A DNA stretch of 44,258 nt from positions 1 to 44,258 of IMG/VR virus record IMGVR_UViG_3300010367_000184; one strand, written 5' to 3'. The notes under the pieces are model-generated. The model was not told where the DNA came from. It searched no databases and saw nothing but the letters and a program-made list of their open reading frames with translations. The position numbers were made by a program, and so were the translations under genes. Shown in pieces: positions 1-44,258 of the stretch. The first letter of the stretch is position 1; each line of letters opens with the position of its first letter. This stretch comes from a virus.

Positions 1-20
1 CCGTTAGAGCCTGCAACACC
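1..20. repeat. Terminal direct repeat (contig overlap)
   Basis: The first 20 bases are identical to bases 44239-44258. Removing one copy joins the two halves of the collagen-like gene (332..1 and 44238..43800, minus strand) in one frame; a join without trimming would shift the frame. This is direct sequence evidence that the window is one turn of a circular map. The overlap lies inside repetitive Gly-X-Y coding DNA, so the number of repeat units at the join could be collapsed. Confidence 0.8.
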
Positions 21-332
21 TGTCGCTCCAGTTACGCCTACAGCACCTGTTGCGCCAGTGGCTCCGTTTGTACCGTTAGAGCCTGCAACACCTGTCGCTC
101 CTGTGGTTCCTATTCCAGTGGCGCCGGTAGCCCCCGTTACTCCTACAGGACCGGTAGCTCCTTGAACTGAAGATCCAGATCCCCAATCTCCGGTACTATC
201 ACATGGGCCATATATTTTACCATGTTGGCTATCGAAATAAAATTGTCCTTTATTTCCATGAACTCCGGTAGGAGCCCCGGCTCCTGTAAGCCATTGGGTT
301 TCTTGGCTTTTGATTTCTTCTCTTTCTGTCAT
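1..332 (-). CDS. Collagen-like fibre protein, N-terminal part (continues across the circle junction)
   Basis: The gene starts at ATG 332 (MTEREEIKSQETQWL), after a Shine-Dalgarno-like AAGAAAGGA and 16 bases below the stop of the preceding fibre gene. The first ~60 residues contain a motif of the type TGAGAPTGVHGNKGQFYFD, seen in many collagen-like phage tail proteins. Gly-X-Y triplets rich in GAT and GVT follow. The frame runs off base 1 and resumes at 44238; the whole protein would be 256 residues. It is probably a trimeric virion surface fibre or appendage expressed with the tail fibre. The binding target cannot be told. Confidence 0.75.
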   Translation of the reverse strand, partial: MTEREEIKSQETQWLTGAGAPTGVHGNKGQFYFDSQHGKIYGPCDSTGDWGSGSSVQGATGPVGVTGATGATGIGTTGATGVAGSNGTNGATGATGAVGVTGATGVAGSN

Positions 333-348
333 TGTAAAATATCCTTTC

Positions 349-2130
349 TTACGGCATTACTAATAGGGTAAAAGCGGAATCGGCAAAAGAATTAACCTGC
401 ATTTGCGAGGTACTGACTACAGTATAATATATATTTTGAGCTTGCGTATTATCGCCGGTTAAAAATGGAGCGTAATTCGTGTCTAAAAAAGGAATAGTGA
501 AATTAATTGTGTACAGCCCGGTCCCTGTATGCACTACAGAGGATATCCCTACGGCTCCAGGTTGTAAGGTTCCATCAACGGCAATCTTGCCATACACTGG
601 TATAGAGACTCCAGTCGCTCCAGTCGCGCCTGGAGATCCGTTAGTTCCGGCAACTCCTGTCGCACCGGTTGCTCCCGGATTTCCTTGAATTCCGGTTGCC
701 CCTTGCAGCCCAACTCCTGTTGCTCCGGTTGCCCCTGTGGTTCCGTTATTTCCAAAAACTCCTGTTGCGCCTTGAACTCCCGTTGCTCCAGTAACCCCCA
801 CCACACCTGTAGCACCTGTAGCACCTGTAGAACCATTTGTACCATTAGCACCTCCTACTCCTGTGGAACCTTGCGCTCCAGTAGCGCCTGTTGCGCCTGT
901 CATTCCTATATTTTGGATGCCAACATCTGAAAATGCTAAAAAGGAGATTGGGTGATTTGCAGTTGCCGAATCCGCGCCATTAAAAGTATACACGTCTATA
1001 TATCCAAATGCCCAATTGGAAGCGTCTATGGTCAGAAATGGAGTAGGGGTTAGGGTATTTCCATCTGTAACATTGGCGTGAACAACCGGCTGCTTATCCG
1101 GTATTGTCGTAAAATTAAATCGGTAAGATCCTGTGGAAAGGTGGGAGAAAGTTCCTCCTAACTCATTACTTGTAGATGTCCCGTCCCCCGAAATGTTCCC
1201 CATTCCAATAATGTTTGTTGTTCCCTGCGGCCCTGTCGGCCCTGGAGATCCACCTTGGGTAAAACAATATATAAGAAATTTTCTACTAGGCTCTACATGA
1301 GGTAACCCATCAGCATTGGAAATATTAACCGTAACGGAATTCAAGTCAAATGCCTGTACCCTGGCGATCCCTAAATCCATAGGGAAGCTTTCAACAACAT
1401 CCACCGTAATTCCATACATTATATTTGGAGCGGGAGTGGTAAAGGTTACGACGTATACAGCAGTGGAGGTTTCAACGCATGAAGAGATATTTAAGTTATT
1501 ACCATCTGCTGCTGATCCATCAGAATGAAAATATCCTCTGGCGAATAAAGTAGGCGCCGTTGGTCCTGTAGCACCAGTCGCCCCCGTAAAGCCAGCTCCT
1601 GTCGCCCCGGTCGCCCCTACTGCCAAAGTATACGGTCCGGTAGCCCCCGTAGCGCCGACTATACCTTGTGGATAATTTTGAAATCCATTTGCCCCGCTAT
1701 TCCATCCAATGATATAACCGGCTATGGGCGGAGGTAATGTGTAGTCCACACCGGTAACGAAAGGAGAACCATGTACGGTATTGTTTAGCGCATTGCTGAG
1801 CTGCTGGCATTCCATTGTAAGTTTATCAAGAGCATTCTCGATAGTCTTCTGTGAAAAATCGTCTTCTGTTGGTAGCGAAGTTTCTTGGAGGTAGTCTACT
1901 TGCCGCCATAAAAGGACTTGTAACCCATTCCCTGGAGCCGTAGTAAAAGCTACTGACCCTCCTACTCCATCAGGATTCGGATTAACCGTGTAGGTATTGG
2001 GTGCTTGAAGAACCTGATTGACGTAAACTGTAATATCTGAAGTAAGAAGTAACCTATAATCATAGAAAAACGTTGTTGTAACGCCATTCCCAGTTGCAAA
2101 ATTTTTATTGTCCGTTGTTAATACGGTCAC
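349..2130 (-). CDS. Tail fibre protein, T7 gp17-like N-terminus with collagen-like segments
   Basis: This 593-residue protein has, in order: an N-terminal ~115-residue domain of the T7 gp17 tail-attachment type ([17 protein letters not shown], then VYVNQ and [12 protein letters not shown]); collagen-like Gly-X-Y triplets near residues 158-192; a beta-rich module; a short Gly-X-Y linker; a second beta-rich module; a long Gly-X-Y run (about 410-515); and a third beta-rich module at the C-terminus. The three modules share a pattern (G-x-I-x-x-D-G ... tG-Y-x-I/F-x-F-T), which suggests repeats of one domain. It overlaps the ejection protein gene by 26 nt. Probable host-recognition fibre. No chaperone or enzymatic domain was seen. 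Confidence 0.85.
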
Positions 2131-5100
2131 TTCCGGTTACTCCATTTAAATATGTCTTCACGATGGAATGATTAGTTTGCTGTTCTTTCAAAGGGTCGGG
2201 AGGATTTTTATGTAGAAGATAATTTTGTAAATAGTTTGAAACTTGATTTGTATTCTTCATCAGTGTATCATAAGGTGCTTCAGATTGCGATGGATGCAAA
2301 ATATCTTTCATCATTTTCTTATTTTGTTTTTGGATAACGTCAATATCTGACATCCCTTCCGTTGGACTTTTTCGTTTATTTAAGACCCCCGGTGTCCACC
2401 CGCCCATCGCCATAGCAGCTCCTGCGTAATCTCCAGACCGTAGCCTTTGTGTAACGGAATAGGGCAAAGACGTCGAAGTCTGTGGAAGGCCTAATAACTC
2501 AGAAGCTAACTCAACTGTAGACTGTTGAGCTTTCATTAACGATTGGTCTGCCTTATCTCTATAATTTGGATCAAGCACACGCTTAATCGTTGTGGAAATA
2601 TCAGTGGAATCATTCAATTTCGATGACTGATTCCAATCTGATAACATTTGCTTATATTTTAAATATCCTTCCGATAAAGGATTGTTCTGTTGATATTCCG
2701 CCATTTGGGAAGTTTTATCCGTTCCCATAATATTTTTCATTTGCCCCATCCATGCTGCTTTAACAAGCCCTCCTATTATAGGTATGCCCTCTCCCGGCCC
2801 TAAAATCGTGCCCCCAATTAAATCCCAAATCTGTTCTCTCTTTCGTTGTTCATCCTCATTTTGCGGGAACATAAACATCGGTGCTGATCTTACTGATGCA
2901 AGTAACGCTCCAGGTAACGCCCATTGGCTAGCAACTCTATGACCTAACATCATCCAATCATGAGGGGTTTTATTACTGTTCAGAAAATCTGCTAAATGAA
3001 CTGCCGTATTAGACGCCATCCTAATGGGCTGCCGAGTAAACTGAAGAGCAATGGAAGATAACGGTCCGTTATCAAAAATCCGTGGAGTACTTGCGATAGA
3101 CGCGCCTTCTTGCGTATCGTTCATTGTCCTTTCGACTGCTGTTAAAGCTTCTTCTGGGGTCTTTCCAAGATTCCTTTCTATATTATACTGAATTCCGCCG
3201 AAGATTCGGAAAACAGCAGCATCTCCTGCTATATCCCCCATAAAAGCAAATTTGTTGAGAATAGTCCCAAGGGTTGATGCCTCTTCTTTTTGACCTAGTA
3301 GTTTACTTAACGTCGCTCCAAACACCCCTTGATGCCCCATAGCGTTCTGAACGTCAAATGAGGCCCCCTGTTTTATCTGCTGCTTATACATTGGGGACTC
3401 CCCAATCTGGCCCTGAGTTTCTTTCATCCGAGTGAAAAAGCCTGGAATAGCTTCCGCAATCTGTTTCGGAGAATAATTAGCAAGCATTCCCGGCCCTGCT
3501 GTTAATTGCCGTAAGAAAGAAGTAACTGGGCGGTATCCTAAAACGTGCTTAGAATAATCGGCTTGTAGGGCCGCCCATAAACCGTTATTCGATTGATTAG
3601 GTAGAGGATCATTTAGCATAAAAGCTTCATGGTACTTATCCAATACTTCAATAGTCCCTGTTCCGAAGTGACCTTGGATGTGAGAACGGATCTCAGGATC
3701 ATTAAGAACAGTCTGGAAATCGTGAAGTTTTTCACCCATGTGCTTGTAGTATTCCCATTGATTCATATGGTTCATTGCATCCTGATATGGGTTCCTAGGC
3801 TCAATTGCAAGCAAACTATCTTGCCGTGTTTTAGCAGAACCTGGAAGTAAGTCCCAAAATTTCATCCCATCCTCACTATATGGGCCTTCTACCTTATAGC
3901 CCTTGCGAGAGACAGGACTATAATTCTCGCGCATAGGTAGGTCAACCCCATTGCGCTCCCGGTAAGTTTTATTAATGTGCACATAGTAATCCTTATAAAA
4001 ATCCAAAAGATTATCGACAGTTTTTCTGTCAGAATCATCGAGTGTGCTCTCCATTCTTTCTTGCATGGACTCACCGGGTTTTACATCCCCAGTTAGTGTC
4101 CATCCGTTTCCTGTCTTTGTATCCCGTAAGGCAGCATGGAGAGACTCATCTTTCATTTTCATTACTGCATCTATAATTTGGGCTCTTGAAAAGATTTCAG
4201 GTGAGGATTGACTCCCATCTGCTTTTGTGAATTTTATCTGAATGGCGCTGTTTTCGTCTTTATTTAAACGGTCATAGACTTCTCGTCCTCCTAAATAAGA
4301 TAAAAGATTAATGTGGGCTAAAGCGGAATGCCTCAGGTAATTTGACCGTTCTTTTGTGTCGTCCAATAATGCTGTTAATTTTTTGTCTGGCCCCATTAAA
4401 TCCGTCATCCTTCTAAATGGAAGCCATGGTGCCACTGTAGACGATACCGCGTCGATAAACCTCTGAGAAGTTTGCTTGGACCATTCTTTACCTTGGGCTT
4501 TTGCTTTTTCTACTCCGAGGCTTTGTTTAGCGGTATCGCGAACTCGGTCAGCTCTTTGCTGTGTTTGCTCTTTCTTTTGCGCGATAATCTTTTCCCCGTT
4601 TTGAATCCATTGGGCAATTTTAGCCGCCACAATATTAACAGTCATCGGATCTCCGCGGTAGAGATCATTTGCCATATTGGCTAATTCGTTTTTAAAAGCT
4701 ATATCCGCCGGTAACTGATCGACAGGAGTCGCCCCATGTTCAATGGCAAAGTGCCCCCGGTAGTCATCCAGAGTTTTCTTATTCTTTAGAAAACCTTTAA
4801 GGATTTCTAATTTAGGAACAAGATCCGCAGGAACCCCAGAAGTGGGATGCGCCCCATTTCCTGGAAGAACTCGGACTAAATTTTTAACTACCGCTTGAAA
4901 AGTCTTTCCCCGTTGTGATTCCAATTCAGCTGAAAGTTTTGTATGCATAAATTTTTGTGCTTCTGCTTTAATTTTAACAGAAGCCGTCAATGCTTGTTCA
5001 GGAGTAGTAATACCTCCTATATGCCGCTGTAATCGTTGGGCATCAGCATTTGTAATTAAAAGTTTTCCCGTTTCAGGGTCTTGTGTGACTTCTTTAACCA

Positions 5101-7057
5101 AATTACGCAAGTTCGCTTGAACACGGCGAATTCCTTTTTCCATTCGATACTCTGCTTTTTGAATACCGAGTTTTAATTGAGTTTGCCCTTTTTCTTTCTG
5201 ATCGACTAATTTTTGGGCAAGTTTTGTATTTTCATCAAAAAGCTTGTTCAACACTGATATTTTTTGTTTGCCCTGTAGATGTCCTTGATTTTGGGTTGTT
5301 CCCATTTTTATATCGGCTTCGTGAGGATTATGAGTTCCTGATTCTGATTTTATTCCCAATCCCGATTCAAGCATTTCTTTTTCAGAAGCCAACGCTTCAA
5401 GTTGGTTTGTTACACCCCTCCAATGTTTAACTGTGTTCTGTTTAAGATTCCCCATCTCTTCGTCCTTACTGATTTGTTTCTCAAGCCGGGATTCTTCTTT
5501 TTGTAAAATTTTCATATCAGAGGTAATCTGATTAATTCGGCTTCGGACTTCAGTAGGATTTAACGGCCTCCAGTCACGTAGGGACATTCGTAATTGCATA
5601 GGCTCTTCATTTCCCGGACTCGGTTCTTGGAATCCTTCAAATTCGTCAGGATTATAAACTTTTGTTTGCATTCCGGTCTGGACTTCACCAGGGGTTAGCT
5701 CCCTCTCTTCCTGGGGATAAATCGCCTGTAATCCTGCTTGTATAAGAGATTGGGGGTTTTCAACAATATCCTTCAGTTTTAATTGACCGAGATCGTTTGT
5801 GGTCTTTGGAGGTCCATATTCTTTATTGCCCGCTTTGGTCTCGATGTATGGATTTCCGTGCTCATCATATTTTATAGTGAGTTTGAATTTTCCTTGCTGC
5901 TCTTTTTCCCATTCATCAGGAAGCTCATGAACCGCCTCATTCACTTTTTTTATAATGTCAAGAGCTGATTGTCCTTTAAAATTTTCATTAAGTGGCTTTG
6001 CCAAATCCTTAATCTTAACTTTTACTTCTCCTGCTGCTTTTCCAGCAACGTGCCCACCTAATACTCCTGCTGCACCAAGAGTCAATGACATTTGGAGTGA
6101 TCGCAGGAAAGTTTCATAAATATGCTTGGATGCTTCTTTCCAGTTCGTGAAATTTGCTGTGTTCCCTTTCTGCATAGATTGGGCAACAAACTTCCCAATT
6201 TCATTCATGAGACCTTGCGTTGTACCGCCAACTGTTCCTACTACAGTGGATTTCGCGATATCCATCCCCATCCGGGAAGCCATATTTGTTTCTAAATGCT
6301 TTACATAGGGATTTGATAACGACGATTTTATAGCCGCCATCTCAGCTCTTGACAATGCATTTCCCGCGGCATTTCCCAAAAATTTTAACCCAACCACTTG
6401 CAACGCCCCGTTAATAGCACCAATCGTGTATGCAATAGGTTTGGCGGTTTGGTGGTCAATTCCGTTTAACCGTAAATCTGAATACATTTGGCCCGCGTTC
6501 TGAGACCACGCCGAATATCCTTCCCCCATCATCCAGCCAAGATCTTTCCCAAGTTCCGCACCAGCTAGAGCTCCCCCGCCTGCCCCAACTGCATTTCCCG
6601 CTCCTGGAACTATAGACCCTGCCAATCCTCCTATTGCCGCCCCAATTCCAGCTCCTGCGACTAATCCTCCTCCTGCGCCTTCAGCACCTTTTATTAAATT
6701 ATCGCCAAGTGTTGGGGCCATCTGAGCCGAATCATCCGCCATTTTCTGATACCAAGATTCTGACTCATATTGAGCTTGATTGTATCCAGAACTTATTTTT
6801 TGTGCCCCATCCGATAATGCTTGCAATCTTTTAGCATCGGGAATCGATTCATTATTCATCAAATCTACAGCATGATATTGATTGGCAACTTCTGTAACTC
6901 CTGTTGTGAAATGCCTGGAAATGGTTTGTAACGGATTTTCATTCGATAAGGAATTATCTAATTGCCCCTGGCTCAAGCTGCCAGCAGGTTGGGTATTATT
7001 TGGAATTAAACTTTGATCAGTTGACTCTGTATCTGGCATTACGGATTGAGCCCCCAT
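2105..7057 (-). CDS. Large internal virion / ejection protein (1650 aa)
   Basis: The largest protein of the phage. Residues ~120-180 are Gly/Ala-rich and hydrophobic, like a membrane-active segment. A long Lys/Glu/Gln-rich, mostly helical middle (about 500-900) follows. The C-terminal third has the kind of sequence found in large polyvalent phage proteins ([16 protein letters not shown]; later [15 protein letters not shown] and [14 protein letters not shown]). Size and place, last of three head-interior genes before the fibre, match the role of T7 gp16, which forms the DNA translocation channel. No lytic transglycosylase or peptidase motif was seen. It overlaps its upstream neighbour by 19 nt. 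The ejection role is inferred from position and architecture. Confidence 0.75.
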
Positions 7058-8685
7058 TTTTGCATAGCTTGATATGCTGTACTATGTAAGATGCGGGCGT
7101 ACGCCGCCGCTTTTTTCGGGTCATGGGCTATAGTTTCCATATCCCCCGATTGAAGACCTCTATTTTTGACACCGTTATCAAATGCGGCTCTATAGAAATA
7201 ATTGTATAAATTTTGTTTTGTGGCGTCTGGGAATACCATTTTTGGAGAAACGGCGCTATATAATCCGGCTCTTGCTGATTTTTCTCTAGCGACATCCGGT
7301 AATTTATCGAATCCGTTCAATAAAGAACTCACTTCCTGGAAACGCCTGTCTGCGGATGCCTGAGTAAATTGGAAAAGATTTTTCAATTCTCGATTTTGAA
7401 GTCCGCTTCTAACCACTCCCAAATTTTTATGCATATCTGTATATTGATCCACCAACTGCCTTAATTTAATAGCTTCGCCTTGAGTAGTCTTTGCATTTCC
7501 TGATTGTGAAGTCTTTATTAATTGAGTATATTGCTTGTCTATGGCAGACGATAGATATTCTATATTTGAATTCAATTCTGCTGTATGCTTTGTAATATTT
7601 GTTTCGTCTTGTAAAGTTTGCACATCCTCCTCGGTTGTGATTTTTTGTTGGCTCGCTTCTAACTGAAGTTTTTTAATAGCCAATCTATCCTCTGGGGCTA
7701 AACCTGGATCTGCTAAAGCTTTATTGTATGCCTGCGGGGACGCATCCCGATAGTCACCACTTTTAGTCCCGTCAGGAAGAACTGTATCCTCCAATATGGT
7801 ATTATAAGCATTTATTTTAGCCCCATGATGTGCCACTCGCTCCCTCGCATATTCTCCTTGTGCAATTTGAGCAGCGATTGCTTTCTGTTCATTCTGGAAT
7901 GTTAGCAAAGTGGATGGTTTTACCATCCCCGTTTGTTCAGCATCCTTGATTCCTTGTTCTAACGCAGCGGGGGCATTTTGGCCACTGTTCAATACGACCG
8001 CACTCAAATATTGCTTAATAGCGGCTTCTCCTACTTTATTCGGACTTTTGCCCAAAAATTTATATTGCCATGCGTTATTTTGCGAAAACTTCTGAAAAGT
8101 CTGTTGAAGGTCTGCGATTGATTGATTTGGGTTTCCTGCTGCTTGTACAAATGAAGTTTCAGTATCGGATAGATTCTTTTCCATAATCGGAACTTGCCGT
8201 CCTTCCGCCCATCTTTGCAATCTATCCTGATACCCTGTAGCGGTTTCATTTAAGGCCTTTTGAAGTTCTTGTTTATCAAGAGGATCGGATAGTTGAGAAA
8301 GATGCGAATCTATCATGGTTTTAGATTTATCCGTAAACTCATCCCCGATACCAGTTGTGTCGAAATTGTGTTGAAGCTGAAGCCCTGTGGTTAAATCGGT
8401 CAAAGACTTACTAAAATCCATATTAACTGCTTGGACTCTATTCGCACGGGCCGCAGTTGTTAGCTGCCTGTCATACTCCCGTAATTGTGCTCTCTTTTGT
8501 TCAGCTTGATAAATAGGGGATTGTTCGGGGAACATTTTTGATGCTTGGTCTTGCACTGTTGCATTTAATTGCCCTGCTGATTGCGCGACTTGATTAAATG
8601 CATTCGAGGCGGTCTGGTCCACCCCCGGAGTCCCAACTTGTTGTTGAGCTAATTGATTTTGTTGATAAGGTGTAATTCGAGCCAT
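7039..8685 (-). CDS. Internal virion protein, T7 gp15-like in position (548 aa)
   Basis: Starts MARITPYQQNQLAQQQ with an SD-like AGAGGG upstream. The protein is almost entirely predicted helix, rich in Gln, Ala and Asn, with no signal peptide or obvious membrane segment. It lies between the gp14-like protein and the 1650-residue protein and overlaps the latter by 19 nt, the same order as T7 genes 14-15-16. It is probably part of the ejectosome. Family assignment rests on gene order and composition rather than on a catalytic motif. Confidence 0.65.
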   Translation of the reverse strand: MARITPYQQNQLAQQQVGTPGVDQTASNAFNQVAQSAGQLNATVQDQASKMFPEQSPIYQAEQKRAQLREYDRQLTTAARANRVQAVNMDFSKSLTDLTTGLQLQHNFDTTGIGDEFTDKSKTMIDSHLSQLSDPLDKQELQKALNETATGYQDRLQRWAEGRQVPIMEKNLSDTETSFVQAAGNPNQSIADLQQTFQKFSQNNAWQYKFLGKSPNKVGEAAIKQYLSAVVLNSGQNAPAALEQGIKDAEQTGMVKPSTLLTFQNEQKAIAAQIAQGEYARERVAHHGAKINAYNTILEDTVLPDGTKSGDYRDASPQAYNKALADPGLAPEDRLAIKKLQLEASQQKITTEEDVQTLQDETNITKHTAELNSNIEYLSSAIDKQYTQLIKTSQSGNAKTTQGEAIKLRQLVDQYTDMHKNLGVVRSGLQNRELKNLFQFTQASADRRFQEVSSLLNGFDKLPDVAREKSARAGLYSAVSPKMVFPDATKQNLYNYFYRAAFDNGVKNRGLQSGDMETIAHDPKKAAAYARILHSTAYQAMQKWGLNP

Positions 8686-8693
8686 GATGCCCT

Positions 8694-9254
8694 CTATTGG
8701 TTAAAAGTTGCAATCGGTGGTAAGGGATTAGCAGTATTAGAAACAGATGCGGCGGGGCTGAAGATTTGAGAATTCTTGAATTTGTTTTGAATCTGAGAAA
8801 CCCCTGCCCCTTCAATTCCTGAAAATAAAGCGGCTCTTCCCTGAGCCGCTGTTCGGTTGGCTTGGGTATTCATCAATTGTGCTCTATTAATGCCCTGTTG
8901 CTGAGCTGCTTGAACTTGCTGTTGGACTAATGATCTTGTCTGCGCCAGAACTAAAGCTGGACTTCCTGCAAGAGTAACCCCAGCGGATGCGTATTCCATA
9001 GCTTGTTCAGACTCTTGTTGCGCACCTTGTCGGGCGATATTTGTTGCATTCATTTGAGCATCATATAAAGCTAATCGGGCTTGATTCCGTTCAGCATCGG
9101 CTTCCTGATTTCCCGCCATAAAACTTGAAAAACCTGAACCGATTTGGGCTATAGATTGAACCATGCCCATCATATTGGAAGCAGATTGCAGTCCTGCGGG
9201 TTGGGCCGATGCAGGATTCGCTAAAGATGTAAAAGCAGAAGCATTAGCCCCCAT
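8694..9254 (-). CDS. Internal virion protein, T7 gp14-like (186 aa)
   Basis: Ala/Gln-rich and helical, with an N-terminal small-residue segment (SNMMGMVQSIAQIGSGFSSF) that could insert in a membrane, and a middle segment YASAGVTLAGSPALVLAQTR typical of podoviral gp14-like proteins. It overlaps the lysozyme stop by 11 nt. In T7, gp14 inserts in the outer membrane as the first step of DNA ejection; the same job is inferred here. Confidence 0.65.
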   Translation of the reverse strand: MGANASAFTSLANPASAQPAGLQSASNMMGMVQSIAQIGSGFSSFMAGNQEADAERNQARLALYDAQMNATNIARQGAQQESEQAMEYASAGVTLAGSPALVLAQTRSLVQQQVQAAQQQGINRAQLMNTQANRTAAQGRAALFSGIEGAGVSQIQNKFKNSQIFSPAASVSNTANPLPPIATFNQ

Positions 9255-9684
9255 TTTTCCACCACCTTACTTCAGTAGTCCTTCGGGAGTACAATCCTGC
9301 AAGAACATCGCCCTTCTCATCGTGGGACCATTTCAAGAATTCTTCGGATGGGTCTTGTTTTGTGTTAATCAATTGTAGAAGGTGAGAATGTTTAAAGGCA
9401 TTCACTCCGCAATTAAAAACGAAACTGACAAGAGCATCGAACTGTCCTTGAGTTAAGGATACTGTTGCCCATTGTTTGACTGCTCGTTGCGCGGTTAATA
9501 AATCTCCGTATAGATAGGTTTGTGCTTGTGATATAGAAATCTGCGTACTTTCCGTTATCCATCCCGCCGTATGCCCATAGCCGATAGTCCATATACCACT
9601 GGGACATTTATACGAATGGGGTCTGAATCCCTCCCACAATTTAATCTGTTCTGTTGCATCTTTTGAAACTGTTAAATCATTCAT
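9244..9684 (-). CDS. Lysozyme / endolysin, glycoside hydrolase family 24
   Basis: A muramidase cleaving the beta-1,4 bond of peptidoglycan. The catalytic block is clear: E18 in LWEGF, C27 at the place of the T4 Asp20 (Cys is common in this family), T33 in WTIGYGHTAG, then the typical middle helix SLTQGQFDALVSFVFNCG and a C-terminal RRTTEVRWW. At 146 residues it is a normal length, with no signal peptide or SAR segment, so it needs a holin to reach the wall if it acts as endolysin. It is embedded between the gp13-like and gp14-like virion genes, so a virion-associated role is also possible. Confidence 0.92.
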   Translation of the reverse strand: MNDLTVSKDATEQIKLWEGFRPHSYKCPSGIWTIGYGHTAGWITESTQISISQAQTYLYGDLLTAQRAVKQWATVSLTQGQFDALVSFVFNCGVNAFKHSHLLQLINTKQDPSEEFLKWSHDEKGDVLAGLYSRRTTEVRWWKNGG

Positions 9685-10126
9685 GAGGAATTAACTCCCA
9701 CATATCGTAATCTACTTGATCTGCGGTATATTTATGCATTATACCAGTTTTTGTAAATCCACAAAAAGTCATCCATCTCTGATGAAGTTCATTACTGATA
9801 GAATTGCTTTGGAGTCGATGTGGTTTCAAGTCTTTCACAATCCCATTCACGTATCGTCTACATGCCTTTAAAAACGGGATAGGATTCTCCGCCGTGTAAA
9901 TGGAAGGGTACACCCAAACTTCAATCACCCCCGGCCAAAGCTCGTAAAACCCGAACATACATAGAATAATACCGTTATACACCAAAGTAGCACAGTGGCT
10001 ACCTTCAATAAGCAATCGAACTTTTTGAAGGCCTTGGGGATCCGCTTCAAGCATTCTTTTCTCTTCGGGCCGTAATTCCAGAAGATCGAAATGTTCAAAT
10101 TTTCCTGGAATTTGTTTAGTTACCAT
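9677..10126 (-). CDS. GNAT-like phage protein, T7 gp13 / DUF2833 type
   Basis: 149 residues. The pattern ELRPEEKRML ... ATLVYNGIILCMFGFYELWPGVIEVWVYPS matches the N-acetyltransferase-like fold of T7 gp13 relatives. In T7, gp13 is needed for virion assembly and no acetylation has been shown. Its place between tail tube B and the gp14-like gene is the expected one. It overlaps the lysozyme start by 8 nt and its upstream neighbour by 11 nt, so translation is probably coupled. Confidence 0.75.
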   Translation of the reverse strand: MVTKQIPGKFEHFDLLELRPEEKRMLEADPQGLQKVRLLIEGSHCATLVYNGIILCMFGFYELWPGVIEVWVYPSIYTAENPIPFLKACRRYVNGIVKDLKPHRLQSNSISNELHQRWMTFCGFTKTGIMHKYTADQVDYDMWELIPHE

Positions 10127-10328
10127 AGCACCTCAACAAAAAATAATTCCAAGTTGTGTTCGCATACCAAATATATTCAGGAGTAGCGTTCTTACCAAAT
10201 TCTACCTGTAAGGTACGTCGATTGAAGTTTATTGTTCCCTTCGGATATTCCTGCCCATAACAGTCCGCCACATCGAATGGCATAATATCCATTAAGGATC
10301 CGTAGGGCCTAATAAAAGATTTCATCAT
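10116..10328 (-). CDS. Hypothetical protein (70 aa), tail/virion cluster
   Basis: Not recognised. A compact, aromatic-rich protein (WYANTTWNYFLLRCYG at the end) with no transmembrane segment, lying four bases after the stop of tail tube B and overlapping the gp13-like gene by 11 nt. The tight packing supports a real gene of the late unit. A minor virion or assembly role is only an inference from position. Confidence 0.6.
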   Translation of the reverse strand: MMKSFIRPYGSLMDIMPFDVADCYGQEYPKGTINFNRRTLQVEFGKNATPEYIWYANTTWNYFLLRCYGN

Positions 10329-10332
10329 CTTT

Positions 10333-12666
10333 CTAATCCCAATTAGTATCCGTATATATGTTAGTAGAAATTAAAGTCATTGGCAATGGTTGGGTTTGAA
10401 GAATATAATAATGTTTTAACCGTTCCGTTGAATCTTCATATGTTTGCCAATTGCTTCCCGTAAAAAGAGGAACTGGCCTATCTGTAATTTGCCCAGTTTC
10501 CCTGAATTGGATCTCGGTCGTGGTGTAGGGGCTTGTTCCAAACCGACAACCGAGAGAATTCCAAAATCGTAAATGAACTTGTTGGATGACTTTTTGGTCG
10601 TTAATAGCGGGACCGCCTTTTTTATCTGGGGCTAAAGCTAAAGATTTGATGATTCCATTATACTGCAATCCTACATTAATAACAGAGGACTGTTTGATCA
10701 AAGTTATAATTCCGTTCACAACAGTTTGACTAGGATAGATTGCGCCGTCATTCTGAACAGCCACAGTTTGTCCTTCCAGCCAACCAAGATTAGACACTAT
10801 ATTCGTTGTCAAAAACCAAGAGCCTGATGGAATAAGTTCCACAGAATCGAATGCGACAAGAATGGTTCCTGTAACTTGGGTAGGACTTACATAAGCATCA
10901 ATTTGGAATCTTCCCCCGCCATTACCAGTAGAATCATATTCCTTCCAAATTTGTCGTCCAACCATATTAGTCGTAAATATATTTGCAGAAGAGATAAAAA
11001 CAACTCCCGTGGTTCCTTCTGTCAATGCCCCTATTCCTGGAGTTACTGAGACATTCAAATCAATCCCAATTTGCCGTCCATCATAACTTCCGGCTGAATC
11101 CATAAAAACCGCTGTCTTCTGTTTCTCATATAAAGCATTTTCATATCGTTTTAAATCATCAGTTTTATTATTAATTCCTGTAAAAAATTCTAACGGGTCT
11201 GGAAAAACTGGATAATCTACCAAATTTTCGACATACCGAACCACATGCCCATTTATAGTGCGCTTTGTAACAAAAGTAATCTGGTCTGTACCGGTTAATC
11301 TTGGTGTGCTACACACCGCTTCCGTCACGGCATTTGCCAACCTATGCCTCGACCACCCATATTTCTGTTCTTTATCGTTGTGGGCCAGCGTCACAACTGC
11401 CCCATCATGTCTTACAAACCAGAGTATTTCTGGATTCCCTGATTGATTGGCAATAGATTTAAATCCCCCGATGAGGAGTTGATCGGCAACAAGGGTTTTA
11501 TCAACTGCTTCATACCCATTCACCAAATAATTGTATTGTATCTCCCGTAGAATGTTTGTTCCTCGCTCAACATAAAGCATATAAGAACCGATGGGGATAG
11601 GTTTTAATAACGCCGCTCCATAGTTACATACCCCTTGCGCCGTGATAGCGGTTGGGGTTATCGCTTGCTGATCAGTAGCTCCATAAATCCGGCGAACAGA
11701 AGAAAAAGTACCGCAGACAATATACTGAGTAGTGTTAGACAGCCAACGAATACTATCAACTTTACCGTTAATTGGAGCAAGAGTAAAAGTAACGGAATCA
11801 GTGGCGAGAGTACCATTAGTAAAATCGTCGTAACGGCTATTACCCTTAGAATCTGGCCCATTTGAGGCCCATATTGTTTCAGGATATGCGGCAGATCCAC
11901 CATACATTAATCTCCCATCGGATGTAAAAGTAATTGCTCCCGGATAATTTCCATTGGTAAAAGGGTCATTTGTTCTTGGAAAAGTCGGTAAAGTCCAATT
12001 CGTATCTGAAGTTCGTGTTAGTTTTCTAGGAGCGTATCCTCTATGAACGAGATACATAACATCCGCATTTTGAGCGTACTGTATTTCAAAGAGATCGTCA
12101 ACAATATAAGGGGTAGGAATTTCATAAATCCGTTCCGCTTCTCCTCCTGTAGTATAAACCCCAAAAGAAGTAGAATCAATAGGGATACCGAATACATCTG
12201 TTATATTATAATGATCCGCATCGATAATATGAACAATATAAGAGGGGCCATTAATCTGGGTCATTCCTTTGACTGAATCTATAAAGACTTCATCTCCGTT
12301 CGAATATCCATGTCCGATATCTGTCACAACCGCCGGGTTACTATTCGTAATATGTGTAATGGTTGTCGGATTTTGTGTAATGATTCCTCCATTCGTGTAG
12401 AACCTGAAAAACCCCGGTGTTGCCTCGATTGTGTAAGTTTGCACGTCACTGAATGCGAATGGTATAAGTACCGCCGGGTTGTTAAGTCTTGTGTGATGAA
12501 TGTAAACTGTACCGGGCCTAAATGATAAAGGGCCTTGAGGCAATGCAATGCAATTCTCAGCCCATTCCACCACCGATTGATAAAGCGGTAGATCATTCCG
12601 TGCGCAGGCTTTCTGTGATACTTCGCCATTTGAAAAATCCGTCTTTAATCCATTTGTAATCGTCAT
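10333..12666 (-). CDS. Tail tubular protein B (T7 gp12-like nozzle)
   Basis: 777 residues. The N-terminus shows the family signature: a start near NGLKTDFSNGEVSQKA followed by ENCIALPQGPLSFRPGT, as in T7 gp12 and other podoviral stabilisation/nozzle proteins. The rest is beta-rich, as expected for the propeller-like tail nozzle. Its start overlaps the tail tube A stop by 4 nt (ATGA). It forms the lower part of the short tail that holds the DNA in and docks the fibres. Confidence 0.88.
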   Translation of the reverse strand: MTITNGLKTDFSNGEVSQKACARNDLPLYQSVVEWAENCIALPQGPLSFRPGTVYIHHTRLNNPAVLIPFAFSDVQTYTIEATPGFFRFYTNGGIITQNPTTITHITNSNPAVVTDIGHGYSNGDEVFIDSVKGMTQINGPSYIVHIIDADHYNITDVFGIPIDSTSFGVYTTGGEAERIYEIPTPYIVDDLFEIQYAQNADVMYLVHRGYAPRKLTRTSDTNWTLPTFPRTNDPFTNGNYPGAITFTSDGRLMYGGSAAYPETIWASNGPDSKGNSRYDDFTNGTLATDSVTFTLAPINGKVDSIRWLSNTTQYIVCGTFSSVRRIYGATDQQAITPTAITAQGVCNYGAALLKPIPIGSYMLYVERGTNILREIQYNYLVNGYEAVDKTLVADQLLIGGFKSIANQSGNPEILWFVRHDGAVVTLAHNDKEQKYGWSRHRLANAVTEAVCSTPRLTGTDQITFVTKRTINGHVVRYVENLVDYPVFPDPLEFFTGINNKTDDLKRYENALYEKQKTAVFMDSAGSYDGRQIGIDLNVSVTPGIGALTEGTTGVVFISSANIFTTNMVGRQIWKEYDSTGNGGGRFQIDAYVSPTQVTGTILVAFDSVELIPSGSWFLTTNIVSNLGWLEGQTVAVQNDGAIYPSQTVVNGIITLIKQSSVINVGLQYNGIIKSLALAPDKKGGPAINDQKVIQQVHLRFWNSLGCRFGTSPYTTTEIQFRETGQITDRPVPLFTGSNWQTYEDSTERLKHYYILQTQPLPMTLISTNIYTDTNWD

Positions 12667-13382
12667 ACATAGTTTACCCAGAATACGCCATCGGGGGATT
12701 CTGTAAATTCCAAGCCGATAATTCTTGCTCTAAGGGCTTGGGAATGATCAATTCTTTTTGGCTTTTTGTCCTGCGCGTTAACTCCAATAGCTTTGGGAAG
12801 TTCTAATTGCAGTTGTTTTTCCAACAATTCCACTTTAGAACTTTGCCCTGTGATTTTACTAGCTGTCGCCATGGCAAGCTTAAGAGATATAATCCTCACA
12901 AAAAGAGGGTCGAATAAAGAAACATCCGTTATATTCTTAACATACCGTAAAAGTAAAGGTGGAGGTGCGCATGGTCCGGATGGAGCGGGCGGACCTGAAC
13001 ATAATGGAGGAACGTTAAACCACCCATCGCCCCACATATTAGGCCCCCAAGGGTTCACATAAATTTCATCTGCAATATAGTCGTAAGCCTCGAATCGCGT
13101 CCAATATTTAGACCCGATTGATATTATACGGATTAGATCATTCGGTACTCTATACTTGAACTTGAAATCAGGAGCGCCACTTCCAGTTGAGGCAAGTTCA
13201 GATGATCCTTTAGACCAATGCCAAATATATTCACGAAGTAATCCTTGCCGAATAAGGTCATAGTGTCTCGCCATAATGACTTCATTCGGGGATTGGGGAG
13301 TTTCAATACTAGCAATATCGGCCCTTTGACTCAAATGGTCAAGGGCCAAATTGCATATATCGACAGGACTTGTGGGGTACAT
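12663..13382 (-). CDS. Tail tubular protein A (T7 gp11-like adaptor)
   Basis: 239 residues starting MYPTSPVDICNLALDHL. The pattern ICNLALDHL ... RHYDLIRQGLLREYIWHWS followed by YRVPNDLIRI is the common signature of gp11-like head-to-tail adaptors. It should form the dodecameric ring between portal and nozzle. A Pro/Gly-rich loop (PPLCSGPPAPSGPCAPPP, ~125-142) is unusual and looks like a lineage-specific insertion. Confidence 0.88.
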   Translation of the reverse strand: MYPTSPVDICNLALDHLSQRADIASIETPQSPNEVIMARHYDLIRQGLLREYIWHWSKGSSELASTGSGAPDFKFKYRVPNDLIRIISIGSKYWTRFEAYDYIADEIYVNPWGPNMWGDGWFNVPPLCSGPPAPSGPCAPPPLLLRYVKNITDVSLFDPLFVRIISLKLAMATASKITGQSSKVELLEKQLQLELPKAIGVNAQDKKPKRIDHSQALRARIIGLEFTESPDGVFWVNYV

Positions 13383-13396
13383 AGTCCCTCAGATTT

Positions 13397-13942
13397 CTAG
13401 CCCGCGATACGGACTAATTCCACATCAACTAAAATAGTTCCGCCGCCTGTGCCAATAACATCCGCTGTAATACAGAGGTCTACGGCTAACCAGGGTTTGG
13501 AAACATCGAATGTTTGATTTACCAGTGTATAAATGGGTTCCGTTCGTTGGAGCAATGAAAGATCTTGCGCACCGTCTAGAGCATTCTGATAAGAATGCGC
13601 CGTTGATAAATCCAACCCGGAAGCAAGCACGTTATCGAATCCTGCGGTCAAGTTGAAATCAGGGCCATAGAACCCAACATCGAAACTTGTGCCCCCAGTA
13701 ATCGCCGTATTTGCGATCTTGATGGATTTTACAAATGCCTGCAAAGTTATGTCATTAAATACCCGGTAAACGGAACCATTAGAATCAGTTGCTCCAACCG
13801 TCACCAATTGGCGCATTGTGAGAACTTCAGCGCCATAACCAGAGAAATAGGCGAGTTCTCTATTTGAATGGCCTACCGGGCTGAGGATACCACTTTTCTT
13901 GTCTTCTGTAATGACGCTTGCGTATTCGTTAACTACTGCCAT
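13397..13942 (-). CDS. Putative head decoration / cement protein (181 aa)
   Basis: Lies directly after the major capsid gene (18-base gap) and before tail tube A, where BPP-1-type phages carry their jellyroll cement protein (Bbp16). The sequence is beta-rich, with long stretches of alternating hydrophobic residues (TLQAFVKSIKIANTAITGG; ending GGTILVDVELVRIAG), and no membrane segment. The function is inferred from position and secondary-structure character. Confidence 0.6.
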   Translation of the reverse strand: MAVVNEYASVITEDKKSGILSPVGHSNRELAYFSGYGAEVLTMRQLVTVGATDSNGSVYRVFNDITLQAFVKSIKIANTAITGGTSFDVGFYGPDFNLTAGFDNVLASGLDLSTAHSYQNALDGAQDLSLLQRTEPIYTLVNQTFDVSKPWLAVDLCITADVIGTGGGTILVDVELVRIAG

Positions 13943-13960
13943 TTTTCTTCATCCTTCTGC

Positions 13961-14890
13961 TTACGAAACTGTAGTTAACAGCTTCATTACGTGACGACCA
14001 TCCATACGAAGGAAATTATAACGCATATAGGTTCTGATCCTCCAAGTTTGGTGGCGGGTAGGGTCTCTGTCAACAATGGTATCAAGTTCATTCTGCACAT
14101 AGAACCTCATGCCCTTATTTGTGCATACAAACCCAGTTCTTACTCCACCGAATACGGGAAGAATCGGGTCAGGAACCAACGCGCCAGAACCGAATCTAAT
14201 ACCTTGGATTCCCGCAAATTTTTGAATTTCACCAGCATCGATTGTATCTTCTGCGGTATAATCACCTGATGTCAGTTCAATCTCGGACATGAACTGCGTG
14301 TTCATAACACCGTCGTATGACAAAAAGATGTTAACTCCATCACCTTCGTTTATGGCTTCGTTATCGATTAAGGATTCTTTGATGGCTAGTAAACCTTGAT
14401 AAGTTGCCCCACCTGTCATATCGATAACCGTTCCCATATCCGCAGACCAAGCAAGAGTGGAAAGATTCGCTTCATTTGGGCCTACTGTTACGGGGGCGAA
14501 CATCGCAGTGACCGCATCAATGTCTAATTTACGGTTAAACGCCTCAACCTGACGTTTCGCTAATTCTCCAGTGGGGTCCATGAAGGACTCTTGAATGTCT
14601 TTGTCATCTACAAATTCAACAGAAACTTTAGTTTTTGTCGAGATCCAACGATCGTCCCATTTTGTTTCACGTGTAGGAACAATAGGCGAGAACCTCTCAT
14701 CCAGGTCAACAGGCAAGCCTTCGGAAAAAATCCTGGGAACCCTCATTAATTTACCTTTATTGTCCGTTCCAAAGGGACGACGATCCATAAATCTCTCACA
14801 ACGAAATTTCGTTTGAAAGAAAATCTCTTGAAGTTGGGTATCAAATTTCGTTAAAGCTGTTGCGTCAGCATAACTTCCACCAATTGTCAT
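13961..14890 (-). CDS. Major capsid protein
   Basis: 309 residues of HK97-fold type judged by length, place after the scaffold gene and features such as FDTQLQEIFFQTKFRCERF, the basic/acidic loop DDRWISTKTKVSVEFVDDKD and the C-terminal FVCTNKGMRFYVQNEL. It resembles BPP-1-like (Bbp17-type) capsid proteins. The SD GGAG is 11 bases before ATG 14890 and adjoins an 11-bp inverted repeat in the leader, with a promoter-like sequence further up. This suggests the gene has extra transcription of its own for high expression. Confidence 0.85.
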   Translation of the reverse strand: MTIGGSYADATALTKFDTQLQEIFFQTKFRCERFMDRRPFGTDNKGKLMRVPRIFSEGLPVDLDERFSPIVPTRETKWDDRWISTKTKVSVEFVDDKDIQESFMDPTGELAKRQVEAFNRKLDIDAVTAMFAPVTVGPNEANLSTLAWSADMGTVIDMTGGATYQGLLAIKESLIDNEAINEGDGVNIFLSYDGVMNTQFMSEIELTSGDYTAEDTIDAGEIQKFAGIQGIRFGSGALVPDPILPVFGGVRTGFVCTNKGMRFYVQNELDTIVDRDPTRHQTWRIRTYMRYNFLRMDGRHVMKLLTTVS

Positions 14891-14901
14891 AGCAATAAAT
14901 C

Positions 14902-14946
14902 TCCGTTCACATAACTACACAATTTGCGCTCCCCGATGTGAACGGA
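14902..14946 (-). promoter_or_regulatory. Perfect 11-bp inverted repeat in the capsid mRNA leader
   Basis: TCCGTTCACAT at 14902-14912 is the exact reverse complement of 14936-14946, with a 23-base loop. On the leftward transcript the hairpin ends at the GGAG that serves as the ribosome site of the major capsid gene. It may modulate translation, stabilise or process the capsid mRNA, or bind a protein. No run of U follows, so it is not a typical terminator. Confidence 0.6.
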
Positions 14947-14956
14947 CGCTACTATA

Positions 14957-14985
14957 TGTTTATCATTAAATTACGCTATTGTCAA
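14957..14985 (-). promoter_or_regulatory. Putative sigma70-type promoter for the capsid gene
   Basis: On the minus strand there is a consensus-perfect -35 box TTGACA (14985-14980), a 17-base spacer and a -10-like TAAACA (14962-14957), between the end of the scaffold gene and the capsid start. The -10 matches only partly. It would give extra capsid transcript inside the late unit. Confidence 0.45.
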
Positions 14986-14988
14986 GGA

Positions 14989-15978
14989 TTATGTATAAGA
15001 AGGATCGATCTTTCTAAATTTAGCCGCATTTTCAGAAGCAAGCCGAACTGCTTCTTTAGCGATCGCATGGCGCGGATGAAATGGATTTTTATACTCTTCT
15101 GCTGCCATAGCTTTCACTAACGCATCTTTAGCACTTATTGCATCGTTAGCCTCGTTATAACTATTAAGGTTTTTCGGAATAGTATCCTCTTTACCATACT
15201 TCTGTTTTACAGAATAAATAGTTCCTGCCACGAGTGCCAAAGCTTCTGCTGATAAAGTAGGAAGGTGTTTTTTTAGATTCTCCGGAGTTTCTTTTGCAAT
15301 ATATTCTCTGGCAGCTGATTCTACTTTATCCCTATCAGAACCAAATTCTTGTGTAAAAACTTTATCAAAATCTGCGTCCATTTGCTTTTGCGATTCTAAT
15401 TGTTGCGTTTGCAGTTGGGTATGGTAAGAATCCGCCACTTCTAATTGTTGTTTGTTATACGCTTCCATTAACGAAGACATTTGCCGCTTTGTAATTCCTG
15501 CAACTCTAGCCGCTTCCAAAATCCCTTGAGTTAATTTTGGGTCATAAGATTGTTCAATATACTCTTTCAAATGGGGCTTATCCTCTGGGACCGTTGGTTT
15601 GATATCCCCATAAACTGAAATATCTTTTGGTTGAATTGATTGAACCCATTTATCCCATTCTTCTTTAGGAGCATCGTCTCCGGGCATTCCTGCGGGGCGT
15701 TTTCCAAGAAGGGTTTGCAATCCATCAAATTGCTTCCATACTTCTGTTTGGGGATTTTCAGCTTCCAATAGAGTTTTAATATAGGGTTTATCTCTATATT
15801 CTTGGGGAATAGAAGACGAAAAATCATTCCCACCTGAAGGTGGTGGAGTTGGTGCGGGCGACGGTTGTGGACTGAGTGACGGTTCTGGTGTAGGGGATGG
15901 TGTGTTTCCAGCACCCCCTGATCCATCGCCGCCGCCTTCATTAAAACAATAAAATCGTTTAACAAATGAATTTCGCAT
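14989..15978 (-). CDS. Putative scaffolding protein
   Basis: 329 residues. A Gly/Ser/Pro-rich, low-complexity N-terminus (PSPTPEPSLSPQPSPAPTP near 29-47) is followed by a mainly helical, charged body ending in a basic tail, and it sits just before the major capsid gene. This is the usual character of podoviral scaffolds, which fill the procapsid and leave before packaging. ATG 15978 overlaps the upstream stop (TAATG). No protease domain was seen. Confidence 0.75.
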   Translation of the reverse strand: MRNSFVKRFYCFNEGGGDGSGGAGNTPSPTPEPSLSPQPSPAPTPPPSGGNDFSSSIPQEYRDKPYIKTLLEAENPQTEVWKQFDGLQTLLGKRPAGMPGDDAPKEEWDKWVQSIQPKDISVYGDIKPTVPEDKPHLKEYIEQSYDPKLTQGILEAARVAGITKRQMSSLMEAYNKQQLEVADSYHTQLQTQQLESQKQMDADFDKVFTQEFGSDRDKVESAAREYIAKETPENLKKHLPTLSAEALALVAGTIYSVKQKYGKEDTIPKNLNSYNEANDAISAKDALVKAMAAEEYKNPFHPRHAIAKEAVRLASENAAKFRKIDPSYT

Positions 15979-16367
15979 TAGTCAAGATCCTTTTCTATTT
16001 TATTACGGTTTTGTAAACTTAAATTTCTTCTGAGTTCAACCCAGAGTTTTCGTCTGGACTCTTCCCAGATAATGTTGTCATGGCTAAACTGTCCATTCGG
16101 TAAAACAGAGATGGTAGTATCTTTAAACCCGCATTGGGAGACGAGATATCTAAACAGCTGTTCCCCATCATCGGTGTTGGCAATCCGGTTAAATAGCTCG
16201 GCCCGTATTTCAGCATCATTCTTTACCTTTTCGATTGTGGGGCTTTTTTCTTTTGTAATTCTTTTATAGGTACGAGGATCGTCAAAATACCCTTCTTCCA
16301 TAATTCGTATATACTCTTCATCCGATATATCAAATAATTGTCCCGTTATAGGGCATCTATAATCCAT
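15978..16367 (-). CDS. Bbp19-like head protein (129 aa)
   Basis: Between portal and scaffold. Residues ~60-115 carry the pattern expected of the Bbp19-like phage domain: LFNRIANTDDGEQLFRYLV, an aromatic/Gly turn, then a charged helix WEESRRKLWVELRRN. Its function in related phages is unknown to me; the place suggests head assembly. Translation is coupled to the scaffold by a one-base overlap. Confidence 0.6.
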   Translation of the reverse strand: MDYRCPITGQLFDISDEEYIRIMEEGYFDDPRTYKRITKEKSPTIEKVKNDAEIRAELFNRIANTDDGEQLFRYLVSQCGFKDTTISVLPNGQFSHDNIIWEESRRKLWVELRRNLSLQNRNKIEKDLD

Positions 16368-16376
16368 GAGATCCTC

Positions 16377-18155
16377 CTATTTTGGTTGCATGGACTGAGC
16401 GGCTTGACCCGCGTTTTTGGCTACATTAGATCCTTGCTCCATCATTTGCATTTGTTGAGCTTGTTGCTGTTGCTGTTGCCGGAGTTGTCTTGCTTTCTGG
16501 ATAGCTTCTTGGGATTTCATCATTTGGCTAGGAGCGCCTGACAATTCTGCAATGCGCGAAATCGTGTAGTCAAAATCGATGCCGTCTAATATCTCTGGGT
16601 TTATATTTGCAAGAGGTTCTACTGCTTGCAAGACTGTAGTAATCCCTTGCAATTCTTCCGCTTGACGTATCCTGGATGCCGGGGATGTGAAGATAATTTT
16701 ATAAAGTTCTTCACCTTTTTTCATTTTGTCCACTAAAATATCCGGGATATAATAGGGTTCCCTACCAGATGCCATTACCATCATCTCTTCCGGGCTGCCT
16801 GGGATAACCCCTAGCATTCCTTTTGCAAAAAGAATGTTGAATGTTCGTTCGATGCAAGGCTCTAAAATTTCTTTTTCTTGCCTAGAATAAACCGTATTCA
16901 ATGATTGCCCGCGTAACCCGTTTCGAATATTCGCTTCTTGAGCAGTCATTTCTTGAGTATTATTCAAATCCATGATCCTGTCTTGGAAAAAGAAGTCTTT
17001 AACATATTGAGTCAATTCCGTGACGCGTTGGTACGCCCACTTCGGGTCATTCACATCAATCGTCATCTCGATGGGCTTTCGGTTTTTATCTGCATTAAAT
17101 CCACTATCTGATATAACATTGATACCATGAGCGGATAAATCTACGGTATCATTTCCGATTAGTGAATTTTCCACTACATTTACAGGAGGATAAAGCAGTT
17201 TTTCCGCCGCTTGAATAAGATCAAACCGCCATTGATTTAACTCCCGGATAGACGCGAGCCCTAACATGCCTGGGGACCTGCCATATTTTTCATGAAGCAC
17301 ATGCCAGAACCTTCCTACAAACACTGGTAATTCTTTATACCCACTGTTTTTAAGCATCCTATTTCTGGTTCTATCAACGTGAACGGAAGCATAAGGCATA
17401 TCCTTTGCTGCTCTAGAGTCGAGATTATAGTACTTTCTAGGCTCAATTGCAATAATAACCTCATGATTCCGAGTATTATCAGTCGGGGTTAAATCGGATA
17501 CTTGATCAAACTTACGTTCTTCATCCGTAAACGAGTCGTCTCCGTATTCCTTGTAGATCTCCCATAGGGTCATCCACCGCCTAATATACACTGTGTCAAC
17601 AGCCCCATTAGCATCGATATCAATAAAAATATCCCTAGCCGATACAGCTCTATAGATGACAGGGGATTTAGGATCATCAGATTCTTCAACGAATATTCCA
17701 CTGGTCCCCAAGGCACCTTGTTCGACCATATACTCTTCAAAAGTCGTAAGGAAGCCTGATTTTGGATTATCCATAACTTCTGCAATTCTTTTTGTAACAA
17801 ACTCATAATATTTTTTTACCTCATCTGAATATTCACCTGAGTTTTCCATTTCTAAAGGAACTGTAATCTTAAAACTCTTCGCCCCATTAGGCCATAACGC
17901 CCCGACATGGGAAGCTGCCATCAACATATTGGCATTCATGGCAGTCTCATCAAAAATAAAAGCATCAAATAAATCCTGGGGAAGAAGCTTAATCTGAGTC
18001 ATAAAATGGCGTCTTCCAAGAATATACCGCGCTAGAATATCATAAAGAGCAAACCATGGGCTCTTCTCTTTTCGCAAAGTCTCAAAACGTTTGCAGACTC
18101 TCATTATGATGTCTGGATCAGCTTCTGGCGTACTTCCGAATTTTATACTGAACAT
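16377..18155 (-). CDS. Portal / head-to-tail connector protein
   Basis: 592 residues, the usual length of podoviral connectors. The pattern of a long helical N-terminus with RFETLRKEKSPWFALYDIL, the MVEQGALGTSGIFVEE segment, the stem region and a Gln/Met-rich C-terminal tail (RQLRQQQQQQAQQMQMMEQG) fits the head-tail connector family (BPP-1 Bbp18, T7 gp8 type). It forms the ring through which DNA enters and leaves, and it is the docking site for the terminase encoded just upstream. Confidence 0.88.
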   Translation of the reverse strand: MFSIKFGSTPEADPDIIMRVCKRFETLRKEKSPWFALYDILARYILGRRHFMTQIKLLPQDLFDAFIFDETAMNANMLMAASHVGALWPNGAKSFKITVPLEMENSGEYSDEVKKYYEFVTKRIAEVMDNPKSGFLTTFEEYMVEQGALGTSGIFVEESDDPKSPVIYRAVSARDIFIDIDANGAVDTVYIRRWMTLWEIYKEYGDDSFTDEERKFDQVSDLTPTDNTRNHEVIIAIEPRKYYNLDSRAAKDMPYASVHVDRTRNRMLKNSGYKELPVFVGRFWHVLHEKYGRSPGMLGLASIRELNQWRFDLIQAAEKLLYPPVNVVENSLIGNDTVDLSAHGINVISDSGFNADKNRKPIEMTIDVNDPKWAYQRVTELTQYVKDFFFQDRIMDLNNTQEMTAQEANIRNGLRGQSLNTVYSRQEKEILEPCIERTFNILFAKGMLGVIPGSPEEMMVMASGREPYYIPDILVDKMKKGEELYKIIFTSPASRIRQAEELQGITTVLQAVEPLANINPEILDGIDFDYTISRIAELSGAPSQMMKSQEAIQKARQLRQQQQQQAQQMQMMEQGSNVAKNAGQAAQSMQPK

Positions 18156-18167
18156 TATATGCCTCTC

Positions 18168-18353
18168 TTATTGAGCTTGATACCCAAGAAGGTTTTGTCT
18201 GGCAGAGCCAAGAACAGTTCCGTTCAATGCTGGGTTATTCTGAAGAGATTGCCCCGCTCCGATAACCGCCCCATTCGCAGAAGATAGCGGCGTTGGTAGG
18301 GGCGCTGGTGCTAGTGTTTTTGGTGCAGAAGGCTTTTTAAACAATCCAGATAT
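18168..18353 (-). CDS. Small hypothetical protein, start codon uncertain (possible AUA)
   Basis: The open frame runs from TTG 18365 to 18168 and contains no ATG. The TTG is almost on top of its upstream AAGGA. The ATA at 18353 lies 5 bases after GGAG and would give (M)SGLFKKPSAPKTLAPAP, a natural-looking N-terminus; a TTG at 18344 is the other choice. The product is ~60 residues, Pro/Ala-rich at first and Asn/Gln-rich later, without a membrane segment. It lies between the 81-residue gene and the portal, in the tight packing of the late unit. Function unknown. Confidence 0.5.
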   Translation of the reverse strand: MSGLFKKPSAPKTLAPAPLPTPLSSANGAVIGAGQSLQNNPALNGTVLGSARQNLLGYQAQ

Positions 18354-18371
18354 ATTACACTCCAATCCTTT

Positions 18372-18617
18372 CTATTGAGATCCAATTAATGCATTACGCT
18401 TACTAGTCTGCCCCTGGGATAAAAGTCCTTGTGGAGTTGTATTCACTAAAGAAGCTGCTTTCGCATCTCCTCCGGGGTTTGTAGAATTATCTTGTTCTAC
18501 TAATGGGGTTGGAAGTTTTGCAGGGGGAGCTTGTTTATTCATTGCGGCCGCGCCAATAGTTCCCGCCGCGCCTACTCCGGCAGCGATCAAAGGAATAAAG
18601 GGAATGACTGGGGCCAT
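18372..18617 (-). CDS. Small protein with N-terminal hydrophobic segment (81 aa)
   Basis: Residues 2-26 (PVIPFIPLIAAGVGAAGTIG...) form one Ala/Gly/Ile-rich hydrophobic helix; the rest is polar with Pro, Gln and Ser. It starts one base after the TerL stop (TAATATG). One transmembrane segment with an N-out/C-in tail would be compatible with a pinholin or small virion membrane protein, but the place next to the portal speaks for a structural role. Function not recognised. Confidence 0.55.
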   Translation of the reverse strand: MAPVIPFIPLIAAGVGAAGTIGAAAMNKQAPPAKLPTPLVEQDNSTNPGGDAKAASLVNTTPQGLLSQGQTSKRNALIGSQ

Positions 18618-18618
18618 A

Positions 18619-20244
18619 TTAAAAAAAGTCCTTCGGATAGTGGCTTGGGGCTGGCTTTATATCTTGCCCTTCAGTCCGATCATAAAATGACTTCATAATC
18701 GGGGACATCTTGAATTGTTTAGAAGACGTATATGGATTATGATAACGTGAATCATTTTCAAATGCAACTGTAGGGTTTCGGACAGGATATGCAAAAGTCA
18801 AAATCATCGCATCCGCAATATCCGGGCTCTTTCCAAATTTCTTCTTAATTATTTTCTTTTCTTCCATTAAAACACGATTCGAGGAATCCTCTTTATAAGG
18901 AGGCATAGAAAGTAAATCAAGCTCAATGTCGTCATCATCCGGTATCCGGCATTCCCCGTCCTCAAACCAATCTTTCAACGCAAAATACATCTCAGCCCGT
19001 TTGTTACGAAATAATAAGTTGTTCTTATATTTTGTTTGATAAAGTGGTTTTTCCCCAAAATTCACGCCAATTGCAATGTCCTTAAATCCTAATTCTCTCA
19101 GCCTATCTAAAGTACCGTACCCATGAGCGACATCCACAAATACTTTCATTGGCTTCTCTTCATTAATGATTCTGGCTAGGATTCCAGCTAATTGCATCTG
19201 TTCCATTTTCTTATGCCGTTCAATTTTTATAAACTGCCTTCCCCTCCTGTAAGCGATAACTGTCCTATCCCCCTCTCTTCCTGGGTCGCATCCTATGACA
19301 AGCGGACTGAAATTATCCTGGATAACAGATTTTCTAGCCGACTGGATAAGGCTTGATTTGAAAAATTTCTCGCCAGAAGCACTAAACGCCTCTGCAATCG
19401 TAATAGGATATTCACTCTTAAATTGGCCTTCCCCCGATTTAAGAACTTTCATCCTTCTCCAATAGAGTTGAGGAATCGTAAGATTGAAGAGTTGTTGTAG
19501 GTCTTTTTCAGTATCGTCCAATTCGTTTTTAAATTGGGGAGGAATATTATTTGAGTCGGCTACATTCTTCTCGTGAATATTCCACCCCATAAAAAATGTT
19601 CGTTCATATCCAGTCTTCTCGACTCCGAGCATTGCGTACCGATGGAATAAATCCCCCGGACCTTTAGCAGTTGATTCCATAATTATCTCAGTCCCTGCTT
19701 CATCCGCAACGGAGTTTAGGATACCCGCTTCAATCTGTTCGGGGTGCTCAAAGGACGGGATTTCCGATACATGCAGAAGTTGGGGCGTACCTCCCCGGCC
19801 TATCTCTCCAGAACCCGCCGTTGATACCATATACCGGGAGTTATTCTCGAACTCCCACCCTTTTTGGTTATCGGATAGGAGTTTTACTCTGAATTGTTCA
19901 GGAAGATTTTTATAAAAAGTTTCTACCATCCCAAACAAATCGGATGTAGCGCTTGAATGGTGGGTAATCATTGATGCCCGTTTGTTAGCGTGAAAGATCA
20001 CTTTATGGAAATAACGGGCGGATACGTATGTTGATACGCCTTGTTTCCGTCCTTTCGGAATAACCGCCCGTACCATTCCAATTTCAGATAACTGTTGTTC
20101 TATAAGCGTATGGAGAGTCAATTGGGTTCTATTAAAAATAAGCGGCTCAAGTTTCCCTTGAGCCGTAACGATTTTGAGAAACATTTCAGCAAAAAGAGGG
20201 AGATTGTATTTCAGTTTTATTATGAGATCTTGCGGATTTGACAT
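18619..20244 (-). CDS. Terminase large subunit
   Basis: 541 residues. The ATPase domain shows a Walker A-type loop KGRKQGVST (64-72) and a Walker B-type LLHVSEIPSF with catalytic E161. The RNase H-fold nuclease has D320 in VIGCDPGREGDRT, D371 in KVFVDVAHG and a late Asp in PDIADAMILTFAYP. It translocates DNA into the prohead through the portal and cuts it. The start overlaps the stop of the XRE-type gene by 25 nt. It resembles terminases that cut headful-style, but the packaging mode cannot be read from the sequence alone. Confidence 0.92.
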   Translation of the reverse strand: MSNPQDLIIKLKYNLPLFAEMFLKIVTAQGKLEPLIFNRTQLTLHTLIEQQLSEIGMVRAVIPKGRKQGVSTYVSARYFHKVIFHANKRASMITHHSSATSDLFGMVETFYKNLPEQFRVKLLSDNQKGWEFENNSRYMVSTAGSGEIGRGGTPQLLHVSEIPSFEHPEQIEAGILNSVADEAGTEIIMESTAKGPGDLFHRYAMLGVEKTGYERTFFMGWNIHEKNVADSNNIPPQFKNELDDTEKDLQQLFNLTIPQLYWRRMKVLKSGEGQFKSEYPITIAEAFSASGEKFFKSSLIQSARKSVIQDNFSPLVIGCDPGREGDRTVIAYRRGRQFIKIERHKKMEQMQLAGILARIINEEKPMKVFVDVAHGYGTLDRLRELGFKDIAIGVNFGEKPLYQTKYKNNLLFRNKRAEMYFALKDWFEDGECRIPDDDDIELDLLSMPPYKEDSSNRVLMEEKKIIKKKFGKSPDIADAMILTFAYPVRNPTVAFENDSRYHNPYTSSKQFKMSPIMKSFYDRTEGQDIKPAPSHYPKDFF

Positions 20245-20462
20245 AATTGGTTATCCCAAAGGTTCTTCATATCTTCATATACGATCCCTAATAATACTGA
20301 TAATGATAACATTTCTGCCGGATGGAAATTTCTTTCTCCTTTTTCATATAGAGAGATGCATTTCTGCGTTACTCCTAACATATTTCCGATTTGCTGTTGA
20401 GTAATGCCTTTCATCCTTCTCCATTCAGTAAAAGTCAAATGTTGAATATGGATATTGCTCAT
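20220..20462 (-). CDS. XRE-family HTH DNA-binding protein (80 aa)
   Basis: The whole protein is one Cro/C1-type helix-turn-helix: LTFTEWRRMKGITQQQIGNMLGVTQKCISLYEKGERNFHPAEML, with the usual Q-x-x-x-G-x-x-x-x-x-x-I-S-x-x-E-x-G spacing. It starts by ATGA overlap with the upstream gene and runs 25 nt into TerL. Embedded in the packaging operon, it may regulate late transcription or contribute DNA recognition to packaging. A lysogeny repressor role is unlikely, since no integrase or divergent repressor operator was seen. Confidence 0.85.
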   Translation of the reverse strand: MSNIHIQHLTFTEWRRMKGITQQQIGNMLGVTQKCISLYEKGERNFHPAEMLSLSVLLGIVYEDMKNLWDNQLCQIRKIS

Positions 20463-20935
20463 ATATCAAACTCCGGTTGTGGGTTAACATCAATGGTTTT
20501 CTTTTCCCATTCTTCCGCTTTTCTGTGAATTTCACCTTCAATATTTTTGATATAATCAGTAAGAGAAACATTGATTGTTGTTTGTTCAACCTGCTGTTTA
20601 GGTTTGCCCAGTAGTCTTTCCATACAGAATTTAAGTGACTCTAAATCACCTTCTGCTGCTTTTCTCGCCTGTTTAATCCCGGCCACCTCAATATTAGTCA
20701 ATCCAACATACTCAGGTTCAAAAGTCACTTGCTGGGTATACGGATCTAAAGTTCCTGTATAAGGAAGGCAAAGCGCCGCCATTAATACATCGTTCAAGGC
20801 AGAAGGCGGGAGTATCCATTCAGTATGGGGAACAGGAACCCCATTCACCCACTTAATCATTTTCTTTGGCGTCAAAAGTTTTTCGCTATCGGAAACGATT
20901 CGTGGGTTCTGGGGCCCTTTTCGCCTATCATACAT
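20459..20935 (-). CDS. Putative small terminase subunit (158 aa)
   Basis: Not recognised with certainty. The C-terminal half has GLTNIEVAGIKQARKAAEG, ESLKFCMERLLGKPKQQVE and then INVSLTDYIKNIEGEIHRK. The 'helix, then R-x-x-GKP-x-Q' pattern is common in TerS and DUF5681-type proteins. It is located immediately upstream of the HTH gene and TerL, where TerS is expected, with a charged helical C-terminus. The N-terminal 90 residues have no identifiable HTH; the adjacent XRE protein could supply that function. Confidence 0.45.
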   Translation of the reverse strand: MYDRRKGPQNPRIVSDSEKLLTPKKMIKWVNGVPVPHTEWILPPSALNDVLMAALCLPYTGTLDPYTQQVTFEPEYVGLTNIEVAGIKQARKAAEGDLESLKFCMERLLGKPKQQVEQTTINVSLTDYIKNIEGEIHRKAEEWEKKTIDVNPQPEFDI

Positions 20936-20936
20936 A

Positions 20937-21575
20937 TTAGATTGAAGCCTCGTTTATTGGACTACCGTAATGCTCTTCCAGTTTGTTTCCTGCTTCTGTC
21001 ATAGCAGATATAGAAGCTGCTTTTCGTCTTTGGAAACCTTCCCATGTTGGGTATGCGTCGGGGGATTCCTTGAAATTGGATAACGCTTCTCTGAGTTTCT
21101 TTGCGGTAGGGAAGAGCGCCACATCAATCCGTAGGCCGTTTGCTCTGATATACTTTTTCAATTGCTCATAGGAAAGCGCGCGGGGGTCGCTTGGGTATCG
21201 GACGTGTTCTCCTGATGGTACGAGATTTACGATTTCGTGTGTCTTTAAAATAGAAGTGTTCGGGTCGTGCTTTATACACGCATCCAGAATTTTACGAGAG
21301 CGTAAGAGATAAGAGAGGATGCCGATTTCGTCGATTGTGCACTCTCTGACATTGTCTTTCCAGTAATGCTCCTGTTTTTCCGGGTTAAAGTGGCGTTCAG
21401 GCATATTGGTCTTTACGGAAAGAGGTACGGGAAAAGTGAATTTGTAGGGTTTAATCGTCTCATCCCTACCGTTTTTACAAAGATAAGTCCCTTCCACAGT
21501 CACTTTATAGTGGTCTTGAAGGTTTGCTTTAGATGGTTTTGGTGTTGATTGCTGTTGAGATGCTTGTTGTTCCAT
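20937..21575 (-). CDS. Hypothetical protein (212 aa)
   Basis: Not recognised. Gln/Ser-rich start (MEQQASQQQSTPKP), then a beta-rich segment with YKVTVEGTYLCKNGRDETIKPYKFTFPVP, and a mixed charged C-terminus. No Cys-pair metal site, HTH or membrane segment was found. It follows a promoter-like sequence and stands one base from the TerS candidate, so it is translated with the packaging genes. Confidence 0.65.
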   Translation of the reverse strand: MEQQASQQQSTPKPSKANLQDHYKVTVEGTYLCKNGRDETIKPYKFTFPVPLSVKTNMPERHFNPEKQEHYWKDNVRECTIDEIGILSYLLRSRKILDACIKHDPNTSILKTHEIVNLVPSGEHVRYPSDPRALSYEQLKKYIRANGLRIDVALFPTAKKLREALSNFKESPDAYPTWEGFQRRKAASISAMTEAGNKLEEHYGSPINEASI

Positions 21576-21619
21576 TGTTCTGTCCTTTATTTTGTTCTAC
21601 GTTTTCGTTTGATTTTAAC

Positions 21620-21648
21620 ATTATACTCGAATTCTTCTGAATTAGGAA
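21620..21648 (-). promoter_or_regulatory. Putative promoter before the packaging genes
   Basis: A perfect minus-strand TATAAT lies at 21625-21620, with TTCCTA 17 bases upstream (21648-21643), a weak -35. It falls in the ~100-base gap between the first two leftward genes, 45 bases before the start at 21575. Confidence 0.4.
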
Positions 21649-21676
21649 TTGAGTTCTTTTTCAATTTGATTGAATG

Positions 21677-22294
21677 CTAGACTTCCCATATTTGAGGCCC
21701 CTTTGTTTGTGGTTCCTTTTTGTTCTGTGCTGCGTATAAATCCGTACTAAACCGGTGCATCCGCGCTTGAGCTTCTCGTCCTCCCGGCGTGCATAATAAG
21801 GGATGTAGCATAAGAGCGTCCAACGTCCATTTTAATGATTCTGCTTCTTTTCCCGGATATCGCGTTCCATCCGGTTTTAGTTTCGGCATCTTTTTAAGAT
21901 ACCAAGCGTTCCGGTTCATTCTATCAGAGCTCCAGACACAATATCTGTCTTCCCCCACAAAGAAGTAATCTTCAACATCTCTTTTCATCGTATAGAAAGG
22001 GTCTTTCTCTTCTGTTCTGTTTATTTTCTGTTTTGGATGTTCTTCGTGGATATCGCCTTGTTTTTGGGATTCCGTTTTTTCCTTTTTAAGAATAGTGTAT
22101 TCATCGGTACTGTCAATGATATTGGATTTGAATTCCTCTAACAGTGCTATAAACCGATTTTTATCGGCTTTGTATAAGTATTGCTTCTTGAGGTTTAAGA
22201 TTACTATTCTTTCTATTTCCAGAAGCGCGCAATCGAACTTGCTTTTTTGCGCTAAATAAGCTTTTTCTACTCTTAAATTTTCTTTATGGGACAT
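21677..22294 (-). CDS. Hypothetical protein, first gene of the leftward unit (205 aa)
   Basis: Not recognised. Strongly charged: a helical N-terminal half, a Lys/Glu-rich linker (about 75-98), then a Tyr/Trp-rich folded part with YFFVGEDRYCVWSSDRMNRN and a C-terminal Lys/Gln tail. It could be a DNA- or RNA-binding or regulatory protein on the basis of its first place in the late unit, but there is no motif to prove it. Start ATG 22294 has an AAGGA-type SD. Confidence 0.6.
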   Translation of the reverse strand: MSHKENLRVEKAYLAQKSKFDCALLEIERIVILNLKKQYLYKADKNRFIALLEEFKSNIIDSTDEYTILKKEKTESQKQGDIHEEHPKQKINRTEEKDPFYTMKRDVEDYFFVGEDRYCVWSSDRMNRNAWYLKKMPKLKPDGTRYPGKEAESLKWTLDALMLHPLLCTPGGREAQARMHRFSTDLYAAQNKKEPQTKGPQIWEV

Positions 22295-22323
22295 TGCGGA
22301 TTCCTTATATTTAGTATCTATTA

Positions 22324-22352
22324 ATTATAATAACATATGGGACAATAAAAGT
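22324..22352 (-). promoter_or_regulatory. Putative leftward promoter
   Basis: A minus-strand TATAAT lies at 22329-22324, 30 bases before the first late gene. The corresponding -35 position (22352-22347, ACTTTT) is poor, so an activator or other sigma use would be needed. Confidence 0.3.
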
Positions 22353-22435
22353 AAATTCGAAATTTACAATTTTTATATAATACAATTTCGCGAATTTATA
22401 GGGCACGGGGGCACAATATCTTACTTTTTCACGAA

Positions 22436-22470
22436 TTTTGGGGTCGTTATTCCCGAATAATGACCCAAAA
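22436..22470. promoter_or_regulatory. Strong hairpin (15-bp stem, 4-base loop)
   Basis: The arm 22436-22451 (TTTTGGGGTCGTTATT) pairs with 22456-22470 (AATAATGACCCAAAA), with one bulged G, one G-U pair and loop CCCG. No T-run follows on either strand close by. It may be an operator, an origin structure or a weak terminator insulating the two divergent units. Confidence 0.6.
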
Positions 22471-22543
22471 GTCTACGTGTTTTTCAAATATTGTTTTTAA
22501 ATATTTTTTTTCGGATATTGCATTTTTATATACTTTCAACTTT

Positions 22544-22643
22544 AAAATATTTATTTTGATATTATGTATTTTTATGAAGTGATTGGGATTTTACAAAAAA
22601 TATTTATTTTGATATTATGTATTTTTATGAAGTGATTGGGATT
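22544..22643. repeat. Two exact 47-bp AT-rich direct repeats, period 53
   Basis: 22544-22590 is identical to 22597-22643. Each copy ends in GAAGTGATTGGGATT and is followed by (T/G)TACAA. A third, degenerate start of the unit (AAAATATTTTATTTTGA) follows the second copy. These look like iterons or repeated promoter/operator units. Confidence 0.8.
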
Positions 22644-23000
22644 GTACAAGAAAATATTTTATTTTGAATATAGTATCTATAAAGTATATCATATGAATAT
22701 TTTTTGGGATTTTTCATGGGTGGTCCTACGTCCCTCCAACCGCGCTCGCAGAAAGGGACCCCGCCCCCGGTCTCTATACCAATCTAATCCGCCTCAGACC
22801 AATCCCCTCACCATAAGGGAGGGATACATACCTCAACAATCAGTCCACTCACGAATCCCACAGATGTCATCTACAATGACCGTGAATCCACTCAATTTCA
22901 AGTTCAGGTCACTTACTATCCAAAACACCTTTCATGCGCTCTCGTGCCACACAGCGTTAAATCCACGATTTTGTTACAAAAATGTAATAAAACCTCAAGT

Positions 23001-23030
23001 TTGAAATCGATTTGAACGATAATTTATATA
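23001..23030 (+). promoter_or_regulatory. Putative early rightward promoter
   Basis: TTGAAA (23001-23006), an 18-base spacer and TATATA (23025-23030), 25 bases before the first early gene. A second TTGAAC at 23012-23017 overlaps it. Both boxes are close to, but not perfect matches for, the sigma70 consensus. Confidence 0.4.
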
Positions 23031-23054
23031 TCAAATATACGAGGAGAATATAAA

Positions 23055-23171
23055 ATGCTAAATCTACAACTCACCTTACTGGGTATGATGCAGGCAGACG
23101 CCTTAGACCCTAATGATCAGGAATGGGTTATATGGGTTATAGACAATCGCTTATATGGACTAGAGGAGTAA
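23055..23171 (+). CDS. Tiny early protein (38 aa)
   Basis: Not recognised. ATG 23055 is preceded by a strong SD GAGGAG at an ideal distance. The product MLNLQLTLLGMMQADALD... is acidic, with no Lys at all, and contains WVIWVIDNRLYGLEE. It is first in a three-gene cassette at the head of the rightward unit, where phages often keep host-takeover proteins; that role is inferred only from position. Confidence 0.65.
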   Translation: MLNLQLTLLGMMQADALDPNDQEWVIWVIDNRLYGLEE

Positions 23172-23176
23172 TATCT

Positions 23177-23344
23177 ATGCTAGACGCTTTATGGTTTATC
23201 ATACCGATAGCCCTTATGACATTGTGGTGTATCGTGTCATTCGTCAAGGACTATATCCTCTCAGACGAAGGGAGAAGATCCGACCTTACTCGTAACACTA
23301 GAATGCCGTATCGTGTCGTAACAGTCATCATGAGAGGAGACTAG
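23177..23344 (+). CDS. Small membrane protein (55 aa), early cassette
   Basis: Residues 3-23 (DALWFIIPIALMTLWCIVSFV) are one clear transmembrane helix, followed by a charged cytoplasmic-type tail KDYILSDEGRRSDLTRNTR. The ATG at 23177 is chosen because GAGGAG stands 8 bases upstream; the same frame opens earlier, inside the preceding gene. It could be an early membrane-acting host-interaction protein. No family recognised. Confidence 0.7.
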   Translation: MLDALWFIIPIALMTLWCIVSFVKDYILSDEGRRSDLTRNTRMPYRVVTVIMRGD

Positions 23345-23347
23345 ATT

Positions 23348-23500
23348 GTGCCAGTATCAGAAAGCCGATTAAACGCCATGTGGGCACTTGGATTTGCCAA
23401 AGCCGAGCCAGACTCCACAATCCGTATTCGGAAGGTCACAGAGGCCACTGAGAATCTTATTGAGGTCATTGGGAAAGAGTGGGGATTACCCCTTAACTAA
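23348..23500 (+). CDS. Tiny early protein (50 aa), GTG start
   Basis: GTG 23348 follows GAGAGGAGA at 8-9 bases. The product (M)PVSESRLNAMWALGFAK... ends KEWGLPLN, mixed charged and probably one helix plus turns. It starts three bases after the stop of the membrane protein and is followed by a clear terminator, closing the cassette. Function unknown. Confidence 0.6.
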   Translation: MPVSESRLNAMWALGFAKAEPDSTIRIRKVTEATENLIEVIGKEWGLPLN

Positions 23501-23522
23501 CCAGCCTCTCCTCGTCCCCATA

Positions 23523-23559
23523 CCCTCAAGCCGAGTATTCGGTTTGGGGGTTCTTTTTG
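23523..23559 (+). terminator. Rho-independent terminator of the three-gene early cassette
   Basis: The 12-bp stem CCCTCAAGCCGA / TCGGTTTGGGGG (two G-U pairs), loop GTAT, is followed by TTCTTTTT. It lies 23 bases after the last stop of the cassette. Confidence 0.85.
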
Positions 23560-23631
23560 TTAAGAGTTTGTAATATTAAGATTTTGTAATATTTATGTTG
23601 ATTTTTGAGGTTGAGGTACGTGCCGTGACCC

Positions 23632-23647
23632 GTGACCCGTCGGTCAC
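23632..23647. promoter_or_regulatory. GTGACC palindrome, possible operator
   Basis: GTGACC (23632-23637) and GGTCAC (23642-23647) are perfect inverted repeats with 4 bases between. A third direct GTGACC precedes at 23625. This is the size of a dimer-binding site. No binding protein can be named. Confidence 0.35.
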
Positions 23648-23893
23648 CGCACTATGAGCGGATTGTGCCATCATTTTTACTTTGTGCCTTCAAAAAACCC
23701 CGTTTCCAAAAGGGCTAGAAAACGAAAAAATATTCTTCAAATTCTATTTTTTCCCCTTATTTATCCATTACTGCATCATTTCCAGGAATATCAATACACT
23801 TAATCACTAACGGCACAACAAAGACTACTAAAGGATTTCCCAGTGACTGTAACATTTATTTACTAATTACCAGTGGAGTCACGGCACTGAACC

Positions 23894-23902
23894 TGCTATA
23901 AT
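23894..23902 (+). promoter_or_regulatory. Extended -10 promoter (TGCTATAAT)
   Basis: TG-C-TATAAT at 23894-23902 is a perfect extended -10 element 38 bases before the gene at 23940. The -35 place (TGGAGT, 23874-23879) is weak, as allowed for extended -10 promoters. It likely drives the 23940-25633 genes. Confidence 0.6.
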
Positions 23903-23939
23903 AAATATATTACGGAAATAAAATTAACCGAGGTAATCC

Positions 23940-24221
23940 ATGAAATCAAAAAATTGGGAAACCTACATTAACCGGCAGGCAAACTTACCCATATCTTTCA
24001 CCCCACATGAGCTCCATGCCATAGTATTGAAAATAGAGCGGAACTACCCAGACATACTGTTATCCGGTATAACGGATCGGGCGATTTTTAAATTTTTCGC
24101 AGGGGTTTCGGACTGCCGGAAACTGACTCAAAAAACTAAATTGGAACTTGTTAAAGTACTCCAGTCCAGAGGATGGGAACTCTCCCGTCCCGAGTGGATA
24201 TGGAAAAAACTGTCAAAATAG
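23940..24221 (+). CDS. Hypothetical protein (93 aa)
   Basis: Not recognised. Basic, alpha-helical and Trp-containing (SRGWELSRPEWIWKKLSK at the end), soluble. It starts after GAGGTAA, 38 bases from the extended -10 promoter, and precedes the two DUF7666 genes. DNA-binding is possible from its charge, but no HTH can be defined. Confidence 0.65.
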   Translation: MKSKNWETYINRQANLPISFTPHELHAIVLKIERNYPDILLSGITDRAIFKFFAGVSDCRKLTQKTKLELVKVLQSRGWELSRPEWIWKKLSK

Positions 24222-24236
24222 ACGAGGAGAATTAAA

Positions 24237-24848
24237 ATGACTATTAATAAATGCGGTCAAAAGTACAGCCATTATAAAGTATTTGACAAACATTTAAAGT
24301 GTTTAGATTTCCAGTTTGAGGTCGGGAAAACCTACAAACATCCCGGAGAACTAATTCTGGGCGAGAATGGCTTCCACGCTTGTGAAAAATTAATTGACTG
24401 CTTTAACTACAAAAAATTCCACCTCTCCATAAGAGTATGCGAAGTATTGTTGGGAGGTGAACAAATCACCAACCACGATAAAACAGCGGCATTGGAGATT
24501 ATGGTGGTCCGAGAACTTGCCTTTTGGGAAATTGATGAATTAGTTAACGAAGGAGAAGGTAATCTAGGATACGGCAATAAAGGCAAGTATAACAAAGGCA
24601 ACAACAACAAAGGCCATTACAACAAAGGCGATAACAACACAGGCAATGGCAACACAGGAGATTATAACAAAGGCGACGGCAACACAGGCTATTTCAACAA
24701 AGGCGATTTCAACAACGGCAATTATAACAACGGCGATTTCAACAAAGGCGGCGGCAACACATACAACGACAACACAGGAGAATTAAAATGCCTATTAATA
24801 AAGATGGTCAAGAATTTAGCCATTATAAAGTATTTGACGAAGATTTAA
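24237..24848 (+). CDS. DUF7666-like protein with xNxGx pentapeptide repeats, copy 1 (203 aa)
   Basis: Residues 1-~105 form a globular domain (HYKVFDKHLKCLDFQFEVG, then GFHACEKLIDCFNYKKF and VVRELAFWEID) that I associate with DUF7666, common in phages in front of pentapeptide repeats. Fourteen xNxGx units (24570-24779) follow, likely a beta-helical stack. The last ~23 residues (ELKCLLIKMVKN...) are not repeat: they read through the RBS and start of copy 2 in another frame, so this C-terminus is a fusion product. Its start has SD GAGGAGA. Function unknown. Confidence 0.75.
   Translation: MTINKCGQKYSHYKVFDKHLKCLDFQFEVGKTYKHPGELILGENGFHACEKLIDCFNYKKFHLSIRVCEVLLGGEQITNHDKTAALEIMVVRELAFWEIDELVNEGEGNLGYGNKGKYNKGNNNKGHYNKGDNNTGNGNTGDYNKGDGNTGYFNKGDFNNGNYNNGDFNKGGGNTYNDNTGELKCLLIKMVKNLAIIKYLTKI
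24570..24779 (+). repeat. 15-nt tandem repeats coding xNxGx, 14 units
   Basis: Fourteen in-frame 15-nt units of the type (tat/gat)-AAC-AAA/ACA-GGC-N. A block near the start of this array is nearly identical over 60 bases to one near the end of the second array, evidence for exchange or duplication between them. Confidence 0.85.
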
Positions 24849-25633
24849 AATGTCTGGATTTCCAATTTGAAATTGGGAAAACTTATGAGAAAGAAGGGGT
24901 ATTAGTTTTATGTAAGAATGGATTCCACGCTTGTGAAAAATTAATTGACTGCTTTAACTACAAAAAATTCCACCTCTCCATAAGAGTATGTGAAGTTTTA
25001 TTATTGGATAAAATAATTACCGATAAAGATAAATCCATATCGCTGGGGATTACGGTGGTTCGAGAACTTGCCTTTTGGGAAATTGATGAGATTGTCAATG
25101 AAGGGAAATATAACCTTGGATACGGCAATAAAGGCAATGGCAACACAGGCAATTATAACCACGGTAATGATAACAACGGCAATGGCAACACAGGCAATTA
25201 TAACAACGGTAATGATAACAACGGCAATCATAACACAGGCGATTGCAACAAAGGCAATCATAACACAGGCAATCATAACACAGGCAATTATAACACAGGC
25301 GATTGCAACACAAGCAATAACAACACAGGCGATTGCAACAACGGCGATAATAACAAAGGCGATAACAACAAAGGCCATTGCAACAAAGGCCATTGCAACA
25401 AAGGCGATAATAACAACGGCGATAATAACAACGGCGATAATAACTACGGCGATAATAACACAGGCAATGGCAACACAGGCGATAATAACAAAGGCCATTA
25501 TAACAAAGGCGATAACAACACAGGCAATGGCAACACAGGAGATTATAACAAAGGCGATAACAACAGAGACACAACGATTGATTTTAAAACCCAACTGGGA
25601 TATAATGATGATGATCAAAATCTAAACCGATAA
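24788..25633 (+). CDS. DUF7666-like protein with xNxGx pentapeptide repeats, copy 2 (281 aa)
   Basis: Same N-terminal domain as copy 1 (HYKVFDEDLKCLDFQFEIG; GFHACEKLIDCFNYKKF), then 30 xNxGx units (25121-25570) and a short acidic tail ending DDDQNLNR. The repeats match the xNxGx pattern of Pentapeptide_2-type proteins rather than the A(D/N)LxX type. Its start and SD (CAGGAGAATTAAAATG) lie inside copy 1, so the two are translationally linked. A clear terminator follows. The role is unknown; a host-interaction or protein-binding scaffold is only a guess. Confidence 0.8.
   Translation: MPINKDGQEFSHYKVFDEDLKCLDFQFEIGKTYEKEGVLVLCKNGFHACEKLIDCFNYKKFHLSIRVCEVLLLDKIITDKDKSISLGITVVRELAFWEIDEIVNEGKYNLGYGNKGNGNTGNYNHGNDNNGNGNTGNYNNGNDNNGNHNTGDCNKGNHNTGNHNTGNYNTGDCNTSNNNTGDCNNGDNNKGDNNKGHCNKGHCNKGDNNNGDNNNGDNNYGDNNTGNGNTGDNNKGHYNKGDNNTGNGNTGDYNKGDNNRDTTIDFKTQLGYNDDDQNLNR
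25121..25570 (+). repeat. 15-nt tandem repeats coding xNxGx, 30 units
   Basis: Exactly 450 bases = 30 pentapeptide codon blocks, each with Asn at position 2 and (but for one Ser, and an Arg-Asp at the end) Gly at position 4. The regular composition also opens long false frames on the other five frames. Confidence 0.9.
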
Positions 25634-25643
25634 ATAAGGTAAT

Positions 25644-25674
25644 TCCCCTGCAACCCCTTGCGGGGGATTTTTTT
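25644..25674 (+). terminator. Rho-independent terminator after the DUF7666 genes
   Basis: The 10-bp stem TCCCCTGCAA / TTGCGGGGGA, loop CCCC, is followed by TTTTTTT, 10 bases after the stop at 25633. Confidence 0.9.
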
Positions 25675-25686
25675 ATATGGGATAAT
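25658..25686 (+). promoter_or_regulatory. Putative promoter of the replication unit
   Basis: TTGCGG (25658-25663), a 17-base spacer and GATAAT (25681-25686), overlapping the terminator's 3' arm and 47 bases before the primase gene. The -10 is good; the -35 keeps only TTG. Transcription must restart around here because of the terminator just upstream. Confidence 0.35.
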
Positions 25687-25732
25687 CAAAAAACATTTTT
25701 ACCATTATCGGTAGATCAAGGAGTCCACTACA

Positions 25733-27889
25733 ATGATTCCACAATTCCTTTCCCAAGGATTTAATCTGTTCCCTTTAAAACCCGGCACAAAAGAACCTGC
25801 AATTTATAACTGGCAAACATGTTTTAGCGCGAACCCACCGGAAACCCATTACGGAGTGGCTCCTCAACTAGGATGGTTCGTACTGGATGTTGACCTCTAT
25901 AAACCAATGGGCCAAGAAAGTTTTGATAACCTTAAAGCGGCTACCGGACAATCATTTAACACATTTGCAGTGCAAACCCCTCGCGGGGGGAGACACTATT
26001 ATTTTAGAGTCCCGGCTGACTGGAAAGGTAAGCACAAACACCCGGAATTTGAAGGGATAGATGGCCAAGGGGTAGGAAGGTATGTTGTCGGCCCCCGAAG
26101 TAGGATATCTGAAGGAGAGTACGCGGTAATAGACAACGGAGTATCTCTTGAAAATGCGCTATATCTCAATCAATCATCCCTTGATTTATGGGAGGCTATA
26201 GAAGAGCATTTTTCAACAAGTCATGATATAATAGATATATCACCAGAAGATGAGGAAATCGCACATGTCGCTATTGAAACGGAACTCCGTAATATATCTC
26301 TGCCCAAAAACGGCGAAAACGCAAATGACACAATATATAAGCTGGCTGCGAATTGTAAGGACCGTGGTCTCAGTATTCAACGAACAACTGAGATTATCTT
26401 TAACTGGAATGACAGAGGAGAGGTACCATTCGCGCACGGGGAACTGCTCCCCATTATCCAAAACGCTTACAACTACACTAAAAATCCTGCTGGATGTAGC
26501 GCCTTGGGCGTCGAACGATTCGAGAATTATGGCGCTGAAGACTTTGAGAGAACATCAGAAACCTTCCACTATCATAGAGAAGATGAAGACAAGTCCCTTC
26601 CGCCAAACAGCAAAGAACGTTTGGACGCATTAATCGCAGGGTTAAAAATTGGACCGGGTGGCACTCCAAAGGCCAGCCCCACAAATTTGAATATATTGTG
26701 GGGGTTGCCGTTAACTGGTGGAGAATTAACGGGGGTATTCCGGTTTGATAGGTTACGACAATCTGTTTGGGTTGATAAGCGGAAAGCTTTTTGGAGAGCT
26801 AAAATCAATGCCGAATCGTCCGAGCGATTGGAAGATACAGACGTAATTGCCATCCGGGAGAAAATTGATCAAACTTACCAAGTCACCTTCCGAAATGAGG
26901 AAATACGGGATAAAATATCTCTTATCGCAAAGCATAATCAATTTCATCCGATTCAGGATTACCTTAACGGATTACCAGAATGGGATGGTAATAAACGAGC
27001 TGAGCAGTTGTTTATAGAGTATTTTCCTTACAAATGCGAGGGAGACGTTTTCAAATATAGGCAAGCCATTGCAAAAGCGTTTGTGTTGGCAGCGGTAAGG
27101 CGCGCTTTTCATCCCGGCGAAAAATGGGATAATATGCTCGTTTTAACCGGCTCCCAAGGCAAAATGAAGTCTACTTTTTTGGAAATTATGGCGAAAAATT
27201 CAGAATGGTATGCCGTCATACAAGATTTGAGGGATCTTAAAGCGGCGCAAGAAAAAATGCGAGGTAAATGGTGGATAGAATTACCGGAGGCGAAAGCTGT
27301 CACAAAAACGGATAACGATGTTCTGAAGGGGTTTATGTCAATGGCGGTAGACGAATATCGGCCTGCCTATGCGCGTGAAGTTATGTCATTTCCTAGGCAT
27401 TGCATTTTTGGGTGGACCCTAAATCCTAAAGAGGGAACGTCTTTTCTGAAGGACACGGAAAATAGGCGGTATTCGGTAATAGAAGTGATCCAATCTCTTA
27501 ATGCCAATCGTTTACGGGCTGATTTAGATCAAATTTACGCAGAAGCAATGGCTTGGTATCACGCAGGGGAAATGCCGTGGTTTGGATATGCAGACGTAAA
27601 TCCCGTTATGTCAAAATTGCAGGCAGAGATCCTTGAGGAAGATGCGGATGTGTGGGAAGGTCTGGCAAAAGAGTATGGAGAAAAGAATAAAGGCAAATAC
27701 TTTAAACTTTCGGACATCCTATTTGATATCTTTAATATTCCAATTGAACGCCAGGGTACCAAAATGAAACGAAGGATTACTCCTCTTTTGAAAAAAGAAG
27801 GGTGGGTTCAATATAGAACGAACATGGAAAAATTCTGGTGCTACCCCGAATTAGAAGCGGAAATAATCGATTGGGAAGGATTAATTTAA
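25733..27889 (+). CDS. Primase-polymerase fused to VirE-type ATPase/helicase (718 aa)
   Basis: N-terminal AEP (Prim-Pol) domain: metal-binding D52 and D54 in WFVLDVDLYK and H88 in GGRHYYF. A PriCT-like linker follows, then a C-terminal VirE/SF3-like P-loop domain with Walker A GSQGKMKST (473-481), a Walker B-like WWIELPEAKAV and later NRRYSVIEV. Met478 stands where the common P-loop has Gly; relatives may tolerate it. It should synthesise primers and perhaps unwind the origin. SD AAGGAG precedes ATG 25733. It heads the replication block. Confidence 0.88.
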   Translation: MIPQFLSQGFNLFPLKPGTKEPAIYNWQTCFSANPPETHYGVAPQLGWFVLDVDLYKPMGQESFDNLKAATGQSFNTFAVQTPRGGRHYYFRVPADWKGKHKHPEFEGIDGQGVGRYVVGPRSRISEGEYAVIDNGVSLENALYLNQSSLDLWEAIEEHFSTSHDIIDISPEDEEIAHVAIETELRNISLPKNGENANDTIYKLAANCKDRGLSIQRTTEIIFNWNDRGEVPFAHGELLPIIQNAYNYTKNPAGCSALGVERFENYGAEDFERTSETFHYHREDEDKSLPPNSKERLDALIAGLKIGPGGTPKASPTNLNILWGLPLTGGELTGVFRFDRLRQSVWVDKRKAFWRAKINAESSERLEDTDVIAIREKIDQTYQVTFRNEEIRDKISLIAKHNQFHPIQDYLNGLPEWDGNKRAEQLFIEYFPYKCEGDVFKYRQAIAKAFVLAAVRRAFHPGEKWDNMLVLTGSQGKMKSTFLEIMAKNSEWYAVIQDLRDLKAAQEKMRGKWWIELPEAKAVTKTDNDVLKGFMSMAVDEYRPAYAREVMSFPRHCIFGWTLNPKEGTSFLKDTENRRYSVIEVIQSLNANRLRADLDQIYAEAMAWYHAGEMPWFGYADVNPVMSKLQAEILEEDADVWEGLAKEYGEKNKGKYFKLSDILFDIFNIPIERQGTKMKRRITPLLKKEGWVQYRTNMEKFWCYPELEAEIIDWEGLI

Positions 27890-27892
27890 GAT

Positions 27893-29632
27893 ATGCGATG
27901 GAAGCATGCGCTTTATCCCTATCAGGAATACGGAGTTGAATGGCTCCGATCAAAGAAGTACGCTCTTCTCGCGGACGATCCGGGATTGGGAAAAACATGC
28001 CAAACCCTAGTAGCCGCACACAGATTACAAAAGCAATCAATCCTGATTATTGCTCCTGCCGCAATTACCGCACAATGGAAACAGGAAATAGAATATTTTT
28101 TTACTCAAGATAAATATCAGATTCTCAGTTATAATAAATGCGTGCAAAAAGCACAACTGGAAAAGCTTCAAAAACAAAAATTCGATTTGATCATTATTGA
28201 TGAAGCGCATTTTCTGAAAGCTAAACCCGGACGAAAGAAAAATAAAGATGGAAAATGGGCGAAGACGGGTATACGGGTACGGGGCATTCTCGGTCCTGGA
28301 AGTTTTCTCAAAAATTCGGATCAAGTATGGCTCCTTACTGGAACTCCGATGAAAAATAGGCCAAAAGATTTGTACACTATTCTGAAAGCTTTCGTGCCGG
28401 AAAAATTGGGAGAGTTTACACAATGGCAAACATACCTGAATCATTTTTGTGGGTGGGATGGAAACGGATCGACCAATGAAGAAGAACTGGGAAAAATTCT
28501 AGAAGGGTTTATGTTACGCCGTAAAAAAGAGCATGTCTTGAAGGAATTACCTCCGTTGGTGGAGACTGTAATTCCGCTAGAAGGAATAAACGACAATCCA
28601 AATGAATTTTTATCAACTCGCCGAAAATTGTTGAGCGAAGAGAAAATTCCTAAAATTTTAGAATATGTAAATTTAATTTTAGACAGTGTTGATAAAATCG
28701 TGGTCATAGGGTATCATAGAAATACTATAGATATATTACAGTCTAAAATTCCTTATTCTCTGAAAATTTTAGGCGGAATGCCGCAAAAAGAAAAAGAAGG
28801 GGCTCTGTATGCATTTAAAAACAATCCTCTCTTTCGTGTCCTCATTGGTCAAATTGATACGATTGGGACAGGTACGGACGGCCTTCAGGTTATTGCGAGC
28901 CGTATGCTTATTATTGATCTCGATTGGAGTCCGTCAGTTCTTGAACAGGCCATTGGCAGGCTTCGCCGATTAGGGCAACAGAATACAGTATTTGTAGATT
29001 ATCTGTTAGCCTCCGGAACTTTAGATGATGATATTATAAACAAACTTAATTGGAAACGTGGTGTAATTAATCAAGTAATAGGAGATAACAAACGCATGAA
29101 CGAGAATGTTTTATTACAAGCAGCACAAGTATTCGCTGGATTGGTGGCAGAAGAATTAATCGCAAGAGGAGTACAAGGGCTTGAAAAAGGAAAAAAAGGA
29201 AAGTCTCAAGCCGTTTATGGATTAATTGGGGATGGGGTATTAGATAAAACTGAGCAAACTAAAGGAACGCCTCTTCAAGTCCCTACTGAACCTGTACAAG
29301 CATTATCAGTGTCCGCGCCAGCGCCTACTCCAATAATAGCAACAGCCGCACCGAATGAAACTGAGCCTCCTAAAAAATTTCCGCCTCTTGAAGAGGTTAC
29401 TCAAAAAGTAAACGACTTTAATACGGCGTTATCCAAAGCCGGATTGTCTGTCGATAAAATAATGGGTTTCTACAAATCTACGATTGTTACCGGATTATCC
29501 GCTCCTAAACTAGCAGGATTGAAAGACTTTGAACTGGATGTTGTTTCTCGTTTAATTGACCAAATTCAATCGAATCCAAATTGGACCACTGAATTGGTAG
29601 AGAAATTGAATCCGCCTACGTTGGAGGTGTAA
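27893..29632 (+). CDS. SNF2-like DEAH helicase (579 aa)
   Basis: Superfamily 2: Walker A DDPGLGKTCQT (~30), DEAH box LIIIDEAHFLK (~103), motif III WLLTGTPMKNRPKDLY, and the C-terminal lobe with TGTDGLQVIASRMLIIDL and the arginine-finger motif QAIGRLRRLGQ. The last ~170 residues after the helicase core are Pro/Ala-rich then helical and not recognised. A DNA translocase or helicase for replication, next to the primase. It starts 3 bases after the primase stop. Confidence 0.9.
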   Translation: MRWKHALYPYQEYGVEWLRSKKYALLADDPGLGKTCQTLVAAHRLQKQSILIIAPAAITAQWKQEIEYFFTQDKYQILSYNKCVQKAQLEKLQKQKFDLIIIDEAHFLKAKPGRKKNKDGKWAKTGIRVRGILGPGSFLKNSDQVWLLTGTPMKNRPKDLYTILKAFVPEKLGEFTQWQTYLNHFCGWDGNGSTNEEELGKILEGFMLRRKKEHVLKELPPLVETVIPLEGINDNPNEFLSTRRKLLSEEKIPKILEYVNLILDSVDKIVVIGYHRNTIDILQSKIPYSLKILGGMPQKEKEGALYAFKNNPLFRVLIGQIDTIGTGTDGLQVIASRMLIIDLDWSPSVLEQAIGRLRRLGQQNTVFVDYLLASGTLDDDIINKLNWKRGVINQVIGDNKRMNENVLLQAAQVFAGLVAEELIARGVQGLEKGKKGKSQAVYGLIGDGVLDKTEQTKGTPLQVPTEPVQALSVSAPAPTPIIATAAPNETEPPKKFPPLEEVTQKVNDFNTALSKAGLSVDKIMGFYKSTIVTGLSAPKLAGLKDFELDVVSRLIDQIQSNPNWTTELVEKLNPPTLEV

Positions 29633-29633
29633 A

Positions 29634-30740
29634 ATGCAGGAAGAACACAGCAAATTATCCGCCTCTTCCGCCCATCGTTGGATGAACTGTACCGCTTCAT
29701 ATGCATTATGTGAGGATCTCCCCCCACAAGGGGAGAGCATGTATGCCGCAGAAGGAAAAGAAGCGCATTCTGTTGCAGAGACCCTCTTAAAGGGACAAGT
29801 CAAAGAGGGTGTCTCTCTTGAAATGATGGCGCACGCTCAAATGTATGCTAATGTAGTCATGCAGGATTTGATGGCGTGCTCAGAATTTTCAGATCTGCAT
29901 ATTGAGGACCGAATCGCTTTAAAAGGGTTTGAATCCTTTACTCAGAAAAAGTTATTTGGCACATGCGATGCTTGGTTTATCGGTGATGGGATTCTCCATC
30001 TATACGATTTAAAGTACGGACAGGGTATTAAGGTTTACGCAAAAGATAATGAGCAACTTCTATATTATTCGATTGGGATGTTTCAGAAAGCAAGTATACC
30101 CATTAATGGAATTAAATTGACGATTGTTCAGCCCCGATTAGCACATATTGATTCCTGGAAAGTGCCGATGAAAGAACACAACGAATTTTTGAAAAAAATG
30201 AAAGGGGCTATTAAGGAAATCGAAAGCGGAAACGTTCATTTTGAAATCGGGAAAGGGTGTACATTTTGTCCAGCAAAAGGAATTTGTCCTGAACAACGAA
30301 GGGTAGTCGAAAAGGAGTTTGCCGTGGAATTAGACAAGCCGATCCAGAAAAAACCGGTTAATTTGGAATCTGTAGAGAATTTTAAACAATATCTCGATAA
30401 TGCTTATTATCTGGAGAAATGGATTTCCGCCGTAAAAGCCCACGCATTTACTCTATTAGAAGCGGGTGCCGCGATAGAAGGATATGGGCTGGAACAGGGA
30501 AGATTAGGGAGCCGGCAATGGATTGACCCCGACAATGCGAGAGAATATTTTCAAAAACGGTATCCTATAATATCAGATTATTTAAATACTACCTTAAAAT
30601 CCCCGACAGAAATGTTAAAAATTACATGTGAAAAAGACATAAAAGATTTAATAGAAAGGAAACCTGGAAAATTGACATTGAAAAAACTGGAGCCTATCGA
30701 TGTTGAAAGTTTTGAAAAATTTGATGAATTTGATATTTAA
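29634..30740 (+). CDS. DUF2800 family PD-(D/E)XK (RecB/Cas4-like) nuclease
   Basis: 368 residues. Signature start LSASSAHRWMNCTASYALC and AAEGKEAHSVAETLL; core GTCDAWF...LYDLKYGQG (Asp, then D-L-K) and QLLYYSIGM; then CTFCPAKGICPEQ, a Cys cluster like that of Cas4/AddB-type iron-sulfur nucleases. It probably processes DNA ends in recombination or replication. SD GGAGGT is perfect. DUF2800 and DUF2815 genes are habitual neighbours in phages, as here. Confidence 0.88.
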   Translation: MQEEHSKLSASSAHRWMNCTASYALCEDLPPQGESMYAAEGKEAHSVAETLLKGQVKEGVSLEMMAHAQMYANVVMQDLMACSEFSDLHIEDRIALKGFESFTQKKLFGTCDAWFIGDGILHLYDLKYGQGIKVYAKDNEQLLYYSIGMFQKASIPINGIKLTIVQPRLAHIDSWKVPMKEHNEFLKKMKGAIKEIESGNVHFEIGKGCTFCPAKGICPEQRRVVEKEFAVELDKPIQKKPVNLESVENFKQYLDNAYYLEKWISAVKAHAFTLLEAGAAIEGYGLEQGRLGSRQWIDPDNAREYFQKRYPIISDYLNTTLKSPTEMLKITCEKDIKDLIERKPGKLTLKKLEPIDVESFEKFDEFDI

Positions 30741-30846
30741 AAAACAAGAGAATTATGATATACTGGATTTTACATTTGAATATTTTAAAAATAGTAGCAA
30801 TGATGAATTATTGAATGAATTGTATAAAGGAGAAAATAATGGCTAA
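30724..30846 (+). CDS. Possible small overlapping gene (40 aa)
   Basis: ATG 30724 lies inside the end of the nuclease gene, and the frame runs through the ~98-base gap to overlap the next start by 8 nt. The product MNLIFKKQENYDILDFTFEY... is acidic and protein-like (ending NELYKGENNG). There is no good SD; it would rely on coupling. The gap is otherwise empty, so this is possible but unproven. Confidence 0.35.
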   Translation: MNLIFKKQENYDILDFTFEYFKNSSNDELLNELYKGENNG

Positions 30847-31465
30847 AACATCCAAATTTGTAGTTATCGATTATTCTGACAGGTTTAAGCTCCCTATCGG
30901 TAGACTGGCTTTTCATAATCTATTTACGCCTGTCAAATTTGAAGAAGGGCAAATTCCTAAATATAGTGCAAGGCTATTTTACGAACCTTCCACTGATTTT
31001 ACTGAGTATCAAGCAGCGTTAAAACGGCTAATTGAACATCCAGATCTATTTAAAACTTTTCATAATGAGACAGGGGCGCTAAAACAAGTAGAAACTGAAA
31101 ATGGTTTAATCACAGTCCTTTCAACGGTTAAAAAAGCAATTCGTCGCCCCACGGAAGACGAAGTTGAGAAGTATGCATTCTATGAAGGTCAGTTAATTGC
31201 AGGGGCGAATTCCACACGTGCCCCTGGTGTACTTGGGCCCCAACGCGAAGTAATCCGTGATTCTGAAGATATCCAACGGGGATGCTACGGTGTATTATAC
31301 GTGTCGTTAGGATACCATAAAAGTGCTCAACAATTTTATTTCGCTCTTCACGCTTTTCAAAAAGCAAGAAGCGGCGAACCTCTTGCCGGAGGAGGAGGGG
31401 TCGATACCAATGAATTTGAAACTTTTCAAGATGAAGTAACCGTTAACGACCTAATGGGAATATAG
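30839..31465 (+). CDS. DUF2815 protein, probable single-stranded DNA-binding protein
   Basis: 208 residues from ATG 30839 (MAKTSKFVVIDYSDRFKLP), chosen because AAAGGAG lies 7 bases before it; an in-frame ATG at 30815 has no SD. Beta-rich OB-like core with RLAFHNLFTP, YSARLFYEP and a C-terminal tail ending in acidic residues, as in DUF2815 relatives that sit between the DUF2800 nuclease and PolA in many phages. ssDNA binding is inferred from the family. A terminator follows. Confidence 0.8.
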   Translation: MAKTSKFVVIDYSDRFKLPIGRLAFHNLFTPVKFEEGQIPKYSARLFYEPSTDFTEYQAALKRLIEHPDLFKTFHNETGALKQVETENGLITVLSTVKKAIRRPTEDEVEKYAFYEGQLIAGANSTRAPGVLGPQREVIRDSEDIQRGCYGVLYVSLGYHKSAQQFYFALHAFQKARSGEPLAGGGGVDTNEFETFQDEVTVNDLMGI

Positions 31466-31478
31466 CAAAGTGGATAAC

Positions 31479-31512
31479 GGCACTCCTGAGCATTTAGGGG
31501 TGCCTTCTTTTT
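31479..31512 (+). terminator. Rho-independent terminator after DUF2815
   Basis: The 9-bp stem GGCACTCCT / AGGGGTGCC, 8-base loop, is followed by TTCTTTTT, 13 bases after the stop codon. It may be leaky, to lower expression of the polymerase relative to the abundant DNA-binding protein. Confidence 0.85.
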
Positions 31513-31531
31513 CGTGAAAGGGGAATTCTGT

Positions 31532-33457
31532 ATGGATAATAGGCTATTCATAGATTTTGAAAGCCGCTCAGAACTTAGCCTTAAAGAGGTTAACGCTTCT
31601 GTTTATAGCAATCATCCATCAACTGAAATTCTTTGTATGGTACTTACTCTCCCAAATGGGCAATCGATCCCCTTTACGATTAATGATAATTTTTCAAATA
31701 CGCTCGTTAGTCGGCATATAGAAGGTCTAATAGATGACAAGGTATTGGTGTCACATAATGCTGCATTTGAGCAATTCATTTGGAACAATATTCTGCATAA
31801 ACGGTACGGGTACGAGTATCTGCCGCCGTCTAGATTTAAATGCACAATGGCGAAAGTCTGCGCTCACGCTCTCCCAAGAAGTTTGGAGCAAAGCGCGGAA
31901 GCTTTGGGGTTATCTCAAGTCAAAGATATGGCTGGTAAAAAGTTAATGCTTGAATTGTCTGCGTCAAAAGGGGAAATTCCGAAAGAAAAATTAGATCGGC
32001 TGGTACAATATTGCGCTCAAGATAATTTAACGGCTATTGGGATTGATAATGCTCTTGATGATTTATCCGAATACGAGCAAAAAGTATGGGAAATGGATCA
32101 GAGAATAAATCAACGAGGAATTAATACGGATTTAGCTCTTGCAACTCGAATCAAACAATTGGCGGGTGCCGAACAGGAGAACGCTGAAAAAGAATTTCAA
32201 ATATTAGTAGATCATGAATTTGAACGACCGACACAACGAGTCAAATTGCTGAATTGGCTAAAACAAAATGGATTAGATCTTCCGAATACTCAAAAATCAA
32301 CAATCCAAGCGGTAGATTTATCTGCTCAATCCGGCAAAGTCCAACGCGCTATCGAACTATACAATTTAATGTCAAAAACCTCGGTTGCAAAATTCACTAA
32401 ATTGATTAATAGCGTGGATAGCGACGGTAGGCTCAGATGCAATACAATTTATCATGGGGCAAGTACCGGAAGATGGACAGGAGGCGCAGAATCGTCGGAA
32501 GGAAAAGTGGCAAGTACCCAATTGCAAAATTTGAAACGGCCTGATTTTGATCCAACTCTTGCTATTGACATAATTGAGAATGCCGAATTAATTTGGCCTT
32601 GTTTGGCTGGGAGCGTTTCTGAAGTCGCTTCCTCGTTAAGTCGAAGTTGTTTAATTGCTTCTGAAGGAAACAAACTGGTTTCTGTCGATTATTCTGGTAT
32701 AGAGGCAAGAGTTTTAGCATGGGTAGCGGGGCAAGAAGATCTGATAGAAGTATTTCGGCAAGGGAAATGTGTGTATTGTGCAGCGGCTTCCACAACTTAT
32801 AACCGCCTCATCACCAAAAAAGAAAACCCAGACGAGAGGCAGGTAGGAAAAGGGCAAATTCTTGCCTTTGGGTATGAAGGTGGTATTGCCGCGATGTATA
32901 AAATTTGTACACAGGGAAGAATTTCTTTAATTCCTGCAATTAAACCAATTTGGGATTCCTCCACCCCAACAGAAAGAGAAAAAGCAGAATGGTCTTATAA
33001 AAATTACCAAAGAGAAGCGGAAAAATTAAAATCGCCACATTTCAATAAAGAAGAAGGGATTACCGCTGATATCCTAAAACAGCGATATCGAGAAGCTAAT
33101 CCAAAAATTGTTAAATTTTGGGTTGGTGCGAAAACCGCTGCTTTTAGTGCTATTCAGCACCCAGGGAGGCGCTTTATAGCCCCAAATGGAAAGGTTGCAT
33201 TCATATATACGGGGGACTGGTTAAATTGTTATTTACCCAGTGGTCGTCCTCTTCACTATTTCAAGCCAGAACTGCGGGCGCAAAAAAATCGTTTTGGAGA
33301 GATGGTTCAAACTTTGACATATCTTGGAATAAACCCAAAAACAAAACAATTGGAAAGGGAATCGACGTACGGTGGAAAATTAACTGAGAACATTGTACAG
33401 GCGATAAGCCGTGATATTATGGTAGAAGGAATGATTAATGTGGAGGAATTGAGGTGA
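31532..33457 (+). CDS. Family A DNA polymerase, N-terminal piece (exonuclease, motifs A and B; motif C missing)
   Basis: 641 residues from ATG 31532 (SD AAAGGGG; a GTG at 31514 was refused). 3'-5' exonuclease: D8/E10 in LFIDFESRS, VSHNAAFEQFIW, and YCAQDN as ExoIII. Polymerase: motif A VSVDYSGIEARVLAW with D386, then motif B around GKGQILAFGYEGG, and the helix QAISRDIMVEGMINVEELR just before the stop. The second catalytic Asp (motif C, HDE) is absent here and lies on the ORF at 33551-33718 in the same frame. The piece alone should not polymerise. Confidence 0.9.
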   Translation: MDNRLFIDFESRSELSLKEVNASVYSNHPSTEILCMVLTLPNGQSIPFTINDNFSNTLVSRHIEGLIDDKVLVSHNAAFEQFIWNNILHKRYGYEYLPPSRFKCTMAKVCAHALPRSLEQSAEALGLSQVKDMAGKKLMLELSASKGEIPKEKLDRLVQYCAQDNLTAIGIDNALDDLSEYEQKVWEMDQRINQRGINTDLALATRIKQLAGAEQENAEKEFQILVDHEFERPTQRVKLLNWLKQNGLDLPNTQKSTIQAVDLSAQSGKVQRAIELYNLMSKTSVAKFTKLINSVDSDGRLRCNTIYHGASTGRWTGGAESSEGKVASTQLQNLKRPDFDPTLAIDIIENAELIWPCLAGSVSEVASSLSRSCLIASEGNKLVSVDYSGIEARVLAWVAGQEDLIEVFRQGKCVYCAAASTTYNRLITKKENPDERQVGKGQILAFGYEGGIAAMYKICTQGRISLIPAIKPIWDSSTPTEREKAEWSYKNYQREAEKLKSPHFNKEEGITADILKQRYREANPKIVKFWVGAKTAAFSAIQHPGRRFIAPNGKVAFIYTGDWLNCYLPSGRPLHYFKPELRAQKNRFGEMVQTLTYLGINPKTKQLERESTYGGKLTENIVQAISRDIMVEGMINVEELR

Positions 33458-33564
33458 GAATATTAGTTTGCAGCGGACGTGGTTATTACAATTGGTTAAA
33501 AATAAAAGAGGTTTTAAGACAAGAAATTACCCAAGCGGATAGTATAGTTTATGGGAATGATTGA
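33454..33564 (+). pseudogene. DUF2493-like N-terminal fragment (36 aa) inside the polymerase
   Basis: GTG 33454 overlaps the TGA of the polymerase piece (GTGA) and has GGAGG/GAGG upstream. The product VRILVCSGRGYYNWLKIKEV...ADSIVYGND looks like the first strand-turn-helix of DUF2493 (SLOG-like) proteins, which begin M-R-I-L-V-C-G-G-R-D. It then stops at TGA 33562-33564, inside the next polymerase piece, so most of the domain is lost. It may still act as a translational bridge between the polymerase pieces. Confidence 0.6.
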
Positions 33565-33718
33565 TCTTGTTCTTACGGTTCACGATGAATTAGTTATAGA
33601 CTGCCCTGAATGGATAGATGCAAAAATATTGGAAGAAGCTTGTATTAAACCGATTTCATGGGCATTGGATTTACCACTAGCCGTTGAATCAAAAGAAGGT
33701 AAGAGGTATAAAAAGTGA
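33551..33718 (+). CDS. Family A DNA polymerase, C-terminal piece with motif C
   Basis: 55 codons from ATG 33551 (or ATG 33557): MGMIDLVLTVHDELVID... with the H-D-E of motif C, then the C-terminal helix and LPLAVESKEGKRYKK. It is in the same reading frame as the N-terminal piece, separated by about 100 bases with six in-frame stops. No SD is present; start ATG 33557 overlaps the stop of the DUF2493-like fragment (ATGATTGA), so reinitiation is possible. It ends with GTGA overlap to the resolvase. Confidence 0.75.
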   Translation: MGMIDLVLTVHDELVIDCPEWIDAKILEEACIKPISWALDLPLAVESKEGKRYKK

Positions 33719-34188
33719 TTTATACAGGCATCGATCCGGGTAAGCAAGGCGGTGTTTGCCGAATTTTTCCAGAAAATTTTTTATCTATCGCATATTTCTC
33801 TAAAAATGATTCTCCTCTCGTCCATGGATTAGATGAACTCATATATATGGAAAAAGTCGGCCCTCGCCCTAATCAAAGTGCGATCTCTGGATGGACTTTC
33901 GCTGTCGCCGTAGGACGGCTAGAAGGAATGCTAAAGGCATGGAGTAAACCAATTAATTATGTGCTACCTCAAGTGTGGCAAAAAGAGCTTGGCCTATATG
34001 GTATCACATCTGGCATGACTTTTAAATCAAACGATGCTGAAAAAAGATATCGCAAAAAGAAATATCAAGAATACGCAATAAATACATTCCCAAAATATGA
34101 AAAACAGATTACACTAGAAGTAGCTGACGCAGTATGCATAGCGATATATGCAAAGTTAGTGTCTGAAAGAAAGGAGTTTGATATATGA
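33715..34188 (+). CDS. RuvC-like Holliday junction resolvase / crossover junction nuclease
   Basis: 157 residues. RNase H fold: D7 in TGIDPGKQGGV, E in YMEKVGPRPNQS, and the late acidic pair in LEVADAVCIAIYAKL, as in phage RuvC-type endonucleases. It likely resolves branched DNA before packaging. GTG start overlaps the polymerase C-piece stop (GTGA). The downstream gene starts by overlap of its stop. Confidence 0.85.
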   Translation: MIYTGIDPGKQGGVCRIFPENFLSIAYFSKNDSPLVHGLDELIYMEKVGPRPNQSAISGWTFAVAVGRLEGMLKAWSKPINYVLPQVWQKELGLYGITSGMTFKSNDAEKRYRKKKYQEYAINTFPKYEKQITLEVADAVCIAIYAKLVSERKEFDI

Positions 34189-34532
34189 TGAGTGAAGAAG
34201 ATAAAAAAGATTTTATCACATCTTTTAAAGTAATGCAAAAAGAAGTCTACAGAAATACTGTAGAAAAAGGCTTCTGGGAATCAAACAGGTCAGTTGCCGA
34301 AGCTATCGCGTTAATCCATTCTGAACTTTCCGAAGCATTGGAAGCAGATCGGAAAGGATTAATGGATAACCATCTCCCTCACTATAAGGGATTAGTTGTT
34401 GAATTGGCGGATAATATTATTCGAACGATGGACCTATGTGAAAAATTAGGATTACCGTTAGCGGAGGCTGTTATTGATAAACATTTTGATATCAATGTGC
34501 ATCGTCCTCGCCTCCACGGTAAAAAATACTAA
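34185..34532 (+). CDS. MazG-like nucleotide pyrophosphohydrolase
   Basis: 115 residues, all helix. E-x-x-E in LIHSELSEALEADRKG and E-x-x-D in VELADNIIRTMDLC form the metal site of the MazG/all-alpha NTP-PPase family. It could clear non-canonical dNTPs or lower alarmone signals during infection. SD AAAGGAG lies inside the end of the resolvase gene. Confidence 0.85.
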   Translation: MMSEEDKKDFITSFKVMQKEVYRNTVEKGFWESNRSVAEAIALIHSELSEALEADRKGLMDNHLPHYKGLVVELADNIIRTMDLCEKLGLPLAEAVIDKHFDINVHRPRLHGKKY

Positions 34533-34576
34533 AGGGAGTATTGTATTTATGGATGCAACCATACAGGAGAAGTTAT

Positions 34577-36472
34577 ATGAGTGATTTATCAAAACGCCGT
34601 TTAATCGGCGGTCCAGAGGACGATATAATGCGCATCTCCCCTGTGAAATACAAATGGGCCTGGGATTATTATATGCGGGCTAATGCCAATCATTGGCTTC
34701 CAAATGAAATCGACATGCAGAAAGATATCCAGCAATGGAACACGCCGGGGGTATTAACGGATAATGAAAAACATATCGTTAAAACAGCACTTGGATTTTT
34801 TACTACTGCCGATTCTCTTGTTGCCAACAATCTTGTACTTAAGATTTACAAACAGGTTACGGCTCCAGAAGTTAGAATGTACCTTCTCCGGCAAGCTTAT
34901 GAGGAGGCAATCCATTGTTATAAACGTGGAACAGATATACTCACAGAGAATGGATTTATTCCCTTTGAAGACCTCGGAAATGAAAGAGTGGCTCAATATC
35001 ATATGGACGGGTCGATAAGTTTCACGCATATTGATGAGAAAATCTGTGACGAATTTGAAGGGAACCTTATTTCGTTTCAAAACTATGGTACGTACCATTC
35101 CGTGGTTACCCCTAATCATCGTTGTGTAACCTTCAACGAAAGAGGCGGGGGTAGTTTAGAGATAACAATGGCGGAAAAGCTTTCCCCATGCAACCGACGT
35201 TTTCCAGTTTCTGGGGTACTTAAAGGTACCCGATCCTTAACCGATTTTGAACGGCTTCAAATTGCTTATCAAGCCGATGGAGATTTGTTAAACAAAGGGT
35301 TTAAAAATGGAGATGTAACCGATAATATAGGATATCTGTTTTCCTTTAAGAAAGAAAGAAAAATAGTACGAATACGGGAACTCCTAATTCGACTCGCGGT
35401 AGACTACACAGAGACCGTTATTGGATCAGGATTTACAAATTTTTATATTCGCGTTCCAAAGGAAACTCCGCTATCAAAAGATTTTAATTGGTTCTCTTTA
35501 TCCGAAATCTCCGGTAAATGGGCAGAGGAATTTATTGAGGAATTGCAGTATTGGGATGGGCCAACTAGGCCGAAGGGAATTGTGTACACTACAACAAATC
35601 AATTTAATGCAAACCAAGTTGTATTATTATCCCATCTCTGTGGCAAAAGGGCTGACCTATACCCTGCTCCCGAAACAGAAAATCGGAAAGAATCTTATCA
35701 AGTCCACATTTCGGAAAAATCCTATGTTATTGGTAAAACTATCGAGAAAACGGAGGAATATTACAAGGGAAAAGTATACTGCGTTGGAGTCCCAACCGGT
35801 ATGATTGTAGTTCGGTATAACGGAAAAATCGCCGTAAGTGGGAACACTCATTCGTATCAACACATTGTTGAATCGCTGGCCTTGGACGAAGATGAAATCT
35901 TTGAATCCTACCGAACTGTACAGTCGATTTACGATAAAGATGCCTTCGTCACCCAATTGGCTGAATCCACGGGATTAAATGCTATTATTGGATTTTATTT
36001 AATAATGGAAGGTATTTTTTTCTACTCCTCTTTCGCTGCCATTATGGCAATTAAACGCCGTAATCTCTTACCAGGAACCTGTAAGCAATTTGAATATATT
36101 ATGCGGGATGAATCAATGCATCTTAATTTTGGAATTGAATTGATAAACGGTATTTTCGGAGAAAATCCTCCCGGATCATACGATGTAGGGACGGTTAAAT
36201 CAGCTGTCGAAGCTGCCGTTAATCTTGAAAACGAGTACGCTACGAGACTTGTCGGGAAAGGAATGCTTGGATTGTCAGTAGAAAGTTTTCACCAATATGT
36301 TCAATATATTGCCGACCGGCGTCTAGAAGCGGTTTACCAAAATCCTATTTATAAAGTTAAAAATCCCTTTCCTTGGATGTCAGAAATTACAGATTTGCCT
36401 AAATATGGAAATTTTTTTGAAACTCGCGTAACCGATTATGCTATTGGGCAGCAATTAAATTGGGAGGAATAA
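34577..36472 (+). CDS. nrdB: Class I ribonucleotide reductase small subunit (NrdB-type) with intein
   Basis: 631 codons from ATG 34577 (SD CAGGAG); after splicing 321 residues, normal for the family. Makes the tyrosyl-radical/di-iron subunit for dNTP synthesis. Ligands: E-A-I-H just before the intein, E in GFYLIMEG, and E/H in RDESMHLNFG; radical Tyr in THSYQHI just after the intein. The intein (34916-35845) interrupts between the iron-ligand His113 and Thr, so without splicing the active site cannot form. A 10-codon ORF (34549-34581) with its own SD-like sequence overlaps the start. Confidence 0.92.
   Translation: MSDLSKRRLIGGPEDDIMRISPVKYKWAWDYYMRANANHWLPNEIDMQKDIQQWNTPGVLTDNEKHIVKTALGFFTTADSLVANNLVLKIYKQVTAPEVRMYLLRQAYEEAIHCYKRGTDILTENGFIPFEDLGNERVAQYHMDGSISFTHIDEKICDEFEGNLISFQNYGTYHSVVTPNHRCVTFNERGGGSLEITMAEKLSPCNRRFPVSGVLKGTRSLTDFERLQIAYQADGDLLNKGFKNGDVTDNIGYLFSFKKERKIVRIRELLIRLAVDYTETVIGSGFTNFYIRVPKETPLSKDFNWFSLSEISGKWAEEFIEELQYWDGPTRPKGIVYTTTNQFNANQVVLLSHLCGKRADLYPAPETENRKESYQVHISEKSYVIGKTIEKTEEYYKGKVYCVGVPTGMIVVRYNGKIAVSGNTHSYQHIVESLALDEDEIFESYRTVQSIYDKDAFVTQLAESTGLNAIIGFYLIMEGIFFYSSFAAIMAIKRRNLLPGTCKQFEYIMRDESMHLNFGIELINGIFGENPPGSYDVGTVKSAVEAAVNLENEYATRLVGKGMLGLSVESFHQYVQYIADRRLEAVYQNPIYKVKNPFPWMSEITDLPKYGNFFETRVTDYAIGQQLNWEE
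34916..35845 (+). mobile_element. Intein in NrdB (310 aa) with degenerate LAGLIDADG-type endonuclease
   Basis: Begins with Cys1 in CYKRGTDILTENG (block A). Block B is SVVTPNHRCVT (T-x-x-H). Block F/G is KVYCVGVPTGMIVVR...IAVSGN, with +1 Thr. The penultimate residue is Gly, not the usual His. The central part has LTDFERLQIAYQADGDL and LQYWDG, decayed-looking LAGLIDADG blocks, and TTTNQFNANQVVLLSHLCG. Joining HIS113 to Thr (EEAIH-THSYQ) restores the canonical NrdB motif without gap. Splicing competence and homing activity are inferred, not shown. Confidence 0.85.
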
Positions 36473-36474
36473 TT

Positions 36475-38670
36475 GTGAATGTTTTAACAAAACACGGTCT
36501 TGAACCTATAGATGAGTCTCAAGTGAATCAAGCAATTCAAGAAGCTTGTGAAGGATTAGACAAAGTTAATTGGGCTGATGTTGCACAAAAATGCCAAGTG
36601 ACTTGGTATGACGGAATCAGTACTGATGAGCTTGCAGAAGTGACCATACTGTCCGCCGCTTCTTTAATCGAAAATCATCCTAATTATGAATTTGTTGCGG
36701 CAAGATTATTATTAAGAAAAATATACAAAAATAGATCCAGCACTTCTATGTCGGAATCAAACTTATACCACCAGAATTTATTTTTTACATTTGACGAGAG
36801 TATATTGATCAACATAGTTCCTGAACGAGATAAATTATTCCGCTATAGAGGTCTTCGTAGATTATCGGATTCCTATTTGTTAAAAGATAAAGATGGAAAA
36901 TATCTTGAAACTCCACAAAGTTTTTGGATGCGAGTGGCAATGGGGATTGCGCTATCTGAAGATACCAATCATATTGAATGGGCTATAAAATTTTATGATG
37001 TGATGAGTCAATTTCTATATATCCCATCGACCCCAACACTATTTAATGCAGGGTTAAAACGCCCCCAGATGGCATCCTGCTATGTGAACCATGTGGAAGA
37101 TTCGCTGGAGGGAATATTTGATGCTTACGCCAATATCGCCCAAATTGCTAAGTATTCTGGAGGCGTCGGAACTAACTGGTCCCATGTTAGAGGAAGCGGT
37201 GCTGAGATCAGAGGCACAAATGGCCAGTCTACAGGTCTCGTACCCTGGCTTAAAATCCAAAACGACATTGCTTTGGCCGTTAATCAAGGGGGGAAGCGAC
37301 CGGGATCACATTGCGCATACATTGAACCTTGGCATATTGATGTGGAGCAGTTTATCGATCTCCGTAAACCTGTGGGGGATGAGCGCCGCCGCACGCCAGA
37401 TCTTGATACTGCATTATGGATACCTGATCTCTTCATGAAAAAAGTAGAAGCCGATGAGGATTGGTATTTGTTTGATCCTTCTGAAGTCCCCGTATTATGT
37501 GAAACTTGGGGGGAAGAATTTGAGAGTCATTATCAAGTTGGGATTGATCTACAAGTTTATAAAAAGAAAATGAAAGCCCGAGATTTATACAAAAAAATCC
37601 TATCATCTCTTTATGAAACAGGGCATCCGTGGATTACTTTTAAAGATACCTGCAATAGGGATAACCCAATGTCTAAATTGGGAATGATCCGGTCTTCTAA
37701 TTTATGCACAGAAATCACATTAAACACCGGTCCTGGAGAGACTGCGGTTTGCAATTTAGGGTCTATCAATCTTGAAAATCATATTAGTTTTGAAAACGGG
37801 TGGAAAGGAATTGATTTCCAAAAATTAAGAGGTACAACTCGTTTAGCAATACGGATGTTGGATAACGTAATAACAGGTAACTGGTATCCAACAGAAGAAT
37901 CAAAAGATACAAATACCGCAAACCGTCCACTAGGGATCGGCCTTATGGGAATGCAAGTTGTTCGGTATGCTTTCCCTCAACGAAAAGACTTCTTAATTAT
38001 ACAAGACATTTTAATGGATGAGATAAAAAGCGAAGCGGTACGCTCATCCAATTCTCTCGCAAAAGAGCGTGGAGAATTTCCTAATTATAAACAATCAAAA
38101 GGTTTTGCAGGAATTATGAGAAATTCTCATCTTCTAGCAATAGCCCCCACCGCTACTATTTCAGATATAGTTGGAACAGCCCCGTCTATTGAACCGATGT
38201 TCTCGAATCTCTATACTGCTGAAAATTCAAGCGGAGTATTCACAGTTATTAATCGGTGGCTTGTGAAAGATTTCGAGGAATGCGGCTTATGGGACGACCA
38301 AATGATTCTTGATTTGAAAATTAATGGGGGATCAGTTCAAAATATTGATAGAGTTCCCCCATCTTTAAAAAAGAAATATAGAACTGCATTTGAAATCGAT
38401 CCGTTTAAATTAGTGGATGAAGCGGTGGATCGACAAAAATATATCTGCCAAAGCCAATCGTTAAACCTATATGTTGGTTCCCCAAATGGGAAACTCCTCT
38501 ACGACCTCTATATGTACGCCTGGAAGAATGGGATAAAAACAACTTATTACTTACGCACGAAAGGGGCGAGTACAGTCGAAAAATCAACAATCGACCCTAA
38601 TAAATATGGAAAAACTCATATTACCCCAACATGCAATGTTACTGATCCAACTTGTACGAGTTGCCAATAA
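36475..38670 (+). CDS. nrdA: Class I ribonucleotide reductase large subunit (NrdA-type)
   Basis: 731 codons from GTG 36475 (SD GGGAGGA 4-5 bases before). N-terminal partial ATP-cone-like region, then the ten-stranded barrel: C202 in ASCYVN, N409-C411-E413 in SSNLCTEI, C426 in ETAVCNLGSINL, and the radical-path Tyr pair in TTYYLRTKG. The C-terminus C-x6-C-x-x-C (CNVTDPTCTSCQ) is the thioredoxin/glutaredoxin-type reducible tail. It reduces NDPs to dNDPs with NrdB, encoded two bases upstream. Confidence 0.95.
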   Translation: MNVLTKHGLEPIDESQVNQAIQEACEGLDKVNWADVAQKCQVTWYDGISTDELAEVTILSAASLIENHPNYEFVAARLLLRKIYKNRSSTSMSESNLYHQNLFFTFDESILINIVPERDKLFRYRGLRRLSDSYLLKDKDGKYLETPQSFWMRVAMGIALSEDTNHIEWAIKFYDVMSQFLYIPSTPTLFNAGLKRPQMASCYVNHVEDSLEGIFDAYANIAQIAKYSGGVGTNWSHVRGSGAEIRGTNGQSTGLVPWLKIQNDIALAVNQGGKRPGSHCAYIEPWHIDVEQFIDLRKPVGDERRRTPDLDTALWIPDLFMKKVEADEDWYLFDPSEVPVLCETWGEEFESHYQVGIDLQVYKKKMKARDLYKKILSSLYETGHPWITFKDTCNRDNPMSKLGMIRSSNLCTEITLNTGPGETAVCNLGSINLENHISFENGWKGIDFQKLRGTTRLAIRMLDNVITGNWYPTEESKDTNTANRPLGIGLMGMQVVRYAFPQRKDFLIIQDILMDEIKSEAVRSSNSLAKERGEFPNYKQSKGFAGIMRNSHLLAIAPTATISDIVGTAPSIEPMFSNLYTAENSSGVFTVINRWLVKDFEECGLWDDQMILDLKINGGSVQNIDRVPPSLKKKYRTAFEIDPFKLVDEAVDRQKYICQSQSLNLYVGSPNGKLLYDLYMYAWKNGIKTTYYLRTKGASTVEKSTIDPNKYGKTHITPTCNVTDPTCTSCQ

Positions 38671-38834
38671 TGCGTTACGTAGGCAATTGTTTTAATTGCG
38701 ATAAGCCGGTTATTATTTATAGAAATGATAAAACAGATAAACAGGATGATTGGACCTATGAATGCTCCCGTTGTGGGAGATTCATAGGCCGTGAATTAGT
38801 AAGAGAAGAGGCCGACTATCAGAAAGGTTGGTAA
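38670..38834 (+). CDS. Small zinc-ribbon-like protein (54 aa)
   Basis: ATG 38670 overlaps the nrdA stop (TAATG). Two C-x-x-C pairs (CFNCDK and CSRCGR) 24 residues apart, with charged residues between, suggest a zinc ribbon. Coupled with the ribonucleotide reductase genes, but its partner is unknown. Confidence 0.65.
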   Translation: MRYVGNCFNCDKPVIIYRNDKTDKQDDWTYECSRCGRFIGRELVREEADYQKGW

Positions 38835-39176
38835 ATGATGAATGAACAGTGCTTAAACTGTTACAAACCGTGTAGTATTGAAGAAAATAAACCTCCCCGT
38901 CAAAAAATATTAGAGGAGGCTTTAAATTTAACATGTGGCGATCGAGCCAAAACCTATGGCAGGCCAAAACCAAATCTTAATTGCTTCGCACTGCTAATGA
39001 ATGCGTACGTTGCCGGGAAACCGGAGGGATCGGGAGATTTTGATGCAACGGATGCCGCAATATTTATGGCGCTTGCTAAAATATCCCGTATTGCCGTCAA
39101 TAAAAAACATAAGGATAACTATATAGATGGAGCCGCTTATTTAGCGATAGCTCGGGAGGTATTGGAAGATGATTAA
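38835..39176 (+). CDS. DUF6378-like protein (113 aa)
   Basis: After an N-terminal CLNCYKPC motif, residues 25-113 match the DUF6378 pattern: KILEEALNLTCGDRAKTYG, then ALAKISRIAVNKKHKDNYIDGAAYLAIA. This family is frequent near nucleotide metabolism genes and may be a MazG-like all-alpha protein; no enzymatic activity is known to me. It starts at the stop of its neighbour and overlaps thyX by 8 nt. Confidence 0.75.
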   Translation: MMNEQCLNCYKPCSIEENKPPRQKILEEALNLTCGDRAKTYGRPKPNLNCFALLMNAYVAGKPEGSGDFDATDAAIFMALAKISRIAVNKKHKDNYIDGAAYLAIAREVLEDD

Positions 39177-39813
39177 ATGCGAATATATAGACCACATGGG
39201 CAGTGATTTAAGGGTTGCCAATGCCGCCCGTGTGTCCTTTAATAAATGGAAGGAGGAACTCGATGACTCGGATATTAAGCTTATTCATTATCTTGCTTCT
39301 CATCAACATACTACTCCATTTCGGCATCCCCAATTATGCGTCAGAGTTACCGCACCGATTTTCGTTGCAAACCAACTCAAGCGTCACTGTGTTGGATTTG
39401 CGCTCAATGAAGTCTCGCGTCGATATGTTGATGATGATCCACAGTTTTGGAATCCTACAGAGTGGAGAATGCGCCCAGACAAATCCATCAAACAAGGAAG
39501 TAGCGACATTCCAATGCCACCTGATATTCAAGAAGAAATAATGGGGGGTTATTATTCAGTAATAAGAGAAGCAAAAAATTTGTATAGTTCTCTTATTAAT
39601 ATGGGAGTAGCCCCTGAAATGGCCCGCGCTGTTTTGCCGCAATCCATGTTAACTTCCTGGATATGGACGGGAAGCCTTCACGCATGGCTACATTTACTTG
39701 ACTTACGATTAGAAGCCCACAGCCAAAAAGAAACACAAGAATTCGCCCAACAAGCGGAAGAAATCATAAAACAATATTTCCCAGTTAGCCTGGAAGCATG
39801 GAATTCGAAATAG
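39169..39813 (+). CDS. thyX: Flavin-dependent thymidylate synthase
   Basis: 214 residues. ThyX motif in the form KRHCVGFALNEVSRRY (usual R-H-R-x-x-S-x-N-E-x-S-x-R-Y), H-Q-H-T-T-P-F-R-H-P binding loop, and RAVLPQSMLTSWIWTGSLHAWLHLLDLR. It makes dTMP from dUMP with FAD and methylenetetrahydrofolate, matching the ribonucleotide reductase upstream. SD GGAGG in the end of the preceding gene. Confidence 0.95.
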   Translation: MIKCEYIDHMGSDLRVANAARVSFNKWKEELDDSDIKLIHYLASHQHTTPFRHPQLCVRVTAPIFVANQLKRHCVGFALNEVSRRYVDDDPQFWNPTEWRMRPDKSIKQGSSDIPMPPDIQEEIMGGYYSVIREAKNLYSSLINMGVAPEMARAVLPQSMLTSWIWTGSLHAWLHLLDLRLEAHSQKETQEFAQQAEEIIKQYFPVSLEAWNSK

Positions 39814-39863
39814 TATTGCATATGATATTTTAAAAAGGAAAAGGAAAAGGAGGTGTAATATTG

Positions 39864-40106
39864 ATGGATATTGGTAATAGGTTTAATTGGTGTATACTCG
39901 AGAGTCAAAAACTCGGTGAGAAAAGTATATATGAGACATTAAGATGTACCTGTAATACATGGATAGATCGCGATGGAGATGTCTGGTACCCAAAAAATAC
40001 TTCATCCTGTAAAAGATGTTCTTATAAATTTCCTTGCTGGAAATTAGACTATATTGCCCGCCTGCAAAAACAACTACTGGACAACAATATTATCCCAGTG
40101 CATTAA
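39864..40106 (+). CDS. Small Cys-rich protein (80 aa)
   Basis: ATG 39864 follows AAGGAGG by 10 bases (TTG 39861 is a possible alternative at 7). Contains CTCNTW, SSCKRCSY and FPCWKLDYIARLQKQLLDNN, i.e. several Cys in pairs followed by an amphipathic helix. Possible zinc-binding regulatory protein. Function unknown. Confidence 0.6.
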   Translation: MDIGNRFNWCILESQKLGEKSIYETLRCTCNTWIDRDGDVWYPKNTSSCKRCSYKFPCWKLDYIARLQKQLLDNNIIPVH

Positions 40107-40122
40107 TAGGAGGAAAAAAATA

Positions 40123-40389
40123 ATGCCTATTATTGGAAAATTAAAACCAATCCCGCATGAGTTCCAAATTCGCCCTATCGTGGCTTTTTATTCTTTTCGA
40201 AAACCGAAGGGAAAATCCAGCCTAGAAACACGCGGAGAATTAAACGGTAATGCCAAACTAACAGAAGAAGATATACGGTTTATCCGCACCTCTGGTTTGA
40301 CGAATCGAGAATTAAGAGAACGGTTTAATACAACTCAAAGCCATATCACTAACATCCAAAAATTCAGAGCATGGAGGCATGTGAAATGA
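40123..40389 (+). CDS. Small protein with C-terminal HTH (88 aa)
   Basis: ATG 40123 has SD TAGGAGG; an upstream TTG opening was refused. The C-terminal half NGNAKLTEEDIRFIRTSGLT followed by NRELRERFNTTQSHITNIQK is a helix-turn-helix of the kind seen behind HNH/NUMOD-type phage proteins, ending with FRAWRHV. No nuclease core is left, so it may be a DNA-binding regulator or remnant. Confidence 0.65.
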   Translation: MPIIGKLKPIPHEFQIRPIVAFYSFRKPKGKSSLETRGELNGNAKLTEEDIRFIRTSGLTNRELRERFNTTQSHITNIQKFRAWRHVK

Positions 40390-40445
40390 ACATTATGCAC
40401 GAATGCGCTAGTACAGAATGGTACACTAATCCAGAAGTGATTTAG
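40386..40445 (+). CDS. Possible 19-codon ORF
   Basis: ATG 40386 overlaps the HTH gene stop (ATGA) and the frame ends just before the glycosyltransferase SD. The product MNIMHECASTEWYTNPEVI has no features. It may simply be a coupling leader. Confidence 0.25.
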   Translation: MNIMHECASTEWYTNPEVI

Positions 40446-40457
40446 GAGATATTTGCA

Positions 40458-41552
40458 ATGTATAAGTCTACATTACATGTGATCGGTATTCCTCATAAAG
40501 TCCATACTCTAGAAAATTCTCACTGCGCTTTTTCTGGTAAAGCCTTACGATTTTCAAAAATGATGCAAATGCAAGGGTATAAAGTCATTGAATATGCAAA
40601 TGAAGGATCGGATAGCACCGCAGATGAAAAAGTAGTAATACTCAAAAAAACAGAGTTTAACCGGCTTGTCAAAAAGAGCACGGGGCAATACCCGCAACTT
40701 CACGATATCCGAAACGACCTGTATATTGAATTCAATAAAAAATTAGAAAAAAAGATGAAACCTCATGTGAAGAAAGGGGATATTGTTTGCCATACTTTTG
40801 GCGTCGCGAGTATGGGGATCGCCCAAGCATACCCAGATGCTTTCCATGTCGAAACCGGTATCGGGTACCCCGATTGCTTTTCATCATTTCGAATTTACGA
40901 ATCTTACGCGTGGTGGCACTACCACCTTGGCAAGGAACAACGGGGAGGCGGAAACTATGAATTTGTTATCCCGAATTACTACGATGTTTCAGAATGGGAA
41001 TCGTCAGATATTACTGGTAAGTACTTACTATACTTTGGCCGCGTCATACCGGAAAAAGGATTGGATACCGTTCGTGAAATCAGCTTACATACTAATATGC
41101 TTGTGGTTATTTGCGGACAAGGCGAGCAAGAGTATATTGATTCGCTTCTTAAAGATCGCCCTAACCTCATCTACCGTCCCCCAGTAACGGGGTTAGAGCG
41201 TAGTGAATTATTACGAAATGCTTATGCTATGTTGATGCCAACGGTTTACGTCGAACCATTTGGTGGGGCGGGCGTAGAAGGGCAGCTTTGCGGTACTCCG
41301 TTAATTGCTTCTGATTATGGATGTTTTAGCGAAACCGTTCAACCTGGAATCAACGGTTTTAGATGCAAAACATTACAGCAGTGGATGGACGCTACCGAAG
41401 CTGTTAAAGACCTTGACAGAGGAATCATTTCTGGATTGGCCAGAGAACGGTATTCTCTCGAAACAGTAGGCCAACAATATGATAAGTCATTTAGTCAAAT
41501 TCTTGAACTTACTGGATCAGGTTGGTACAGTTTGAAACAGAAGGAGGATTAA
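40458..41552 (+). CDS. GT4-type glycosyltransferase
   Basis: 364 residues, GT-B fold. C-terminal domain: LLYFGRVIPEKGLDTVREI, VICGQGEQEYID, PTVYVEPFGGAGVEGQLCG with the E-x7-E nucleotide-sugar motif, and GTPLIASDYGCFSETV. The N-terminal acceptor domain is shorter. Soluble, no membrane segment. The acceptor could be a virion protein, a host envelope or a modified base; nothing in the window shows which. SD TAGGAG. Confidence 0.85.
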   Translation: MYKSTLHVIGIPHKVHTLENSHCAFSGKALRFSKMMQMQGYKVIEYANEGSDSTADEKVVILKKTEFNRLVKKSTGQYPQLHDIRNDLYIEFNKKLEKKMKPHVKKGDIVCHTFGVASMGIAQAYPDAFHVETGIGYPDCFSSFRIYESYAWWHYHLGKEQRGGGNYEFVIPNYYDVSEWESSDITGKYLLYFGRVIPEKGLDTVREISLHTNMLVVICGQGEQEYIDSLLKDRPNLIYRPPVTGLERSELLRNAYAMLMPTVYVEPFGGAGVEGQLCGTPLIASDYGCFSETVQPGINGFRCKTLQQWMDATEAVKDLDRGIISGLARERYSLETVGQQYDKSFSQILELTGSGWYSLKQKED

Positions 41553-41553
41553 T

Positions 41554-42000
41554 ATGGCAACATATACTTTTACGGAACCGGATGTAATCCCGATTAAATA
41601 TAATGGGGTGGAAGATCGGTATTATGAATTGCAATATGACTATATGGTACAAGTAGATGTAGGGATAGTGAAATCTTTATTAATTACCATACCAAAAGGA
41701 TACGTGACTGACCTTGCTTCGATTCCGAGGTTTGTATGGACACTAACAGGATTAACCCCGGATGGGTTGTACCGGGGGGCCGCTGTTGTTCACGACTATA
41801 TTTACGGTAAGAAAGTAAAAGTCAAACCGTATTCTGATGTATCGGTCTTAGGTATGTCGAAGCCTTTACGCCTCACAAGGGAGGACTGCGACAATATTTT
41901 TAAACAATTGATTCTTGCCTCTGGTGAAGCTAGCTGGAAAGCAAATGTAATGTTTTGGGCAGTGCGAACTTTTGGAGGCTTTTTTTATAAAGACCGTTGA
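41554..42000 (+). CDS. DUF1353 phage protein
   Basis: 148 residues with the family core IPKGYVTDLASIPRFVWTLTG, then GAAVVHDYIYG and TREDCDNIF. A metal-binding peptidase-like role has been suggested by the H-D-Y motif, but the function is unproven. Last gene of the rightward unit. SD AAGGAGG. Confidence 0.85.
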   Translation: MATYTFTEPDVIPIKYNGVEDRYYELQYDYMVQVDVGIVKSLLITIPKGYVTDLASIPRFVWTLTGLTPDGLYRGAAVVHDYIYGKKVKVKPYSDVSVLGMSKPLRLTREDCDNIFKQLILASGEASWKANVMFWAVRTFGGFFYKDR

Positions 42001-42086
42001 CAATACGAATTTCCTCGGATATTATAATAAAGACTGAACTTCACTCATCTCCCCTCTCCTTTTCTACTCACACTCAGACGAATAAT

Positions 42087-42114
42087 AAACCCCCGAAAAA
42101 CTCCGGGGGTTTTT
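42087..42114. terminator. Bidirectional terminator between converging units
   Basis: AAACCCCC / GGGGGTTT stem (42087-42094 with 42105-42112), 10-base loop, TTTTT on the plus strand and TTTATTATT on the minus strand. It ends both the rightward unit (last stop 42000) and the leftward unit (last stop 42117). Confidence 0.88.
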
Positions 42115-42116
42115 CT

Positions 42117-42284
42117 TTATCCTTGTTGTTTCTTTCCTGCTCGGCCATTCTTTCGCCGTTTAGGCCGTTTATTTTTCTCGGAATAAGCTATGGCCACCGC
42201 TTGTTTTTGTGGTTTACCTGCGGCCATTTCTGTTTTTATATTCTTTGACATAGCCGCTTGCCCATCGCCTGGAATAAGAGGCAT
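42117..42284 (-). CDS. Small basic phage protein (55 aa)
   Basis: ATG 42284 (MPLIPGDGQAAMSKNIK) with SD AAAGGGG; an ATG 18 bases earlier lies in the previous gene. The pattern M-P-L ... MSKNIKTEMAAGKPQKQAVAIAYS is widely found in small phage proteins near head or lysis genes; the C-terminus is Lys/Arg-rich. Function unknown. Confidence 0.7.
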   Translation of the reverse strand: MPLIPGDGQAAMSKNIKTEMAAGKPQKQAVAIAYSEKNKRPKRRKNGRAGKKQQG

Positions 42285-42285
42285 C

Positions 42286-42492
42286 TTATTTCCCCTTTCC
42301 ATTTGAAGGAACGGTGTTCTTTTTCATTGGGCGCGGGCGATTTTGAGGATTTGTTATCGCACCAGTCCGTTGTTTGCCGTTAGGTGATTTGGCTGTTTGT
42401 TTCCCAGTGGATTTAGTAGGCTTCATACCTTGACTCCTTAATTCTTTGGCGAATTCTTCCCGTTGTTTGTTCCGCCGTTTCATACTAGACAT
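42286..42492 (-). CDS. Small basic protein (68 aa)
   Basis: Start chosen at ATG 42492 (MSSMKRRNKQREEFAKE), 5 bases after GAAGGT and overlapping the upstream stop by 8 nt. Extremely Lys/Arg/Asn-rich, hardly any hydrophobic residue, probably disordered and nucleic-acid or head-interior associated. Not recognised. Confidence 0.55.
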   Translation of the reverse strand: MSSMKRRNKQREEFAKELRSQGMKPTKSTGKQTAKSPNGKQRTGAITNPQNRPRPMKKNTVPSNGKGK

Positions 42493-42658
42493 TTTGAGGA
42501 CCTTCAGGGCCTTTAACTTCAATCAAAGTAGTTTCGGTCAACTCGGTATTCTTTTTGAGTTCTTCATGGATTTCATGAAGTTTTGCGTGGACTGTGGATA
42601 AATCAACAGTCCCTTGCGGTCCTTGAGGCGGGTTTACATCTGCGCGAATCTTTGTCAT
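42485..42658 (-). CDS. Small acidic protein (57 aa)
   Basis: ATG 42658 has SD AAGGAAA. MTKIRADVNPPQGPQGTVD, then a helix STVHAKLHEIHEELKKNTEL, and the end VKGPEGPQNV. Two short Gly-Pro-Gln motifs flank a predicted coiled coil. It overlaps the next gene. Function unknown. Confidence 0.6.
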   Translation of the reverse strand: MTKIRADVNPPQGPQGTVDLSTVHAKLHEIHEELKKNTELTETTLIEVKGPEGPQNV

Positions 42659-42659
42659 T

Positions 42660-42788
42660 CTATTTTCCTTTCTTGATTAATTTTTTATCCATAGCTTTAT
42701 CTTTTTTAGATCCGGGTTTGATGCCCATCTTTTTATCATATGCGGCATCTTGTTTCTTTGTAAGGCTGTTTGCCTTGGGCTTTTTCAT
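42660..42788 (-). CDS. Lys-rich small protein (42 aa)
   Basis: ATG 42788 after AAAGGAAAG. MKKPKANSLTKKQDAAYDKK, ending MDKKLIKKGK: 18 Lys of 42 residues. One base separates its stop from the next start region. Looks like a histone-like or DNA-condensing peptide by composition only. Confidence 0.55.
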   Translation of the reverse strand: MKKPKANSLTKKQDAAYDKKMGIKPGSKKDKAMDKKLIKKGK

Positions 42789-42789
42789 T

Positions 42790-42954
42790 CTACTTTCCTT
42801 TTACTTTGTTAAGTTTCGGATTGGCCTTCTTAGCCGCTTTTGAAGCTTTTCTTGTTGAATTTGCAAGAATCGCCCCTGCCGATTTTTTGGAGTATCCTGC
42901 TTTCTCAATCTTTTTCTGTACGGCGGCAAAGCCTGGATGTTTCTTACTGGCCAT
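42790..42954 (-). CDS. Small basic protein (54 aa)
   Basis: ATG 42954 after TAGGAGATAACT. MASKKHPGFAAVQKKIEKAG, SKKSAGAILANSTRKASKA, then Lys-rich tail. The GFxxVQxxI...SxxxAGAIxA pattern is a frequent small phage protein of unknown function. Packed with its neighbours. Confidence 0.7.
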   Translation of the reverse strand: MASKKHPGFAAVQKKIEKAGYSKKSAGAILANSTRKASKAAKKANPKLNKVKGK

Positions 42955-42963
42955 AGTTATCTC

Positions 42964-43125
42964 CTATAATGCTAAAATAATTGTTAATGCTTGGGTAATA
43001 AAATATAGGGATTTTGCAATGCTCTTTTGAGCGGTAGTTGGGGGAGTAATCGAAGCTTTGTTACAAAGTAAAGTCGCCAGATTAAAGAGCTGTTCTTCTA
43101 TACCGTCTAATAAACTTATGCTCAT
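42964..43125 (-). CDS. Hypothetical protein (53 aa)
   Basis: ATG 43125 directly follows the TAA of the preceding gene. Helical, mildly amphipathic (MSISLLDGIEEQLFNLATLL; SLYFITQALTIILAL). Both ends are hydrophobic, so it may be peripheral membrane or an oligomeric helix hairpin. A lysis-associated role is only possible. Confidence 0.5.
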   Translation of the reverse strand: MSISLLDGIEEQLFNLATLLCNKASITPPTTAQKSIAKSLYFITQALTIILAL

Positions 43126-43356
43126 TTATTTCACCTTCGCTGATAAACCGGAGACTTCAGAAATTATGGTATTTAATTGAGAAGTGATACCAGAGAAACC
43201 TCCAAAAGTACCGGATGTGTTACTTTGAATATTAGTTAGGATTGAATTTGTTCCTGAAATTTCATTCGAGATCGTCGATAAAATACTAGTCACTCCAGAT
43301 ACTGGAGCCCCACCAAGGAGAGCTACGATTTGATCTAAAGAGTCCTGAATTGTCAT
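43126..43356 (-). CDS. Ser/Thr/Gly-rich hypothetical protein (76 aa)
   Basis: MTIQDSLDQIVALLGGAPV, then a long run of Ser, Thr, Ile, Asn and Gly (SNEISGTNSILTNIQSN). Heptad-like spacing suggests a coiled coil. It is coupled to the upstream gene by ATGA. Not recognised. Confidence 0.55.
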   Translation of the reverse strand: MTIQDSLDQIVALLGGAPVSGVTSILSTISNEISGTNSILTNIQSNTSGTFGGFSGITSQLNTIISEVSGLSAKVK

Positions 43357-43652
43357 TTCTTTTCCTCTTCTTTCTGGTATCTTCCAGTAATGATCAATGT
43401 TTGCAAATCCCTAATGTCGTTTTCCAATCTATCAAACCGTTTATCCATTTGGCTATTCATGTCGTCAAGCCGTTTATTCGTATCGGTTTTTAAGTTCTGT
43501 AAGTCGGAGGATTGGGCAAAGGTTTGCTGATTCCGAATATCCTGTTGGGACAAATCTTGGCTTTTGGCTAAATACCCGGAACCCACGGAAATTGTGAAAG
43601 CGCCGCAAAGCAGCGCTCCCGCAATCGGCCCCCATTGCAAAAGTTTATCCAT
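43353..43652 (-). CDS. Membrane-anchored coiled-coil protein, spanin-like candidate (99 aa)
   Basis: Residues 7-28 (WGPIAGALLCGAFTISVGSG...) are a signal-anchor helix; residues 40-92 are a charged coiled coil (LKTDTNKRLDDMNSQMDKRF; RLENDIRDLQTLI). This is the build of an inner-membrane spanin (Rz type), and XhlA-like proteins are an alternative. The upstream gene ends in TAATG with its start. No partner lipoprotein with a lipobox was found, so the call is tentative. Confidence 0.5.
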   Translation of the reverse strand: MDKLLQWGPIAGALLCGAFTISVGSGYLAKSQDLSQQDIRNQQTFAQSSDLQNLKTDTNKRLDDMNSQMDKRFDRLENDIRDLQTLIITGRYQKEEEKK

Positions 43653-43780
43653 TACCCATTACCCAATCTCATTTGTGTGTAGATGGCATGGCAAACTAAA
43701 CACCACACTACCGCTACGGTACATTGCAAGATTGGATTTGAAGTTTGAGCAATCCAATATTCCAAAGTTTGAATATCCAT
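43652..43780 (-). CDS. Small single-TM protein, holin candidate (42 aa)
   Basis: ATG 43780 with GGAGAAAG upstream. N-terminus MDIQTLEYWIAQTSNPILQ, then one hydrophobic helix CTVAVVWCLVCHAIY, then TQMRLGNG. One membrane helix, very short C-terminus. It is located just before the coiled-coil membrane protein, coupled by one base. The arrangement holin then spanin would be usual, but the lysozyme is far away (9.2 kb), so this is tentative. Confidence 0.45.
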   Translation of the reverse strand: MDIQTLEYWIAQTSNPILQCTVAVVWCLVCHAIYTQMRLGNG

Positions 43781-43799
43781 GTGCTTTCTCCTTAATTGT

Positions 43800-44258
43800 T
43801 TAGGTGTGCCATACGGTGAAATGAACCCATTCCGCTGAAGCGGTGCCAGTCGTAGAATTCCAAGTATAAAAATCTACTGATATAGTTGGATTATTAGCAG
43901 TATCTATAGTTACGACCCTAGAAGACCCCGAATTTTCAATCGATGCTACCACAGTCGGGCGAGTTGCTAGTGGGGTTGTATAAGTAAATCGTAACTGACC
44001 TGTTGTGATTTGAGAGGCAGTCCCTCCTACTAATTGAAGGCCAGCAGTCGTACCATCCGCTTTAATAGTCCCAAAGCCGATTATATAACTTGGCCCTTGA
44101 ACCCCTGTTGCGCCAGTGGCTCCGTTTGTACCGTTAGAACCTGCAACACCTGTCGCTCCAGTGGCTCCGTTTGTACCCGCAACACCTGTCGCTCCAGTTA
44201 CGCCTACAGCACCTGTTGCGCCAGTGGCTCCGTTTGTACCGTTAGAGCCTGCAACACC
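43800..44258 (-). CDS. Collagen-like fibre protein, C-terminal part (partial; joins 332..1)
   Basis: The minus-strand frame enters at 44258, carrying GATGATG and GTNGATG collagen-like triplets, then a ~105-residue C-terminal beta module starting YIIGFGTIKADGTTAGLQLVG and ending EWVHFTVWHT, stop at 43800. The module resembles those of the tail fibre (I-x-x-D-G, then LRFTYTTP). Direct 27- to 36-base repeats fill the first 150 bases. With the N-terminal part it makes one 256-residue protein when the 20-base redundancy is removed. Confidence 0.75.
   Translation of the reverse strand, partial: GVAGSNGTNGATGATGAVGVTGATGVAGTNGATGATGVAGSNGTNGATGATGVQGPSYIIGFGTIKADGTTAGLQLVGGTASQITTGQLRFTYTTPLATRPTVVASIENSGSSRVVTIDTANNPTISVDFYTWNSTTGTASAEWVHFTVWHT
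44239..44258. repeat. Terminal direct repeat, right copy
   Basis: Identical to bases 1-20. A longer 80-base match (44179-44258 to 13-92) also exists inside the collagen-like repeats, but is out of register with the very first bases. Confidence 0.8.

Follow-up and report, generated by a model that had tools for sequence, protein, structure and literature searches.

The window, by which we mean the whole 44,258-base virus record analyzed here, carries the modules of a T7-like podophage. Its structural genes encode a portal-like head–tail adaptor, tail tube proteins and the terminase. Replication is represented by a PrimPol/VapE helicase-primase, an exonuclease, an ssDNA-binding protein, a polymerase and a RuvC-like resolvase, and nucleotide metabolism by NrdB/NrdA and thymidylate synthase. 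NrdB (34541-36472) contains an intein-like insert that interrupts the family match at about residues 127-436 and ends VAVSGNTH; its sequence resembles insert regions of other phage proteins. At its two ends (1-60 and 44199-44258), the record has 20 identical bases in common, located in a repetitive tail-fibre gene; the contig might therefore be a circle or have been broken at the repeats.

The DNA polymerase is laid out in two ORFs that are bridged by a third, small one (Table 1). The N piece comprises the 3'-5' exonuclease domain, the thumb, the fingers, palm motif A (DYSGIEAR) and motif B, and it terminates after the helix that precedes motif C, with GMINVEELR as its last residues. The C piece brings motif C (VHDE), palm strands and a terminal KK. 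Family A (PF00476/phrog_17) is marked by having all motifs in one ORF, which does not hold here, as six stops lie between motifs B and C.

Table 1. Features of the split polymerase locus, in window coordinates
Feature	Coordinates	Strand	Basis
Polymerase N piece, 641 aa, family A	31532..33457	+	ORF; PF00476 residues 203-441; phrog_17 E 2.7e-85 to residue 639
Upstream copy of 12-nt direct repeat (GGAATGATTAAT)	33428..33439	+	Sequence
Shine-Dalgarno-like GGAGG, 7 nt upstream of bridge GTG	33442..33446	+	Sequence; putative role
105-nt interruption	33449..33553	+	Alignments; on removal NVEE meets GMIDLVLTVHDE at canonical spacing
Bridge ORF, 36 aa (MRILVCSGRGYYNWLKIKEVLRQEITQADSIVYGND)	33454..33564	+	GTG start in GTGA overlap with N-piece stop
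Polymerase C piece, 55 aa (53 aa from ATG 33557)	33551..33718	+	phrog_7766 E 1.8e-9; PF00476 328-380
Downstream copy of 12-nt direct repeat (GGAATGATTGAT, 11/12)	33554..33565	+	5/2000 random pairs match equally
ATGATTGA overlap, candidate C-piece start within bridge ORF end	33557..33564	+	Sequence
RuvC-like resolvase gene, GTGA overlap at C-piece stop	33715..34188	+	phrog_1770

As the first-pass annotation of this DNA had described, both pieces stand in the same frame, the second after six in-frame stops (TGA642, TAG645, TAA656, TAA658, TAA662 and TAG672 in read-through numbering, comprising all three kinds), and the bridge ORF overlaps both of them. PF00476 matches the N piece and the C piece as separate hits, and the PHROG polymerase families end at residue 638-639 of the first piece and resume at residue 4-6 of the second. 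Alignments to homologues also bear out the claim that joining NVEE directly to GMIDLV restores the usual spacing; since this join has exactly the usual length, the insert can be sized at 105 nt.

Every residue that is invariant in a 78-sequence alignment is retained across the two pieces taken together. Among these are D386 of motif A, K440 of motif B and H684-D685-E686 of motif C, and in addition to the latter three the C piece keeps the invariant K728. Neither piece contains a further stop or frameshift. In its codon usage the C piece behaves like a typical gene of this phage, with wrong frames reaching its score 0.2% of the time; together with its matches to PHROG polymerases (E 1.8e-9 and 9.8e-9), this argues that the C piece is no chance ORF.

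Nevertheless, the polymerase might be newly dead, the insertion having removed motif C, and the phage would then be replicated by the host polymerase or with a contribution of the PrimPol-helicase. Such a loss would fit the severed HDE motif and also the C piece being among the least conserved of its kind: it keeps 12 of 19 conserved positions, compared with a mean of 83% in relatives, and ranks first from the bottom of 77. The N piece is divergent as well (rank 4 from the bottom of 77), and given that the polymerase diverges as a whole, the C piece may, but need not, be under relaxed constraint. The uninterrupted frames, the intact catalytic residues and the coding-like codon usage speak against a dead gene. 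The first-pass annotation had stated that the phage possesses no other replicative polymerase. This holds for PolA, PolB and PolC, since no second such gene was found in the record, but not without reservation, because the helicase-primase gene (25733-27889) encodes a VapE-like helicase (PF05272) that is preceded by a fused PrimPol domain (PF09250) at the N-terminus. The PrimPol domain may count in favor of a lost polymerase; in contrast, a homologous phage has PolA and a VapE-family gene side by side, and the helicase would hence not obviously be a PolA replacement. Intact polymerases in homologous phages, combined with a second polymerase in this genome, had been named as evidence against a split enzyme; such homologues do exist, but here the second PolA, PolB or PolC is absent. 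On balance, we regard a dead polymerase as unlikely.

When the read-through sequence was folded together with relatives, the model had a mean pLDDT of 91 and a pTM of 0.92. Residues 681-728 reached a pLDDT of 94-98, and the insert fell to values as low as 62. The best PDB matches of the model were the Klenow fragment and the Pol I of phage G20c. The prediction was guided by the alignment of intact relatives and by the covalent link, and what it shows is hence compatibility rather than assembly in trans: in the model, the C piece takes up its expected position and the fold tolerates the interruption.

We scanned loci from IMG/VR, GTDB and phage records, selected by their polymerase, with separate profiles for the regions before and after the join. 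Both regions were found in one ORF at 168 of 174 loci. The six others consisted of two representing this very genome, three in which the region was missing at a contig end and one from Achromobacter phage tuull that seems to contain a frameshift. Another 55 loci, from distant kin and recovered almost entirely through the exonuclease, so that the polymerase played no part in their selection, were unsplit at this position. Accordingly, none of the 223 related loci with both regions readable is split here, from which it follows that the interruption is derived. Direct homologues among the phrog_17 polymerases, such as those of Xanthomonas phage Mallos and Stenotrophomonas phage A1432 (about 31-36% identical over the full length), are single ORFs, unlike the present gene. 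The related PolA genes also display irregularities of other kinds. In phage tuull (L003:3986-6284), frameshifts probably account for a break after motif C (VHDGKGRTHV), and PolA of Escherichia phage CR01 (L014:972-3171) is annotated as three consecutive CDSs. In two others (L042:2986-6102 and L154:3992-6829), an intein-like insert occupies the site (L)(V/A)EN|C, which precedes the present join by about 18-20 residues, and this part of PolA thus takes insertions in other phages too.

No close relatives were found among the accessible records with the polymerase, two helicase genes and the junction DNA pattern as queries. The split is known from a single metagenomic record and no second copy of the junction was found, as might be expected if it had arisen from a sequencing or assembly error, or if the assembler had picked a minority variant. 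Yet the window holds no copy of the insert longer than 11 nt elsewhere, a misjoin would presumably depend on k-mers being shared at two sites separated by 105 nt, and the insert contains a coding-like ORF with phage-like overlaps. An artefact is therefore rather improbable in our view.

What the inserted DNA once was may be read from the bridge ORF. Its single Pfam match is YAcAr (PF10686), which we take to be the family formerly named DUF2493, with bridge residues 1-30 aligned to profile positions 1-30. The E-value is 0.15 and the score 12.3 bits, compared with a gathering threshold of 28.2, but of the 66 profile positions the bridge has only the first 30; none of 10 shuffled bridge sequences gave any Pfam match. 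The bridge presumably stops where the glycine-rich loop of the family would begin. Codon usage of the bridge is coding-like, with 1.4% of wrong-frame stretches reaching its score, although its +1 frame, which contains stops, scores equally well. From these sequence comparisons, the bridge is probably the truncated start of a YspA/DUF2493 (YAcAr) gene and not a family member. The likeness to DUF2493 proposed in the first-pass annotation is thus backed by a lone match, in register but below threshold, and the proposal that such a gene inserted and was then deleted is plausible, with this match and the blank shuffles lending it weak support. No complete YspA gene was found near the polymerase in the records of relatives or beside the polymerase studied here, and a YspA/DUF2493 search of the phage's own genome gave no match. 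Bacterial genomes yielded no usable members of the YspA family, and a tblastn search of phages and plasmids with the bridge returned no match. In the PDB, the bridge matched nothing beyond an unrelated bacteriocin, and that weakly.

Both overlaps that flank the bridge have counterparts in the same genome. The GTGA form recurs where the C-piece stop meets the resolvase start at 33715, and ATGATTAA at 39169, leading from a DUF6378 gene (38835-39176) to the thymidylate synthase gene, has the same form as ATGATTGA. The GGAGG lies inside the N-piece codons GTG GAG GAA, and no separate Shine-Dalgarno precedes the C piece. Given the two overlaps, the GGAGG and the recurrence of these forms, chained reinitiation would be the simplest route to the C piece. 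The 12-nt direct repeat is unlikely by chance but fixes no single recombination history. Through its downstream copy, GMI comes to stand where homologues mostly carry [A/K]G[Y/F]; of 141 sequences, 111 have G at position -8 and 103 have Y or F at -7. The repeat hints that the right-hand junction and its start codon might have arisen through a local copying event. The repeats were also considered as a functional excision site; this was rejected, as recombination between the copies would delete 7 helix residues.

The common frame of the two pieces and the repeat spanning the gap might also suggest that ribosomes bypass the 105-nt gap in the manner of T4 gene 60 and so produce a single polypeptide. 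However, in-frame matching codon pairs occur only inside the repeat, 5-7 residues would be lost and the stop is not abutted, so that a take-off and landing pair of the right length is missing. Furthermore, the join folds no better than shuffled sequences (z +1.0), and the gap of 105-126 nt compares with a guided sliding of gene 60 whose efficiency drops beyond about 56 nt (PMC11194080). Bypassing, which the first-pass annotation had entertained, is on these grounds very improbable. We assign a similarly slight chance to a joining of the pieces by stop-codon recoding or by splicing, be it of RNA or of protein. Phage polymerases are known to harbor introns and inteins, two of the related PolA genes carry their intein-like inserts only some 18-20 residues upstream, and NrdB of this phage has one as well. 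Against RNA-level removal, also proposed earlier, zero Rfam families match in the window, and 105 nt is shorter than any self-splicing intron that we know of. The join lacks intein-like sequence, with a bridge of 36 aa whose sole Pfam match is YAcAr, and recoding is implausible because the gap contains all three types of stop codon.

We hence favor, with moderate confidence, an insertion, now a YspA remnant, that split the gene into pieces which are made by chained translation and assemble into a functional split polymerase. The family A polymerase gene of a T7-like podophage would have been interrupted by foreign DNA between the helix after motif B and the strand bearing motif C. What remains of this DNA would be the start of a YspA (DUF2493/YAcAr) gene, and the halves would now be separate genes. 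Ribosomes would terminate the 641-aa piece at the GTGA overlap and initiate the bridge there, aided by the internal GGAGG; translation of the bridge would end at ATGATTGA, followed by a restart on the C piece. The resulting 53-55-aa protein with the catalytic HDE hairpin would then join the N piece and complete the palm. Co-production by chained reinitiation, as the earlier annotation had suggested, is supported by the anatomy and by published precedents. In the most specific form of this reading, the enzyme would obtain its motif C Asp in trans, from a 53-residue subunit translated on its own, and a relay of termination and reinitiation across three ORFs, passing through a captured gene fragment, would determine how much of this subunit is available; we consider the chances of this to be about even.

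Split polymerases are known in other phages; what is new here is the split site, the very small C piece and the kind of bridge. In the OM43 phages MEP401 and MEP402 (OP830906, OP830907), a small ORF divides PolA ahead of motif A, and such a split has been reported for most group I relatives (PMC10580990). As in those phages, which resemble ours in genome size (about 43 kb), two ORFs together cover PolA with a small ORF between them, abutting or overlapping, and the split lies just before a palm strand that bears a catalytic Asp. In contrast, the MEP401/402 split before motif A leaves a C piece of 236 aa, whereas ours lies before motif C and leaves 53-55 aa; the bridge there has 77 aa and is of unknown kind, whereas here it is YspA-like; and the split is common in that group but found here in a single genome.

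In Aeromonas phages 25 and 44RR, the replicative polymerase is likewise encoded by two genes, gp43A and gp43B, whose products reassemble, and those of phage 25 co-purify and are active (PMC2988022). That polymerase, however, is of family B, and what separates its two genes is either a seg endonuclease gene or an untranslated spacer, in contrast to the family A enzyme described here. Essential enzymes are also split at a critical region in Aeh1 NrdA (mobE) and the T4 topoisomerase gene (mobA), although there the inserted gene is a homing endonuclease (PMC2988022). In the Lactobacillus phages Semele and Iacchus, the DNA polymerase gene is likewise split, by an ORF of unknown function; these are myoviruses, unlike the podophage here, and split site and mechanism were not resolved there (PMC6669764). 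If the split enzyme works as proposed, PolA would be divisible inside its catalytic core, with a fragment of about 50 residues bearing one essential Asp, and an insertion that broke the gene would have been turned by the phage into a functional enzyme encoded by several genes. The locus would thereby provide a new natural split site for split-polymerase studies and, beside MEP401, a second independent PolA case of the same layout, in which the palm is split ahead of an Asp-bearing strand with a small ORF in between.
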